A stretch of DNA of 55,976 bases from Akkermansia muciniphila (GTDB lineage Bacteria; Verrucomicrobiota; Verrucomicrobiia; Verrucomicrobiales; DEV007): contig CAMCXS010000035.1 of NCBI GenBank assembly GCA_945883495.1, forward strand, positions 1-55,976, read 5' to 3'. The notes under the pieces were generated by a model. It searched no databases, was not told where the DNA came from, and was given only the letters and a program-made list of their open reading frames with translations. Position numbers and translations under genes: made by a program. Position 1 is the first letter of the stretch, and every line of letters starts with the position of its first letter. Below, piece after piece: positions 1-55,976 of this stretch.

Positions 1-576
1 CGGCGCGGCACGCTCTGGCAAGGGCGTTTTGGCAGCACGTTGGTCGAACCTTCTGGAGAGGCCCTTCGGAAAACCAGCGCCTACATCGATCTCAACGCAG
101 TGCGCGCCGGAATCGTCAAGGATCCCAAGGATTACCGATGGTGCGGCTATGCCGAAGCGGAAGCGGGAAGGGCGGATGGCCTGGCCGGAATTGTCACCAT
201 CGTGCGAATGGCAACGAATTCCCCAGACTCCGAGCCAATCTCCGGTTCCGAGGCCCTGGAGCGCTATCGCGAATGGCTGGTGGAGCTAGGCGCCCCGGTC
301 ACCGACGAGAACGGCGAGTTGGTTCGACGCGGGTTTGCAGCCCCCGAAGGCGGCTCGAAGCTCAGCCAGGCCGGACAGTTGGGCACCCGGATTCGCTACT
401 TCACCGCCAGCCTGGTGATCGGTTCCCGGGCCTTTTGCGAAGAGCACTTCCGCCTCCACCGCCACGCCTTCGGACCGAAGCGCCAAACCGGCGCCCGTCC
501 CTTGCGTCACGGGAACTGGGACGGCCTCTGCGGGCTGCGCGATCTGCGCAGCAAGGTGATCGGCGCGCCCCGCTGA
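1..576 (+). CDS. IS200/REP-associated-type transposase, 5' end outside window
   Basis: The frame is open from base 1, so the gene starts upstream of the window. The visible 191 codons begin with a GTLWQGRFGS-like stretch followed at residues 28-39 by YIDLNAVRAGIV. This is the conserved helix of Y1 single-strand transposases of the IS200/REP-associated (RAYT) type, whose tyrosine is, from memory, the DNA-attacking nucleophile. The next motif, KDPKDYRWCGY, is also standard for this family. The C-terminal ~120 residues are the usual variable tail. The catalytic HUH motif would lie upstream and cannot be checked. Such enzymes move or domesticate short palindromic REP elements, and palindromic repeats do occur near 50-54 kb. 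The family call is strong; whether the gene is complete and active is unknown. Confidence 0.8.
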   Translation, partial: RRGTLWQGRFGSTLVEPSGEALRKTSAYIDLNAVRAGIVKDPKDYRWCGYAEAEAGRADGLAGIVTIVRMATNSPDSEPISGSEALERYREWLVELGAPVTDENGELVRRGFAAPEGGSKLSQAGQLGTRIRYFTASLVIGSRAFCEEHFRLHRHAFGPKRQTGARPLRHGNWDGLCGLRDLRSKVIGAPR

Positions 577-714
577 TTGCTGATCCCCCGTCGACTCGCA
601 AGATGGCAAGGCGGCCGACAACAAAAGAACCCATCAGTCCAATCCCGTCCACGAGACATCCGGCCTGGCAATCGATCTCGAGAAAAGCGGGGTAGGCTCC
701 GAACTCTTGAAAGC

Positions 715-3483
715 CTATCCAGCGATGCCAAGGACACGCTCCAGATCCACGCGGACGGCCTGCAGCTCGGAGGTTTGGATCTTGCGTCCCTCCCGGTCGG
801 TCAGGTAAAATGTATCGATCGCCGCGCCTTTCTCCGTGAGCACCCGGGCCACTGAGACTTCGATGGAACGGCTGCCCAAAACCCGGAATAGGTCGTAGAG
901 AAGCCCAAGCCGATCCAAGGTCTGCACTTCCAAGACGCTGTAGCGGCTGTTCAGATCGTTCGAGACGAAAACCCGGCTGGGGAACGTGCGAATCAGCTCG
1001 TCGTCGCCGGTGTTGGCGGCCGCGAAACGATTTCCGAGGCTGGTCCAATCGACGCTGTCATCCAGCAGTTGATTGAGCAACGCCTCGACGCGCTTCTGGA
1101 CGGAAGCGGAGCGAACCGGTTCAAAGTTCGTGGTGCAGATCCGGAAGATATCGAGCACCAAGTTGTCCCCGCGGGTAAATAGGTCCGCACTGAGAATATT
1201 GATCTCCTCGGAGGCGAGGGCCCCGGCGATTTTGGCGAGAAGATGGCTGCGGTCCCAACAGCAGATTTCAAGCTGGGTATATCCACTGGCCGGATTGGAA
1301 ATCCATTCAATTACGGGATGGAGGCTCTCTAAGCCCGTGGTGCTGGCAGTGTGCTCGATAAAGCGCCGGAACAACTCGATATGACGCGCCACGGTGTCCG
1401 CATCTCCGAACTGGAAGTAGCGTTCCGGCATCTGAGTGAAATGGAGCTCGATCTCCGCCTCGCGACTCGAATCGAACCGTGGGCTGACGTCCGCCCGAAG
1501 CTCGTTTCGGGCCTCGTCCAAGGAACGCCGGAAAATGCCTGTATGCTCCATATAGTCACAGGTGGACCGATACAGCTGCAACATCAGCATCTCCTTCCAG
1601 GCGGTCCAGCTATCTTCATTGGTTCCCCGTGAGTCCACGTGGGTGAAGAGGAGCAGCGCCTCCATGTTCGACCGGCTCTGCATGACGGAAGCAAATTCAG
1701 CGATCGTCTCCGCGTCCTCCAGATTCTTCGAGGTCGCAGTGCGCCAGAGCGTCAGGTGATTATCCACCAAAAACAGAAGCAACTTGCGCTGGGCCCCGGA
1801 AAGAAGAAGCCGGCGCCCCACGCGTTGGGCCAAGTCCGTACTAGCATCCGTGTGATAACGCACGTTCTCGGCCCGCCCGGTATCGTGGAGCAAGAGCGCC
1901 AGATACATCATGGAAGCATCGCCAAGCTCGTGAAACAACTTGGTGTAAACTGCATAGCGCGGATCCGAGTCGTCGGTCAAGGAATCCAGCGTCTCGATGC
2001 AGCGCAACGTATGTTCGTCCGCAGTGAAGCGGTGGAAAAACTCGTGCTGCACGAGGCAGTCCAGGGCGCCGAACTCCGGGACATACTTTCCGAGAAATCC
2101 GACGCGATGCATCTGCCGCAGCGTGCGTCCGACATCGCCCCGCGCGCCAAGAATCTCAAGAAAAACAACGCGGTTGGCTTTGGAATATCGAAAGGTCTTG
2201 TTGACCAAATTCCGGCTCTTCTTGACCAGTTTACGGAGCGCCGGACTCAGTCGCAAATTGCGTTGCTGGGTATGCCGGAACAAACGCATGAGCCGCCCAG
2301 GATCTTGCTCAAAAATTTCGGTATGCTCCGGAAAGATCAGCCCCTGGCGAGAAAAAAAGCCGTCAAAATGCTCCGCTGCCCCGCTGCGGCGGGCCAAGAA
2401 ACTCACGATTCCCTGTGAGCGCTCCTCCTCTTGCAGGAGGCGGAACGCCTGCATCAGAGAGGTGCTGTGCATGTAAAGCGCCCGGGTGTGCCGGTAGTAA
2501 TCCCGCATAAACACCTCAATACGGCGCAGCATCGAGCGCTGAGGATACCCTAGATTCGTGGCCACAACTCCTTGGAGGCGCAAGGTAAGCTGGTCGGTGC
2601 AGGGCCGCTCGGACCAATGCAGTTCATTGCGAACCCGCATCAGAAAATCGTACGCCTTGATCATGGCGCGATACGCGGACCGGCTCAGCATCCGGTTTTC
2701 CACGAGATCTTCCAGGCTGTGATACCCAAACTTGACCCGGGTCACCCAGAGGATGTTCTGATAGTCCCGCAAGCCTCCGCAGCCCTCCTTAATGTGTGGC
2801 TCTTGAAGGTAAACGGTCTTTCCATGTTTCTGGTGACGCGCCAAAAAGTCCCGTCGGCGGACCTCCAGATACTCCGCTTCTTTCCCCTGGATACACTCTT
2901 TCTGAAACCGTTCGATCAGCGCCTTGTACAGCTTCTCGTCTCCGAGGATGAGACGCGTGTCCAACATTGCAGTCTTCGTCGGATTGTCCGTGTTGGCCAA
3001 GCGGATGCACTCCTTGATCGAGCGGGTGGCATGGCCAACCTTGAACCCGACATCGTAAAGCATCATCAGGATTTCACCGATCATGTCCACGGTCGCCTGG
3101 TTCAGCGAAGAGGTGTTCCCCGGGCAAAGAAAGAGCAAATCGACATCGCTTCCCGGGTTCAAGGTGCCGCGCCCGTAGCCGCCGACCGCCACCAAGGTGA
3201 ACGGGAACTGAGCGGAAGCGGGAACTTTTCCCTCGGGATTAAAAATGCCATCCACTAAGTTGCGGAGCACGATGTCGAGCAGCTCCGCCCGGCGGCTGGC
3301 GACCTCGGCGCCCCCCGCACCGGCGCGGTGGATCATCTTGATTCGGTAATTCCCCAGCTTATAGAAACGCTTGAACAGGGCAATCAGCTCCGTGCGCGAC
3401 TTGGCTTTCCGGCGGTCGACTGGCAATGTCTGTTCCGCACGGGTCAGGACTTTCGGTTTGTTTTGGCCGCCCGGCTCTGGCAT
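715..3483 (-). CDS. glnD: bifunctional uridylyltransferase/uridylyl-removing enzyme (PII sensor GlnD)
   Basis: Predicted cytosolic nitrogen sensor of 922 residues that uridylylates and deuridylylates PII. The nucleotidyltransferase motif VGGYGRGTLNPGSDVDLL is at about residues 100-117, including the paired Asp metal ligands. An HD-type segment (LLLHDTGR) sits near residue 530. Two C-terminal ACT domains are visible at about 734-800 (CWDRSHLLAKIAGAL) and 848-920 (TLDRLGLLYDLFRVLG); in this family they bind glutamine. Length and domain order match GlnD. The start at 3483 is chosen because the longer frame would run 50 residues into the divergent phosphatase gene; no convincing Shine-Dalgarno helps the choice. 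No glnB, glnA or amtB is in the window. The HD motif reads HDTGR rather than the common HDIAKG, a small deviation. Confidence 0.93.
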   Translation of the reverse strand: MPEPGGQNKPKVLTRAEQTLPVDRRKAKSRTELIALFKRFYKLGNYRIKMIHRAGAGGAEVASRRAELLDIVLRNLVDGIFNPEGKVPASAQFPFTLVAVGGYGRGTLNPGSDVDLLFLCPGNTSSLNQATVDMIGEILMMLYDVGFKVGHATRSIKECIRLANTDNPTKTAMLDTRLILGDEKLYKALIERFQKECIQGKEAEYLEVRRRDFLARHQKHGKTVYLQEPHIKEGCGGLRDYQNILWVTRVKFGYHSLEDLVENRMLSRSAYRAMIKAYDFLMRVRNELHWSERPCTDQLTLRLQGVVATNLGYPQRSMLRRIEVFMRDYYRHTRALYMHSTSLMQAFRLLQEEERSQGIVSFLARRSGAAEHFDGFFSRQGLIFPEHTEIFEQDPGRLMRLFRHTQQRNLRLSPALRKLVKKSRNLVNKTFRYSKANRVVFLEILGARGDVGRTLRQMHRVGFLGKYVPEFGALDCLVQHEFFHRFTADEHTLRCIETLDSLTDDSDPRYAVYTKLFHELGDASMMYLALLLHDTGRAENVRYHTDASTDLAQRVGRRLLLSGAQRKLLLFLVDNHLTLWRTATSKNLEDAETIAEFASVMQSRSNMEALLLFTHVDSRGTNEDSWTAWKEMLMLQLYRSTCDYMEHTGIFRRSLDEARNELRADVSPRFDSSREAEIELHFTQMPERYFQFGDADTVARHIELFRRFIEHTASTTGLESLHPVIEWISNPASGYTQLEICCWDRSHLLAKIAGALASEEINILSADLFTRGDNLVLDIFRICTTNFEPVRSASVQKRVEALLNQLLDDSVDWTSLGNRFAAANTGDDELIRTFPSRVFVSNDLNSRYSVLEVQTLDRLGLLYDLFRVLGSRSIEVSVARVLTEKGAAIDTFYLTDREGRKIQTSELQAVRVDLERVLGIAG

Positions 3484-3496
3484 GGAATGGGAGACT

Positions 3497-4558
3497 ATGT
3501 CACAACATGTTCCCCAGCAAATCCGATATTGGACTTGGTTGAGCGCCGCTTGGCTCCTCACGGGCCCTTGGCCGGCTTCCGCGATCGACCCCTCAGCCAT
3601 TGTCGAGCGCATCGCCTTCGGCTCGTGCTGCAATCAAAAACGCAGCCAAGTCATTTGGCCCACCATCGCAGCGCAAAAGCCGCAGCTGTTTCTGTTTCTC
3701 GGAGACAACATTTATGGCGACTCCGAGGACATGGAGGTCTTGCGGGCCAAATACGATGAGCTCAACGCCAATCCCGGGTATGCCGCCCTCCGGGAGATTT
3801 GTCCCGTCTTGGCCACTTGGGACGATCATGACTATGGCGCAAACGATGCCGGAGCGGAGTTTCCCCAGCGTGAAGCCTCCCAAAAGCTCTTCTTGGAGGC
3901 ATTCCGGGTCGCCAAGGACCGGGCCCCATGGCAACGCCCCGGAATCTACGACTCTTACCTGTTTGGACCTCCGGGCCAACGGGTCCAAATCATCTTGCTC
4001 GATACCCGTTACTTCCGTGGTCCTCTCCGCAAGGGCGGTGGAGATTGGCCCAAGCAATTGGGCCCGTATCAAGAGAATCTAGACCCGTCATCGACCATGC
4101 TCGGCGACGCGCAATGGGAATGGCTGGAAGCACAGCTCAAAGAGCCCGCCGAGCTGCGCATCATTGGATCCAGCATCCAGTTTTTGCCGGTCGATACGCA
4201 TTGGGAGCGCTGGCAAAATTTGCCTCTCGAACGCGCGAGACTTCTGGAACTATTGAAGGCGGATCGCCGCGCAACCATCATCCTACTCAGCGGAGACCGG
4301 CACCTCGGCGAACTCATGCAATCTGAACTGGCCCCGGGGCAGACCTTGTTCGAGGCCACGTCCTCAGGGCTGAGTCATGCAGGAGGCGGCCAGAACAATG
4401 AACCCAACCGGTTTCGAACTGGCCCGCTGTTTCGTCACCTAAATTTCGGGACGATCGAAATCAGTTGGACTCAATCAAGACCGGACTGCACGATCGCAAT
4501 CCGGGACGCCAACGGAAACGCCGTATCGTTGTTGGAAACGAATCTCAGTAGGCCGTAA
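3497..4558 (+). CDS. PhoD-like secreted metallophosphatase/phosphodiesterase
   Basis: 353-residue protein starting with an apparent signal peptide: a hydrophobic stretch WTWLSAAWLLTG, then PWPASA as a likely cleavage site near residue 27. It is therefore expected outside the cytoplasm. PhoD-family metal-binding segments follow in order: RIAFGSCC, FLFLGDNIYGD, ATWDDHDYG, IILLDTRYFRG and ILLSGDRHLGE. In the family these coordinate metal ions for hydrolysis of phosphomonoesters or phosphodiesters; the substrate here is unknown. A GGGA stretch precedes the ATG at 3497. An alternative in-frame ATG at 3482 shares the palindrome CATG with the glnD start. The 3' end overlaps the convergent pseudopilin gene by 14 bases. 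Confidence 0.88.
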   Translation: MSQHVPQQIRYWTWLSAAWLLTGPWPASAIDPSAIVERIAFGSCCNQKRSQVIWPTIAAQKPQLFLFLGDNIYGDSEDMEVLRAKYDELNANPGYAALREICPVLATWDDHDYGANDAGAEFPQREASQKLFLEAFRVAKDRAPWQRPGIYDSYLFGPPGQRVQIILLDTRYFRGPLRKGGGDWPKQLGPYQENLDPSSTMLGDAQWEWLEAQLKEPAELRIIGSSIQFLPVDTHWERWQNLPLERARLLELLKADRRATIILLSGDRHLGELMQSELAPGQTLFEATSSGLSHAGGGQNNEPNRFRTGPLFRHLNFGTIEISWTQSRPDCTIAIRDANGNAVSLLETNLSRP

Positions 4559-5156
4559 TATCGTCCGAAGACTTGCCCTGCGAACCTTGGACTCCATCGA
4601 TTCCGTAGGACCAGACGGCCACGTTGCTGAAGATTTCCTCAGTTCCTCCATTTGCACCTCTCGCGGGAACCATCAGCGAGTTGTCATAGTTGCTGTCGAC
4701 CATGATGTAGTATGGGTTGCTGGTAGATCCCCCGGCCGCGGAGAGGAAGGGGTCGAGGAGCTCGATGGCTCCATTTTGACCGCGATAGAGCCCCGGCAAT
4801 CCCTGCCCTTTGGCTGGGCGCGTGCTGAAGAACTGCACGGATCTGCGATTGTTCACGGCATCCACCCCGAGCAGAGTAGGCATCATGGGAGAGCTTGAGT
4901 CGGTCGCGAAAGTGGAGTCGGTGCCAGCGTTGGTGCTTGTGAACGGGGGAAAGCGCTTATACTCACTAAAATATGACATCAAAGCGGTGCGCAGCTCCGT
5001 ACAGGTCTTCTGGGCCTGAACCTTTTTCATGTTGCCCTGCACGGCATGGCCAGCAGGAATGATGATGCTGGACAAAATGGCGATGATCGTGATCACCACC
5101 ATCAGTTCCATCAAGGAGAAACCACGACGTGCGTTTTGTGGAAGGTTGGCGTGCAT
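4545..5156 (-). CDS. type II secretion/type IV pilus-like pseudopilin (GspG-like)
   Basis: 203-residue protein with a class III prepilin leader: a basic segment ending in ARRG, then FSLMELMVVITIIAILSSII, a hydrophobic helix with the conserved Glu at +5 after the G/F cleavage site. Prepilin peptidase would cut after Gly and methylate Phe. The C-terminal half (YFSEYKRFPPF and following, to SSDDITAY) resembles a pseudopilin globular domain with an Asp-rich end. No other secretion genes are adjacent, so it is an orphan; such orphans are abundant in Verrucomicrobiota and Planctomycetota. ATG 5156 is preferred over the TTG at 5165. Confidence 0.85.
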   Translation of the reverse strand: MHANLPQNARRGFSLMELMVVITIIAILSSIIIPAGHAVQGNMKKVQAQKTCTELRTALMSYFSEYKRFPPFTSTNAGTDSTFATDSSSPMMPTLLGVDAVNNRRSVQFFSTRPAKGQGLPGLYRGQNGAIELLDPFLSAAGGSTSNPYYIMVDSNYDNSLMVPARGANGGTEEIFSNVAVWSYGIDGVQGSQGKSSDDITAY

Positions 5157-5264
5157 TGGGGTCAAATCGATAATTGTTGAAAGAATCGACCGATCCTATG
5201 AAGTGGGGCCGGAAATGGCAATGACTTTGTGCATACAGCCAAGTTTTAGCCCCCTCTCTTGCCC

Positions 5265-9011
<3,747 letters not shown>

Positions 9012-9060
9012 TGGGTCGGAGTTTACGATGGGAACGGGCGGCTTCAAGGGGCAATTATCA

Positions 9061-9084
9061 TCATATCACGATATCAAGATATGA
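9061..9084 (-). promoter_or_regulatory. candidate operator in the metH leader
   Basis: Perfect 7-bp inverted repeat: TCATATC, 10-base spacer, GATATGA, with further ATATC/GATAT words inside the spacer. It lies 49 bp upstream of the metH ATG in an AT-rich patch of an otherwise GC-rich region. ATATC-type palindromes are, from memory, typical of ArsR-family regulators of methionine metabolism such as SahR; this link is inference. On the metH strand a GC hairpin (about 9094-9114) followed by GGGGTTTTTT lies just upstream and could end transcription entering from that side. Confidence 0.5.
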
Positions 9085-9199
9085 AAAAACCCCGCTCGCG
9101 CTTTCGCTTCGAGCCTTGCAAAGAATCCCATTGACACCGGGAGGGATCCCCGGGCTATATGTGGACTTCCGACGCAGAGAATTTTGAAACGATCATAGG

Positions 9200-10183
9200 A
9201 TGAGCGACCCGAACCAGGCACCGGATACAAAAACTCAGACGCTCCAGGCGCCGGACACCAAAACGTCCACTCTCCAAGCCCCGGACACGAAGACGTCCAC
9301 CCTTCAGGCACCAGACACGAAGACGTCGACGGTTCCGTTGAAGAAGGAAACCGTTCGGATCACTCTGAAAGCCACTCCAGGAGACTCCTCGGGTGTGGCC
9401 GCCGTGCCCCCGCCACCGCGGCCGGTGGCGCCCCCGGCGCCTTCCGCTCCACGCCCTCTGGCCCCGCCACCCGGAACCGGCGGCCCTCCGCGCCCCACCG
9501 CCGCACCGGCGGCTGTGCCTGCGCCGCCCGCCCCTCGGCCCCTGGCCCCAGGCGCCCCAGCTCCCGTAGCCCCACCACCAGCGTCGGGCAAGACCATCCC
9601 GCTCGTAAGCCCAGGCGCCCCCACGGCGGTGCCACCGCCGAAGCCATCCGTTCCGGCTCCGGTCTCAGCTCCAGGAGCTCCGGTCCCGCCCCCGCGGCCT
9701 GCCGCCCCGGCTCCGTCTGTCGGCGGTGTGCCTGCGCCGAAGCCTGTGGGCGCCGTCCCGCCGCCTTCCGTAGCCCCGGCTCCGGGGGTGGCTGCTCCCA
9801 AGCCCGCCGCGCCTTCAGCGGTCGGACCAGCTCCTTCCGCCGTGGCTCCGGCTCCCGGCGCCAAGACGATCCCTCTCAAGCCACCTGGAGCCACTCCGGT
9901 GCCTGCGGCGGCACCCTCTCCGGCCCCAGGAGCTCCTTCGGGGCCCAGGCCGCTGCCCAAGGCAACCGTCAAGCTCCAGCAGACCGCCCCCATGCAAAGG
10001 GGTGCTGCCACCACAGCGCTTCGTTCACCAGCCGCTACCAGTGTGTCCTCATCTTACGAGGATGAATACAGCGACGAGGCGGAAGAAGAGAGCGGTCTGA
10101 TGCCCTTCTCCATCATCGTGCTCGTGCTTTCGGTGGTGGTTCTGGTGATTGAGGTGTTGACCAAAATGGCCGGCGGAGCCTAA
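9200..10183 (+). CDS. proline/alanine-rich protein with 10-residue repeats and a C-terminal membrane helix
   Basis: 327 residues of unknown function. Residues 6-45 are four near-identical decapeptides, QAPDTKTSTL or a close variant. A short segment (KKETVRITLKATP) comes next, then ~190 residues of Pro/Ala/Val low complexity (repeated APPPRP, PAPGA) that would be extended and disordered. An acidic patch (YEDEYSDEAEEESG) precedes a C-terminal hydrophobic helix, MPFSIIVLVLSVVVLVIEVL. The layout suggests a tail-anchored or bitopic protein with a long flexible spacer and a short peptide-repeat head. The spacer could be an artefact-prone GC-rich region, but the frame is continuous and its two ends are clearly protein-like. 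The tail is copied in the downstream 25-residue ORF at 10226. Confidence 0.75.
   Translation: MSDPNQAPDTKTQTLQAPDTKTSTLQAPDTKTSTLQAPDTKTSTVPLKKETVRITLKATPGDSSGVAAVPPPPRPVAPPAPSAPRPLAPPPGTGGPPRPTAAPAAVPAPPAPRPLAPGAPAPVAPPPASGKTIPLVSPGAPTAVPPPKPSVPAPVSAPGAPVPPPRPAAPAPSVGGVPAPKPVGAVPPPSVAPAPGVAAPKPAAPSAVGPAPSAVAPAPGAKTIPLKPPGATPVPAAAPSPAPGAPSGPRPLPKATVKLQQTAPMQRGAATTALRSPAATSVSSSYEDEYSDEAEEESGLMPFSIIVLVLSVVVLVIEVLTKMAGGA
9215..9334 (+). repeat. four 30-bp in-frame tandem repeats
   Basis: Four consecutive 30-base units encode QAPDTKT(Q/S)T(L/V). Units 2-4 are almost identical at DNA level and unit 1 is more diverged (ACAAAAACT in place of ACCAAAACG). They are in frame with the host gene, so copy-number change would alter the protein by ten residues at a time. 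Confidence 0.9.
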
Positions 10184-10225
10184 ACACTGTTGCCGATGTT
10201 TCTTCAACCATAGCGGATTCCGACC

Positions 10226-10303
10226 ATGCCATTCGCCATTGCCGTCCTTGTTCTCTCCCTCCTGGTGCTCGTGCTGGAAATTTTTACCATGCTGAGTTCC
10301 TGA
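10226..10303 (+). CDS. 25-residue membrane peptide resembling the upstream protein's tail
   Basis: ATG 10226 to TGA 10303 encodes MPFAIAVLVLSLLVLVLEI followed by FTMLSS, one hydrophobic helix with a conserved Glu. It matches the C-terminal helix of the preceding gene (MPFSIIVLVLSVVVLVIEV then LTKMAGG) at about 15 of 23 aligned positions. It starts 42 bases after that gene's stop. This suggests either a real tail-only paralogue or the remnant of a duplicated tail exon-like segment. The short length leaves some doubt, but the matched start Met and shared Glu position argue for a coding sequence. No function can be assigned. Confidence 0.6.
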   Translation: MPFAIAVLVLSLLVLVLEIFTMLSS

Positions 10304-10468
10304 GGCTTGCGCCGGACGCTTTCCTCTCCGGCCGATGACGAACCCTGCCGAGGCTAGGCGATCCGCTTGACGATCCGCCCAGCCTGGGCAGTATTGCGTT
10401 ACGCCTTTGCCAGAACTCGCCGAGGGCTGGCCGCGCCGCAGAACTTTAAAACCTTTTTATCGCCCATC

Positions 10469-10798
10469 ATGGCCTCTGAATCCGTCATCGAACTCTCCGC
10501 CGATACTTTTACCGAACTCGTTGCCAACTCGCCCGTCCCCGTCATGGTCGATTTTTGGGCGGAATGGTGCGGTCCCTGCCGCCAACTCGCCCCAGTGATC
10601 GAAGCGCTGGCCAAGGAGGTCGGCGAGACTTGCAAGGTGGCCAAGCTGAACGTGACCGGAAACGAAGCGCTCGCTCAGCAATACAAGGTGACCGGCCTCC
10701 CGACGCTTCTCTTCTTCAAGGGAGGTGTGGAAAAGGACCGCGTCGTTGGCACCACCTCGAAGGATCGCCTCAAGTCCAAGCTGGAAGCGCTCCTTTGA
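10469..10798 (+). CDS. trxA: thioredoxin
   Basis: 109-residue cytosolic disulfide reductase. The active site WCGPC is at about residues 29-33 in VDFWAEWCGPCRQLAP. The cis-Pro loop (GLPTLLFFKGG) is near residue 75, and the length is standard for a single-domain thioredoxin. ATG 10469 is chosen because the family begins only a few residues before the first strand; the longer frame upstream gives a basic, non-homologous extension. A GC-rich hairpin directly follows the stop. No thioredoxin reductase is nearby. Confidence 0.95.
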   Translation: MASESVIELSADTFTELVANSPVPVMVDFWAEWCGPCRQLAPVIEALAKEVGETCKVAKLNVTGNEALAQQYKVTGLPTLLFFKGGVEKDRVVGTTSKDRLKSKLEALL

Positions 10799-10804
10799 GG
10801 CGGA

Positions 10805-10826
10805 GGGGGGCAAGTTTTCGCCCCCC
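10805..10826. terminator. GC hairpin between convergent genes
   Basis: GGGGGGC and GCCCCCC pair perfectly around an 8-base loop, immediately after the trxA stop and 13 bases before the stop of the convergent gene. It lacks a T run on either strand, so it may be a weak bidirectional terminator or an RNA 3'-end stabiliser. Confidence 0.45.
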
Positions 10827-10838
10827 CTGGAAGCCGTT

Positions 10839-11126
10839 TCACTGACCGGCCGCGCTCGCCCGAATTCGCTCCTTGGCCGCGTCACGGTCGTTGTTCAACG
10901 TGGAAAGGTCCCGGGCCAGCTGGGCTTGCAATTCCTGAAGTTCCCCGTAGTTGCCCGCCGCTCTGGCCTGATCCATCAGCCCCTTGAGGAACACTTCACG
11001 CTCGGCGATCTTCGCTTTGAATCGATTCTCAATTTCCGCGATCTCCGCGCGCTGTTCGTCAGTCAACTTCACTTGCGGATCGCTGGCTCCGAGGCGTTCC
11101 ATGGCTAGTTCGTAGGCAGATTTCAT
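10839..11126 (-). CDS. small helical hypothetical protein
   Basis: 95 residues, almost wholly predicted alpha-helical and charged. It contains a run of Glu/Arg/Lys heptads (LTDEQRAEIAEIENRFKAKI) then QARAAGNYGELQELQAQLAR, compatible with a coiled coil or helical hairpin. There is no signal peptide or membrane segment, so it is probably cytosolic. ATG 11126 shares CATG with the start of the divergent HAD gene. The longer frame upstream would overlap that gene by 100 bases and is disfavoured. It is convergent with trxA. Function unknown. Confidence 0.65.
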   Translation of the reverse strand: MKSAYELAMERLGASDPQVKLTDEQRAEIAEIENRFKAKIAEREVFLKGLMDQARAAGNYGELQELQAQLARDLSTLNNDRDAAKERIRASAAGQ

Positions 11127-11985
11127 GTCAGGCAATATCCCCAACTCTGAGGAAACCTCAACCGCGGCCCTCCCACCTTCCACGTTGGCTCCGCTCGGCC
11201 TGGGATTGATCAGCCTCGACTTCGACGGCACCTTGGTCGATTCGATGCATCCGTCCGATCACTCCGTGCATCCGTCGTTGGTGCGAGCCATCGAGCGCCT
11301 CCGGGCAGAAGGAGTCGTTTGGGTCATCAACACCGGCCGCACCTTGAGCGGCTTGAAGGTCGGCCTGGACATCGCGGGGCTGCCCTTTGCGCCGGACTAC
11401 GTCATCACCGAGGAAACCTCTCTCCTAGCTCCGTGCGCCGATCACCCGGAAGGCTGGAATGCCCTGGGAGACTGGAATCATGAGCGCGACCACGCCTTCC
11501 GCTCGTTGCTTGCGGAAAGCGGCCACGTTTTCGATGAGATCCGGGAGTTCGTCACCGCCCACACCCAGGCGGAATACCTGCAGCGGACCGACGGCTTGGA
11601 CGAGATCGTTGCCAACAGCGAAGCGGAGATGGAGCGTATCTGTCACCGCATCGAGGAAGTCCGCCACGCCCACGAAGCCCATCCACTCGGCTATCAGCGC
11701 AATACCGTTTACCTTCGGTTCGGGCATCGCGGGTATCAGAAGGGCTCCACCCTGACCCGTCTGGCCAGCTACCTTGAGATTCCCACGCAGCGGATCTTCG
11801 CGGCAGGCGACAACTTGAACGATCTCCCGATGCTCGATCCCGAAGTGGCGGGCTACCTAGCCTGCCCGGGAAACTCGCACCCCTTGGTCCAGGAAACGGT
11901 GCGCCGCCACGGAGGCTACTTGGCCCGTTCCCGCACCGGCGAAGGGCTTACCGAAGCGTTACGCTTCTTCGGGTTCGCCGGTTGA
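11125..11985 (+). CDS. HAD-superfamily hydrolase, Cof/sucrose-phosphatase-like (class IIB)
   Basis: 286 residues. Motif I is ISLDFDGTLVDS (nucleophile and acid/base Asp, about residues 30-41). Motif II is the Thr in WVINTGRTL. Lys and motif III/IV lie in the C-terminal part, with GYQKGSTLTRL and FAAGDNLNDLPML. The cap between ~100 and 200 is class IIB-like. Known relatives are cytosolic phosphatases of sugar phosphates or nucleotides; the substrate cannot be told. The first ~25 residues are low complexity (TSTAALPPSTLAPLG), so the true start may be internal. The 3' end overlaps the convergent gene at 11959 by 27 bases. Confidence 0.85.
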   Translation: MSGNIPNSEETSTAALPPSTLAPLGLGLISLDFDGTLVDSMHPSDHSVHPSLVRAIERLRAEGVVWVINTGRTLSGLKVGLDIAGLPFAPDYVITEETSLLAPCADHPEGWNALGDWNHERDHAFRSLLAESGHVFDEIREFVTAHTQAEYLQRTDGLDEIVANSEAEMERICHRIEEVRHAHEAHPLGYQRNTVYLRFGHRGYQKGSTLTRLASYLEIPTQRIFAAGDNLNDLPMLDPEVAGYLACPGNSHPLVQETVRRHGGYLARSRTGEGLTEALRFFGFAG

Positions 11986-12636
11986 AGCGGCGGCCGGCTC
12001 CGGTTCGGAGTCAGGTTCGGTCTCGTCAGTGGTCGATTCCTCTTTCTCTTCGGAAACAGCGGCTGCGCCGAAGCGAAGCCGCGGATCTTCGTGCAAGCGA
12101 ACGGTCAGCGGAGGCCAACCGCCCGGTTTCTGCGTCTGAAACATCCACAAATAGGTGGCCACCAATTCCGGAGAACGGGTTTCCAAAAGCTTGTCGATCG
12201 CCGGTCCGACCTTCTGGGCATCCAGCTCGTCGGGCAATTCCTCCACGCTGCCGTCACCGTCATGCGGAACGCCGACGGCATCGAGGAAATCGACCAGAAG
12301 ATCCTTGTGACACTTCAGCAGCCAGATCTGCAAGATGTGCTCCGCCGCGCCATCGCTTGACTTCAGTTTCACGGTTTTCACCAGCCAATCGATCTGGGCA
12401 TCGACTGATTTGCGCTGGATGAACACAGGCCGGAGCCGCCTCTCATTGGCCAGAGAAATGAGCGCTCCCTTGTAGATCTCACGACTGTTCTCGCGAAGGC
12501 TGCGGAAGACGTCCGCCGCGAGCTGCGGAGACATGGCTTGGAACAATTGAAAAGCTTTCACAAAAACGTAGTCCGGGGCTGAGGGATCGGCCGCCAGCAA
12601 ACAGCCCGTGTTCTCGCAAGGCAACCGCTTTTTCAT
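11959..12636 (-). CDS. conserved-type hypothetical protein with acidic tail
   Basis: 225 residues, cytosolic, not recognised. A helical N-terminal half (VFVKAFQLFQAMSPQLAADV; IYKGALISLANERRLRPVFI) looks like a repeat-type helical bundle. The middle has an Asp/Glu-rich loop (HDGDGSVEELPDELDAQ), and the last ~30 residues are an acidic low-complexity tail (EEKEESTTDETEPDSEPEPA). ATG 12636 (MKKRLPCENTG) is chosen; the longer frame would run through the divergent oxidoreductase gene, whose ATG is only 48 bases away. The N-terminal Cys residues could bind metal but only two are present. Confidence 0.7.
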   Translation of the reverse strand: MKKRLPCENTGCLLAADPSAPDYVFVKAFQLFQAMSPQLAADVFRSLRENSREIYKGALISLANERRLRPVFIQRKSVDAQIDWLVKTVKLKSSDGAAEHILQIWLLKCHKDLLVDFLDAVGVPHDGDGSVEELPDELDAQKVGPAIDKLLETRSPELVATYLWMFQTQKPGGWPPLTVRLHEDPRLRFGAAAVSEEKEESTTDETEPDSEPEPAAASTGEPEEA

Positions 12637-12684
12637 GGCCGCTTGTGATTGGCCAAGATCGCCGCTACGGTCCGTCCACACCCG

Positions 12685-13893
12685 ATGCCGGAACTTGCCT
12701 CCAGCCAAACAGTCGAAGCGGACATCGCCATCCTCGGCGGTGGCATCGCCGCCCTCTGGACAGCCAACATCCTCCGCAAGGCCGGTCACGGAGTCGTCCT
12801 GCTCACGAATTCCGATTGGGGAACGGGACAAACCCTGGCGGCACAGGGAGTCATTCACGGCGGCTTGAAATACGCCCTGGCCGGCAAGCTCACGGATTCC
12901 TCAGAAGCGCTCGCGGACATGCCCGGACGCTGGAGCCTCAGCTTGGCGGGCGAAGGCGAAGTCGATCTGCGCGGCGTCACCGTGCTCAGCCCCTCGCAAA
13001 TCCTCTGGAGCCTCCCATCCATCGCCAGCAAAGCCGTCGCTTTTTTCGGCAGCCAAACCCTGCGCAACCGGGCCAACCCGATTCCTCGCAAGGACCACCC
13101 GGCTCCGTTCAACACCCCGGATTACCGCGGCCAACTCTTCGAATTGGGGGAAATGGTCGTGGACCCCGTCAGCCTCGTCGCCACCCTGGCCACACCGCTG
13201 AACCCGTTCGCTCGCAAATGGACCGGCTCCGCGGATTGGACCATCGGGACCGACGGTCAGGTCACCGACGCCATCTTTCCGGATCAATCCGGCCGCCACG
13301 TCACCTTGCGGGCACGCCATTGGATCCTTGCAGCGGGCGCCGGCAATGCCGCCCTCCTTCGTTCCATGGGTCGCGAAACCCCGGCTATGCAACTCCGGCC
13401 GCTTCACCAAGTGGTCATCCGCAGCGCCAAACTTCCCCCGCTCTACTCGGTTTGCATCGGGACCGGCGCCAAACCGCCCCTCGTCACCACCACGCACACC
13501 GCCTCGGACGGCACTCCCCTCTGGTACGTCGGCGGCGACCTCGCGGAAACTGGCGTGGAACGCTCCGAATCCGCCCAAATCGATTTCGCCCGCGCTCGCT
13601 TCCGCGAACTCCTCCCCTGGCTCGATCTCAGCGGGGCGGAGTGGGCCACGATCCGGGTCGATCGCGCCGAGCCCCACACCGGCACGGGGGACCGTCCGCC
13701 GGGAGCCTTCGTCCACCGGCAGGGCAACGTCTTGACCGTCTGGCCCACCAAACTCGCCCTCGCCCCGAACCTCGCCAGCCAAGTGCAAGCGCTCATCGGC
13801 ACAACCGCCGGCCCGGCCTCCGGCACCGTTGCCGGACTCGACACGATCGATCTTCCCATTCCCAGCGTCGCGAAGGCGCCTTGGGACCTTTGA
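12685..13893 (+). CDS. FAD-dependent amino-acid/glycine oxidase-like oxidoreductase (DAO family)
   Basis: 402 residues. The N-terminal Rossmann dinucleotide motif DIAILGGGIAALWTANILRKAG is followed by the segment ending TLAAQGVIHGG, typical of the DAO/DadA fold where FAD is held. A second nucleotide contact, HWILAAGAGNAALL, lies near residue 215. No signal peptide is seen, so it is cytosolic or membrane-associated. The substrate is unknown; relatives oxidise amine or hydroxy-acid C-N or C-O bonds. It is followed after 8 bases by the aldo/keto reductase gene, suggesting one transcript with 13902 and 14714. Confidence 0.82.
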   Translation: MPELASSQTVEADIAILGGGIAALWTANILRKAGHGVVLLTNSDWGTGQTLAAQGVIHGGLKYALAGKLTDSSEALADMPGRWSLSLAGEGEVDLRGVTVLSPSQILWSLPSIASKAVAFFGSQTLRNRANPIPRKDHPAPFNTPDYRGQLFELGEMVVDPVSLVATLATPLNPFARKWTGSADWTIGTDGQVTDAIFPDQSGRHVTLRARHWILAAGAGNAALLRSMGRETPAMQLRPLHQVVIRSAKLPPLYSVCIGTGAKPPLVTTTHTASDGTPLWYVGGDLAETGVERSESAQIDFARARFRELLPWLDLSGAEWATIRVDRAEPHTGTGDRPPGAFVHRQGNVLTVWPTKLALAPNLASQVQALIGTTAGPASGTVAGLDTIDLPIPSVAKAPWDL

Positions 13894-13901
13894 CCTGCAC
13901 C

Positions 13902-14717
13902 ATGACCCTTCGTGAAATTCCCGGCACGGATGTCCGCGTCTCCCGTCTCGGACTCGGCACCGTGAAGTTTGGCCGCAACCAGGGTGTAAAGTATCCCCGT
14001 CCCTTCGATCTCCCGACGGATGCCGAGATCCATCACCTCCTCGACGTGGCCCGCGAAGGCGGTATCCGCTTCCTCGACACCGCTCCGGCTTACGGAACCA
14101 GCGAAGAACGCATCGGCGGCATCCTCGCGGAGCGGAGCGACGAGTGGGTCGTCAGCACCAAGGCCGGCGAGGAATTTCACGGCGGGGACTCCCACTTCGA
14201 CTTCTCCCCGGAAGGCATTCGCGCCAGTGTCGAACGCAGCCTGCGCCGTTTGCGACGGGAACGTCTCGACATCGTCCTCCTCCACTCGGACGGGAATGAC
14301 CTCGATGTCCTCCACCATTCCGGCGCGGTCGAAACCCTGCAATCGCTGAAGTCAGCTGGCAAAATCGGCGCCGTCGGCATCTCCACGAAGACCGTGGAGG
14401 GCGGCCAAGCCGCGTTCGCGCTCGGCCTCGATATCGTCATGGCCACTTACAATCCCTGGCACCGGGCCGAAGAACCGGTCCTCGATGCCGCCGTCGCCGC
14501 CGGACGGAGTGTCTTCATCAAGAAAGCGCTCGGCAGCGGCTGGATGGGCGCGGAAGGCGGACTCTCGCCTGAGGAACAGGTCCGCCATGCCTTTGAATTC
14601 ATCTTCGCCCACCCCGGCACAACGGCCGTCGTCGTCGGCACGGCCAACCCCGCGAATCTCCGGCTCAATTGCGAATTGGCCACGGCCGCCGAGGCCAAGA
14701 ACGGGCCGGTCCCATGA
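13902..14717 (+). CDS. aldo/keto reductase
   Basis: 271 residues. The family start (TDVRVSRLGLGTVKFG) and the catalytic segment are visible: Asp and Tyr in IRFLDTAPAYGTSEERIG, then Lys in VVSTKAG. The usual tetrad His lies in the LHSDG strand. The C-terminal NADPH-binding stretch AVVVGTANPANL is also recognisable. It is an NADPH-dependent carbonyl reductase of unknown substrate, cytosolic. ATG 13902 follows the FAD-oxidase stop closely, and its own stop overlaps the next start (ATGA at 14714), so the three genes probably form an operon. Confidence 0.88.
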   Translation: MTLREIPGTDVRVSRLGLGTVKFGRNQGVKYPRPFDLPTDAEIHHLLDVAREGGIRFLDTAPAYGTSEERIGGILAERSDEWVVSTKAGEEFHGGDSHFDFSPEGIRASVERSLRRLRRERLDIVLLHSDGNDLDVLHHSGAVETLQSLKSAGKIGAVGISTKTVEGGQAAFALGLDIVMATYNPWHRAEEPVLDAAVAAGRSVFIKKALGSGWMGAEGGLSPEEQVRHAFEFIFAHPGTTAVVVGTANPANLRLNCELATAAEAKNGPVP

Positions 14718-15397
14718 GTCCGCTTCGCCCAGACTTCTTCCGCCGTGACCCGGTGACGTGCGCCCGGGAGTTGATCGGCATGGAATTTGTCTGGAACGGC
14801 TGCGGCGGCATCGTGGTGGAGGCCGAGGCGTACGCGGACCGGGACGACCCCGCTTGCCACACCTTCTTCCGCCCCAGCGCCCGGCGCTTCGTCAGCGAGT
14901 CGTCCCCCGGAACGGCCTACGTCTACCTGAACTACGGCATGCACTGGCTCACCAATGTGCTGGTGAAAGGCGGCCCGGTGAATGGATTCGTCCTCATCCG
15001 CGCCCTGCAGCCCACTCGCGGCATCGCGGAAATGCGGGAGCGGCGTGGCAAGGATCGCCTCATCGATCTGTGCTCCGGTCCCGGCAAACTCAGCGCCGCC
15101 CTGGGCATCGCCGGCACGCATCACGGCGCCAGCTTGGTCGATTCCGCAGAGTGCGGATTTTTCCCCGCCGCCAATCCGCCGACGGTCGTGTCCGGCGTCC
15201 GCATCGGCATCTCCAGTGGAGTCGACCTCCCCTGGCGTTTCCTTGCGGCCGGATCCGAGTTCGTCAGCGTCAAGCCGCGCGGCGAAGAGCGCCAACCCCG
15301 GGATCGATCAACCCGCGAAGCCCCTCCTCAAGTGAAATCGAAGCGGAAAAGCCCAATTGCTCCAGAGCGCGCGATGGATCTACCGTCGAGTGAGTGA
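14714..15397 (+). CDS. 3-methyladenine DNA glycosylase (AAG/MPG family)
   Basis: 227 residues. It removes alkylated purines such as 3-methyladenine from DNA to start base excision repair. Family motifs seen are VVEAEAYADRDDPACH (the second Glu is the expected catalytic acid/base), AYVYLNYGMHWLTNV and LCSGPGKLSAALGI. The DNA-contact segment GVDLPWRF marks the normal end of the fold near residue 180. After that about 39 residues of basic low complexity ([14 protein letters not shown]) follow. They correspond to reading through the antisense of the convergent epimerase gene, a 128-base overlap, and probably result from loss of an earlier stop. The start overlaps the aldo/keto reductase stop. Confidence 0.9.
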   Translation: MSPLRPDFFRRDPVTCARELIGMEFVWNGCGGIVVEAEAYADRDDPACHTFFRPSARRFVSESSPGTAYVYLNYGMHWLTNVLVKGGPVNGFVLIRALQPTRGIAEMRERRGKDRLIDLCSGPGKLSAALGIAGTHHGASLVDSAECGFFPAANPPTVVSGVRIGISSGVDLPWRFLAAGSEFVSVKPRGEERQPRDRSTREAPPQVKSKRKSPIAPERAMDLPSSE

Positions 15398-16214
15398 TGT
15401 CCGCCGGGCGAGCGGGCGCAAAGACCGGCTTGGGGCCCTTGGGGAAGTGGCTTCGCACCAATTTGGATACTTCCAAAACCGTGTGCGTGGTCCCGCTGCA
15501 CAGGTCCAATGCGCCGCTCGGCACTTCGGGACGGGTCGCCGCCAACATCAAGCCACGCGCCGCATCCTGAACGGCCAAAAAGTCGCGAGTCTGCGTGCCG
15601 TCGCCAAAGATGGTGATCGGCAGACGACGCTTGCAGCGATCGGCAAAGATCGTCACCACCCCCGCCTGGGGAGCCTCGGGATCTTGGCGACTGCCGTACA
15701 CATTGGACATCCTGGCCGAGACGCAGATCATCCCGTTGTTGCCGGCGAATTCTTCCAAAATCCGCTCACTCTCAAGCTTTGCCCGGCCCAACTCGCCCTT
15801 CGGTTCCGGCTCGCCAGAAACCGCGGCGGACGATCCAAACACAATCCGGCGGACGCCACGGCCCGCTGCCACCTCCGCAACCAATCGCGTTGCGTCCACG
15901 TTGAGCCGCCGGTTGCGATGCGGCCACTTCTCCGCCTCTGCGATGCCCGTCAGCCCCGCCAAGTGGATCACCGCATCCGGCTGGAAACTGGTGATCACAT
16001 CGGCGAGTACTCCCGAGCAGAGAAGATCATCGTCCACCAGGCGAAACCCACGATGACGCGCGGCCTTCACGTTGACGCGGTGGCCACGCGAAAGGTCGTC
16101 GATCCCCACCACGTCATGTCCGATATCGAGCAGAAGATCAACCGTGTGGCTCCCGATGAAGCCAGCAGCGCCGGTGACAAGAATGCGCAGGGAGGAATCA
16201 CGATCAAAAGACAT
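15270..16214 (-). CDS. NAD-dependent epimerase/dehydratase (nucleotide-sugar, extended SDR)
   Basis: 314 residues. The Rossmann motif [20 protein letters not shown] is at residues 11-30, followed by [34 protein letters not shown], and the C-terminal [11 protein letters not shown], which typifies UDP-glucose 4-epimerase-like enzymes. The YxxxK catalytic Tyr is not obvious: the segment after SSAAVSG reads [11 protein letters not shown], so the usual Tyr appears replaced by Leu. This is a possible key-residue change that should be examined. Cytosolic. It overlaps the glycosylase 3' end by 128 bases. ATG 16214 is chosen over the upstream frame because the family starts close to the Rossmann strand. 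Confidence 0.85.
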
Positions 16215-16296
16215 ACGCGGAGAGAGCAAAATTTCTCCGGAGATTATCGCTCTTTTTGATAATTTCAATAATTTTTAAATAATTGGAAAGCATGGA

Positions 16297-16737
16297 ACGA
16301 CCCGTCATAAGCCGGATTCTGTTCCCCACCAGAGTGGGGTGACGACCATTTATCTATCGGCCGATCACTCGACCGATCCCCGCCGGAGCGAGGTGCGACT
16401 AATACCCGGGGACAGATCGCCGAAGCGAAACCGGACAGGCGGCCCGTTTCCCCTGCTCTGTCTTGCACCGCATGGGGTTTGCCTTGCCTCCGCCGTTACC
16501 GGACGGAGCGGTGAGCTCTTACCTCGCCATTTCACCCTTACCGGGCCGAAGCCAGGCGGTTTGTTTTCTGTGGCACTTTCCGTCCGCCCCGCATTACACG
16601 GAACGTCCCCGGCTTTTCACCGGGCATGCTGCCTTGTGGTGTCCGGACTTTCCTCTCGCCAAACCGAAGTTCGACGAGCGGCCGTCTCGGGGTCATTCCA
16701 AGGAGGGAACCTACGCTGAGGCTAGGGCGCGGTCAAG
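16297..16737 (-). ncRNA. rnpB: RNase P RNA
   Basis: About 440 nt, bacterial type A RNase P ribozyme component that trims tRNA 5' leaders. On the minus strand the hallmark GAGAGGAAAGTCCGGAC lies near the 5' end (about 16651-16667 on plus as GTCCGGACTTTCCTCTC). ACAGAATCCGGCTTATG closes the 3' end (plus CATAAGCCGGATTCTGT at about 16306-16322). The conserved GTGCCACAGAAA box lies between them. Ends are estimated from possible P1 pairing (GACC with GGTC) and may be off by several bases. Frames within it are spurious. Confidence 0.95.
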
Positions 16738-16803
16738 CCATGGCAGGCGCAAAGGCCGATCAGGCCATTCTCACGCTCCCGGCCTCTCGCTCGCTCACGC
16801 TCT

Positions 16804-17466
16804 TCACAAAAGCCGTCCATCCCGCATCTCCAACCGGCGCGACGCAGCTTCAGCGACTTCCTCTTCATGCGTCACGACGACCAACGTGGCGAGTCCTCGA
16901 TGATGAATGTCACGTAGCACCTCAATCACCCGGTCGCGGTTCGCGGAATCGAGATTCCCGGTCGGCTCATCGGCAATCACGAGCCGCGGTTCGTGGATCA
17001 GGGCGCGGGCAAAGGCGACCCGCTGCATCTCTCCGCCGCTCAGCTGATGCGGAAAATGTTCCTGCCGCTCGCTCAGGCCGACCAACGCCAGCAATTCTCC
17101 GGCCCGCTCACGCCCCGCCCGCAAGTCATCGCCGCGCAAGGCCAAGGGTAGCACCACGTTTTCCCGCACCGTCATTGTGGGCATCAGGTTGAAGAACTGG
17201 AAGACGATCCCGATCTGCCGGCGCCGGAACTCCGTCTTCTCCGCCTCGCTCGCCCGGTGCAAGGCCAGTCCGGCCACTTCAATCTCCCCGGAATCCGGCG
17301 CATCCAAACTGCCGATCAAATTAAGAAGCGTGCTCTTCCCGCTTCCGCTCGGCCCCGTAATGGCAACAAATTCTCCATCGCCAATGTCCAAATCAACCTC
17401 CCGCACGGCAGGAACGTAAAGGTCCCCAGATGCGTAGCTGCGAGAAAGCTGGCGGCAATGAACCAT
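16804..17466 (-). CDS. ABC transporter ATP-binding protein, LolD/MacB type
   Basis: 220 residues, one nucleotide-binding domain. Walker A is GPSGSGKST (about residues 37-45), the Q-loop is in [15 protein letters not shown], the signature is LSGGEMQR, Walker B is [12 protein letters not shown], and the switch His is in VVVTHEEE. The sequence style ([20 protein letters not shown]) is that of LolD/MacB/FtsE exporters or lipoprotein-release ATPases. No partner permease is adjacent, so it must pair with a distant gene. ATG 17466 starts just before the first strand. It lies 67 bases upstream of rnpB in the same direction. Confidence 0.9.
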
Positions 17467-17539
17467 GACGTGACCGGTTACGCCCCAACTTTGCCTCCGG
17501 GACCCACAAGAACTCAAATCTCAATTTTTTGGCCAACCC

Positions 17540-18166
17540 ATGGACGGCTCCACCGCTCCCCTTCCCCTTTCCCTTTCCCGGCGCGACGCCCTCCGCCGCA
17601 TCTTGACCGCATCCGCCCTGGCGGCCTCGCTCGATATCACCGCCTTTGCCGCCGAAGACATCGCCCGGATCGGCGAGGACCCAAACCTCCTCGTCAAAGA
17701 CATCCCCTGGCCGCGCCTCCTCACCCCGGAAGAAAAGCGGATCGTGACCGCCTTGGGCGATGTCATCATTCCCGCCGACGAATACGGCCCGGCCGCCAGC
17801 GCCGTGGGCGTCCCCGATTTCATTGATGAATGGGTCAGCGCCCCGTATCCCGAGCAGCAAAAGGATTTGTCCGCGATCCGCCCCGGTCTCGCCTGGATCG
17901 ATAGCGAAGCCAAACAACGCTTCGGCAAAGGCTACGCCGATTGCGACCTGGCCCAACAGACCGCGCTCGTGACCGATATCGTCACCGACGGCTCTCCGGC
18001 TCGCAAAGCGGGCTACAGCTTTTTCAAACTCCTCCGCGATCGCGTCGCCGGCGGGTACTTCTCCACGCCGGAAGGCTGGAAAGCGATCGGTTACACCGGC
18101 AACGTCCCCTCCATGGAATTCACCGGCCCCTCCCCAGAAGTCCTCCAACACGTCGGCCTCGCCTAA
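17540..18166 (+). CDS. gluconate 2-dehydrogenase subunit 3-like protein with Tat signal
   Basis: 208 residues. A twin-arginine type leader (LSRRDALRRILTASALAAS) predicts folded export to the periplasm. The mature part has the family pattern LTPEEKRIVTALGDVIIPAD then AVGVPDFIDEWVS, matching subunit 3 of membrane gluconate/fructose dehydrogenases. In those complexes the small subunit accompanies the FAD-containing catalytic GMC subunit during export. The next gene, 12 bases downstream, is just such a GMC oxidoreductase without its own signal, so co-export is likely. No cytochrome c subunit is present here. Confidence 0.9.
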   Translation: MDGSTAPLPLSLSRRDALRRILTASALAASLDITAFAAEDIARIGEDPNLLVKDIPWPRLLTPEEKRIVTALGDVIIPADEYGPAASAVGVPDFIDEWVSAPYPEQQKDLSAIRPGLAWIDSEAKQRFGKGYADCDLAQQTALVTDIVTDGSPARKAGYSFFKLLRDRVAGGYFSTPEGWKAIGYTGNVPSMEFTGPSPEVLQHVGLA

Positions 18167-18178
18167 CTCTCTCTCCTC

Positions 18179-19951
18179 ATGGCTTTTCTGCAAACTTCGA
18201 AAACCCGGGCCGCGCGTTACGATGTGGTCGTCGTCGGCAGCGGCGCCGCCGGTGGCATGGCCGCCCTCACCTTGGCCAAGGCCGGGGCCAAAGTCCTCAT
18301 GCTGGAGGCCGGCCGCAAATACGATCCGGTCACGGAAACCCCGATGTTCCAGACCAACGCCGATGCCCCGTTGCGCGGCGCGAACACCCCGGACAAACCC
18401 TACGGATTCTACGATGCCACCATCGGCGGCTGGACGGTCAAGGGCGAGCCCTACACGGTGAAAAACAAGACCAGCGGAACCTGGCAAGACGGGACGTTCG
18501 CCAAGCGCGACGCCACCGACCAAAACTTCATGTGGTGGCGCGCCCGGATGCTCGGCGGCCGCACCAATCACTGGGGCCGCGTCTCCCTCCGCATGGGACC
18601 GGACGACTTCAAACCGCGCAGCACCGACGGCCTCGGGTTCGACTGGCCGATCTCCTACGAAGAAATCGCGCCGTACTACGATCGCACCGACCAAATCGTG
18701 GGGATTTTTGGTTCCAAGGAAGGGATTCGCAACGATCCCGACAGCGACTTCTTCCTCCCGCCGCCCAAACCACGGGCCTACGAGCTCCTCTTCCAGCGCG
18801 GCGCGAAAAAGCTCGGCATTCCGGTGATTCCCTCCCGCATCGCGGTTCTCACCAAACCGATGCCCGGTCGCGCTCCGTGCTTTTACGCCACCCCCTGTTC
18901 GCGCGGCTGTGCCATCGGCGCCGCGTTCCAGAGCACCACGTCGCTGATTCCCTATGCGTTGGAGACCGGCAATCTCGACGTCATCACGAACGCGATGGTC
19001 CGCGAAGTGACCCTCGATGCCCGGGGCCGGGCCAACGGCGTTCACTTCATCGATAAGCTTACCGGCCAGGAAGAACATGTCCCCGCCCGGGCCGTCGTCC
19101 TCGGCGCCAGCGCGTGTGAAACGGGACGGATCCTCCTCAACAGCCGTTCCAATCGCTTCCCCCAAGGGCTCGGCAACAGCAGCGGACACCTCGGACGTTG
19201 GCTCACGGATTCCACGGCCGGGGACCTCAGCGGCCAAATCCCCGCGTTGGAGAACATGCCGTTGCACAACGAGGACGGCGTTTCCTTCCAACACCTTTAC
19301 GCCCCCTGGTCCGAAGCCCAGGCCAAGAGCGCCAAAGCGATGGGCTCCCCCCGCGGCTACTACACCAGCTTCGGCGGCGGCCGCAAGATGCCGGGGATGA
19401 GCGTCTCTCTGGGACCAAACGGCGGAAACCTCTTCGGCACCAAGCTCAAGGAAGAGGCCCGGCGCTACTACGGCTCCTTCGTGAACGTTTCCGGACGCGG
19501 CGAGATGGTGCCGAACGAGCATTGCTATGCGGAACTCGATCCCGAGAAGAAGGATCGCTTCGGCATCCCGGTGCTGCGGTTCCATTGGAAGTGGAACGAC
19601 TACGAAGTCCGGCAGGTGGAGCACATGCACCAGACCTTCGCGGAAATGATCGAGGCCGCCGGCGGCAAAGTCACCAAAGCCCCCGTGAAGGACGCCAGCG
19701 GAATCATGACCGCAGGAGGCAGCGTGAACCACGAAATGGGCGTCACCCGGATGAGCGCCAAACCCGAGGACGGCGTCACCAATCCCTACAGCCAACTCTG
19801 GGATTGCCCCAACGTCGTCGTCGCCGATGCGGGTGTCTTCGTCAGCAGCCCGTACAAGAACCCGACGTTGACGATCATGGCCTTGGCGATACGAGCCTGT
19901 GAGAAGCTGCAAGCGGGGATGAACGACGGCAGCATTCCGGCACCGGCGTGA
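18179..19951 (+). CDS. GMC-family FAD oxidoreductase (sugar/alcohol dehydrogenase)
   Basis: 590 residues. The FAD Rossmann motif VVVVGSGAAGGMAALTLAKAG starts at residue ~15 and ends with the acidic strand LMLEAGRKYDP. Substrate-domain and C-terminal GMC motifs follow: GGRTNHWGR, CETGRILLNSRSNRFPQG, and NHEMGVTRMSA with the catalytic His, then VADAGVFVSSPYKNPTLTIM. It probably oxidises a sugar or polyol in the periplasm together with the subunit-3 gene just upstream, which supplies the Tat signal. The electron acceptor is not encoded here. A long frame exists on the opposite strand but lacks any recognisable domain. Confidence 0.93.
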   Translation: MAFLQTSKTRAARYDVVVVGSGAAGGMAALTLAKAGAKVLMLEAGRKYDPVTETPMFQTNADAPLRGANTPDKPYGFYDATIGGWTVKGEPYTVKNKTSGTWQDGTFAKRDATDQNFMWWRARMLGGRTNHWGRVSLRMGPDDFKPRSTDGLGFDWPISYEEIAPYYDRTDQIVGIFGSKEGIRNDPDSDFFLPPPKPRAYELLFQRGAKKLGIPVIPSRIAVLTKPMPGRAPCFYATPCSRGCAIGAAFQSTTSLIPYALETGNLDVITNAMVREVTLDARGRANGVHFIDKLTGQEEHVPARAVVLGASACETGRILLNSRSNRFPQGLGNSSGHLGRWLTDSTAGDLSGQIPALENMPLHNEDGVSFQHLYAPWSEAQAKSAKAMGSPRGYYTSFGGGRKMPGMSVSLGPNGGNLFGTKLKEEARRYYGSFVNVSGRGEMVPNEHCYAELDPEKKDRFGIPVLRFHWKWNDYEVRQVEHMHQTFAEMIEAAGGKVTKAPVKDASGIMTAGGSVNHEMGVTRMSAKPEDGVTNPYSQLWDCPNVVVADAGVFVSSPYKNPTLTIMALAIRACEKLQAGMNDGSIPAPA

Positions 19952-20064
19952 AGGATAAGAAACCACAGGGCAATTCCCTAAAGAATCCAGCAGCAGACGC
20001 GCCGTCTCACAATTCGACTTCACTCTTCGAGGACGACGATTTGCCCTTCTGAGAACTCAGCCCC

Positions 20065-20712
20065 TCACGCGTTTCTTGCTCGACGCTGAAACTCCCGAAT
20101 GGCCTGGCTCGCGCTTTCGATTTTGGCGCACTCGGCGACGTCGGCCAGGGGAATTCCAGGGAGCACCGCACTCTCCGTTGCGGTGGTACAATCATTGCCC
20201 TCAGGGCTGAGCTGGTGAACCTCCAGAGCGTCGTTCCGCCAAATCCAAAGTTCTGGTATTGCGAAACGCCGGTAAAAAGCCCGCTTGCTCAAGCCACCAC
20301 TGGTCAACGCCACCTCGATGACGAGATCAGGACGCTCCTTTGCGCCACCAAAGACATAAGATTCATCGGGAGCTCCGGCCGCTTCGCACTCCCGCTTCAA
20401 CGTGGTCTCGCCGTTGATGAAGAACTCGATGTCGCGCTCCAGACACCATGTCTCCACCAGACAGCCCAGATGAGTCTTGCGACGTTCGTGCTCGAGCGAC
20501 GTAGGGAACATAAGTTCAAGATAGCCCTGAAGGAATCGCACTCGGACGCCGCGCCGGTCCCCGAGCGCCGCATCGATGGCCAAGTATTGCTCCCAGGTGC
20601 AATCTGGCAAAACCAGAGGTGGCTGGGCTCCGAAGGCATCCGGATCGATCGCCTCCGCAGGATCAAAGTGTCCCGAAACCGGGAACGAAGCCGCCAACAC
20701 CATGGTTTTCAT
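20065..20712 (-). CDS. Uma2-type (DUF820) endonuclease-fold protein
   Basis: 215 residues. The DUF820/Uma2 pattern is clear: TWEQYLAIDAALGDRRGVRVRFLQG near the N-terminus, LMFPTSLEHERRKTHLG, ESYVFGGAKERPDLVIEVAL with the PD..IEV restriction-fold core, then KRAFYRRFAIPELWIWR. Family members have a PD-(D/E)xK fold, are abundant in cyanobacteria and Verrucomicrobiota, and lack a clear biological role. Two nearby Met codons (20712 and 20703) are possible starts; 20712 is used. It is isolated, divergent from the membrane protein at 20793. Confidence 0.85.
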   Translation of the reverse strand: MKTMVLAASFPVSGHFDPAEAIDPDAFGAQPPLVLPDCTWEQYLAIDAALGDRRGVRVRFLQGYLELMFPTSLEHERRKTHLGCLVETWCLERDIEFFINGETTLKRECEAAGAPDESYVFGGAKERPDLVIEVALTSGGLSKRAFYRRFAIPELWIWRNDALEVHQLSPEGNDCTTATESAVLPGIPLADVAECAKIESASQAIREFQRRARNA

Positions 20713-20792
20713 CCTACACCCAGCGGCGCGGTTGTCCAAAAAGGGGCGGGAAGCAAGCTTGACGGTTTCCACAGTTGAACTTCCCTTCCCCC

Positions 20793-21368
20793 ATGCCAAG
20801 CAAGCAGCGTCTCCTGCTTCTCATCGGCTTGAACGCTCTGCTGATCGGACTGTTCCTCGAATTCGTGACCCTTCCAGCAGACGGTTACCGGCCCGTTCTC
20901 CTCGGGGCGTTGGTCTTTACCACCATCGCGGATACCTGCTTTCTCATCGCGTGGCGCCGTGGTCATTGGCTGACCAGGGCGGTGTTGGGGGTGCTGCTGA
21001 TCCCGTCTGTCTTCATTGTCGCCGACTTTGCTCACCGGGCGCCTTCAGTCTTTGCGTCGAGTTTGGACACAAGAGAATACAATGTCTGGCCGACCTTTCA
21101 CAAGACGATGCTTGAACGTTACCTTGCCCGGCATCCGGAGTTGCGGCCTTGGAAAGAGAATGGCGGCGAGAGTTCGCTGGTTGGCTGGACGGTGATGCCA
21201 TCGACCTATCTGAAAGATGAGGGCATGTCCTTCGAAGACGGCGCGTCTGTGATGCTCCTGCAAGCCGATAACCTACTAATTCTCCGAAACTCGTTCGAGA
21301 ACCATCGCAGGCTGCAAACCCTGTTGGACACAGTCAAGAAGGACCAGGAACGGTCCAGTACAGAGTAG
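20793..21368 (+). CDS. membrane hypothetical protein
   Basis: 191 residues. Three hydrophobic segments lie at about residues 5-25 (LLLLIGLNALLIGLFLEF), 32-50 (VLLGALVFTTIADTCFLIA) and 60-80 (AVLGVLLIPSVFIVADF). A soluble C-terminal domain of ~110 residues follows (HPELRPWKENGGESSLVGW; DGASVMLLQADNLLILRNS). It resembles a membrane-anchored soluble domain, but I do not recognise the family. ATG 20793 matches the first membrane segment. Only 80 bases separate it from the Uma2-type start. Confidence 0.7.
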   Translation: MPSKQRLLLLIGLNALLIGLFLEFVTLPADGYRPVLLGALVFTTIADTCFLIAWRRGHWLTRAVLGVLLIPSVFIVADFAHRAPSVFASSLDTREYNVWPTFHKTMLERYLARHPELRPWKENGGESSLVGWTVMPSTYLKDEGMSFEDGASVMLLQADNLLILRNSFENHRRLQTLLDTVKKDQERSSTE

Positions 21369-21396
21369 GTTGCTCGGCGGGCGCCTTTTGAAGCCC

Positions 21397-21900
21397 TCAG
21401 CCGTTGTTATCGGAACCGCCCCCGCCCGACTTCGATTCCAGCGCGGCCACGGCGACAACGGGCGCGCCCTCGCTACGGAAGAATTTGCGGAAGATCTTTT
21501 TCGGCAAGCTCTTGCCCCGTTCTTCTTCGACCAATTCGTCGTGAGACGCAGCTTTGGCGGCCTCCCACGCTCCGGCGAAACCGGGGGCGTTGATCATCAT
21601 CCGCTTCTCGGCGCGAGCGAAGATTTCCAGTTCGCGCTCCAGATCCCGGAGCGGATTTTCCTTGGTGCTGCCCACCTTCAGGCGGAGATTTTCGTTCTCT
21701 TGACCGAGCCGCTCGCGCTCTTCCTTGAGCTTGCGATACTGATCCGCTTCCAACTCCATTTTGTCCCCGAGGAGCTTCTTGTAGCGGCGGAATTCCAGTT
21801 CGGTCTTGATCCGCCCCCAGAGCGCCATGCCGGCAAAGAAGAGCCCCACCAGCAGGCCCCAGGTGAACTGCGATTTGAAGATCGGTTCGAGAAAGTCCAT
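21397..21900 (-). CDS. single-pass membrane coiled-coil protein
   Basis: 167 residues. One N-terminal membrane helix (FTWGLLVGLFFAGMALWG, about residues 12-29) is followed by a charged coiled-coil stretch (KMELEADQYRKLKEERERL onward) to ~residue 90. A globular region contains MMINAPGFAGAWEAAKAASH, and a Gly/Ser-rich tail follows. It is divergent from the P-loop ATPase at 22025 with a 124-base gap, so the two may be co-regulated. No family recognised. Confidence 0.7.
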   Translation of the reverse strand: MDFLEPIFKSQFTWGLLVGLFFAGMALWGRIKTELEFRRYKKLLGDKMELEADQYRKLKEERERLGQENENLRLKVGSTKENPLRDLERELEIFARAEKRMMINAPGFAGAWEAAKAASHDELVEEERGKSLPKKIFRKFFRSEGAPVVAVAALESKSGGGGSDNNG

Positions 21901-22024
21901 GCCGGGACGTTCACCGTAGGCCGGGACTTGCGCAACCGCGAATGGATCGCGGAACGGTCGAAAAGAAAGCTGGCGTTGGAAATTATTCTAAATCTAGTGG
22001 TCTCCAGATTTCACCGGCGCATCC

Positions 22025-23944
22025 ATGAAGAATCCATTCGCCTCCTCCCTTTTCGAACCTGGCTCGGTGACTGTTCCCTCGATCCACCAAAGCGAGCTCG
22101 ACACCCTCTTCGCGCGGATGCGAGAGCTCGAAGCCGTGCCTTTCACAAGTTCCGCGCCGGGCGCCAGCGTGCTCCTCAGCGCATCCCGCGCAGGTGCCGG
22201 CAAAACACATCTGCTGGCCCGCTGCCAAGCCTTGAGTGCCGGACACGTCTACTGGGTCCCGCTCCCCTTCGCACCAGAACAGGACTTGAGCTGGAAGGAG
22301 TTAACCCTGGCCCTTGCCACCCGGCTTCATTCCGCCGCGGACTCGCAAGGCACGTCGCCACTCGATGCGACCGCCTGGTTCGCGTTCTCCCGCTTGGTCC
22401 AGGCGGGCATCGGCAAAGGCAAAGTGATCGCCGAAGATCCCGCGTCGGCTCGGGAACAGCTCGATTCCCGCTTCCGCGAGATTTTCGCTCCCGGCGTTCC
22501 GGAAAGCCGCTTCCGCTGGTTCCTCGGCACGGCGGATTCGCTGCTAACCTCCTGCGGGGCGGCCTGCGCGGCGGAGATCGGAGGTGACACCCGAGTCGTC
22601 GCGGCTTGGATGCGCTGGCTCCTGGCCTACGCCTATCCAAAATCGCCCCCTGCCAACCGCGGACAACGCCTCCTCGGCCAGCTGGAGCGAGCCAGCGGAA
22701 CGCCACGCATCTGGAAAGAACGCTTTCAAGTCTTAGCCCGGCTCGCGAGCGGCGTCGCCCCGTTGATTTGGGCGGTGGATCACCTCGACCGGTTTTTCGC
22801 GGCCCCGCAGGCTTCCCGGCAGCTCATCGCCCAGTTGAGCGAAGTTGTGGCCATGGTCCCGCGCAGTTTGCTCCTGCTTTCCGCGAACCAAGATCTTTGG
22901 CAGCAAGTCCTGGTCCCCGGCGTCCCCGGCGCGATCCAGGACCGCATCGCCGCGCAATCCATCCAGCTCCGCCCCTTGCGCCCGGACCAAGCGGAGGAAT
23001 TGGTGATGAACCGGCTTTTCGGCGTGGCTCGGGCCGATGCAGAGAGCCGTGCGTTCCTGCGACGGCTGGATTTCCGGCAAATCCCCGGCTCCGGCGGGCT
23101 CACGCCCCGGGCCATCCTCCGTTGGGCCAGCGCCGCTTGGGATATGCGCGACAGTCCGCCCTCCCCCACGTCGGAATCATCTCCCGCGAACGCCGATTTA
23201 CCCACCGTGCAACGGGCTCGGGAAACGCTCCACGCCGTCGCGGAAGCACTCCGAGCCCAAAGCGGGCCAGCCATGGGAGGCATTCAGGCCGCAGACCCAG
23301 CCCCAGCGGGAGCAGCGAACCCTCCCGAGCCCGTGAGCACGCCTCCGCCGCCCCGGCCGCCCGCGACGCTTGCCGAAGAGTTCCAAGCCCTGCGCCTCCA
23401 GCATCTCGCCGAAAACGGCGAAACCAAACCCGATTGGAAGCGCATCCACCGGCTCGTCGCGACGGTCGGTCAGCGATTTCCGTCGATTCGCCAACGGCAC
23501 CTTGACTCCGGCGCGTCATGCAACGGGGAAGCGCTCTGCTGGGCCATCGCGAATCGGGAAATTTTCATCGGCTTCGCCCCAGCCTCGAGCTCCCGGTTTT
23601 GGCGGGCATTGCTGGAGACGCCTACTGAGGCCGATGCCATGGGCTTGTCGCGCGAGAAGCGAGTGGTGATGCTCACTCCGGCTTGGGAATCCGTAGCGCT
23701 CGACGAGCTCATGACGGAAAGCGCCGCCGTTGCGCTCGACGTCCTCGCGATCGACAGCGACCTCGCCGCTTCGTTGCATGCCGCGGATGACTTGGTGCAA
23801 GCCAAAGTGCGAGGGGCCGGTGACGTCCCGGAGGCCCGAGTGTTCGGCTTCTTGGCCAAGGAACTCGACTTCTTTTGGCGGCGGCTGACCCGGCGTGCCG
23901 GGGCGCGCGCGGTTCGCCAGAAAGAAAGCGCCAGCACCGCCTGA
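22025..23944 (+). CDS. P-loop ATPase of unknown family
   Basis: 639 residues, cytosolic. A Walker A-like loop lies at about residues 52-61 (SASRAGAGKTHLL), where the usual first Gly is Ser. A Walker B-like strand LIWAVDHLDRFF is at ~247-258, followed by a sensor-like LLLLSANQDLWQQ. The N-terminal two thirds therefore look like an AAA/STAND NTPase. A Pro/Ala linker (about residues 400-450) joins a C-terminal domain rich in helices and strands that ends in a basic segment (RRLTRRAGARAVRQKE). I do not recognise the whole architecture. The gene is divergent from a membrane coiled-coil protein and is followed by a lipoprotein gene; a stress or envelope role is only a guess. Confidence 0.75.
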   Translation: MKNPFASSLFEPGSVTVPSIHQSELDTLFARMRELEAVPFTSSAPGASVLLSASRAGAGKTHLLARCQALSAGHVYWVPLPFAPEQDLSWKELTLALATRLHSAADSQGTSPLDATAWFAFSRLVQAGIGKGKVIAEDPASAREQLDSRFREIFAPGVPESRFRWFLGTADSLLTSCGAACAAEIGGDTRVVAAWMRWLLAYAYPKSPPANRGQRLLGQLERASGTPRIWKERFQVLARLASGVAPLIWAVDHLDRFFAAPQASRQLIAQLSEVVAMVPRSLLLLSANQDLWQQVLVPGVPGAIQDRIAAQSIQLRPLRPDQAEELVMNRLFGVARADAESRAFLRRLDFRQIPGSGGLTPRAILRWASAAWDMRDSPPSPTSESSPANADLPTVQRARETLHAVAEALRAQSGPAMGGIQAADPAPAGAANPPEPVSTPPPPRPPATLAEEFQALRLQHLAENGETKPDWKRIHRLVATVGQRFPSIRQRHLDSGASCNGEALCWAIANREIFIGFAPASSSRFWRALLETPTEADAMGLSREKRVVMLTPAWESVALDELMTESAAVALDVLAIDSDLAASLHAADDLVQAKVRGAGDVPEARVFGFLAKELDFFWRRLTRRAGARAVRQKESASTA

Positions 23945-24049
23945 AGGACGGAGGTTCTTCGTCCGTGAGGGAATCTCAAGCGCTTCTTTTTTGCCTTGTC
24001 AAGATGCAGCGGACCTCGTAGTTGGGAAGCTGCTCCACCATCCGCACAA

Positions 24050-24664
24050 ATGAAAATCGTCACCACTCGCACGTTGCTCCTCGCTGGGATCCTCGCGTCC
24101 CTCGCCAGTTGCGCTCAACCGACCGCTCCAGAGGAGACCAGCCTCGCGGCATCCAGCAGGCTCTCCGCCGCCAAATCCAAAGCCAGCAGGATCACCTCAG
24201 TGGTCCGCAACAATGACATTTCGGGCGTCGAACTGCTCGAAGCTTGGAAGGTAAACGCCGAGGACATCGCCGACGGAGGCGACGCGGCCCAACGCTCGAA
24301 CTACAACCGCTTCAAGGGAATGGTCGATCTCTGGGTGAACCGCAAGAAGGCGGAACTCACCGCAGCCTCTGGATCGACCCTCGGCGGCAAGGTGGACCTC
24401 TCCGCCGCTTCGCTGAGCCCGCAATTGCGCCAAAGCTACGAACGGCTCGACAGCGCGCCGGCCGAGGAGACCGGTGCCTTTGCCGAATTCCCGTTGGCAC
24501 GCGGGGCCTTCACCGGAAGCCTCTTGCTCGCCGCTACCGCCGCGCAATCGATCGACAAGATCATCGCAAAAGGCAAAGCGGATCAGGCGAATCTCATCGT
24601 CCAACAGCTGGAATCCCTCCGCCTCCAGCCCTGGCCGGCAGGCGGCAGCACGGAAGCGCCATGA
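24050..24664 (+). CDS. predicted lipoprotein, hypothetical
   Basis: 204 residues. The start MKIVTTRTLLLAGILA runs into the lipobox LASC at about residues 18-21, so lipid attachment at Cys21 and outer- or inner-membrane anchoring are predicted. The mature part is helical and charged without recognised domain (ISGVELLEAWKVNAEDIADG; QSIDKIIAKGKADQANLIV). The stop TGA overlaps the ATG of the beta-helix gene (24661), so translational coupling is likely and a joint envelope or extracellular role is plausible. The start is taken at the Met immediately before the signal. Confidence 0.8.
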   Translation: MKIVTTRTLLLAGILASLASCAQPTAPEETSLAASSRLSAAKSKASRITSVVRNNDISGVELLEAWKVNAEDIADGGDAAQRSNYNRFKGMVDLWVNRKKAELTAASGSTLGGKVDLSAASLSPQLRQSYERLDSAPAEETGAFAEFPLARGAFTGSLLLAATAAQSIDKIIAKGKADQANLIVQQLESLRLQPWPAGGSTEAP

Positions 24665-27384
24665 GGAGCCTCCATCGGATGGGATTGGCGCTCGCCCTCT
24701 GGCTGATTCCGGCCCTAGGCACGTCCCAAACGGTGGATGACTTCACGTCCGGCGGCTGGGAGCGCTGGAACGAAACTCCCGGCACGCTCTCCGTCCAAGC
24801 GGGCGAACTACGGCTCACCAACAGCCCCGAGCCGCCCTCTTGGGTGACCACGAGCAAGGTCTTCGCCGTGGACGTCGACCAATCGCCTCTCTTCGTCCTC
24901 AAGGTGACTGCGGTAACGGATGGTGGAACGGTCAAACTGATCCGCCAGAAGCCGTACGATAAACGCGTGGCCATCGAGATTGATCAACCGGGCGTCTACG
25001 TGGTCGACCTCCACAAGACCTTTGGCTGGAGCGGACCGGTCAAAATTGAAACCTGCCTTTACGGGAATGGCGATGGCGGGGAGATCGCCTTTGCCTACGC
25101 CAAATTCACGAACGCGTTGACGCCCGAGGAAGAGCGAAGCCAGGGGGAGCGGATCGACTGGGCCAATCCGAAGCTGCAGACCGCGCCGTTCGAGCTGGTG
25201 CCGCTTTTTCACTCGTGCTCCTACTATTTCACCAGTCCAGTCCGGCCCGGATTGGAGGTGCGCTTCCGCCCGCGCGGCGAGCAGGCTTGGCAGAAGGCGT
25301 TTCCGCCGGTCTACGTTCCCCAAGACGCGATGTATCGGGGCAGCCTCGTCCGCCTGCAAGAGAACACCGCCTACGAAATCCGCGTCATCGCCAACGACGG
25401 CGCCGCGCTGGCCGAAGGCGGATTCCAAACTTGGCGGAGCGAAGTGCCCATCGCGGAAACCGTGGTGCTCGATGAGCGGACCTTCGACGGATCGCTCCGC
25501 ATCATGGAGTCTGGCACGCCGGATGGCTGGCGGCGTTACATCGCCAAGGAAGGTTTCGTGTTGCGCAATGATCGCACCAAACCACTGATCGAGCTAAGCA
25601 AGGCGCGATACGTGATTCTCGAAGGCTTGACGCTTCGCGGCGGCCAGCAATACGCCATCACGGTGAAGAATTGCCAGCAGGTGCGCATCGTGAACTGCGA
25701 CATCGCCGGCTGGGGGCGCATCGGCACCCAACGCTTCGACTTGGGTGGTTCCTACCACACGGACGCCGGGGAACAGATCGACTGGGACACCGGTATCCTC
25801 ATCCACCGCAGCATCGGCACCGTGGTGGAGCGCTGCTACCTGCACGATCCCGTCACCACGGCGAACTCCTGGTATTACTCCCACCCGGCGGGACCTCAAG
25901 CGGTGGGCATCGCCAAGCCCCGTTCCACCGTGCTCCGCTACAACGATTTCGTCGGGAGTGATCGGCATCGCTGGAACGACGCCGTCGAGGGAGAAGGAAA
26001 TTTCCACGAGGACGGCGGCTTCAATCGAGACGCCGATATCTACGGCAATTTTGCCTGCTTCGCGAACGACGACGCCTTGGAAATCGATGGAGGGCAACGC
26101 AACGTCCGCGTGTTTGATAACTGGTATGAGGGCTGCCTGTGCGGAGTCAGCATCCAGGGTTGCATGTCCGGGCCTTCTTACGTTTTCGGCAATCTCCTGG
26201 TCAATATGGGCGATGAGCGGGGCTTGGCCGGGCAATCAATCAAGACGTCCTCGAACCAGAGCGGGACCAACGCCATCTCGTTTATCTTCGGCAACACCAC
26301 CTTTGGCCGGGCCAGCGACTTGGGCTTGCTTCAGCACCTGAAAATTGTCGCGAGAAACAATCTCTTCGCCGGCTCAGCCAACATCACCCGTTGGTCCAGA
26401 AGTCCGCAATCGGACTGCGACTACAACCTTCAGGCCGTTGGCGAGCCGGGAAAAGAAGCGCACGGCTTGGTCGGCGATCCCCGCTTCGTCGATCCGTCTG
26501 CCGGTCTCTACGGACTCCGCGAGGATTCCCCAGCCCGCGGCCAGGGGCAGGCCCTCGAAAACTTCACCACGGCCGGGCCTGGCAAAGTGGACATCGGTGC
26601 CATTCCCTTCGGCTCCAGCTGCGGGTTCCCAGTCCGCCCGAACCCCGTTCAGGTCCACCGTCCGCAAGTAACGTTCTCCCCGGCGGAGAGTGCCACGGGA
26701 GCCAGCAAAACTCTCTCCGCCACGGGCCAGGGAAGTTTCCGCATTGCCCAGAACGAAGCGTTCGACTGGTTCACGGTATCGCCCGCAGCCGGCACGCTTG
26801 AGTCCGGAAAAGGCCAAACCTTCTCCGTGCGACTGCGGCCCGAACGCATGGGCGAGCGCCGCCACTACCGGGGAGCGTTCCTCGTCCGCCTCGCCAACGG
26901 ATTCTCCCAGCCGGTCGTGGTCTACGCGGACACGGATTGGCGGCCGCCCGTGAAACCGGAACGCCAGGGGGTCTGGACGCAGTTCCAGGAAGCGGAGGCT
27001 CCGCAAAACGGTGATGGATTCGAGACCATTGCTGACCCAGCAGCTTCCGGCACCCGCGCGCTGAAGCTATCCAAGCCGGTGGAGTATCGCTTCACGGTGC
27101 CGGCGGCGGGGAAATACTTCGTCGTTGCCCGTGGCCGTAGCGAAGCGCCGCACAAGTTGTATGCGACCTTCCGCTTTGGAATCGATGACGGCGGCCTGAA
27201 AGAATCCGGAATCCGCGCCGCGGCGGACTGGGATTGGTGCCTCGTGGCGCCAAACCGGAGCATGCTGACTTGTCTCCAGAGTTATGACCTGTCTGCCGGG
27301 GAGCACATGGTGAAACTGGAGCCGGACGGCTCGGTCCTCCTGGACCTCGTTGCGCTTACGAATGACCCGGGCGTTTTTGAGTAA
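24661..27384 (+). CDS. secreted parallel beta-helix repeat protein
   Basis: 907 residues with an N-terminal signal peptide (GLALALWLIPALG then TSQ). The N-terminal ~300 residues look like beta-sandwich modules (VDDFTSGGWERWNETPG). Between about residues 310 and 640 successive short strands (YVILEGLTLRGGQQYAITVK; VRIVNCDIAG; TVVERCYLHDP; RNVRVFDNWYEGC) form the right-handed parallel beta-helix pattern seen in polysaccharide lyases and pectinase-like proteins. The C-terminal ~250 residues contain an Ig-like segment (SPAAGTLESGKGQTFSVRLR) and a carbohydrate-binding-like module (SAGEHMVKLEPDGSVLLDLV). Likely acts on or binds polysaccharides outside the cell. No catalytic residues can be named. 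Confidence 0.85.
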   Translation: MRSLHRMGLALALWLIPALGTSQTVDDFTSGGWERWNETPGTLSVQAGELRLTNSPEPPSWVTTSKVFAVDVDQSPLFVLKVTAVTDGGTVKLIRQKPYDKRVAIEIDQPGVYVVDLHKTFGWSGPVKIETCLYGNGDGGEIAFAYAKFTNALTPEEERSQGERIDWANPKLQTAPFELVPLFHSCSYYFTSPVRPGLEVRFRPRGEQAWQKAFPPVYVPQDAMYRGSLVRLQENTAYEIRVIANDGAALAEGGFQTWRSEVPIAETVVLDERTFDGSLRIMESGTPDGWRRYIAKEGFVLRNDRTKPLIELSKARYVILEGLTLRGGQQYAITVKNCQQVRIVNCDIAGWGRIGTQRFDLGGSYHTDAGEQIDWDTGILIHRSIGTVVERCYLHDPVTTANSWYYSHPAGPQAVGIAKPRSTVLRYNDFVGSDRHRWNDAVEGEGNFHEDGGFNRDADIYGNFACFANDDALEIDGGQRNVRVFDNWYEGCLCGVSIQGCMSGPSYVFGNLLVNMGDERGLAGQSIKTSSNQSGTNAISFIFGNTTFGRASDLGLLQHLKIVARNNLFAGSANITRWSRSPQSDCDYNLQAVGEPGKEAHGLVGDPRFVDPSAGLYGLREDSPARGQGQALENFTTAGPGKVDIGAIPFGSSCGFPVRPNPVQVHRPQVTFSPAESATGASKTLSATGQGSFRIAQNEAFDWFTVSPAAGTLESGKGQTFSVRLRPERMGERRHYRGAFLVRLANGFSQPVVVYADTDWRPPVKPERQGVWTQFQEAEAPQNGDGFETIADPAASGTRALKLSKPVEYRFTVPAAGKYFVVARGRSEAPHKLYATFRFGIDDGGLKESGIRAAADWDWCLVAPNRSMLTCLQSYDLSAGEHMVKLEPDGSVLLDLVALTNDPGVFE

Positions 27385-27464
27385 GGTACCGTTGCAGCTT
27401 GCACAGCCTCCCCCGCCTCGAACGGGAAGTTTCGATTGGCATGTTTCGGGCTCCTCAGTGGTTC

Positions 27465-27764
27465 ATGGCGGGCGCGGCAAAATCGACCACTGATCACAAG
27501 AAGATCCGGCGCTGGGTGGAGGAACGGGGCGGATTCCCCGCCTGCGTTTGCGGGACCGGAGGAAAACATGATACGGGCTTGATCCGCATCGATTTTCCAG
27601 GTTACAGCGGCGAGGAAACCCTGAAGCAAATCTCCTGGGAAGAATGGTTTGAGAAATTCGAAGAAAAGAAACTCGCTTTTCTGCACCAAGACGACAAAGA
27701 CGGAGTGCAGAGCCGATTCTCAAAGCTTGTCAGCCGGGAATCGGGCGCCAAGGGAAAGCGCTAA
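27465..27764 (+). CDS. small conserved protein of the KSTTDH family
   Basis: 99 residues. The pattern KSTTDHKKIRRWVEERGG then GLIRIDFPGYSGEE and ISWEEWFEKFEEKKLAFLHQ is that of a small conserved bacterial protein often mislabelled as a glucan branching enzyme. No function is known to me. Two Cys in FPACVCGTGG are not typical of a metal site on their own. ATG 27465 begins close to the conserved region; a Met at 27441 is possible. Monocistronic, 80 bases after the beta-helix gene. Confidence 0.82.
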   Translation: MAGAAKSTTDHKKIRRWVEERGGFPACVCGTGGKHDTGLIRIDFPGYSGEETLKQISWEEWFEKFEEKKLAFLHQDDKDGVQSRFSKLVSRESGAKGKR

Positions 27765-27866
27765 CCGCGAGGTCTGGAGCGGGCGGCGCCACGGGAAAAG
27801 CTCTTTGCCAATTACGGAAAATCCGTATTGTGCGCGTGGGCGGCAAGGAATCCCTCCCGCGTCCGT

Positions 27867-28604
27867 ATGGCCTCCTCACCAGGCGTTTTCCCGACCACTT
27901 GCTGGACTCTGGTCAATCGAGTCCGCGATGACAATGCCGCCGTGCGCCAAGCTGCCCTCGACGAACTCTGCCGGGCTTACTGGTTGCCCTTGTATGCCTT
28001 CGCCCGCCGCTCAGGGTTCGACCCGCCCGATGCCGAAGACGCCGTCCAGGACTTCTTCATCGGAGCCCTGCAGCGCGACCTCTTGGCGCGGGCCGACGAA
28101 CAAGTCGGCAAACTTCGCAACCTCCTTTGCATCGCCTTCAAGCGTCACTTGAATCATCGCCGCCGGCACGAGCAAGCTTTGCGTCGCGGCGGCGGCGTGG
28201 AGCATGTCCCGTTGCTTCCCCGGGACGCGGAGGAGCGCTACCTGAGCGTCGCGGGGGAGTCCTTGGAATCCCCGGATCAAATTTTCCACCGGCAGTGGGC
28301 GCGCAACTTGGTGGAGCGCGCGCAACAAGCGCTCCGTTCTTGGTATGAACGGGAGGGCAAGGGAGCTTTGTTCGAACGTTTGTCCGCCTATCTCCCCTGT
28401 GACAGTGTTGAGGCGGCCAACGGCGAAGAGCCATTGGAGGACCGCGCCGGAATGAGCGTGGACACGTTCCGGATCGCTCGCCACCGGATGCGCAAACGGC
28501 TCCGGGAGTGTATCCGTTCGGAGGTTCGCGAAACGACTCAATCCACGGATCCGGTCCTCATTGAGGCGGAGATCCGGGAGCTGTTGCAGGCGCTGAGCGC
28601 GTAA
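27867..28604 (+). CDS. ECF-like sigma-70-family RNA polymerase sigma factor
   Basis: 245 residues. A region-2-like helix (LCRAYWLPLYAFARRSG then DAEDAVQDFFIGALQRDLL) and a region-4-like helix-turn-helix (MSVDTFRIARHRMRKRLREC) are present, in the Planctomycete/Verrucomicrobial ECF style. It would redirect RNA polymerase to unknown promoters. The gene stops 5 bases before a Ser/Thr kinase gene, giving a tightly coupled pair; kinase-linked regulation of the sigma factor is a reasonable inference and is known for some kinase-associated ECF groups. ATG 27867 is chosen; the longer frame is not homologous. Confidence 0.9.
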   Translation: MASSPGVFPTTCWTLVNRVRDDNAAVRQAALDELCRAYWLPLYAFARRSGFDPPDAEDAVQDFFIGALQRDLLARADEQVGKLRNLLCIAFKRHLNHRRRHEQALRRGGGVEHVPLLPRDAEERYLSVAGESLESPDQIFHRQWARNLVERAQQALRSWYEREGKGALFERLSAYLPCDSVEAANGEEPLEDRAGMSVDTFRIARHRMRKRLRECIRSEVRETTQSTDPVLIEAEIRELLQALSA

Positions 28605-28609
28605 GGGAT

Positions 28610-31600
28610 ATGGCCCCCCAGCGTTCCAGCCCCGCCAATGCCAGCGCTGCCGAAGTCGCTGCGTGGTTGCGGGTCGGACTCTGGGAGGAGGACGGCGAGA
28701 ATCCAGCCCCAACACCGAAACTCGACCTAGCTCCTCCCGAAGATCTGCTTGCGCTGCCCCGCTATCGCGTTTGCTGGAAAATCGGGGAAGGCGGGTTCGG
28801 CGAGGTCTGGGCCGCGGAACAGATCGACCCTGTGCACCGCAAGGTCGCGCTTAAGGTCCTCAAGCCCGGGATGGACACCCGGCAGGTGATCAGCCGGTTC
28901 AACCAGGAACGGCAAACCCTGGCGATTATGGATCACCCGGGGATCGCCGCCATTTACGACGGAGGCGCCACGTCCACCGGACGCCCTTACTTCGTGATGG
29001 AACGAGTAGAGGGCCTTCCGCTCACCAAGTATTGCGATCAGCATTCCTTGACCATCCGCGCCAGACTGGAGTTGTTCTCCGGCATCTGCCAAGCGGTCCA
29101 TCACGCCCACCAAAAAGGCGTGCTCCATCGCGACCTAAAGCCCTCAAATATCCTCGTCACGGAGGTCGATGATAAACCGGCCGCCAAGGTCATTGACTTC
29201 GGCATCGCCAAGATCATCGGCGGCGAAATGCACGCGGCGGGGGATTCCTTGCTCCGCACGCGGGATGGGTGGATTCTCGGCACACCGGCCTACATCAGCC
29301 CGGAACAGGTTATGCTGGGCGGGATCGACCTCGATACCCGGGCGGACATTTATTCCCTCGGTGTCCTTCTTTACGAACTGCTGACCGGACGCACTCCGCT
29401 CTTTGAGGCCGGGACCACTTCCATGCCGGTCGATGAATGGGCACACCGGATCCGCAACGTCCACGCGAAGCGGCCAAGCGTTCTCGTGGCGGCGGCTTCC
29501 GCGGAAATCGTCGCGACAAGAGGGGCGGTTCACGCTCCGGCGATGGCCCGGCAAGTCCAAGGGGATTTGGATTGGATCACGCTCAAAGCGCTCGAGAAAG
29601 ACCGGGAAAAGCGCTATGACTCAGCCGCCGCACTCGCCGAGGATTTGCGGCGCCACCTCGCGGACGAACCCGTCTCTGCCGCGCGCCCTTCCGCACGGGA
29701 AGCGGCCTGGAAGTTTGCGAAACGCAACCGCGGCTTGGTGACCGCCACCGCGGCCTCCCTCTTCATCCTCATCGCGGCGCTGATTTTCTCCATGGCGGCC
29801 TTCGTCCGGGAAGCCCGGATGCGCACCCAAGCCGAAATCGCCCGCAAAGACGCCCAACGCCACGAGGAAGAGGCGGAACGGCAGCGGGACTTGGCGATTG
29901 CCAGTGCCTCCGAAGCCCGGACGCAAGAGCAGCGGGCGGAAAAGATCCTAGACTACCTCGACGAACTGCTCACCCGCGCCGGAGAATTCGCCTCGCGCGG
30001 AGCGAACCCCGAAGCGTTGCGTTTGGCTCTGGATGAGGTCACGCTCAAAATCCCCAGCTTCACCGCAGATGCCGCACTTCGCGAAACCATTCTCGGCAAG
30101 AGCGCCTTGATTTATCGGGCCATCGGACACGAGGACAAGGCCATTCCGTTGGTCAAAGCTCAGCTAGCGATCGCGGAGGCCAAATATGGCCTTACCGCGC
30201 CGGTCACCTTGGAGGCTCTCGACCTCTACGCCCGCTCCCTTTCCTTACAAGAGCGGCATGAAGAAGCGGTGGCGCAGTCGGATGAAATGGTCCGGCGCTG
30301 GACTTCGCTCCCTCAGGATGATCCCCACACGGCGGAAGAAACGTTCCAGGCCCGTCGACGCCACGCGGATATCCTGAAGCGTGCAGGTCGCATTGAGGAA
30401 GCCATGACGGAGGCCTCCTCCCTGATGGCCTCCTCCAGTGTGGTCACAAAGCATTCTCCAGATTGGAACCAACTCACCAGGTTTTATGCCTCCCTCCTCC
30501 GTGAATCGGGCCACCACGAGGAGGCAGGGCGGCTTCTGGATGAAGTCTTGGCCCAACCCTTTTCCCAGAAACGCGTCACCGTCCTTCAGGAAAAGTCGCG
30601 CCTCCAACGCGACTTGGGCGACCTCGACGGCTGCATCCAAAGCCTCCTTGAGAGCATTGCCTGTGAAGAGAAGTCCAAAGGGGCAATCAGTCGCACCATC
30701 GCCCCATTGCACGTCGAGGTTTCCCGCCCGCTGGACTTGCAGAACCTCAACGACACCGCCGTGGAGCACTGTCAAAAGGCGGTGCAGATCTCCCTCGCGG
30801 TCGATGACCGGCCCAAGGTCCTTGCCTCCACCCGCGCCTTGGCCGAAAACCTCGAAAACGCCTGCCGCTTTTTGGAGTCCGCAAAGGCGTGGCAGGAGTC
30901 CGCCGCCATGCAGAAAGAGCTGGGGGACCAGCTCATCGACCGCGCTTTTGCCGCACGCAATCTTGCCCGGGCCGGCCGCGTCCAGGACGCCACGACGCTC
31001 ACCGCTGAAATCAACAACGCCCTTCCCAACCTCCCCCAAAGTCCCGCGCTTGGCTCCTACCGCAAACTCGTCAGGACGGCCACCGCTTACGCGCAAGCCG
31101 TCGAGTTTGCAGGCGGGCAGAAGCCCGTGCCAGCGGAATGGCGGCTCCTCGTGTCGCAGCTCGCCGAGGAAGATCTGCGTAGCTTCGAGAGCCCCGGCAA
31201 GCAAGCCGCCCTTCCGGAGCGCGTGCAACGCACCTTCGCCCAGCGACATTCCAAACTGGACGGCCTTCGTCCCTCCTGGGCCCCAGACGCCCATGCGGTG
31301 CTGGCCTTCGACCGCGCCATTACGGACCGTTGGATGTCCTACGACGCCACAGGCACACTCTTCCACCTCGCTGCCTGCTTCCGGCTCCAAGGGCGTCCCG
31401 ATCTCGCCGTCGACGTGTACCAGGCCGTGGTCGAACTGCCCCCTTCCACCATCCGCATCCCCGGACGGCAATGCCTCGCCAAGTTGCATCAAGCGGCCTG
31501 TTTGATCGCCACGGACCGGCGGCACGAAGCTGAGGCCCGCATGGAGGAAATCGCCAGCCGGCTGCACCAGGATGGCCATTTGCCAGCCAGCCCAATGGCC

Positions 31601-31648
31601 GTGGAACTGTTCAACCGCCTGCAATCCCACTTGGCCCTCGTTGAGTAA
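28610..31648 (+). CDS. transmembrane Ser/Thr protein kinase with helical (TPR-like) sensor
   Basis: 1012 residues. The N-terminal kinase has a Gly loop IGEGGFGEVW (~58-67), Lys in VALKVL (~83), catalytic HRDLKPSN (~173), DFG (~196) and GTPAYISPEQ (~223). A membrane helix lies near 377-398 (ASLFILIAALIFSMAAF), followed by a coiled coil (ARKDAQRHEEEAERQRDLAI). Then ~550 residues of helical repeats resemble TPR/SEL1 units. PknB-like kinase domain inside, sensor domain outside. Coupled to the ECF-like sigma factor 5 bases upstream; together they probably form a signalling pair. The C-terminal repeat type is assigned only by helical periodicity. Confidence 0.92.
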   Translation: MAPQRSSPANASAAEVAAWLRVGLWEEDGENPAPTPKLDLAPPEDLLALPRYRVCWKIGEGGFGEVWAAEQIDPVHRKVALKVLKPGMDTRQVISRFNQERQTLAIMDHPGIAAIYDGGATSTGRPYFVMERVEGLPLTKYCDQHSLTIRARLELFSGICQAVHHAHQKGVLHRDLKPSNILVTEVDDKPAAKVIDFGIAKIIGGEMHAAGDSLLRTRDGWILGTPAYISPEQVMLGGIDLDTRADIYSLGVLLYELLTGRTPLFEAGTTSMPVDEWAHRIRNVHAKRPSVLVAAASAEIVATRGAVHAPAMARQVQGDLDWITLKALEKDREKRYDSAAALAEDLRRHLADEPVSAARPSAREAAWKFAKRNRGLVTATAASLFILIAALIFSMAAFVREARMRTQAEIARKDAQRHEEEAERQRDLAIASASEARTQEQRAEKILDYLDELLTRAGEFASRGANPEALRLALDEVTLKIPSFTADAALRETILGKSALIYRAIGHEDKAIPLVKAQLAIAEAKYGLTAPVTLEALDLYARSLSLQERHEEAVAQSDEMVRRWTSLPQDDPHTAEETFQARRRHADILKRAGRIEEAMTEASSLMASSSVVTKHSPDWNQLTRFYASLLRESGHHEEAGRLLDEVLAQPFSQKRVTVLQEKSRLQRDLGDLDGCIQSLLESIACEEKSKGAISRTIAPLHVEVSRPLDLQNLNDTAVEHCQKAVQISLAVDDRPKVLASTRALAENLENACRFLESAKAWQESAAMQKELGDQLIDRAFAARNLARAGRVQDATTLTAEINNALPNLPQSPALGSYRKLVRTATAYAQAVEFAGGQKPVPAEWRLLVSQLAEEDLRSFESPGKQAALPERVQRTFAQRHSKLDGLRPSWAPDAHAVLAFDRAITDRWMSYDATGTLFHLAACFRLQGRPDLAVDVYQAVVELPPSTIRIPGRQCLAKLHQAACLIATDRRHEAEARMEEIASRLHQDGHLPASPMAVELFNRLQSHLALVE

Positions 31649-31702
31649 AATTTTTTGACCGACTGATCAAAAACTTTGTAACGCTCGGGCCCTCAACCGG
31701 CA

Positions 31703-32200
31703 ATGCACCCTGCTGAGGGAGCGCGTTTCCGATTGAATGATGATTTCAGCAATTTTCCGGGGCACACAAATCCGTTCGATACCCGCGAGGGTGACACCAG
31801 TGTGCCGGTCCTTGTCCTTTTGGAGTCTCTCGAATGGCTCCGATGGGTCGATCCAAGTGCCCTCCAATCCCTCCTGAGTCGAGCGGATTCGTCGCCCATC
31901 CGGCCAGAAATGCATGCCGTTGTCCTCTTGTCCGATCTCCTCGAATTCGGAAAAATCGACTCTCCCGCCGTCTCCAACTTGGCCGTTAATTGGGGCGATG
32001 GCACCCAGGTGGAGTGCTTTGGCCCCGACCGTCAACCGCTCGACCCCGATCACGCGCACTATTTCTCCAAAAGCGGCCAGTACCACGTCCTCATCGCCGC
32101 GAACACCGGGACGTCCCCTGCCGCCATCTTCCGCCTCATCGTCCAAGTGCGCAATGAGTCTGGAGAGGTGACGGTCATGCGCCCGGCCGGACTGGACTGA
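31703..32200 (+). CDS. small hypothetical protein with PKD-like fold motif
   Basis: 165 residues without a signal peptide. The C-terminal half contains LAVNWGDGTQVECFG then HAHYFSKSGQYHVLIAANTG, the WGDG and HxYxxxGxYxV pattern of PKD-type beta-sandwich domains that are normally extracellular. A cytosolic PKD-like domain is unusual. The N-terminal part has helices (PVLVLLESLEWLRWVDPSAL). It follows the kinase gene after 54 bases and may be co-transcribed. Function unknown. Confidence 0.65.
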   Translation: MHPAEGARFRLNDDFSNFPGHTNPFDTREGDTSVPVLVLLESLEWLRWVDPSALQSLLSRADSSPIRPEMHAVVLLSDLLEFGKIDSPAVSNLAVNWGDGTQVECFGPDRQPLDPDHAHYFSKSGQYHVLIAANTGTSPAAIFRLIVQVRNESGEVTVMRPAGLD

Positions 32201-32294
32201 ATTTGAATGTCGCGACGGGAGGATGCGTCCTGTCACGCACTTCGAGGTTGCGGAGAGTCAGTTTCTGACTACTGCAAGCTGCCCTCAATCCGCG

Positions 32295-33857
32295 ATGCAT
32301 CGATTCTCCTTTATCGCCGCTGCTCTTGCCCTCATCGTCTTGACCTGCTCGGCCCCGAGTCAAGCTCAGGACACTTCCTCCCAGGCCATCAAGCTCGGCG
32401 ACGCCCAGCCGTTCACCTTCGATCTCCTCGTCGACCGCGCCAAAACCATGGCCGCCGGCCCCTACCTAGACGGAGCCGCCCCACGCGCCGAAGCCGTGCT
32501 CGAGCAGATCGACTACGACGCCTTCGGAAAGATCACCTTTCGCTCCGAGCGGACTCTCAAGGTCGGCGAAACGCCAATCCGCCTCTTCCACCTTCAGCGC
32601 TACGCCAAAAAGCCCGTCGGCATCCACCTCATCGCGGATGGCCAATCCCGCGAGGTGCTCTTTTCCCCGGAGTTTTTTGACATGCCCAAGGACAGCCCAG
32701 CCAAAGCACTGCCGGAAGACATCGGCTTCGCTGGCTTCCGCGTCCTTGAGCCCGGCAAGGAAGCCGATTGGATGGCCTTCATGGGCGCCGCGTATTTCCG
32801 GACGTCCGGTGAATTGAACCAGTTTGGCCTCTCCGCCCGCGCCTTGGCCGTCGGCACCGCCATGCCCGATCCCGAGGAATTCCCGCGCTTTACGAACTTC
32901 TACTTCGCCCCCTCGGAGAAAGGCGCCCTCGTCATCCACGCTCTCATGGATAGCCCGAGCGTCACGGGAGCGGTCCGTTTCGATGTCGATCGCCCCAGCG
33001 GCGTCGTCATGACCATCAATTCCCGTTTCTTCGCCCGGAAGGGAATGGAACGCATGGGCTTGGCTCCCCTCACCTCGATGTTTTGGTTCTCCGAATACAG
33101 CCGCCGCAACGCCACTGACTGGCGGCCGGAAATCCACGATTCCGATGGGCTCGCCATTTGGACCGGCACCGGAGAACGTCTCTGGCGTCCGCTCAACAAT
33201 CCGCCCCGCGTCATGACCTCCAGCTTCCTGGACCGCAACGTCAAGGGCTTTGGCTTGGCCCAGCGCGACCGCGACTTCGATCATTATCAGGACGATGGCG
33301 TCTTCTACGAGCGCCGCTCCACCTGTTGGGTCGAACCAATCGGAGACTGGGGCGCGGGGATGGTGCAACTCGTGGAAATTCCCACGGACGATGAAATCTA
33401 CGACAACATCGTCGCCTATTGGCTCGGCGAGCAGCCGGTCACGCCAGGTCAAGCGGTCAGCCTCGATTACCGCCTCCACTGGGTCAAAGACGAGCCCTAT
33501 CCGGCGGCCAGCGGCTACGTTTATTCTTCCCGGACCGGCGCTGGCGGCGTTCCCGGCCAACCTCGTCCGCCAGGAGTCATCAAGTTTGTCATCGACTTCG
33601 ATGGCGGCAAACTCGGCGATCTTGGACGCGAGGACGGCGTCGAGGCCATCGTTTCCGCCTCCTCGGGCAAGGTATCCGGCACCTATTGCCTTCCCGTCGT
33701 CGGCACCAAACGGTGGCGCGCCGTTTTCGATTTGACCCCCACGTCACTGGATCCGGTCGAGTTGCGCCTCTTCCTGCAGCACGAGGGCATTGCCCTCACG
33801 GAGACTTGGCTCTCCCAATACCATCCCGAGAGCGTGCCGAATGCCGGCAAGAAGTGA
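32295..33857 (+). CDS. periplasmic glucan biosynthesis protein (OpgG/MdoG family)
   Basis: 520 residues with a signal peptide (FIAAALALIVLTCSAP then SQAQ, cleavage near residue 25). Family signatures are QPFTFDLLVDRAKTMAAGPY, VLEQIDYDAFGKITFR, ARALAVGTAMPDPEEFPRF and WRPEIHDSDGLAIWTGTGER. MdoG proteins act in the periplasm in osmoregulated beta-glucan assembly. No opgH glycosyltransferase is adjacent, so it may work with a distant partner or on another glucan. ATG 32295 is chosen because it heads the signal peptide. Confidence 0.93.
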   Translation: MHRFSFIAAALALIVLTCSAPSQAQDTSSQAIKLGDAQPFTFDLLVDRAKTMAAGPYLDGAAPRAEAVLEQIDYDAFGKITFRSERTLKVGETPIRLFHLQRYAKKPVGIHLIADGQSREVLFSPEFFDMPKDSPAKALPEDIGFAGFRVLEPGKEADWMAFMGAAYFRTSGELNQFGLSARALAVGTAMPDPEEFPRFTNFYFAPSEKGALVIHALMDSPSVTGAVRFDVDRPSGVVMTINSRFFARKGMERMGLAPLTSMFWFSEYSRRNATDWRPEIHDSDGLAIWTGTGERLWRPLNNPPRVMTSSFLDRNVKGFGLAQRDRDFDHYQDDGVFYERRSTCWVEPIGDWGAGMVQLVEIPTDDEIYDNIVAYWLGEQPVTPGQAVSLDYRLHWVKDEPYPAASGYVYSSRTGAGGVPGQPRPPGVIKFVIDFDGGKLGDLGREDGVEAIVSASSGKVSGTYCLPVVGTKRWRAVFDLTPTSLDPVELRLFLQHEGIALTETWLSQYHPESVPNAGKK

Positions 33858-33864
33858 CCGGCCC

Positions 33865-34317
33865 TCAAACCTCCGCGCCGAAGTGCCGCAGCAGCCGGCT
33901 TGGCTCGACGTGAATCAAATCGCTCGGGAGATTCATCGTGAGCCGGTCCCGGAGTTCTGGATTGAGCCCGTCCAGAATTGCCCCGTTGATCTCTGACGGC
34001 GCGGCGAATCCCCACGTTCCTTGGTGATCCCGGAGCAACTCCGTAATGTGCCCGGCCAAGATCCGGAAAATGCGGACGTCTTCCTCCGTCTCCAGCGGCA
34101 TCCGCTCGCCGATCGAGTTCCCCTGCCCTGCCGTCCCGCCGGTAGGAAACGCCCCGGCTTGGTCGGTGAACTTATCGCGGTATCGCCCGTGGGCGGCGTC
34201 GATGGGCAGCGTCTCTCCAAGCCGCGCCACCCGCCCATAGGAGGGCGTCGCCTCCACGTGAAACACCTTCAGGCAGCCTCGATCGGCCACAATCAATAGG
34301 GACGGAATCTGCTTCAA
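33865..34317 (-). CDS. host-attachment/eRF1-like family protein
   Basis: 150 residues. The pattern PSLLIVADRGCLKVFHVEAT and the following NSIGERMPLETEEDVRIFRI then GTWGFAAPSEINGAILDG resemble the bacterial 'host attachment protein' family, which has an eRF1-like alpha/beta fold and no established function. The start is a TTG at 34317 with AGGAAG about 9 bases upstream. A longer frame exists but enters the ppc 5' region on the opposite strand, so it is disfavoured. Convergent with the OpgG gene (8-base gap). Confidence 0.65.
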   Translation of the reverse strand: MKQIPSLLIVADRGCLKVFHVEATPSYGRVARLGETLPIDAAHGRYRDKFTDQAGAFPTGGTAGQGNSIGERMPLETEEDVRIFRILAGHITELLRDHQGTWGFAAPSEINGAILDGLNPELRDRLTMNLPSDLIHVEPSRLLRHFGAEV

Positions 34318-34501
34318 CTCACTTCCTACCTCCGCACGGCGCGTGCCACCCGCGGCGCCCCGGTAAGTGGCCCAAACTTCCGGCGAATCGCCCGGGATTT
34401 TTGCAAGATGGCCCAAGGAGTTCCACTGTGATTCTGGCCGGATTCCGGCACCGTTCCTGCTACGCTCAGCCCTCCTCCCACCGCCCAGCACCCTTATCGT
34501 T

Positions 34502-37255
34502 ATGTCCGACGTCCCCCCGCCCAATCTCCGCGAACACGGTTTCCAAATCCTGGAAGAGGACCTCCGCTTCCTCATGAACGCCTTCGCCACCGTGTTGCAA
34601 CGCCTCGGAGAACCAAGTCTGGCCGCCGCCCTGCCTTGGGTCGGATGCGGCGAACCCCAGCAACCCAGCCGCTCCCTCGGCCAAGCCTATTCCATCGCGT
34701 TTCAGCTGCTCAACATCGTCGAAGAACGTGCCGCCTCCCAAACTCGGCGCCTCCGGGAAAAGCTCAACGGCCCCACTTCGGAGAAAGGGCTCTGGGCCCA
34801 CAATCTCCGCCGCCTCGGATCCTCCGGCTTGGGCGAACAGGAGATCCTTTCCATTCTCCACGAGGTCTGCGTCGAGCCCGTCGTCACCGCCCACCCCACC
34901 GAGGCCAAACGCGAAACCGTCCGCGAGCTGCATCGGGAAATCTACAGCCTCATGAACCGGCACGAGAACCCCGCCTTCACCCCGCGGGAACTCGACCGCA
35001 TCCAGATTCAGTTGCAGACGCAGCTGGAGAATCTCTGGCGCACCGGAGAAATCCACGTCACCCGGCCCACGATCGACGCGGAACTGCAAAACGCGCTCTA
35101 CTACCTCCGCGAGGTGTTCCCGGAAGCCCTCGCCCGCGCCCACGCCCACCTGCGCGAAGCCTGGATCGCCGCTGGCTACAATCCCGCCGCCCTCGATTCC
35201 CTGCCTCCGCTCCTACGGTTCGGCTCCTGGATCGGCGGAGATCGCGATGGTCACCCGTTCGTCACCGCCGAGGTCACCCGCCGCGCCTTGTTGGCCATGC
35301 GGCTCAACGCCCTCCGCGTCCAACGCCGCGGCTTGGAAGCCCTGGCCCATGATCTCCCCCTCAGCTCACTTTTCCAAGCCACCCCGCCTCGGCTTGTTGA
35401 GCTGACTGAGAGGCTCTCTCTCTCCCTCCAAGGGGAATCCCACATCGACGCTCAATACATCCTCGAGCGCAACAAGGAGGAACCCTGGCGCGCCGCGGTT
35501 TTCCTCATGCGGGCCAAGGTCGTCCTCGCCATCGACAAACCCTCTTCCCCGGCCGCTTACATCGACCCAGCGGAGCTCCGCGGCCATCTCGATATCCTGG
35601 CCGAAACGCTCCTCGAAGTCGGCGCGGGCGCCGTCGTCGATGAACAGATCGTCCCCCTGCGGCGCACCTTGGCGGCCTTTGGCTTCCATTCCGCCGCACT
35701 CGACGTCCGGCAAAACTCCGCCTTCCACGAGCGCGCTCTCGATGAACTCCTCCGCGCCGCCGGGCTTCTCCGTTCCGGCTCGTTCGCCAACTGGAGTCCC
35801 GAGGACAAACGCGCCTTGCTCGACCGCGAGCTCGCCTCCCCGCGCCCCTTCCTCGCCCCCGGCATGTCCGCCGGCCCGGAGGCGGATACCGTGATCGCTT
35901 GCCACCGGGTGCTCGCGGAACATCGCAAGCAGTTCGGCAGCGCCGGGCTCGGTTCGCTCATCGTTTCCATGACCCGGAGCGTCGAGGATCTCTTGGTCGT
36001 CTATGTCCTGGCGCGCGAAGCCGGTTTGATGGAATGGGGACCAGACGGTCTCATCTGTCCCCTCCCCGTCGTCCCGCTCTTCGAAACCATGTCGGACCTG
36101 GAGGCGGGGCCGGGCATTGTCGATGCCTTTCTCGCCCACCCCATCACCAAACGCAGCCTCGCGGCCTGCGCAGGTGATCGTCAACCCGGCTTCCAAGTCA
36201 TGGTCGGGTATTCGGATTCGAACAAAGACTGTGGCATCGTCGCCAGCCAATGCGCCCTCCATCGCGGCCAAAGCGAACTCTCCGCGACCATCCAGAAACA
36301 TGGCGCCCGCCCGATCTTTTTCCACGGCCGTGGCGGCACCGTCGGACGCGGCGCGGGGCCGACCCACTGGTTCATGGAAGCCCTCCCCCACGGCTCGCTC
36401 CACGGCGCCATGCGCATGACCGAGCAGGGCGAAACCATTGCCCAGAAGTATGCCCACATCGGCTCGGCGGTTTACAACGCGGAATTGCTCATGGCCTCCG
36501 CGACCGCCGCCACCGCCTCCCATCGCCATTCGCGCTCACAGGAGCAACCCGAACTCGGCGGTCTGCTCGAACGCCTCGCCTCCAGCAGCCGGGATGCTTA
36601 CCGCGCCCTGTTGCATTCCCCGGACTTCATCAATTTTTACCGGCAAGCCACGCCCATCGATGCCCTGGAGAACGCCCGCATCGGCTCCCGCCCCGCCCGC
36701 CGCACCGGTCAGGCCTCCCTCGATGACCTCCGCGCGATTCCCTGGGTCTTTTCTTGGACCCAGTCCCGCTTCTATCTTCCCGGCTGGTACGGCGCCGGCA
36801 GCGCCCTCCGCTCGCTGAAGGAGAACGATCCCGGCGGCTTCCAAGCGCTCGGCGCGGCTTTGCCCGGCTCGCCATTCCTCCGCTACGTGCTGACCAATAT
36901 TGAAAGCTCATTGGTCAGCGCCAACGCCGACCTCATGAAGGCCTACGCCGGCCTGGTGGAGAACGAAGCCGTGCGGAATCGCTTCCTGGAAATGATCTTG
37001 AGCGAGTTCGAAGAAACCCGCCTCCTCATCGAGGAACTCTTCCAGGGCACCTTCGCGGAACGCCGCCCCCGGCTCGCCTACACCCTGGACATTCGCGAAG
37101 CCCCCCTCCGCGTCCTCCACCACCAGCAAGTCGCCCTGCTCCGCCACTGGCGTTCCCTCATCGCCTCCGGCCAAACCGAAGCCGCCGAGGCCCTCATCCC
37201 GGATCTCCTCATCTCCATCAACGCCATTGCCTCCGGCCTCCGCACCACCGGTTGA
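34502..37255 (+). CDS. ppc: phosphoenolpyruvate carboxylase
   Basis: 917 residues. It carboxylates PEP with bicarbonate to oxaloacetate, replenishing the TCA cycle. Active-site segments are VVTAHPTEAKRET (His ~131), VGYSDSNKDCGIVASQ (~568) and FFHGRGGTVGRGAGP (~607, with Arg of the GRGG loop). The C-terminal FGSxLG-like end reads NAIASGLRTTG, matching the conserved ...G(M/L)RxTG terminus. Length is standard. The ATG at 34502 is preferred to the upstream extension. Cytosolic. Confidence 0.96.
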   Translation: MSDVPPPNLREHGFQILEEDLRFLMNAFATVLQRLGEPSLAAALPWVGCGEPQQPSRSLGQAYSIAFQLLNIVEERAASQTRRLREKLNGPTSEKGLWAHNLRRLGSSGLGEQEILSILHEVCVEPVVTAHPTEAKRETVRELHREIYSLMNRHENPAFTPRELDRIQIQLQTQLENLWRTGEIHVTRPTIDAELQNALYYLREVFPEALARAHAHLREAWIAAGYNPAALDSLPPLLRFGSWIGGDRDGHPFVTAEVTRRALLAMRLNALRVQRRGLEALAHDLPLSSLFQATPPRLVELTERLSLSLQGESHIDAQYILERNKEEPWRAAVFLMRAKVVLAIDKPSSPAAYIDPAELRGHLDILAETLLEVGAGAVVDEQIVPLRRTLAAFGFHSAALDVRQNSAFHERALDELLRAAGLLRSGSFANWSPEDKRALLDRELASPRPFLAPGMSAGPEADTVIACHRVLAEHRKQFGSAGLGSLIVSMTRSVEDLLVVYVLAREAGLMEWGPDGLICPLPVVPLFETMSDLEAGPGIVDAFLAHPITKRSLAACAGDRQPGFQVMVGYSDSNKDCGIVASQCALHRGQSELSATIQKHGARPIFFHGRGGTVGRGAGPTHWFMEALPHGSLHGAMRMTEQGETIAQKYAHIGSAVYNAELLMASATAATASHRHSRSQEQPELGGLLERLASSSRDAYRALLHSPDFINFYRQATPIDALENARIGSRPARRTGQASLDDLRAIPWVFSWTQSRFYLPGWYGAGSALRSLKENDPGGFQALGAALPGSPFLRYVLTNIESSLVSANADLMKAYAGLVENEAVRNRFLEMILSEFEETRLLIEELFQGTFAERRPRLAYTLDIREAPLRVLHHQQVALLRHWRSLIASGQTEAAEALIPDLLISINAIASGLRTTG

Positions 37256-37306
37256 AACCTCGCGGAACCACTATCGCCGAAACGGACGATCTCCTCACAC
37301 CAGCCC

Positions 37307-37325
37307 GGATAAGATTTTCTTATCC
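37307..37325. repeat. 8-bp perfect inverted repeat after ppc
   Basis: GGATAAGA, TTT, TCTTATCC, 52 bases after the ppc stop. It could be a terminator stem, although the bases after it on the + strand are A-rich rather than T-rich. Confidence 0.4.
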
Positions 37326-37368
37326 AAAAACCCTCAAAACGGCCTCCGCGGCGGCATCCTAGGCGCGT

Positions 37369-37620
37369 ACAGCCGTCTTGGAACAGGATGCAGCCGTCAC
37401 GCTCGATGTGACAGCCGTCCGCCTCGTGCAAACACACGTCACGGAGCAAGTGACATTAGTCTTCCTTATCGACGCAGTCGTCACGGAGCAGGTGGCATTC
37501 GTCTTCCTTATGGAGGCAGGCGTCACGGAGCAGGTGACATTAGTCTTCCTTATGGATACAGTCATCCGCCTGCATGTGACCGCCATCACAAGCGTTGTGG
37601 CGGCCATCTCGGGACGAATT
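37369..37620. repeat. 42-bp degenerate tandem repeat, about six units
   Basis: Six units of 42 bp. The three central ones (37453-37578) share nearly identical words such as GTCTTCCTTAT and TCACGGAGCAGGTG; the outer ones are diverged. A frame is open through them on both strands, but the unit is 14 codons in each and the peptides look artefactual. The array sits just past the broken vapC. There are no spacers, so it is not a CRISPR. Between 37256 and 37682 no gene is supported. Confidence 0.8.
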
Positions 37621-37682
37621 TTCGCACCCTGGACGGAGGATTCACCGGTCATCCCGGTTGACCGTCCGGTCCATCTCCGCTC

Positions 37683-37830
37683 GTTCGCCGACGCCCGGCT
37701 TCCTTGGGCGAACCCAAACCGGAGCTCCCCCAAAACGATCGACGGCACAATCACCTCCTCCGCCGCCGAAATCACTTCACCCCACACCCCAGCCCTCCGC
37801 CAGTCCGAGTAGGCGTTCGTATGCGGCCAC
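37683..37830 (-). pseudogene. broken VapC-like PIN toxin
   Basis: Reading from a possible GTG (37830), the protein starts VA and then shifts frame. The correct continuation TNAYSDWRRAGVWGEVISA, followed by EEVIVPSIVLGELRFGFAQG, is a good PIN-domain N-terminal half. The bases GCCGCATACGAAC differ from an expected ...GTNGATACGAAC by a small deletion that removes the first catalytic Asp (xDTN reads PHTN). After SANE the similarity stops at the 42-bp repeat array, so the C-terminal half with the other acidic residues is gone. Non-functional. Confidence 0.65.
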
Positions 37831-37832
37831 TC

Positions 37833-38040
37833 TCAACTCCACGCCTCCGGATCGACCCGCTCGCACTCGCGCATCGCCTCATCCCAATCCGCTCGTCCCG
37901 GTCTCCGCCGCAACGCCCAAACCTTTTGCCAAGGCTTCGACAAGGATCGCATTCTTGGACACGCCCCGTCTCCCGGCCTCGGCCTTGGCCCGCGCTACCC
38001 ACGCCTCATCGACGTTTCTGACGAACTCCCCAGTCCTCCG
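37833..38040 (-). pseudogene. VapB-like ribbon-helix-helix antitoxin remnant
   Basis: The stretch VRNVDEAWVARAKAEAGRRG followed by VSKNAILVEALAKGLGV has the pattern of RHH antitoxins. It ends early in frame at 37879. A one-base shift recovers WDEAMRECERVDPEAWS and a stop at 37833, directly before the vapC start, so one frameshift is likely. No in-frame start codon is visible before the GAGCAC repeat upstream. Confidence 0.5.
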
Positions 38041-38111
38041 CGCCTCGACGTCTCCGCGCGAGCCCAGACCATTCCCGTTTTTAGGATGCCGATTCCGAGC
38101 ACCGCTTCGCT

Positions 38112-38174
<63 letters not shown>

Positions 38175-38306
38175 AGGAACCACAATCCCTGGCTCCCTTA
38201 TCACCGGGCAACGGCCCGACTGAAGTCGATTGACCTCCTCTGATGACGCGATCCGCACGCGAATCCCCGTTTGGCTGCTTGAATCTCTCCACAGATCCAA
38301 CACATA

Positions 38307-38496
38307 AGGATGGGCATTCTTGCCCGTCCCGAGCTAGCGTCGGCGAGGTGGTCCCGGGCGGAGAACATCTTCCCGACCTTTGAGCTTCGCGTCCTTCGTG
38401 GTGCAGTCGCCCTCGATCCCCTCCTCCACCGATGCCCGGAGGGCGGATCCTTGAGGGCCGCCCATTTCGATTGCTACCCTCACGCTCCGTCTCTCC
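38307..38496. repeat. 190-bp dispersed repeat, copy 1
   Basis: Begins AGGATGGGCATTCTTGCCC and ends near CACGCTCCGTCTCTCC. A second copy with roughly 90% identity by eye is at 41454-41643, and a shorter diverged copy of its last ~95 bases lies at 43865-43958. All are in intergenic positions and in the same orientation. Not coding by any evidence I see. Confidence 0.85.
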
Positions 38497-38518
38497 GTCA
38501 AGCGAGCCTGGGACCTTC

Positions 38519-38568
38519 GACAAACATCTCAACCTTCCTAAACCTACAGCCTACGGTCTACGGTCTAC
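38519..38568. repeat. CTACAGCC repeat, copy 1
   Basis: GACAAACATCTCAACCTTCC, then AAACCTACAGCCTACGGTCTA. Other copies: 39349-39398, 41388-41437, 43667-43716, 45050-45099, all in the same orientation and always between cassettes. Here the tail is extended by three more CGGTCTA-like words. Confidence 0.85.
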
Positions 38569-38663
38569 GGTCTACGGCCTACAGCCTCAAGTCCGTGAGT
38601 CCTGGCCGGACCATTGATGTGGCTTGACCGATTGAAGACTCACGAAGATGATACTCCAGAGGC

Positions 38664-38888
38664 ATGAATGCACGCATTTCCATTGATCCCGGGGTGTGTC
38701 ACGGGAAGCCGGTGATCCGCGGAACGCGTGTGCTCGTTTCGACGCTCCTGGGAGCGCTCGCTGGTGGGGATTCCATTGACGCGGTTCTTGAAGATTATCC
38801 GAACGTCACACGGGAGGATATCGCGGCCGCCTTGGAATTTGCGAGCCATCTCAGCGATTTTCAGGAGTCCAGTTACGTGGCGGCGTGA
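38664..38888 (+). CDS. DUF433 antitoxin
   Basis: 74 residues. The DUF433 pattern is clear: ISIDPGVCHGKPVIRGTRVL, then VSTLLGALAGGDSIDAVLED and YPNVTREDIAAALEFA. The GKP.IRGTR segment is a helix-turn-helix-like DNA-binding part that neutralises and autoregulates with a DUF5615 PIN-like toxin. The ATG at 38664 is 4 bases after a GAGG-like site (CCAGAGGC). Its stop overlaps the GTG start of the toxin remnant. The antitoxin appears intact while the toxin is frameshifted. Confidence 0.9.
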   Translation: MNARISIDPGVCHGKPVIRGTRVLVSTLLGALAGGDSIDAVLEDYPNVTREDIAAALEFASHLSDFQESSYVAA

Positions 38889-39272
38889 AGTTTCTTCTCG
38901 ACGAGAATTTTCCTAAAACAGCAGCCAGAAGTCCTGGCGCGGCACGGGCATGAAGTGGTTGATTTCCGGGACATCGGTGAACACGGAGCCGCCGACTCCA
39001 TCCTGGTGGAATTAGCCCGGGAGATCGCAGCGGTGATCCTGACCACGGACCGTGATTACTACCACACTCTACCGCATCAATTTCCAGATCACGCCGGGGT
39101 CATCGTGATCGCCGTCAAGCAGCCCAACCGTGCGGCGATTCTCGAACGCCTGGAATGGTTGCTGCAGCATGTAGACGGCGATCAGTTGCGCGGCAGGGCC
39201 ATTCAGCTTCGGGACAAGACCTGGATTGCGCGGCCACCTCTTCAGGAATCCACGGACGCTGGTGCCCCTTAG
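38885..39272 (+). pseudogene. DUF5615 (PIN-like) toxin, +1 frameshift
   Basis: GTG 38885 opens (M)KFLLDENFPKTAA, which normally continues EVLARHGHEVVDFRD. One extra base near 38927 (GCAGCC-A-GAAGTC) shifts the frame, and a stop occurs after ~22 residues. The rest of the toxin continues in the +1 frame from HGHEVVDFRDIGEHG through AAVILTTDRDYYHTL to the end at 39272. Both catalytic parts (LLDEN and TTDRDY) survive in separate frames. Single insertion, otherwise well preserved, so the loss is recent; a sequencing or assembly error is the alternative. Confidence 0.85.
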
Positions 39273-39348
39273 GTGTAAGAAACGAAGTAGCGCTCCCCTC
39301 CTCGCTATTTCCCGATCCGTCTCTCCGTCACGCGAGCCTGGGACCATC

Positions 39349-39398
39349 GACAATCCTCTCAACCCTTCTGGACCTACAGCCTACCGTCTACGGCCTAC
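39349..39398. repeat. CTACAGCC repeat, copy 2
   Basis: GACAATCCTCTCAACCCTTC, then TGGACCTACAGCCTACCGTCTA. It is preceded by CCGTCTCTCCGTCACGCGAG, also found before copy 1. It lies between the DUF5615 remnant and the Phd antitoxin. Confidence 0.85.
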
Positions 39399-39492
39399 AG
39401 CCTCCAGAGGCCACTTCCACTCCCTCCCTCCACCTCACCGTTGCCCCTCCCAGAGCATTGACGCTGGACTGTGGCGTGCGATGCTTCTGCCC

Positions 39493-39735
39493 ATGCATAC
39501 CGTGACGCTGGAACACGCCCGCCTCCACTTCGACAGCCTCGTCGAGGAGGCAGCCTCAGGAGAGGAGATCGTGATCGAAAGCGGCCAGAAGCCGTTGGTT
39601 CGATTGGTGGCGGCGATCCCAGTTCCTCCCCGCCAACAGGCACTCACGGACTGGTTGGAAGGCGCCCGCCAGCGGCCCGCCCCCGCTGGAATGACCACTG
39701 ACAGCTTGCTGGAAGCTACCAGAAGCGACCTCTAA
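39493..39735 (+). CDS. Phd/YefM-family antitoxin
   Basis: 80 residues. TVTLEHARLHFDSLVEEAAS then GEEIVIESGQKPLVRLVAA is the Phd/YefM pattern, whose N-terminal fold binds DNA for autoregulation. The C-terminal tail, with the alternating TDWLEGARQRPAPAGM and the final TDSLLEATRSDL, would wrap the toxin. ATG 39493 is supported by homology length. It is followed within 12 bases by a deleted VapC. Confidence 0.85.
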   Translation: MHTVTLEHARLHFDSLVEEAASGEEIVIESGQKPLVRLVAAIPVPPRQQALTDWLEGARQRPAPAGMTTDSLLEATRSDL

Positions 39736-39746
39736 AACGCAGCCCA

Positions 39747-39954
39747 GTGGCCGTTCTCGTCGATGTTGGAGTGCAGCGTCCTGTCCGCCAAAGCGTTTGA
39801 GACTTACAGAAACCGGGGCGGTGCCCGGCAGGGTGTACTGGAGGATTTCTTTATCGGGGCCCACGCCCAACACTGTGGCCATACCCTCCTCAGCCGCGAC
39901 CCGAAGCGCTATCGCACCTATTTTCCCACGATCAATTTGATCTGTCCGCCGTAA
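39747..39954 (+). pseudogene. VapC-type PIN toxin with internal deletion
   Basis: GTG 39747 encodes (M)AVLVDV, the correct PIN N-terminus with its first Asp, then the frame is lost within a few codons. A second frame from ~39780 gives LSAKAFETYRNRGGARQG, then VLEDFFIGAHAQHCGHTLLS and RDPKRYRTYFP, the C-terminal half with the final catalytic Asp motifs. The middle ~70-80 residues are missing, so an internal deletion plus frame change has inactivated it. The antitoxin upstream appears whole. Confidence 0.75.
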
Positions 39955-40053
39955 GCCCGGCCCCCATTCGGCATCTTACCCTCTGACCAGAATCCCGCGA
40001 GACTCCCGGTCACATTCGAGATTCTCATCAAACCTGATTGCACCAAAACTCCT

Positions 40054-40227
40054 ATGCCGCCACCGACTCCCGAACAGCTCGCCCGCGGAGCGATCGACAG
40101 CCAGTTACGGGCGAGCGGTTGGCACGTGCAGAGTGTCCCGGAACGAAACCTCGCCGCCGGTCGCGGGGTAGCCGTGCGGGAGCTTCAATCCCAGGGCGGC
40201 CCCGCCGACTCCCTCCTCGTCGCATGA
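40054..40227 (+). pseudogene. type I restriction HsdR N-terminal stub
   Basis: 57 codons: MPPPTPEQLARGAIDSQLRA, then SGWHVQSVPERNLAAGRGVA and VRELQSQGGPADSLLV, ending TGA 40227. This is the N-terminal start of EcoEI/type I R subunits (DEAD-like translocase), where (P)PPTPEQ(L/Q)AR..ID..L...GW..QD...NLAAGRGVA is standard. The nuclease and helicase domains are absent. The stop overlaps the zeta gene's ATG. No hsdM or hsdS follows. Confidence 0.75.
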
Positions 40228-40940
40228 AGAGAATCCTCATCATCGCCGGGCCGAACGGGGCGGGCAAGACCACCTTCGCCACCGAGTTCCTGCCGAACGA
40301 GGCCGGCTGCCCGGAGTTCGTGAATGCCGACCTCATCGCCGCCGGGCTGAGCCCCTTCCAGCCCGAGCAAGCGGCCGTGGCGGCGGGACGGCTGATGCTA
40401 AGGCGCATCGCGGATCTGGTAGCGGCAGGGAAAAGCTTCGCGTTCGAAACCACGCTCTCCACTCGCTCGTGGCTGCGGCGCATCCCCCGGTGGAAATCCC
40501 TCGGCTACCGGGTGAAACTCTACTTCCTCAGCTTGCCCGATCCGGACTTCGCCCTCCGCCGTGTCGAGGCACGGGTAAGGCTCGGCGGTCATGCCATCCC
40601 GCCGGAGACCGTCCGCCGCCGCTTCGCCCGCGGGCTGGAGAACCTCCACTACGGCTATATTGGCATTGTCGATGAATGGTCGATCTACGATGGGTCTCAA
40701 GACCCGCCGCTCCTGCTCGAAAATGGCGACAACTGCCCACCCGACAAACTCATGGAAAACTCCGCCGAATACCGCACCACGAAAGAGGCACCGCGCCTGG
40801 TGAAGCCTTTGGATGATCCCGATTTCATCGGTGCCGAAGCAGCCCTCCGTCGCGCCTCCGCCAAGGCCGTCGCCCACGCCCGCGCCGCCGGACTGGAGCC
40901 GGTCGTGCGCCAACTTGAAGTGGAGAAACCGAAACCCTGA
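40224..40940 (+). CDS. zeta-toxin-type kinase
   Basis: 238 residues. Walker A GPNGAGKTTFA is at residues 9-19, followed by FLPNEAGCPEFVNADLIAAG and SFAFETTLSTRSWLRRIP, the pattern of zeta-family UDP-GlcNAc kinases. C-terminal contacts ARVRLGGHAIPPETVRRRFA are also typical. Zeta toxins are normally paired with an epsilon antitoxin; many chromosomal homologues are not. None is seen here. Cytosolic. The ATGA overlap with the HsdR stub is notable, since the stub's stop lies in the start codon. Confidence 0.85.
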   Translation: MKRILIIAGPNGAGKTTFATEFLPNEAGCPEFVNADLIAAGLSPFQPEQAAVAAGRLMLRRIADLVAAGKSFAFETTLSTRSWLRRIPRWKSLGYRVKLYFLSLPDPDFALRRVEARVRLGGHAIPPETVRRRFARGLENLHYGYIGIVDEWSIYDGSQDPPLLLENGDNCPPDKLMENSAEYRTTKEAPRLVKPLDDPDFIGAEAALRRASAKAVAHARAAGLEPVVRQLEVEKPKP

Positions 40941-41042
40941 TGCCCGCCAAAATCCCCAAAGTGGCCGAGGCGGGACGCCTCTGCCACTCTCTCCCGAGCC
41001 CTTAAGGGGCAGCACAAGCTGGCCGATGGCGCGAACGCGAAG

Positions 41043-41229
41043 TTAAACCGCCCGCAGCCGCCGCAGAAAGTCCTCACCATCGATCTGCGCGGCGCGATGG
41101 CGAATCGCGCGATTCCACTCCACCCCGAGGTCTTCCTCCGCTTCGGTGGCGTCAGGGGCCTGCACCAGCCTCGCAAACTCGGATCGCTCTGCTTCACTGA
41201 GGCCCAGGTTGTTTCGGCAGGTGTGTGAG
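41043..41229 (-). pseudogene. addiction-module-like protein fragment
   Basis: Sixty in-frame codons without a start: HTCRNNLGLSEAERSEFARL, then VQAPDATEAEEDLGVEWNRA and IRHRAAQIDGEDFLRRLRAV, stop 41043. The E.W...I..R...ID..(E)...RLRA pattern resembles the C-terminus of the small 'addiction module component' family. The 5' side is cut by the GGCTGTA array. Weak assignment. Confidence 0.4.
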
Positions 41230-41231
41230 CG

Positions 41232-41373
41232 GGCTGTAGGCTGTAGGCTGTAGGCTGTAGGCTGTAGGCTGTAGGCTGTAGGCTGTAGGCTGTAGGCTGT
41301 AGGCTGTAGGCTGTAGGCTCTAGGCTAGGCTCTAGGCTAGGCTCTAGGCTAGGATCTAGGCTAGGCTCTAGGC
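41232..41373. repeat. GGCTGTA heptamer array plus 12-bp variants
   Basis: Twelve perfect GGCTGTA units (41232-41315), then about four to five GGCTCTAGGCTA 12-mers to 41373, one with GGATCTA. The word is the complement of the CTACAGCC core found in the interspersed repeat, so both may derive from one element. Short versions occur at 45405 and 50636. Confidence 0.9.
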
Positions 41374-41387
41374 GGCCTGCGGCCTAA

Positions 41388-41437
41388 GACAAACATCTCA
41401 ACCTTTCTGGACCTACAGCCTACGGTCTCCATCCTAC
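41388..41437. repeat. CTACAGCC repeat, copy 3
   Basis: GACAAACATCTCAACCTTTC, then TGGACCTACAGCCTACGGTCT. It lies right after the heptamer array. Confidence 0.85.
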
Positions 41438-41453
41438 AGCCTCGAGCGGCTGT

Positions 41454-41643
41454 AGGATGGGCATTCTTGCCCGTCCCGAGCCAGCGTCGGCGAGGTGGTC
41501 CCGGGCGGAGAACATCTTCCCGACCTTTGAGCTTCGCGTCCTTCGTGATGCAGTCGCCATCGACCCCCTCCTCCACCCATTCCCGGAGGCCAGATCCTTA
41601 CGGGCCGCCCACTTCGATTGCTCCCCTCACGCTCCGTCTCTCC
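41454..41643. repeat. 190-bp dispersed repeat, copy 2
   Basis: Matches copy 1 (38307-38496) over its whole length with scattered substitutions (for example CTAGC versus CCAGC). It ends 55 bases before the ParA-like gene start, so the promoter of that gene probably lies in or close to the repeat. Confidence 0.85.
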
Positions 41644-41698
41644 ATTCCAATCGAGATTTCAATTGCATGGCGCATGCTTCTCTCCAAGCTCCCCGTAG

Positions 41699-43180
41699 AT
41701 GGGTATGACGGGGGATCTTTTTCAACTGAGTCCAGAAGTCTGGGCTGTAGGCTCCACCCTGGTGATCGTCATCGCCGGACTCCTAGTGGCCGTCGGCTTC
41801 CTGTCCCACATTTGCGAGCTTGCGAAGAAGAATGTCAGCCTGAGAGCGGCACTGAGCGAAAAGGATGCGCTTTTGGCGAACTTCCAGGCAGAAAGAGAAG
41901 CCGCTCAAGCCGCCTTCCAAGCCGAACGGGATGCGACTCGCGCCGGCTTCGAATCGAGGATCGCGGATAAGGAGCGGGAAATCCTTCGGCTTGAGAAATG
42001 GTCCCAACCGACCGAGTCCCGGCCAGAGCCAGATCCGAAGCCTGGGCCAGATCCCAAAATCGTGGAGGAGATTACCAATATTCTCCGCAATCAATACCGG
42101 TTCCGTCGGCGGCTGGACATCGCCAAAGCGGACGGACCGTGGTCGCTGGATCGCGGACGAATTGTGGCTCCCTCAGGGGATCGGCGGGGAAAGATCATCG
42201 CTGTGGCCAGTCTGAAAGGTGGCGTGGGAAAAACCACGATCGCCGCCAATCTGGGCGTCAGTATGGCCCTGCACGGGAAACGGGTGTTGCTGGTCGATAT
42301 CGACTGGCAGCATTCCCTGACGCGGATGTGCTTGACGCGAAAAGAGTGCAAGGACTACTTCGAATCCGGGAACTCATCGGTCGTGTCCGCGCTCGAAGCC
42401 TACGCCCGTGGGGGTGAGTGGGCGAGAATTCAGAGCGGAGCCCGGCGGGTTTCACTCCCTGGAGACCCGCACTTGGATCTCGTGCCCAGCCGGTTTGAAC
42501 TGATGTCGCGGGAGGATCTCGCGTTGCTGGCGTGGTTCGCGGATGCCGATCTCGCCGATCCTCGCTTCGTCGTCGGCTCCTTGATTGAGCAGTGGGCCAC
42601 GGACTACGAGGTCGTGATTGTGGATTGCCCGCCCAGGATCACGGCAAGCTTCACCGGAGCGCTTTCCGTGGCTGACCTCATCCTCGTACCGACGGTAGCA
42701 GACCACGTGGCCATCGACGGCACCCAGCGCCTCTTCCAAGCGAAGGCAGGGTTGGAAACCATGCGGGGCGTGTTGTGGGGCGGCAGAAAGCCCGTGTTCG
42801 CAATCGTCGGCAACATGCTTCCCTTCCTGCCAAACTGGGGTCAAAGTGCGTATTCGGAAATTGAGCAAACCGTGAACGCCTTGCGCACGAACGGCGATGA
42901 CCAGATTCATCTGAGCCAGCAGCCCATTACGTTTCGGAGCGCCTACGCCAAAGCGGCGCGCAACGCATCCGACGACTGTCGAGACTTTGCCTACTTCCGC
43001 CACGAGAAGGCCAAAGTGGAGTTCGATTCCCTCCGAACGGACGTTTTGGAGTCGTGGCTGGTCAGCAATCGATCGCCAATGACACTGTCTGATTTGGCCA
43101 GGGTCGAGACGGTGGAGGAGGAAGGAGAGTTTCATTATGCGCGTCGGCGAGTTCTTGACCTTATTCAGGCGCAATCCTGA
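41699..43180 (+). CDS. membrane-anchored coiled-coil ParA/MinD-like ATPase (module 1)
   Basis: 493 residues. A membrane helix at ~17-38 (VGSTLVIVIAGLLVAVGFLS) is followed by a coiled coil (~40-105; LSEKDALLANFQAEREAAQA). A linker rich in Pro/Glu comes next (TESRPEPDPKPGPDPK). The cytoplasmic ParA domain has the deviant Walker A SLKGGVGKTTIA (~169-180, with the signature Lys), switch I in DIDWQHSLTR (~200), and DCPPRITASFTGALSVADLI (~309) as Walker B. The membrane anchor plus coiled coil before a ParA domain is unusual. The stop overlaps the next gene by 44 bases. It shares this layout and most motifs with the ATPase at 46682. The function is unknown; I infer a defence or surface-positioning role. 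Confidence 0.88.
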   Translation: MGMTGDLFQLSPEVWAVGSTLVIVIAGLLVAVGFLSHICELAKKNVSLRAALSEKDALLANFQAEREAAQAAFQAERDATRAGFESRIADKEREILRLEKWSQPTESRPEPDPKPGPDPKIVEEITNILRNQYRFRRRLDIAKADGPWSLDRGRIVAPSGDRRGKIIAVASLKGGVGKTTIAANLGVSMALHGKRVLLVDIDWQHSLTRMCLTRKECKDYFESGNSSVVSALEAYARGGEWARIQSGARRVSLPGDPHLDLVPSRFELMSREDLALLAWFADADLADPRFVVGSLIEQWATDYEVVIVDCPPRITASFTGALSVADLILVPTVADHVAIDGTQRLFQAKAGLETMRGVLWGGRKPVFAIVGNMLPFLPNWGQSAYSEIEQTVNALRTNGDDQIHLSQQPITFRSAYAKAARNASDDCRDFAYFRHEKAKVEFDSLRTDVLESWLVSNRSPMTLSDLARVETVEEEGEFHYARRRVLDLIQAQS

Positions 43181-43613
43181 CCTGACCGGCCGCCTCTCGG
43201 CAGAGGATCGATCTGACTTACTGAACTTCCTGGACTCTCTCCAGGTTGCCTCGGATTGGGAGCTGGCGGAATTCGTCAGTGCAACGGCGAATCTGAAGCG
43301 TCCCCGCCACCGGACGGTCGTCGCTGCAGCGGATCGCCCCAAGGCGAATGAAACCTCGAACAAAGCCACCGCCGCCCTCGCCGAGCTCAAGGCCCTCGAA
43401 GCGGACCTGCCGACGTGGCCCGGAGCCGACTACGATCAAGTCAGGAAACGCGTCCACGCGATCTGCGAGCCGCTCTCCATCGCAGAATTGGAAGCGGTTT
43501 CTGTGGCCCTGTTGAAAAAGAAGAATCGGAAGAAAAAGCACGATATGATGGCAGACCTCCGGCTCAAGTTCGACCGGCAACTTGAGCTCAAAGGCATGGG
43601 ATCCAACGCGTAG
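43137..43613 (+). CDS. small helical partner of the ParA-like ATPase (module 1)
   Basis: 158 residues, soluble, mostly helical. N-terminal MRVGEFLTLFRRNPDLTGRL, then a central Ala/Lys linker (NETSNKATAALAELKALEAD), then PTWPGADYDQVRKRVHAICE. A basic C-terminal tail follows (LLKKKNRKKKHDMMADLRLK). It can be aligned with the partner at 46218: both have LKxxxxxxxxW then (D)Y, then KxxxxxIAELxxVSVxLL/ADLLEIAHVVV, then a Leu-rich end. The gene overlaps the ATPase by 44 bases, so they are one transcriptional and probably functional unit. Confidence 0.75.
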   Translation: MRVGEFLTLFRRNPDLTGRLSAEDRSDLLNFLDSLQVASDWELAEFVSATANLKRPRHRTVVAAADRPKANETSNKATAALAELKALEADLPTWPGADYDQVRKRVHAICEPLSIAELEAVSVALLKKKNRKKKHDMMADLRLKFDRQLELKGMGSNA

Positions 43614-43666
43614 TCTAGCTCCGCCATCCAGCTCCACGCCGGTAGGGTGGCCGCCGGCCTAAGGTC

Positions 43667-43716
43667 GACCCCTCCACCCTTCCGGACCTACAGCCTACGG
43701 TCTACAGCCTCCAGCC
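43667..43716. repeat. CTACAGCC repeat, copy 4
   Basis: GACCCCTCCACCCTTCCGGA, then CCTACAGCCTACGGTCTACAG. Lies between the partner gene of module 1 and the UPF0175/DUF3368 pair. Confidence 0.8.
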
Positions 43717-43864
43717 TTTCCCTATCCGTGCTCATCCGTTTCATCCGCGCTCATCCGTGCCCCCAAAACGAACCTTCCGCACCAATCAGCCCCAGGCCAC
43801 GGATGCGCTCGGATGGGCAGGATTCGCACGGAGACGGAAACAGACTTCCGTCCTGTCCTCACTC

Positions 43865-43958
43865 GCAGTCACCCTCGATCCCCTCCTCCACCGATGCCCG
43901 GAGGGCGGAACCTCCCGGGCCGCCCATTTCGATTGCTCCCCTCATGCTCCCTCTCTCC
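43865..43958. repeat. 190-bp dispersed repeat, partial copy 3
   Basis: GCAGTCACCCTCGATCCCCT to CTCCCTCTCTCC matches the last half of copies 1 and 2; the first half is absent. Confidence 0.75.
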
Positions 43959-44093
43959 ATCACGGCCCGCTATCGCAGGCTCCCCCTGTCAGCCTTCGGC
44001 ATCCAAGTTTACCGCTACCGCGGCGGGTGGTCCATCACGACCCTGTCCAAGCCGAGTCTTGCCTCCGCTCCTTCAGTGCCATAACCTGCGTTC

Positions 44094-44372
44094 ATGAAGA
44101 CGCTCAGCATCCCATATCACGAGTCGCTCCTCAGCTCCCTGAACCTCTCCCAGCGGGAGTTTGAGCGGGAGGCCCGCTTGGCCATGGCCGTGAAGCTCTT
44201 CGATACCGGCAGGCTCAGCTCCGGCCAAGCCGCCGATCTTGCCGACATGCCACGAGTGCATTTCCTTTACGAGCTTGGCCGTTGGGGTGTCTCCACCTTG
44301 CAGACGAGCGAAGACGAACTGGAGAATGACCAAAACGTCGCCCGCTCCCTGCATGACCGTCATCAACACTAG
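44094..44372 (+). CDS. UPF0175-family antitoxin
   Basis: 92 residues. The family pattern is visible: LSIPYHESLLSSLNLSQREF, then EREARLAMAVKLFDTGRLSS and GQAADLADMPRVHFLYELGR. In the family this helical protein pairs with a DUF3368 PIN-like toxin. Here the toxin starts 20 bases before the antitoxin stop, so the two are coupled. ATG 44094 is the first Met and fits the family start. Both look intact. Confidence 0.85.
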   Translation: MKTLSIPYHESLLSSLNLSQREFEREARLAMAVKLFDTGRLSSGQAADLADMPRVHFLYELGRWGVSTLQTSEDELENDQNVARSLHDRHQH

Positions 44373-44835
44373 CCCCGCGATCCATCTCCACGCCGTCTTG
44401 CCTGGGGGATTGGGGGCGCTACCAGGATTGATTGGCGAGATCATCCTGCCTTGGGAAGTCGCTCAGGAACTGGACGCCGGTCATGCCAAGGACACTACCT
44501 GGCAGGAGATACAATTGTTACCCGGCATCATCCATCGCTCAAAGGCAGTTGCTGTCCATCCAATCCTCCTGACACAGATCGACTTGGGCGAGGCTGCTGT
44601 GATTCAGACCGCCTTGGATGAAGCTCACGACGCCGTCATCCTCGATGACCTCAAAGCCCGCCGCATCGCGCTCACTCTGGGCCTCAAGGTCACCGGCACC
44701 CTTGGCATTCTGCTTGTGGCCAGGCAAACGGGGTTGCTGCCATCACTAACAGCCGCCATCGCGACGCTCGAAAAGCGTGGCATGTGGATCGCTCCCGCAT
44801 TGGCAGCAAAGGCGATCGCGCTGGCGGGGGAATAA
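44353..44835 (+). CDS. DUF3368-family PIN-like toxin
   Basis: 160 residues. The start VINTSPAIHLHAVLPGGLGA and the central DLGEAAVIQTALDEAHDAVI, LDDLKARRIALTLGLKVTGT and LGILLVARQTGLLPSL match DUF3368 (PIN-like fold, putative RNase). Three acidic positions are present: the N of INTSP takes the first Asp position, then the Glu of LGEA and the paired Asp in LDD. Partner of the overlapping UPF0175 antitoxin. Intact, cytosolic. Confidence 0.85.
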   Translation: MTVINTSPAIHLHAVLPGGLGALPGLIGEIILPWEVAQELDAGHAKDTTWQEIQLLPGIIHRSKAVAVHPILLTQIDLGEAAVIQTALDEAHDAVILDDLKARRIALTLGLKVTGTLGILLVARQTGLLPSLTAAIATLEKRGMWIAPALAAKAIALAGE

Positions 44836-45168
44836 GGTCATCAGCGCGGCGCGGCCACAGAAGCACAGGATGCCCACGGAGACGGGAACATCCATCCGCA
44901 CCGTCCCTATCCGTGCGCATCCGTTTCATCCGCGCTCATCCGCGCTCCAAACCGAACCTCCAGGCCCAACCGGCCTCGGCCCACGGATACGCGCGGATCG
45001 GCAGGCGTAGGCGGGAGGCTGGAGGCGGCAGGCGGGCCTGCGGCCTAAGACAATCATCTCAACCCTTCTGGATCTACAGCCTACGGTCTATAGCCTCCAG
45101 CCTCCGCCTGCTGAGCCAAGAATCCGCTTGCACTCCCGTATTGTGCACCCCAGAAGAACTGCTGAACG
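44836..45168. other. gene-free repeat field
   Basis: 333 bases with ATCCGT-type words (about 44900-44945), AGGCGGGAGGC-like short repeats (45004-45040), CTACAGCC repeat copy 5 (45050) and a poor AT-rich lead to the next small gene. No gene is seen. Confidence 0.6.
45050..45099. repeat. CTACAGCC repeat, copy 5
   Basis: GACAATCATCTCAACCCTTC, then TGGATCTACAGCCTACGGTCTA. It lies between the DUF3368 toxin and the small gene at 45169. Confidence 0.85.
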
Positions 45169-45405
45169 ATGGAGACGATGGATCGAGTTGAGGAAGGGCC
45201 AGACCCAGTGATTTCCGAGATTCGTGGGATCAAGCGTCAGGTTGTCGCCGAGCATGGGGGCGATTTGGACTCGTTTTTCGCAGCGATTCGCCAGCGACAG
45301 TCCGGGAATCCTCGTCTGGTGCGCGCCATCGGTGGAGCTCCCGCAAGTTCCGGACAACCTACGCCTGATTCGACACCGGCGACGGAGGATGGCCTCGGGG
45401 AGTAG
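45169..45405 (+). CDS. orphan antitoxin-like small protein
   Basis: 78 residues. The N-terminal half DPVISEIRGIKRQVVAEHGG and DLDSFFAAIRQRQSGNPRL resembles a small widespread protein of TA contexts (DP.(L/I)xEI...R....G.DL..(I/F)). The C-terminal third is low complexity (GAPASSGQPTPDSTPATEDG). No toxin gene is adjacent on either strand. A GGCTGTA word starts right at its stop codon, so the 3' end may be truncated by a repeat. Weak assignment. Confidence 0.5.
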   Translation: METMDRVEEGPDPVISEIRGIKRQVVAEHGGDLDSFFAAIRQRQSGNPRLVRAIGGAPASSGQPTPDSTPATEDGLGE

Positions 45406-45568
45406 GCTGTAGGTTGGCCTGGGAGCGGACGTCTAGCACCTTATTTGTGGGTCGACCAGCGGCACGCCGTTGATAAACACGTCGCTGGGTCCGGGAGGGC
45501 TCAGCGTCTGTTCTAAGCAAGCTTCGCCTTCGTGAGTCCAACACGCCATCCTTTGTCCAGAAAGCCAC

Positions 45569-46195
45569 CTAAACCTCACGGGCTCGTTCGTGTAGAATAC
45601 CAAGAAACTCAGTTAAAAAGTCCCGTGTATAGTCGAGATGCTCGTGAATCTCGACACACTTTTCAATTAGAAGTCGACTAAACGACGTGTCAGCGGCTGG
45701 AACGCCACGCAATTCCTCGGTCAGACATTTGTCCCAAGCTGCTTCGAGTTTTGTCGCATCAAAAACCCCTTGATGAAGAAGTATATTCCGCTCCTTCCTT
45801 AATCGTTTGCTCTTCCTCTCTCTGAGGACTTCATCCCATAGCTTCCGACAACGCGTATCCACCCTCGGGTCTCCGCGCACTAAAGAAACGAGATTTAGGG
45901 TGCCGGGACTCCTGCCCAAGGCGTAAACCACGTTTACCAGTTGAGCCAGCTGATCATGCAGTGAAATCCAAAACACATGATAGCACTTCAGCTTTAGGAG
46001 CGCTGAAATCAGCGATTTTGCATCTCGAATCTCGATCGCCAACTGCTCTAGCTCTATCAGGCTGGCATCCAATCGGACCAACGCCCCGAACAACTCCAAG
46101 TCGTATCGCCGAACTGTGTCCAAATCTGGAGTAGTTCCTAACCCGGATCGGATTCGCTCCATCGTTAGCTTGAGCAGATCGCCGCCGATTCTCAT
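45569..46195 (-). CDS. HEPN-like protein, candidate RNase effector of module 2
   Basis: 208 residues, wholly helical. A central helix is rich in His/Leu (KCYHVFWISLHDQLAQLVNV). Then KSKRLRKERNILLHQGVFDA at ~127-146 contains R-N-I-L-L-H, the Rx4H motif that forms the RNase site of HEPN proteins, preceded by a basic helix as in many HEPN toxins. There is no signal or membrane segment. The ATG at 46195 starts 22 bases after the stop of the partner gene and is in the same direction as the ATPase and partner, giving a three-gene operon. HEPN proteins are common defence and toxin RNases; activity here is inferred from the motif and context only. Confidence 0.7.
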   Translation of the reverse strand: MRIGGDLLKLTMERIRSGLGTTPDLDTVRRYDLELFGALVRLDASLIELEQLAIEIRDAKSLISALLKLKCYHVFWISLHDQLAQLVNVVYALGRSPGTLNLVSLVRGDPRVDTRCRKLWDEVLRERKSKRLRKERNILLHQGVFDATKLEAAWDKCLTEELRGVPAADTSFSRLLIEKCVEIHEHLDYTRDFLTEFLGILHERAREV

Positions 46196-46217
46196 GGTTC
46201 CAGCTTGTGTCACCGAT

Positions 46218-46685
46218 CTACGCCCCCGCACCAATAAACCGAGTTCTCAACGCATCAATCGCCGGCCGCGCCAGTGCTTCTTTCAGTTGCGGCACGGTCA
46301 ACTTCGAGTTTTTCCGACCGACAACAACGTGGGCGATTTCCAGAAGGTCAGCCTTGCGGAGAGATTTGGTGGCTTGGTCAACGGCACTGAAGACGGCTGC
46401 GTAGTTGGGCTCTGTCCAACGCTGGACTTCGCTCTTCAGTTGCTGCAGGCGCTCGATCGCCGTCTGGATGTTGGCAGGCAATTCAGTCGCAGCTGTGTCT
46501 TGGTTTGGGGGCGCGGGTGAAAGCTTCCTCGGAGCAAGCGACCGAACGACCTCGTCGACGTCACCGCCCAACGATGCAAGTGCGGCCAGAAAACGCCCCC
46601 ATTCTTCCCGGTCCAGCTGCCCGGCGCCGCTCAAAATGAGTTTCTCATGCTGGCGCAAGCGCGCGGACAATTCTGCAACTTTCAC
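46218..46685 (-). CDS. small helical partner of the ParA-like ATPase (module 2)
   Basis: 155 residues. N-terminal MKVAELSARLRQHEKLILSG, then DREEWGRFLAALASLGGDVD; a Pro-rich linker (LAPRKLSPAPPNQDTA); then LQQLKSEVQRWTEPNYAAVF and ADLLEIAHVVVGRKNSKLTV. It aligns with the partner at 43137 over the full length, including the W..(P).Y segment. The stop of the ATPase is overlapped by its ATG (ATGA, 46682-46685), so translation is coupled. Function unknown. Confidence 0.75.
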   Translation of the reverse strand: MKVAELSARLRQHEKLILSGAGQLDREEWGRFLAALASLGGDVDEVVRSLAPRKLSPAPPNQDTAATELPANIQTAIERLQQLKSEVQRWTEPNYAAVFSAVDQATKSLRKADLLEIAHVVVGRKNSKLTVPQLKEALARPAIDALRTRFIGAGA

Positions 46686-48190
46686 AACTTCGCCTCCAGG
46701 ATTGCCGGGTCTGCCGGCGGATTCGTTGCGGTCGGGACATCACTCGATACCTTGAGGACCTCCCTCGCAAGCTCGTTGTATTGCGTCGTCACATCGCTAT
46801 TGCGATCAACCACCAAACGAAGCTCGGCTAGCGGTTGCTCAGAGCTATCCGTGTAAGGTGCGATCAGGTTTGTGAGAATCGACTGTGCGGCCATTACCGG
46901 CATCTCGGCAGAAGTCACATTCGCTGCGAGGTCATTTAAATCTCTCTGGGCGTCCGCTATTCTGCTGGCGTTCCCATACACTCGATTCCCTACCAACATG
47001 AACTTCGGGAACTTCGGACGTCCGTCCCTTTGATCCATCCAAATCTGCTCTAGAATAGAACGGGTGCTGGGCGAGAAGAAGTACTTCACCCCATCCAGTG
47101 ACACCGAGTCGGGTAACGTTGGGATACGGACCAGATCCGCGATCGACAGCGCGCCCGTCATGCTGACCGTAAAACGCGGCGGACAATCCAAAAGAATGAA
47201 GTCGTAATCTGTCGCTCGCTCCCGGATCGCGTTCCCAATGATGAAACGCGCATCCGATTTCGCATCACCCAGGATCCAATTGATGAGTGCCAGGTCTTCA
47301 TGCAATCCCATCGCTTGGGACGTCGGAATGACATCAAAGTTGCAGCGGTTGTGGCGGTAAGTTCGGTGAACCTGCCACGCCGACGGAACGTCCGGGTTAC
47401 AATAGTTCGAGAGCACCGACGAGATCGTGGAGGCGCCCCAGCTTTGAGTGAAATCATCACGATACTGTTGCAAGGTCAGACAGAGACGAGACAGCGACGT
47501 TTGCCAGTCGAGATCGACCACCGCCACCCGATGATTCTTGGCCAAGGTTCCAGCCAGATTGGCGGTGATCGTCGTCTTTCCGACGCCGCCTTTGAGATTG
47601 GCGATGCAAATGACTTTCGGAGTCGTTTGCGGCGGCCGTGGGGTTGAGCCACGTGGCAAACTCCACACACTGCGGCACTCCCGCACCAAATCGACGTTCC
47701 GGTTGATCTGCTGAAACTGGCGCAGCAGATCAAGAACGAAGGCCTGCACCTCCTCAAGGGTTGTGGGAACAACCGGACCTGCCGGCGCCAGTTGCCGTCC
47801 GAGCCGTTCCATCGTTCGGCGAACCTGCTGCGCGGTTTCCTCAGCGGATTCTTTGTCCCGGCGCAGATCCTCGTTGATTTGGCGGAGTTGATTCGCCTCC
47901 TCACGAAGGTCTTTGACGTCGGCCACAGCAGCTTGAAGTTGGGCAACCGTGTCGCTGACTCGCTTTTCCGCAGCAACCAGATGGTCTAGTGCCAGCTTGA
48001 GTTCGGCCTGAGCCTTCTCCTTCGCCGCCACCGCCTGGTCCCGTTCCGCCTCCGCTTGGCGAAGAGCTTTGGTTTGGGCGATGTAGGCAGTCAAAACGGT
48101 CCCGAAGAGTCCCAGTAGCAGCAGGAGGATCTTGTCGCTCGAAGCCGCCTCGTGGAAGAATTCGTAGATCAGCTCCAACACCTCACTCAT
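46682..48190 (-). CDS. membrane-anchored coiled-coil ParA/MinD-like ATPase (module 2)
   Basis: 502 residues with the same architecture as the gene at 41699. A membrane helix is at ~21-37 (ILLLLLGLFGTVLTAYIA), then a long coiled coil (~40-140; EAERDQAVAAKEKAQAELKL). The ParA domain has NLKGGVGKTTITANL (~194), DLDWQTSLSR (~225) and DCPPRFTVSMTGALSIADLV (~335). The two ATPases share these blocks but are diverged (roughly a third identical in the ParA domain by eye). It heads a tightly spaced operon with a partner and a HEPN-like gene. A membrane-tethered ParA-type switch controlling an RNase would be a new defence arrangement. Confidence 0.88.
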   Translation of the reverse strand: MSEVLELIYEFFHEAASSDKILLLLLGLFGTVLTAYIAQTKALRQAEAERDQAVAAKEKAQAELKLALDHLVAAEKRVSDTVAQLQAAVADVKDLREEANQLRQINEDLRRDKESAEETAQQVRRTMERLGRQLAPAGPVVPTTLEEVQAFVLDLLRQFQQINRNVDLVRECRSVWSLPRGSTPRPPQTTPKVICIANLKGGVGKTTITANLAGTLAKNHRVAVVDLDWQTSLSRLCLTLQQYRDDFTQSWGASTISSVLSNYCNPDVPSAWQVHRTYRHNRCNFDVIPTSQAMGLHEDLALINWILGDAKSDARFIIGNAIRERATDYDFILLDCPPRFTVSMTGALSIADLVRIPTLPDSVSLDGVKYFFSPSTRSILEQIWMDQRDGRPKFPKFMLVGNRVYGNASRIADAQRDLNDLAANVTSAEMPVMAAQSILTNLIAPYTDSSEQPLAELRLVVDRNSDVTTQYNELAREVLKVSSDVPTATNPPADPAILEAKL

Positions 48191-48369
48191 GGCGGGTTTC
48201 TGCTAACCGATTTCTCACGCCGATGCAACCGGGTTTTGAAATCTGGTCTCACGCATGTGAATTGCCGAGATCGCGGAGCCCGTGAACGAATATTTCAGAA
48301 ACGCCTAGGGAGCCAACAATCAGCCCGCTTGTCGATCCACCAACCCCGTGCTTCCTCTCAATCTCCCCC

Positions 48370-48657
48370 ATGCCCACCTCCCCCACCACCGCCGAACTCA
48401 TCACCGACCCGCTAGCATCGTGGTGGCCGGTGGTCTTGTTGGCTGTCCTGCTGGGGGCCTGCTTCGAGAATCGACTCGGCAGTGCCGCCGCCCGCGGGGT
48501 GAAGGCGCTTAACGATTTCATCCACGATGTCCTCTGCTACCCCGGTGCTTGGTTGCTGGGAATGGTTGAGCCCGAGAAGGGAGCTGGTCCCCTGGAGGCG
48601 TTGGGGCGATGGTTTGAGTTTTTGGCGTGGTTGGTTTCCCTCTGGGGAGCCGTGTAG
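48370..48657 (+). CDS. small membrane protein, hypothetical
   Basis: 95 residues with two hydrophobic helices: WWPVVLLAVLLGACF (~19-33) and FEFLAWLVSLWGAV at the C-terminus. Between them is HDVLCYPGAWLLGMVEPEKG. It is divergent from the module 2 ATPase (179-base gap). Not recognised. A possible membrane component of the module, but this is inference. Confidence 0.5.
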   Translation: MPTSPTTAELITDPLASWWPVVLLAVLLGACFENRLGSAAARGVKALNDFIHDVLCYPGAWLLGMVEPEKGAGPLEALGRWFEFLAWLVSLWGAV

Positions 48658-48678
48658 CTGACCGGCCCTACGGAAGAG

Positions 48679-48822
48679 GTGAAATTCTACTGTGCCCTCG
48701 CCGGATCGCTGTTGGCGCTGTCGGCGGGTGGGTATTGGGTGGGGAAGGAAAGCCGGGCGTTGGAGGCGGATGAAGAGCTCGATCAAGTCCAGTTGGACAA
48801 GGCGACCTTCCCGCTGCATTAG
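48679..48822 (+). CDS. 47-residue single-helix membrane peptide
   Basis: GTG 48679 to TAG 48822. MKFYCALAGSLLALSAGGYW gives one hydrophobic helix, followed by an acidic tail (SRALEADEELDQVQLDKATF). It begins 21 bases after the previous stop. A GGAAGAG lies directly before GTG. Too short to assign; small hydrophobic partner proteins are common next to larger membrane proteins. Confidence 0.45.
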   Translation: MKFYCALAGSLLALSAGGYWVGKESRALEADEELDQVQLDKATFPLH

Positions 48823-48979
48823 CGTGTTCTCTGATTCCGGACAAGCATCGACAAACCTAATCCGTGCCAATCCGTTTCATCCGTGCCCCCTGCGTGCCTC
48901 TTTCGACATCGCGGAGCTGCTTCGGGGAAGCTGGGATCCTCTGCCTTTTGGGCACGGATGAAGCGCGGAGGAGACAGCC

Positions 48980-49297
48980 TCAGAGCCCTACCCAGCGGCG
49001 AAGGTGCGAATCTAGAGTCGCGGTGTCCTTAGGAGAGAGCCGGCCAATCACTTTACGCACCAGCAGCGATTCCACTGTCGCCAATTGCGACTTCACTCCG
49101 GTTGGCACGTTCAGGCCTGCGCCTTGCCAGTCATCCAGCACAAAATCCGCGCCCGCCATTTGCGAGGTGAGCGGAACCACGAACAAGTCGCCCGGGTAGG
49201 AACCGAATCCAATGATGATTGCGGGACGCACCTTGCGGCTGCTCAAGTCCGAGAACGGAATGGGCAGCAAGACCAAATCACCGCGTGAGCAATTCAT
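48980..49297 (-). CDS. MazF/PemK-type toxin
   Basis: 105 residues. The family pattern is present: CSRGDLVLLPIPFSDLSSRK, then VRPAIIIGFGSYPGDLFVVP and LTSQMAGADFVLDDWQGAGL. The PemK/MazF fold is an RNase that cuts mRNA at short sequences. The ATG at 49297 overlaps the antitoxin gene by 20 bases, typical coupling. It looks complete and functional. Transcribed with the antitoxin upstream on the minus strand. Confidence 0.88.
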   Translation of the reverse strand: MNCSRGDLVLLPIPFSDLSSRKVRPAIIIGFGSYPGDLFVVPLTSQMAGADFVLDDWQGAGLNVPTGVKSQLATVESLLVRKVIGRLSPKDTATLDSHLRRWVGL

Positions 49298-49490
49298 TGT
49301 AGACGTCGTCGGCGTCGTTGTCCCACACCTCGAGCAAACGTCGTTCCGATTGGTTCAACCATTCGGTGCGTTCCGCATCGATCGGAAGTGTTTCCACCGA
49401 GATGCGCACGTGAGCGTGCTCAGGCAGCGACAACGGCTGAAGCGGACGGAGCAATCCCCCTTCATAGACGGCATCGATGGCTGTGGTCAC
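49278..49490 (-). CDS. DUF104-type antitoxin of the MazF-like toxin
   Basis: 70 residues from a GTG at 49490: (M)TTAIDAVYEGGLLRPLQPLS, then LPEHAHVRISVETLPIDAER. The family's YE.G.L.P(L)..L.L.E...V.I pattern is clear. Upstream in frame lies more open sequence without conserved motifs, and GTG is chosen to match family length. A near-copy of its 5' end lies at 53567-53650. Confidence 0.8.
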   Translation of the reverse strand: MTTAIDAVYEGGLLRPLQPLSLPEHAHVRISVETLPIDAERTEWLNQSERRLLEVWDNDADDVYNELLTR

Positions 49491-49604
49491 GTTTGACTTT
49501 AACCCGGGACCGGTGGGCAACGCAAACGGCATTTCGAACCGAAGAAGGAGGGAGTCCGGGACCACGCACGACACCGAAGGCACGGTTTTTGACAAATAGG
49601 AAAC

Positions 49605-49636
49605 GAGCCCGAGAGCCCGAGAGCCCGAGAGCCCGG
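49605..49636. repeat. GAGCCCGA octamer array
   Basis: Four copies of GAGCCCGA, the last ending GAGCCCGG. The corresponding place in the duplicate (53762) has only degenerate single copies, so the array expanded after the duplication. Confidence 0.85.
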
Positions 49637-49757
49637 TTCGTGAGCTTTGGGAACTTTGGGAGCTGTGCGAGCTTTGGGTAGGGCGCGGAGGGAACACTCT
49701 TGGGCATGGACAGGCTAGCTATGCTCGGCGGCCGAAACCTTGCCGTCACGCGATCGA

Positions 49758-49830
49758 CAACCGGCGACGACACAGCGTCGCCCTCCGGAAGGATGCGGCA
49801 CATTCGCGTCCGGCGTCGCGATCGTTGCCC
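49758..49830. repeat. palindromic element, subtype B copy
   Basis: GGCGACGACACAGCGTCGCC forms a 7-bp hairpin (GGCGACG/CGTCGCC, loop ACACAG). It is followed by CTCCGGAAGGATGCGGCACA, then TTCGCGTCCGGCGTCGCGAT. Another subtype B copy is at 50801-50876. Confidence 0.75.
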
Positions 49831-49847
49831 CCGAATCATCCGAGCTG

Positions 49848-49902
49848 GTGTCACCCGCCATCAAACAAGTGTCACCCATGTACTGAACCGCGAGTGTTAC
49901 CT
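49848..49902 (+). repeat. three GTGT(C/T)ACC words
   Basis: GTGTCACCC at 49848 and 49869, and GTGTTACCT at 49894, all in the same orientation and spaced 21 and 25 bases. This resembles repeated transposase-binding sites at the end of an IS, but no IS is seen on either side, so it may be a solo end left behind. Confidence 0.45.
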
Positions 49903-50024
49903 ATGTTTTGACTGCGCTCCGCCTACCGCCCACCGCCTACAGCCTGCTCCAGAGAGCCGGCAGTTGTCCCTACAAACTTTCGAGGCTCGTTGTGGCACCG
50001 CCCGACCGATGCTATCTTCGGCTC

Positions 50025-50237
50025 ATGAGCACCGTCGCCGAGATCGAGGCCGCCGCCCAACAACTTCCACCCGCGGAGTTAAGGCAGCTGATCCAGCACC
50101 TCGTGGCGCGACTCGATCAAGTTTCGCTCGAATCGTCAAAACCTCGGATTGCAGGGTTGCACCCCGGCGCCATTGAAATGTCCGCTGACTTTGACGAACC
50201 CCTTCCGGACGCATTCTGGCTAGGGAAAGACGCATGA
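50025..50237 (+). CDS. antitoxin of the PIN pair
   Basis: 70 residues. MSTVAEIEAAAQQLPPAELR, then QLIQHLVARLDQVSLESSKP; an amphipathic helical start is followed by a disordered, acidic C-terminus (MSADFDEPLPDAFWLGKDA) of the kind that wraps PIN toxins. The ATGA overlap with the toxin start (50234) supports the pairing. The antitoxin type is a small helical family, not firmly named here. Confidence 0.75.
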   Translation: MSTVAEIEAAAQQLPPAELRQLIQHLVARLDQVSLESSKPRIAGLHPGAIEMSADFDEPLPDAFWLGKDA

Positions 50238-50620
50238 AGCTACTGCTCGATGTGCATGCGTTCGTTTGGTGGGATGGGGCTAAAGAAAGGCTCTCCCCTA
50301 CCGCCCTGGCGGCGTGTGAATCCCCCGCCAATACGTTGCACTTCAGCCTGGCCAGCGTCTGGGAGATGCAGATCAAACAGCAACTCGGAAAACTGACCCT
50401 GCGGCGACCGCTCGAAGAATTGCTAAGGGAACATGAGGAGATCAACGGTCTGCAGCTCGAGCCCGTCATCTTGCCGGACATCCTCGCTCTCTCAAGCCTT
50501 CCACCTCATCACCGCGATCCTTTTGACCGGATTCTGGTGGCTCAGGCCAATCGCGGCAATTTCCACTTGGTCAGTCGCGATCCCGAGATCGCGCGTTACC
50601 ATTTGGACCTGCTCTGGTGA
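50234..50620 (+). CDS. PIN-domain toxin (VapC-like, COG3744 type)
   Basis: 128 residues. LLLDVHAFVWW (first Asp present, with Val instead of the usual Thr after it), SLASVWEMQIKQQLGKLTL, then LPPHHRDPFDRILVAQANRG and LVSRDPEIARYHLDL. The acidic positions of the PIN core (Asp, Glu, Asp, Asp) all seem present. An RNase toxin by family. Complete; paired with the overlapping antitoxin upstream. Confidence 0.88.
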   Translation: MKLLLDVHAFVWWDGAKERLSPTALAACESPANTLHFSLASVWEMQIKQQLGKLTLRRPLEELLREHEEINGLQLEPVILPDILALSSLPPHHRDPFDRILVAQANRGNFHLVSRDPEIARYHLDLLW

Positions 50621-50686
50621 CGCCCAATGTCTCCAGTAGGCTGTAGGCTGTAGGTCCGGGACGAAGCTCGCCACTATCAGATCGAC

Positions 50687-50760
50687 AACCGGCGACGACA
50701 CAGCGTCGCCCTCCGGATGCGCAGCATCGCTTTTCCGGAGCGTTGCGCTGTGTCGCAACC
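50687..50760. repeat. palindromic element, subtype A, complete copy
   Basis: GACACAGCGTCGCCCTCCGG ... CCGGAGCGTTGCGCTGTGTC form imperfect inverted arms of about 20 bp (outer 9 bp GACACAGCG/CGCTGTGTC perfect), with an inner hairpin GGCGACG/CGTCGCC at the 5' side. Other A copies are at 53493-53563 (right end cut) and 53901-53976 (complete). Confidence 0.8.
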
Positions 50761-50800
50761 CGTCAGGATGGCCGGCGGCTGGAAGCTCGCCGTCACGCGA

Positions 50801-50876
50801 TCGAGAATCGGCGACGACACAGCGTCGCCCTCCGGAAGGATACGGCACATTCGCGTCCGGCGTCGCGATCGTTGCC
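50801..50876. repeat. palindromic element, subtype B copy
   Basis: Same left part as subtype A, but the right part is the GGATACGGCACATTCGCGTC and GGCGTCGCGATCGTTGCCC form, as at 49758-49830. Confidence 0.75.
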
Positions 50877-51231
50877 CCTGCCGCAGAGGAGGCCGAAGTG
50901 CGTCGCCGGATTGAGCGTGCGCTGGCTGGCGGCACGTGCCTGGGCCCGGACGGCCTGGAGAGCCGCTGGACCACTGCGGCGCTTAGCTCTGGAACGCTCC
51001 ACGAGGAAGAAGCCGTGCTGAGCTCGATGTGGAAAGCGGCATCAGCCGCACCGGAGAGCCTGTGAGCGGGAGAAAGGAGAGCCCGGGCAAGGACCTGACC
51101 AGGCACGGTTCGTGAGCTTTGGGAACTGTGCGAGCTTTGGGGAATGGGCGACAGCCTACAGCTTGCTCGATTTGATTGATGTTTGCCTGGGGAGCTCCGG
51201 GACGACACGCGTGTCCCTGCTGCCCCTCCGC

Positions 51232-53298
51232 TCACTGAGGATTGGAGGCTAGAGGTTTGGTGCTGTACGAGGAAACCCCGACAGGAATGGAATACTCTTG
51301 GCCGTTGATCACCAGCTGATACGGCTTGTCGGACGTCACGCTAACCTTCCCATTGCCATCGAAGATCACATCCGTGGTGATTTGGCCGAAGCGCAATTTA
51401 CGGATGCCATGCCTGTCGGTCCGAACCAGTCGCCAGTCCAGGCGATTGCGGGCGCCATCGGGACGAAATCCCAATACATTCTCGATGAGTAGGGCGATGG
51501 GACCACATCCTGTCCAGCCGACGAAGTCGCCCTTCCCGCTGCTGGGTTCAATCTTCTCTGGCATGTAATTCTCAAAAAGCGTCCCGGATTTCTGAAAGAC
51601 CGTGTTCATCCCTGCCAGATATTTCTGTGTGGCCTCGGTGGCGAACGCCTCTTCACCGCAGGCCTCCAAGCCCTTGATCAGTGCATAGTTGGTGGGCGCC
51701 CAGACGGCCCCGCGCCAGTAACCTCCAGTGGGGTTGTTGTATTCCTTTTCATCGGCCGCCAGAGTAGGGAAGACGAACGGCCTCCAGAACTCTCTGTCGT
51801 CCTTCAGATGAGCCACCAAGCGGCGGACCTGCGCCGGTGCGGCAATACCGGCGATCATCGGCCAGAAGCCACAGGCGGTCTTTTTCTTGAACTGGGTTCC
51901 ATCCGCCAAGACGTCATAGTAAAAACCGTCGTCCTCGTTCCAGCACCACTTATTGATGCGCTCGCCGATCGCCTTTGCTTCTCCCTCGAACTTGGCTGCT
52001 TTCTCCGGCTGGCCTAGCTCCCGGCAGATCAACGCCAACTCGCGATACTGCATGACCATCTGGCAGGACATGTCCACCCAACCGGAACCTTTCTTCGCCG
52101 GCTTAGGGATGTCATCCATTCCGCTGCCGAGGGCTGTATTCCAATACAACTGGTGCGGGGTACCAGCCGAGCGTCGACCTTGTTCCAGCCACTTGTCCGG
52201 CGAGGCCTCCGGATCGCCATCACGGTTGAGGAATTCAAGGTATTTCTCAAGCACCGGCAAAACCATCGCGAAGCGAGACTTGTCACCAGTTACCTTAAAG
52301 GATTCACACTCCGCCCAGGCAAATAGCGGAGGATTGATGCTATTCGCCCAACCGTGAGGATCGTCGAAACCTCCATGGTGACCGAACTTGATCTCTCGTC
52401 CGGTTCCCTCAGTATACTCTCGACATATGTACCCACTGTTCCGTTGCAGGCAGTAGAAATTGTCCAAAGATTGGATGAAGGGGAACTCCGCGTGGCCGTA
52501 ACGAGCGAACATCATCATAAAACATGTATCCCACTGGAAAATGTTCGAGCTGAACCACTCATCCAGCCAGTTGGACACCAACGGCGAACCTGATGCCGGT
52601 TGCTTGAGATGGGCAAAGGCAAGCTGCCAGCATTTCCAATACATTGGCAGCCAGTCGGCATGGCCGTCGATAACAGGTTCTGGCAGTCGGTCCTTGATCG
52701 CGTCGAAGGTGGGCAACGGCTCGGAGATATACTCTTTCTTGGCAAAATACTCACCCAAGCGTAATTCCGACGGGATCATGAGCTCCGACTTTTTGGCCGC
52801 CGGACCGCGAAGTGCGACTCCTGCCAGGTTCATGACAGCTTGCCCCTTCTTCTTCAGTGGCCGTAAGATCACTTCGAACTCCCCGCCCTTGTCGATTTGC
52901 ATCCGACCAAGCGGCACATCTTCAATCATCCGCCATCCGCCAGTGTTCTTGACCGTGCCAGCCAACCTCTGGTCTGCGATCTCGATCTGATAGGAATTAC
53001 CGGCAGAAGCTGATCCAGATGCCTGTCGCACGAGAACTTCCAACTCCCCCGCGTTCAACCTGACCCGCCAAGAAACAAAGGTTCCGAGGTCGTCCCAGTT
53101 CTCGATCAGCGTGCCATCAAGCTGCGCCCCATCGCCATGGAGCGTGGCCACCCTCACCGGCAAAATGATCTTATCTTGAGCCGGAATGGAATCTGCAGCA
53201 TTGGCGGGCGGCACCCATGATATTAAGAATGAGGCGCTTATCACCATCAGATACGTTATCTGGGTAGTCCGCAGGATGGCTTGAGAAACGGATGACAT
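51232..53298 (-). CDS. secreted GH63/trehalase-like glycoside hydrolase
   Basis: 688 residues. The start at ATG 53298 gives a signal-like N-terminus (YLMVISASFLISWVPPANA, cleavage near residue 34). A beta-sandwich region (~40-190) is followed by an (alpha/alpha)6-toroid domain with SSNIFQWDTCFMMMFARYGH near 280, GTPHQLYWNTALGSGMDDIP with paired Asp, and NNPTGGYWRGAVWAPTNYAL, LIKGLEACGEEAFATEA. The pattern is that of the GH63/trehalase-like (MGH1-like) clan. Substrate uncertain. A GTG at 53400 gives a 34-residue extension lacking a signal, so 53298 is preferred. Confidence 0.85.
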   Translation of the reverse strand: MSSVSQAILRTTQITYLMVISASFLISWVPPANAADSIPAQDKIILPVRVATLHGDGAQLDGTLIENWDDLGTFVSWRVRLNAGELEVLVRQASGSASAGNSYQIEIADQRLAGTVKNTGGWRMIEDVPLGRMQIDKGGEFEVILRPLKKKGQAVMNLAGVALRGPAAKKSELMIPSELRLGEYFAKKEYISEPLPTFDAIKDRLPEPVIDGHADWLPMYWKCWQLAFAHLKQPASGSPLVSNWLDEWFSSNIFQWDTCFMMMFARYGHAEFPFIQSLDNFYCLQRNSGYICREYTEGTGREIKFGHHGGFDDPHGWANSINPPLFAWAECESFKVTGDKSRFAMVLPVLEKYLEFLNRDGDPEASPDKWLEQGRRSAGTPHQLYWNTALGSGMDDIPKPAKKGSGWVDMSCQMVMQYRELALICRELGQPEKAAKFEGEAKAIGERINKWCWNEDDGFYYDVLADGTQFKKKTACGFWPMIAGIAAPAQVRRLVAHLKDDREFWRPFVFPTLAADEKEYNNPTGGYWRGAVWAPTNYALIKGLEACGEEAFATEATQKYLAGMNTVFQKSGTLFENYMPEKIEPSSGKGDFVGWTGCGPIALLIENVLGFRPDGARNRLDWRLVRTDRHGIRKLRFGQITTDVIFDGNGKVSVTSDKPYQLVINGQEYSIPVGVSSYSTKPLASNPQ

Positions 53299-53492
53299 CA
53301 CAGGGTTACTTTGACTGGGGACTTCACGGTGCGGCTTTTTCTCGAGCTGAGACGAATCCACATCCAACTTGGAGTCAGTTGAGTCCTTGGGGATGATCAC
53401 GTCAAGGTTTTCGGGGGCTGAGGGGGGATCTTTCCGGTCGATTGGGCCGCTTGGGCTTTAGGCTTTAGGTCCGGGAGGAAGCTAGCCGTTGC

Positions 53493-53563
53493 GAGATCGA
53501 CAATCGGCGACGACACAGCGTCGCCCTCCGGACGCGCAGCATCGCTTTCCCGGAGCGTTGCGC
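53493..53563. repeat. palindromic element, subtype A, truncated
   Basis: Left arm GGCGACGACACAGCGTCGCC present; the right arm ends at CCGGAGCGTTGCGC, where the duplicated DUF104 block begins (CACCTGAGCGTGC). The block junction therefore interrupts this element. Confidence 0.75.
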
Positions 53564-53566
53564 ACC

Positions 53567-53905
53567 TGAGCGTGCTCAGGCAACGACAACGGCTGAAGCG
53601 GGCGGAGTAATCCCCCTTCATAAACGGCGTCGATGGCAGTGGCCACGTTTGACTTTAGCCCGGGACCGGCGGGCAACGCAACCGGCATTTCGAACCGACG
53701 AAGGAGGGCGTCTGGGACCACGCACGACACCGAAGGCACGGTTTTTGACGAATAGGAAATGAGCCTGAGAGCCTGAGCAAGGCCCGGTTCGTGAACTTTG
53801 GGAGCTGTGCGAGCTTTGGGTAGGGCGCGGAGAGAACACTCTTGGGCATGGACACAGGCTAGCGAGGCTCGGGGGCTGAAACCTTGCCGTTGCGAGATCG
53901 ACGAT
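53567..53905. pseudogene. partial duplicate of the DUF104 antitoxin and its 5' flank
   Basis: Matches 49418-49770 with few differences (for example AGTAATC for AGCAATC). On the minus strand it encodes (M)ATAIDAVYEGGLLRPLQPLS LPEHAQV and then enters the broken palindromic element. The rest of the antitoxin and the MazF toxin are missing. The flank CCGAAGGCACGGTTTTTGAC is shared too. Confidence 0.75.
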
Positions 53906-53976
53906 CGGCGACGACACAGCGTCGCCCTCCGGATGCGCACCATCGCTTCTCTGGAGCGTTGCGCTGTGTCGCAACC
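53901..53976. repeat. palindromic element, subtype A, complete copy
   Basis: GACACAGCG ... CGCTGTGTC arms as at 50687-50760, middle CACCATCGCTTCTCTGGAG. It is adjacent to the duplicated block end. Confidence 0.75.
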
Positions 53977-54049
53977 ATCTGGGGGCCCGAGTCGAAAGCG
54001 ATGCGTGCGCAAACTTCCCATGGACGTCCCCCGTGGTAGTCATGCTTGA

Positions 54050-54200
54050 ATGGCCAGCGTGAAATCCGTCCCCCTCCCCTTTCGGGAGCCGCCCCCGCTA
54101 AATCCCGATTTCCGCCCCAAGGAGATTGCTTCGCGTCATTCTCTCCTGGTCAATCCGTTTTACCGGAAAGATCCGCACGCCAGCTTCGGCAAGCATGTCC
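54050..54200 (+). pseudogene. N-terminal fragment of a B12-binding radical-SAM-type protein
   Basis: The frame from ATG 54050 encodes a Pro-rich lead and then SRHSLLVNPFYRKDPHASFG KHV, matching the N-terminal (L)NPFY.KDPHASFGKHV of a cobalamin-binding radical SAM family from memory. After this the frame continues only into unrelated sequence to 54277. The catalytic part is missing. Confidence 0.5.
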
Positions 54201-54260
54201 GACGACGCGCCGCGTCCGGTGACCTGGCGATTCAAGGCGAGGAGTTCCGCTTTCTTCATA

Positions 54261-54389
54261 TCATGGAGAGTCGATGATCAACGCCAAGTCGGGAGCGAAG
54301 GCCCTGAAATGGGATAGATTGAGTGTCAGGATCCGTTGGGCTTGGCTCTTGCGGGCAGCCCGCAGGAGCAGGGCATCGTCGATGCAATC
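54261..54389 (-). pseudogene. PIN-toxin C-terminal fragment
   Basis: Read from the minus strand: TSDCIDDALLLRAARKSQAQ, then RILTLNLSHFRAFAPDLALI and stop 54261. It is the C-terminal half of a VapC PIN domain (D(A)LL..AAR..GA.RI.TLN..HF..FAPDL). No N-terminal half precedes it. Confidence 0.55.
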
Positions 54390-54526
54390 GCTGGTGCCAG
54401 GCTTTCTGCAAATCGATTGTCATGATTCCTGGAAAACCTGCCGTCCAGCACGCTCAAATTTCAAGGCTTGCTAAATTTCGGCGTTCCTCAATGCTCCACG
54501 TGAGAAAAGCCTGGCACCGTGCGCCC

Positions 54527-54843
54527 TCATAAGTGGGCAGCAGGCCGTTCGTTCAGAACCGTGGCCACGCCCATGAGCATCAGGGTCGTCACGAGCATCG
54601 ATTTCCGCCGATCCGGTCCCCGTAATGGCCAAAGACAATCCCTCCATGCGGCCAGGCAAAGAACCCCACCGCATAGGTCGCGAAGGCCACCATGGTCCCC
54701 GTGAGTGGATCCACGGTAGGAAAGAAGAGCCGGTTGAATACCAGCGCCGCCGCCGTGCCGTAAAAGAAGAAGTCGTCCCATTCGATCGTCGTGCCGATGA
54801 AACTGGCGACGACGACGCGGCGGGTGCTATTGAGCGTGGACAT
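54527..54843 (-). pseudogene. MFS metabolite transporter, truncated and frameshifted
   Basis: ATG 54843 opens RRVVVASFIGTTIEWDDFFF, YGTAAALVFNRLFFPTVDPL, then GIVFGHYGDRIG, a good N-terminal MHS-type MFS start (TM1, TM2, and loop 2-3 GDRxGR). A one-base deletion breaks the frame after DRIG. The other frame continues KSMLVTTLMLMGVATVL and ends at 54527, so the remaining ten helices are missing. Confidence 0.75.
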
Positions 54844-54930
54844 GCCCGCGGAGCACGTGGGGCCGTGCCGGACGAATTTCAGGCAAGTGCTCTCCAGCTC
54901 TCCGGAATTCGCGGTTCGTCAACTCCCGGA

Positions 54931-55608
54931 TCACTTGGGCGACGCGGCGGGGGCCGGTGCCAGCTGGTCCCGGACGTAGAGTTGATCATCCAGCGATAGG
55001 GCACCGATCGGATAACGATACGTCTTGCCGTCGGACCCCAGGAGGACGACCACCTGATTCTCGACGCGGAGAAGGGTTGCTTCAATCACAACTTGATTCA
55101 CGTTGGTCCATTGGCGGAGCGCGGGCTCGGCCCCGGGCTTAAGCGCTTGCGGCACGGCTTTTTTGGATCTACCCAATGGAACGGCGTTGGAATTGACTTT
55201 CTCCTGCTCGCGGCGGTCCTCCAGGGTGATGAACACCGATTCCGGGACAGGCTCCCGGGCAGCAAACCAAATTCCGTCAAGATCCTTCGCGACTTTGAGC
55301 CCGCAAAATCCGTACAAAACCCGTCCGTCCGCGGCGTTGTGCAGGTTGACCCAGGTCCGCGAGGCATTGGTGTTTTTCCCACAGGGAGGCAAATCCGGGG
55401 CTGGCTCAAATAGCTCATCAGGAAAGTCGCGGAGGTTTTTCACGCGAAAAAGGTGACGGACCAAACCTTCGGAATTTCCTCTGACCGGCTCGGTCCCTTC
55501 ATAAACGAGTTCCGGCGTGGCCAATTCGGCATGGAGCCGAGCTTCACCCCAGACGGCGTGGATGGCGATGACACAAACACAGAGGGGCATCCGGGTCGCG
55601 AATTTCAT
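54931..55608 (-). CDS. secreted small protein with SHD1-like C-terminal domain
   Basis: 225 residues with a signal peptide (ATRMPLCVCVIAIHAVWG, cleavage near residue 28). The middle contains VNLHNAADGRVLYGFCGLKV. The C-terminus reads LLGSDGKTYRYPIGALSLDD QLYVRDQL, matching the SLA1-homology domain 1 (SHD1) pattern common in Planctomycete and Verrucomicrobial secreted proteins. Function unknown; SHD1 domains may bind peptides or sugar chains. ATG 55608 is at the start of the signal. Confidence 0.72.
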   Translation of the reverse strand: MKFATRMPLCVCVIAIHAVWGEARLHAELATPELVYEGTEPVRGNSEGLVRHLFRVKNLRDFPDELFEPAPDLPPCGKNTNASRTWVNLHNAADGRVLYGFCGLKVAKDLDGIWFAAREPVPESVFITLEDRREQEKVNSNAVPLGRSKKAVPQALKPGAEPALRQWTNVNQVVIEATLLRVENQVVVLLGSDGKTYRYPIGALSLDDQLYVRDQLAPAPAASPK

Positions 55609-55850
55609 GGCTGTTTTTCGTTCGTTTCCGCAACCCTATCGGACCTGCGCCGTGCACCGCAACCGGAAAAGACATTGAACCCCCTCCATCCCCGAGCCGA
55701 CGATGAAGCGATGGCCGCAGTGAGTTTGTCGCATTTGTCGTGCCAGGCATTTCGTTCATAAGAACACCGGCGTTCTGGATGTTCAATTGAAGCGAAGCTC
55801 CGATCTTTCTGTTGCGCGGACGCGGGCATTGCTTCATTTGAACAGAGTTC

Positions 55851-55976
55851 ATGAGGCCGCATCGCATCTTCCAAGCCGTCAACTCGTCCGTCATCAATGT
55901 CCACCTTATCTCCCGGGCTTTGGACCGGAAGTTGATCTTCGATGAAGCGGCCAGCGAAAAGTTCCGCAACCTCCTC
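55851..55976 (+). CDS. IS200-type transposase N-terminus, 3' end outside window
   Basis: ATG 55851 then RIFQAVNSSVINVHLISRAL, DRKLIFDEAASEKFRNLL to the window end. The H.(I)SRA.(D/N)R...F.(D/E)....KF...L pattern is the N-terminal part of Y1 IS200/RAYT-type transposases, preceding the HUH site. Continues beyond the window, so function is unknown. Confidence 0.65.
   Translation, partial: MRPHRIFQAVNSSVINVHLISRALDRKLIFDEAASEKFRNLL

What the first reader, a model, noticed from the sequence alone, without database searches (positions are those of the whole stretch)
10226..10303. 25-residue membrane peptide that copies the tail of its neighbour
The peptide and the tail of the 327-residue protein share MPF(A/S)I..VLVLS..VLV.E(I/V), about two thirds identical over 23 positions, and lie 42 bases apart. 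Tail-only copies could modulate oligomers of the full protein.
Basis: seen in the sequence. Interest (0 to 1): 0.6.

Follow-up and report, generated by a model that had tools for sequence, protein, structure and literature searches.

The report
Detached copy of a protein's membrane anchor
Next to a gene for a long, floppy membrane-anchored protein these bacteria carry a tiny gene that encodes little more than a second copy of that anchor; it has been kept by selection in most of a bacterial order, so it looks like a real small protein, and its job is still unknown.

Summary
Window 10226-10303 encodes a 25-aa membrane peptide, 42 nt behind the 327-aa gene and identical to its tail at 14 of 25 positions (z 9.5 against shuffles). 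It is almost certainly a real gene. Under one strict rule a membrane mini-ORF follows the large gene in 110 of 151 distinct loci of the order (Verrucomicrobiales), 0 of 17 loci of other orders, and behind 0 of 293 other genes of this genome. Codon-position differences (0.23/0.13/0.47) show protein-level selection. Outside the order, thioredoxin follows the large gene directly in 14 of 17 loci; inside, the mini-ORF lies between them. A profile built only from tails of other orders recognises the mini-proteins, 71 of 86 in one register starting at Met-1, including a polar residue inside the membrane. The mini-protein therefore most likely descends from a duplicated tail early in the order; silent sites are randomised, so the copy is old. 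Best mechanism (inferred): a free transmembrane helix that packs with the anchors of the large protein. About 22% of in-order loci lack it, and strong likeness to the own tail is limited to 42 of 93 loci. Modulation of oligomers is plausible but untested.

The parts
9200..10183 (+). Large gene, 327 aa: Pro/Ala/Thr-rich body (disorder inferred from composition) with TSTVPLKKETVRITL and LPKATVKLQ motifs, acidic stretch, C-terminal membrane anchor; no cysteine
   Evidence: no Pfam, NCBIfam or PHROGs family; homologs in 275 of 386 genomes of the order at E up to 0.01
9215..9334 (+). Four near-identical 10-residue repeats (QAPDTKTSTL type) near the start of the large protein
   Evidence: seen directly in the translation
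10100..10180 (+). Tail of the large protein from M301 (MPFSIIVLVLSVVVLVIEVLTKMAGGA): membrane anchor, the segment that the mini-ORF resembles
10184..10225 (+). 42-nt spacer; no strong Shine-Dalgarno-like site (-3.3 kcal/mol), no terminator-like site found
10226..10303 (+). Mini-gene: 25-aa single-helix membrane protein MPFAIAVLVLSLLVLVLEIFTMLSS, a detached copy of the anchor
10469..10798 (+). Thioredoxin (109 aa, WCGPC), third gene of the cluster
   Evidence: TIGR01068 113.9 bits, above its cut-off of 96.8; PF00085; conserved third position in many relatives

Best explanation
Shown: 10226-10303 has the marks of a genuine protein-coding mini-gene, and such a mini-gene lies behind a large Pro-rich, C-terminally anchored protein gene, and in many genomes before a thioredoxin gene, in most sampled loci of the order Verrucomicrobiales. 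Strongly supported: the mini-protein descends from the large protein's own C-terminal anchor; the older, class-wide unit was large gene plus thioredoxin, and a copy of the anchor, starting at the anchor's first residue, became a separate ORF early in the order. Inferred: the mini-protein inserts as a single transmembrane helix and packs against the anchors of the large protein, using the shared polar residue in the membrane (often Gln in out-of-order tails; Asn, Glu or Gln in the mini-protein), so that a formerly homomeric helix bundle becomes a mixed one. Lineages that lost the mini-gene would have gone back to the tail alone.
For: Pair conserved: strict rule 110 of 151 in-order loci, 0 of 17 out-of-order, 0 of 293 control genes; seen in all six family codes of the order, f5 and f6 by one locus each. 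Coding: codon-position differences 0.234/0.125/0.474 over 35 pairs chosen by the large protein; pN/pS 0.24 over 37 pairs chosen by peptide similarity, which lowers it. Descent from the tail: a profile of 17 out-of-order tails gives the 86 distinct mini-proteins a mean of 3.7 against -10.5 for shuffles, more than the reversed sequence in 81 of 86, register at Met-1 in 71 of 86 against about 10% of shuffles, Asn/Glu/Gln at the tails' Gln column in 55 of those 71; 68 of 86 above the 95th percentile of 102 control membrane segments. Tied to the large gene more than to thioredoxin: no thioredoxin motif was found in the fetched stretch behind 46 of 93 pairs, mostly Prosthecobacter-type loci. In 11 loci that I picked from the window's family, own pairs match better than swapped pairs (permutation p 0.0015), while silent codons are randomised, so likeness is held at protein level.
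Against: No interaction, expression or structure data. 33 of 151 in-order loci lack the ORF, so it is dispensable in some lineages; the thioredoxin tree of 77 loci, which is poorly resolved, needs at least 8 presence/absence changes, and renewed gain is not excluded. Likeness to the own tail is weak in 51 of 93 loci (z of 3 or less), and for many loci tails of other genomes score better than the own. Lys/Arg occur after residue 18 in 62 of 93 mini-proteins and within the first six residues in 1 of 93, which by the positive-inside rule (recalled) suggests N-out, whereas a tail anchor without signal peptide should be N-in; the helices might then be antiparallel. The p 0.0015 ignores shared ancestry and rests on hand-picked loci.
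Confidence: 0.6

Rival explanations
1. It is a small membrane subunit of some other complex (for example one using the thioredoxin) and only happens to be encoded beside the large gene.
For: Hydrophobic mini-proteins beside larger genes are a known kind (CydX, abstract of PMC4325964); thioredoxin follows as well in 101 of 151 in-order loci.
Against: The pair stays together where no thioredoxin was found (46 of 93 loci), and the mini-protein matches the out-of-order tails of the large protein in register, which an unrelated subunit would not.
Confidence: 0.2
2. It is a leader peptide whose translation controls the downstream thioredoxin gene, its amino-acid sequence being secondary.
For: It lies upstream of thioredoxin; the stop-to-thioredoxin gap in 69 loci with the ORF is 139-469 nt.
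Against: Amino-acid-changing positions are disfavoured; the ORF persists where no thioredoxin was found; in the window no Rfam hit and no terminator-like site on the plus strand.
Confidence: 0.08
3. It is a toxic hydrophobic peptide of a type I toxin-antitoxin pair (Hok, TisB, DinQ type).
For: Size and hydrophobicity fit (compare DinQ, abstract of PMC3567139).
Against: One copy found in the own genome, behind the same gene across an order and derived from that gene's tail; no sigma-70-like promoter on the minus strand between the ORF and 11200 (other promoter types are not covered).
Confidence: 0.04
4. Chance ORF or decaying relic of a recent duplication.
For: None beyond short length; 33 of 151 in-order loci lack it.
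Against: 0 of 293 control genes, codon-position pattern, ATG in 91 of 93, presence in six family codes, silent sites randomised.
Confidence: 0.01

Closest known systems
CydX and similar accessory micro-subunits (KdpF, DltX)
   Same: Single membrane helix under 50 aa encoded with the larger partner; some operons lack it; sequence tolerant of change (CydX: outlines and abstracts of PMC4325964 and PMC6005532; KdpF and DltX named in passages of PMC10903887).
   Different: Those are not known, as far as I recall, to be copies of a segment of their partner; here the mini-protein matches the partner's own anchor in register. The partner is a Pro-rich tail-anchored protein of no known family, not a respiratory or transport enzyme.
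Single-helix type I toxins such as DinQ
   Same: Short hydrophobic peptide (DinQ: outline and abstract of PMC3567139).
   Different: No antisense promoter predicted here, fixed position behind one gene over an order, protein-level selection.
Small membrane proteins suggested to derive from signal sequences (passage of PMC10903887)
   Same: A detached hydrophobic segment of another protein becomes a gene of its own.
   Different: Here the source is the C-terminal anchor of the neighbouring gene, and out-of-order relatives show the state without the mini-gene.

Membership tests
Accessory membrane micro-subunit encoded beside its partner (CydX-like way of working) | Single-helix protein under 50 aa | tested here: met
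   21-31 aa in 93 loci as analysed, 11 of them after cutting a longer frame to an internal ATG; three f2 genomes (G116, G130, G190) carry an extra acidic tail to more than 50 aa
Accessory membrane micro-subunit encoded beside its partner (CydX-like way of working) | Conserved gene next to one partner gene | tested here: met
   110 of 151 in-order loci by the strict rule; 0 of 293 control genes
Accessory membrane micro-subunit encoded beside its partner (CydX-like way of working) | Physical association with, and need for, the partner complex | not testable with these tools
   needs co-purification and deletion
CydX family proper | Encoded with cydAB | tested here: not met
   neighbours in the window are the large gene of no known family and thioredoxin; no Pfam family matched the peptide
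Paralog of the large protein's anchor | Sequence match in one register beyond composition | tested here: met
   register at Met-1 in 71 of 86, real above reversed in 81 of 86
Type I toxin | Antisense RNA over the toxin gene | tested here: inconclusive
   no sigma-70-like promoter on the minus strand between the ORF and 11200; other promoter types not covered
Type I toxin | Growth arrest on expression | not testable with these tools
   bench test

The most novel reading that the evidence does not exclude
A detached-anchor device: early in an order of bacteria the membrane anchor of a multivalent scaffold was duplicated as a free helix that sets how many scaffolds cluster in the membrane; anchor and free helix then co-evolved. 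Loci without a separate mini-gene nearly always keep a Met at the anchor's first residue (31 of 32 called, against 23 of 75 called in loci with the mini-gene), so they could still make the free helix by starting translation inside the large gene. Caveats: shared ancestry; a pattern match that mis-places some anchors in both groups; one of the 31 (L149) is cut by its contig end and may have the mini-gene; and the Shine-Dalgarno-like score at that Met is not stronger in loci without the mini-gene.
Probability: 0.22. Interest if true: 0.72.

Novelty: new variant of a known kind. Interest (0 to 1): 0.55.

Why it matters
Membrane microproteins are known, but where they come from and how they recognise a partner is mostly open. 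Here the origin can be read: relatives without the gene, lineages that lost it, and a copy still aligned residue by residue with the partner's anchor. That allows a direct test of whether a free transmembrane helix controls clustering of the protein it came from. It also brings to light a class-wide gene pair (Pro-rich tail-anchored protein plus thioredoxin) for which my searches found no description; it occurs in the cultured Roseibacillus ishigakijimensis (L103), and the large gene with its mini-gene, without a thioredoxin found behind it, in the cultured Brevifollis gellanilyticus (L070).

Tried and rejected
Read-through or fusion of the two ORFs: in the window the ORFs share a frame, but across 93 loci the distance modulo 3 is 0, 1 or 2 in 35, 28 and 30 cases, so frame is not kept.

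Recent DNA duplication or gene conversion: rejected; even where 22 of 26 residues agree (L007), 8 of 20 comparable codons are the same against 9.5 expected from codon usage.

Shine-Dalgarno comparison (anti-SD letters from recall): mini-genes and large genes mostly lack a strong site, so it cannot rank starts; the score at the tail anchor is weaker, not stronger, in loci without the mini-gene (mean -2.7 against -4.7), which does not support internal starts.

Remnants of the mini-gene in loci that lack it: 1 of 29 gaps tested at p 0.02 or less, about chance. The stop-to-thioredoxin gap in 32 such loci is long (median 215.5 nt, range 14-442) against 36.5 nt (12-93) in 14 out-of-order loci.

Known families: no Pfam, NCBIfam or PHROGs match for the window's large or mini-protein; four further family proteins gave no Pfam match above cut-off. 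Rfam: none in 9000-11200. Literature: seven searches of the open library listed no paper on this gene pair; subscription papers are not covered. The first profile, at phylum level, matched 21 of 387 genomes, 20 of them in the order.

Sampling and rows dropped: loci come from capped lists (80 of 99; part of the 275 genomes; 19 of the 34 out-of-order genomes listed). Of those 19, one had no profile hit (L274) and one ended at the contig end (L268), leaving 17. One search left out L026 (unrelated protein), L005, L008, L009 and loci without a candidate before forming the 93; one search collapsed these to 86 distinct peptides. One search dropped duplicates and loci with under 300 nt downstream. The relaxed rule also finds 10 of 293 control genes over 270 nt. 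Thioredoxin was sought by motif in the fetched stretch only; L028 and L092 had under 300 nt. Structure prediction was not run: the peptide is below the 30-aa limit and the tool's description offers no complexes.

Full report
What was claimed and what is there. The ORF at 10226-10303 (+) encodes 25 residues, starts with ATG and lies 42 nt behind the 327-aa ORF 9200-10183. Against the tail of that protein 14 of 25 residues are identical without gaps, score 73 against 26 for shuffles (z 9.5). In the own genome the search with the tail gave only these two places. Downstream, 10469-10798 is a thioredoxin (TIGR01068); upstream on the other strand is a B12-dependent methionine synthase. The large protein has no match in Pfam, NCBIfam or PHROGs.

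Is it a gene? A search of 38 genomes (the own one included) with the tail gave 27 with a match and, in many, a second short match just downstream. A profile of tails found the large gene in 275 of 386 genomes of the order at E up to 0.01. A scan of named genomes gave 99 relatives, of which the best 80 are kept, with titles naming Verrucomicrobiota, most of them MAGs and among them the cultured Brevifollis gellanilyticus and Roseibacillus ishigakijimensis. Of 127 distinct loci, 93 were analysed as having a short single-helix ORF behind the large gene, at a median of 42 nt, 91 of 93 with ATG (11 longer frames had been cut to an internal ATG). Under one strict rule (ATG 8-90 nt after the stop, 20-31 aa, membrane stretch) 110 of 151 distinct in-order loci pass, 0 of 17 loci from other orders and 0 of 293 other genes of this genome. 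A relaxed rule, run up to the thioredoxin or 300 nt, finds 118 of 151 and 0 of 17; over 270 nt it finds 10 of 293 control genes. In 35 pairs chosen by the large protein, differences per codon position are 0.234, 0.125 and 0.474. In 37 pairs chosen by peptide similarity, which lowers the ratio, pN/pS is 0.24. This is protein-level selection.

Where does it come from? A broader tail profile matched 96 of 384 genomes of the class, 34 of them outside the order. I fetched 19 of these 34; 17 could be judged. In those 17 loci, from eight families, no mini-ORF is present and in 14 a thioredoxin starts 12-93 nt behind the large gene. The large-thioredoxin pair is thus the wider unit and the mini-ORF an addition in the order, seen in all six family codes sampled: f1 24 of 39 loci, f2 24 of 27, f3 3 of 3, f4 14 of 14, f5 and f6 one of one each, and 51 of 66 named loci without code. 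The f5 one lies 196 nt away and fails the strict rule. A position profile built only from 17 out-of-order tails (16 of them from these loci) recognises the mini-proteins: 68 of 86 distinct peptides score above the 95th percentile of 102 other membrane segments of this genome (Mann-Whitney p 3e-26). With the background set to the pooled composition the mean is 3.7 against -10.5 for shuffles; 81 of 86 beat their own reversal; and 71 of 86 align in one register in which Met-1 falls on the residue before the tail's Pro-Phe/Leu position, a register that about 10% of shuffles choose. At the column where the tails carry Gln in 9 of 17, the mini-proteins in that register carry Asn, Glu or Gln in 55 of 71. 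The tails still attached in the order fit the same profile about as well (mean 2.1 against 4.1 for the mini-protein, which is higher in 55 of 93). I take this as descent of the mini-protein from the tail. The silent sites between the two copies are randomised, so the event is old.

How the copies relate today. Likeness between mini-protein and own tail exceeds shuffles (z over 3) in 42 of 93 loci and not in 51. It is highest in part of the window's family (22 of 26 identical in L007). Among 11 loci that I picked from that family, own pairs score better than swapped pairs (p 0.0015; 46 of 55 comparisons positive, 8 negative), which fits co-evolution but ignores the tree. Over all 93 loci own tails average 34.3 against 30.5 for swapped ones, and for many loci other genomes' tails score better than the own.

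Loss. 33 of 151 in-order loci lack the mini-ORF, mostly in the window's family (one genus code above all), plus a few f2-type loci, among them two of genus code g19. On a poorly resolved thioredoxin tree of 77 loci at least 8 changes are needed, 5 of them forced by well supported branches. Most of the lacking loci belong to a clade whose thioredoxin reads HCGPC instead of WCGPC (24 lacking, 3 having).

Mechanism. Shown: a conserved frame under protein-level selection, a membrane-like helix, and linkage to the large gene also where no thioredoxin motif was found behind it (46 of 93 loci). Inferred: insertion in the inner membrane and packing with the anchors of the large protein. The large protein's body is rich in Thr-x-x-hydrophobic motifs (z over 2 in 86 of 89), as might be expected of a multivalent binding scaffold; a free helix that mixes with its anchors would set the valency of clusters. 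Orientation is unresolved: Lys/Arg occur after residue 18 in 62 of 93 mini-proteins and within the first six residues in 1.

Comparison. It works most like CydX-type accessory subunits (outlines and abstracts of PMC4325964 and PMC6005532), but it is no member of a family that I could name, and as far as I recall those subunits are not copies of their partner. Toxin and leader-peptide readings fit worse (see rivals). Seven literature searches listed no description. Verdict: real, old, undescribed as far as could be searched; new variant of a known kind.

Noticed in passing
window 9200-10099 and homologs, e.g. L258-L275: The large protein carries repeats of the type K[KR]ET[VIAS][RK]I.LP, T[IV]PL and LPKATVKL; Thr-x-x-[LIVM] is enriched over shuffles with z over 2 in 86 of 89 in-order proteins. 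The spacing resembles, from recall, the phospho-Thr motif read by FHA domains.
   Followed up: partly
thioredoxin behind the large gene in the clade of L029, L043, L060: The thioredoxin active site is HCGPC in place of WCGPC in 27 loci, and 24 of these lack the mini-gene.
   Followed up: partly
L216/L257 (G116), L217/L250 (G130), L252 (G190), all f2: The mini-protein continues after the helix into an acidic tail (e.g. ...EPADEPADDSEDMEESEE), making it more than 50 aa.
   Followed up: no
L021, L022, L033, L036 (f4, Prosthecobacter-type): Behind the pair stands not thioredoxin but what looks like a PfkB-type sugar kinase (name recalled from the GGGPVATALC stretch, not tested).
   Followed up: no
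L029 (G001, contig C146 of 4923 bases): Genome G001 has a second large-thioredoxin locus on a short contig that groups with the HCGPC clade; possibly contamination of that assembly.
   Followed up: no
many f2, f3, f4, f6 and some f1 homologs of the large gene: The large protein continues some 20-60 residues (by eye) beyond the anchor, whereas the window clade and most out-of-order relatives seen end right after it.
   Followed up: partly
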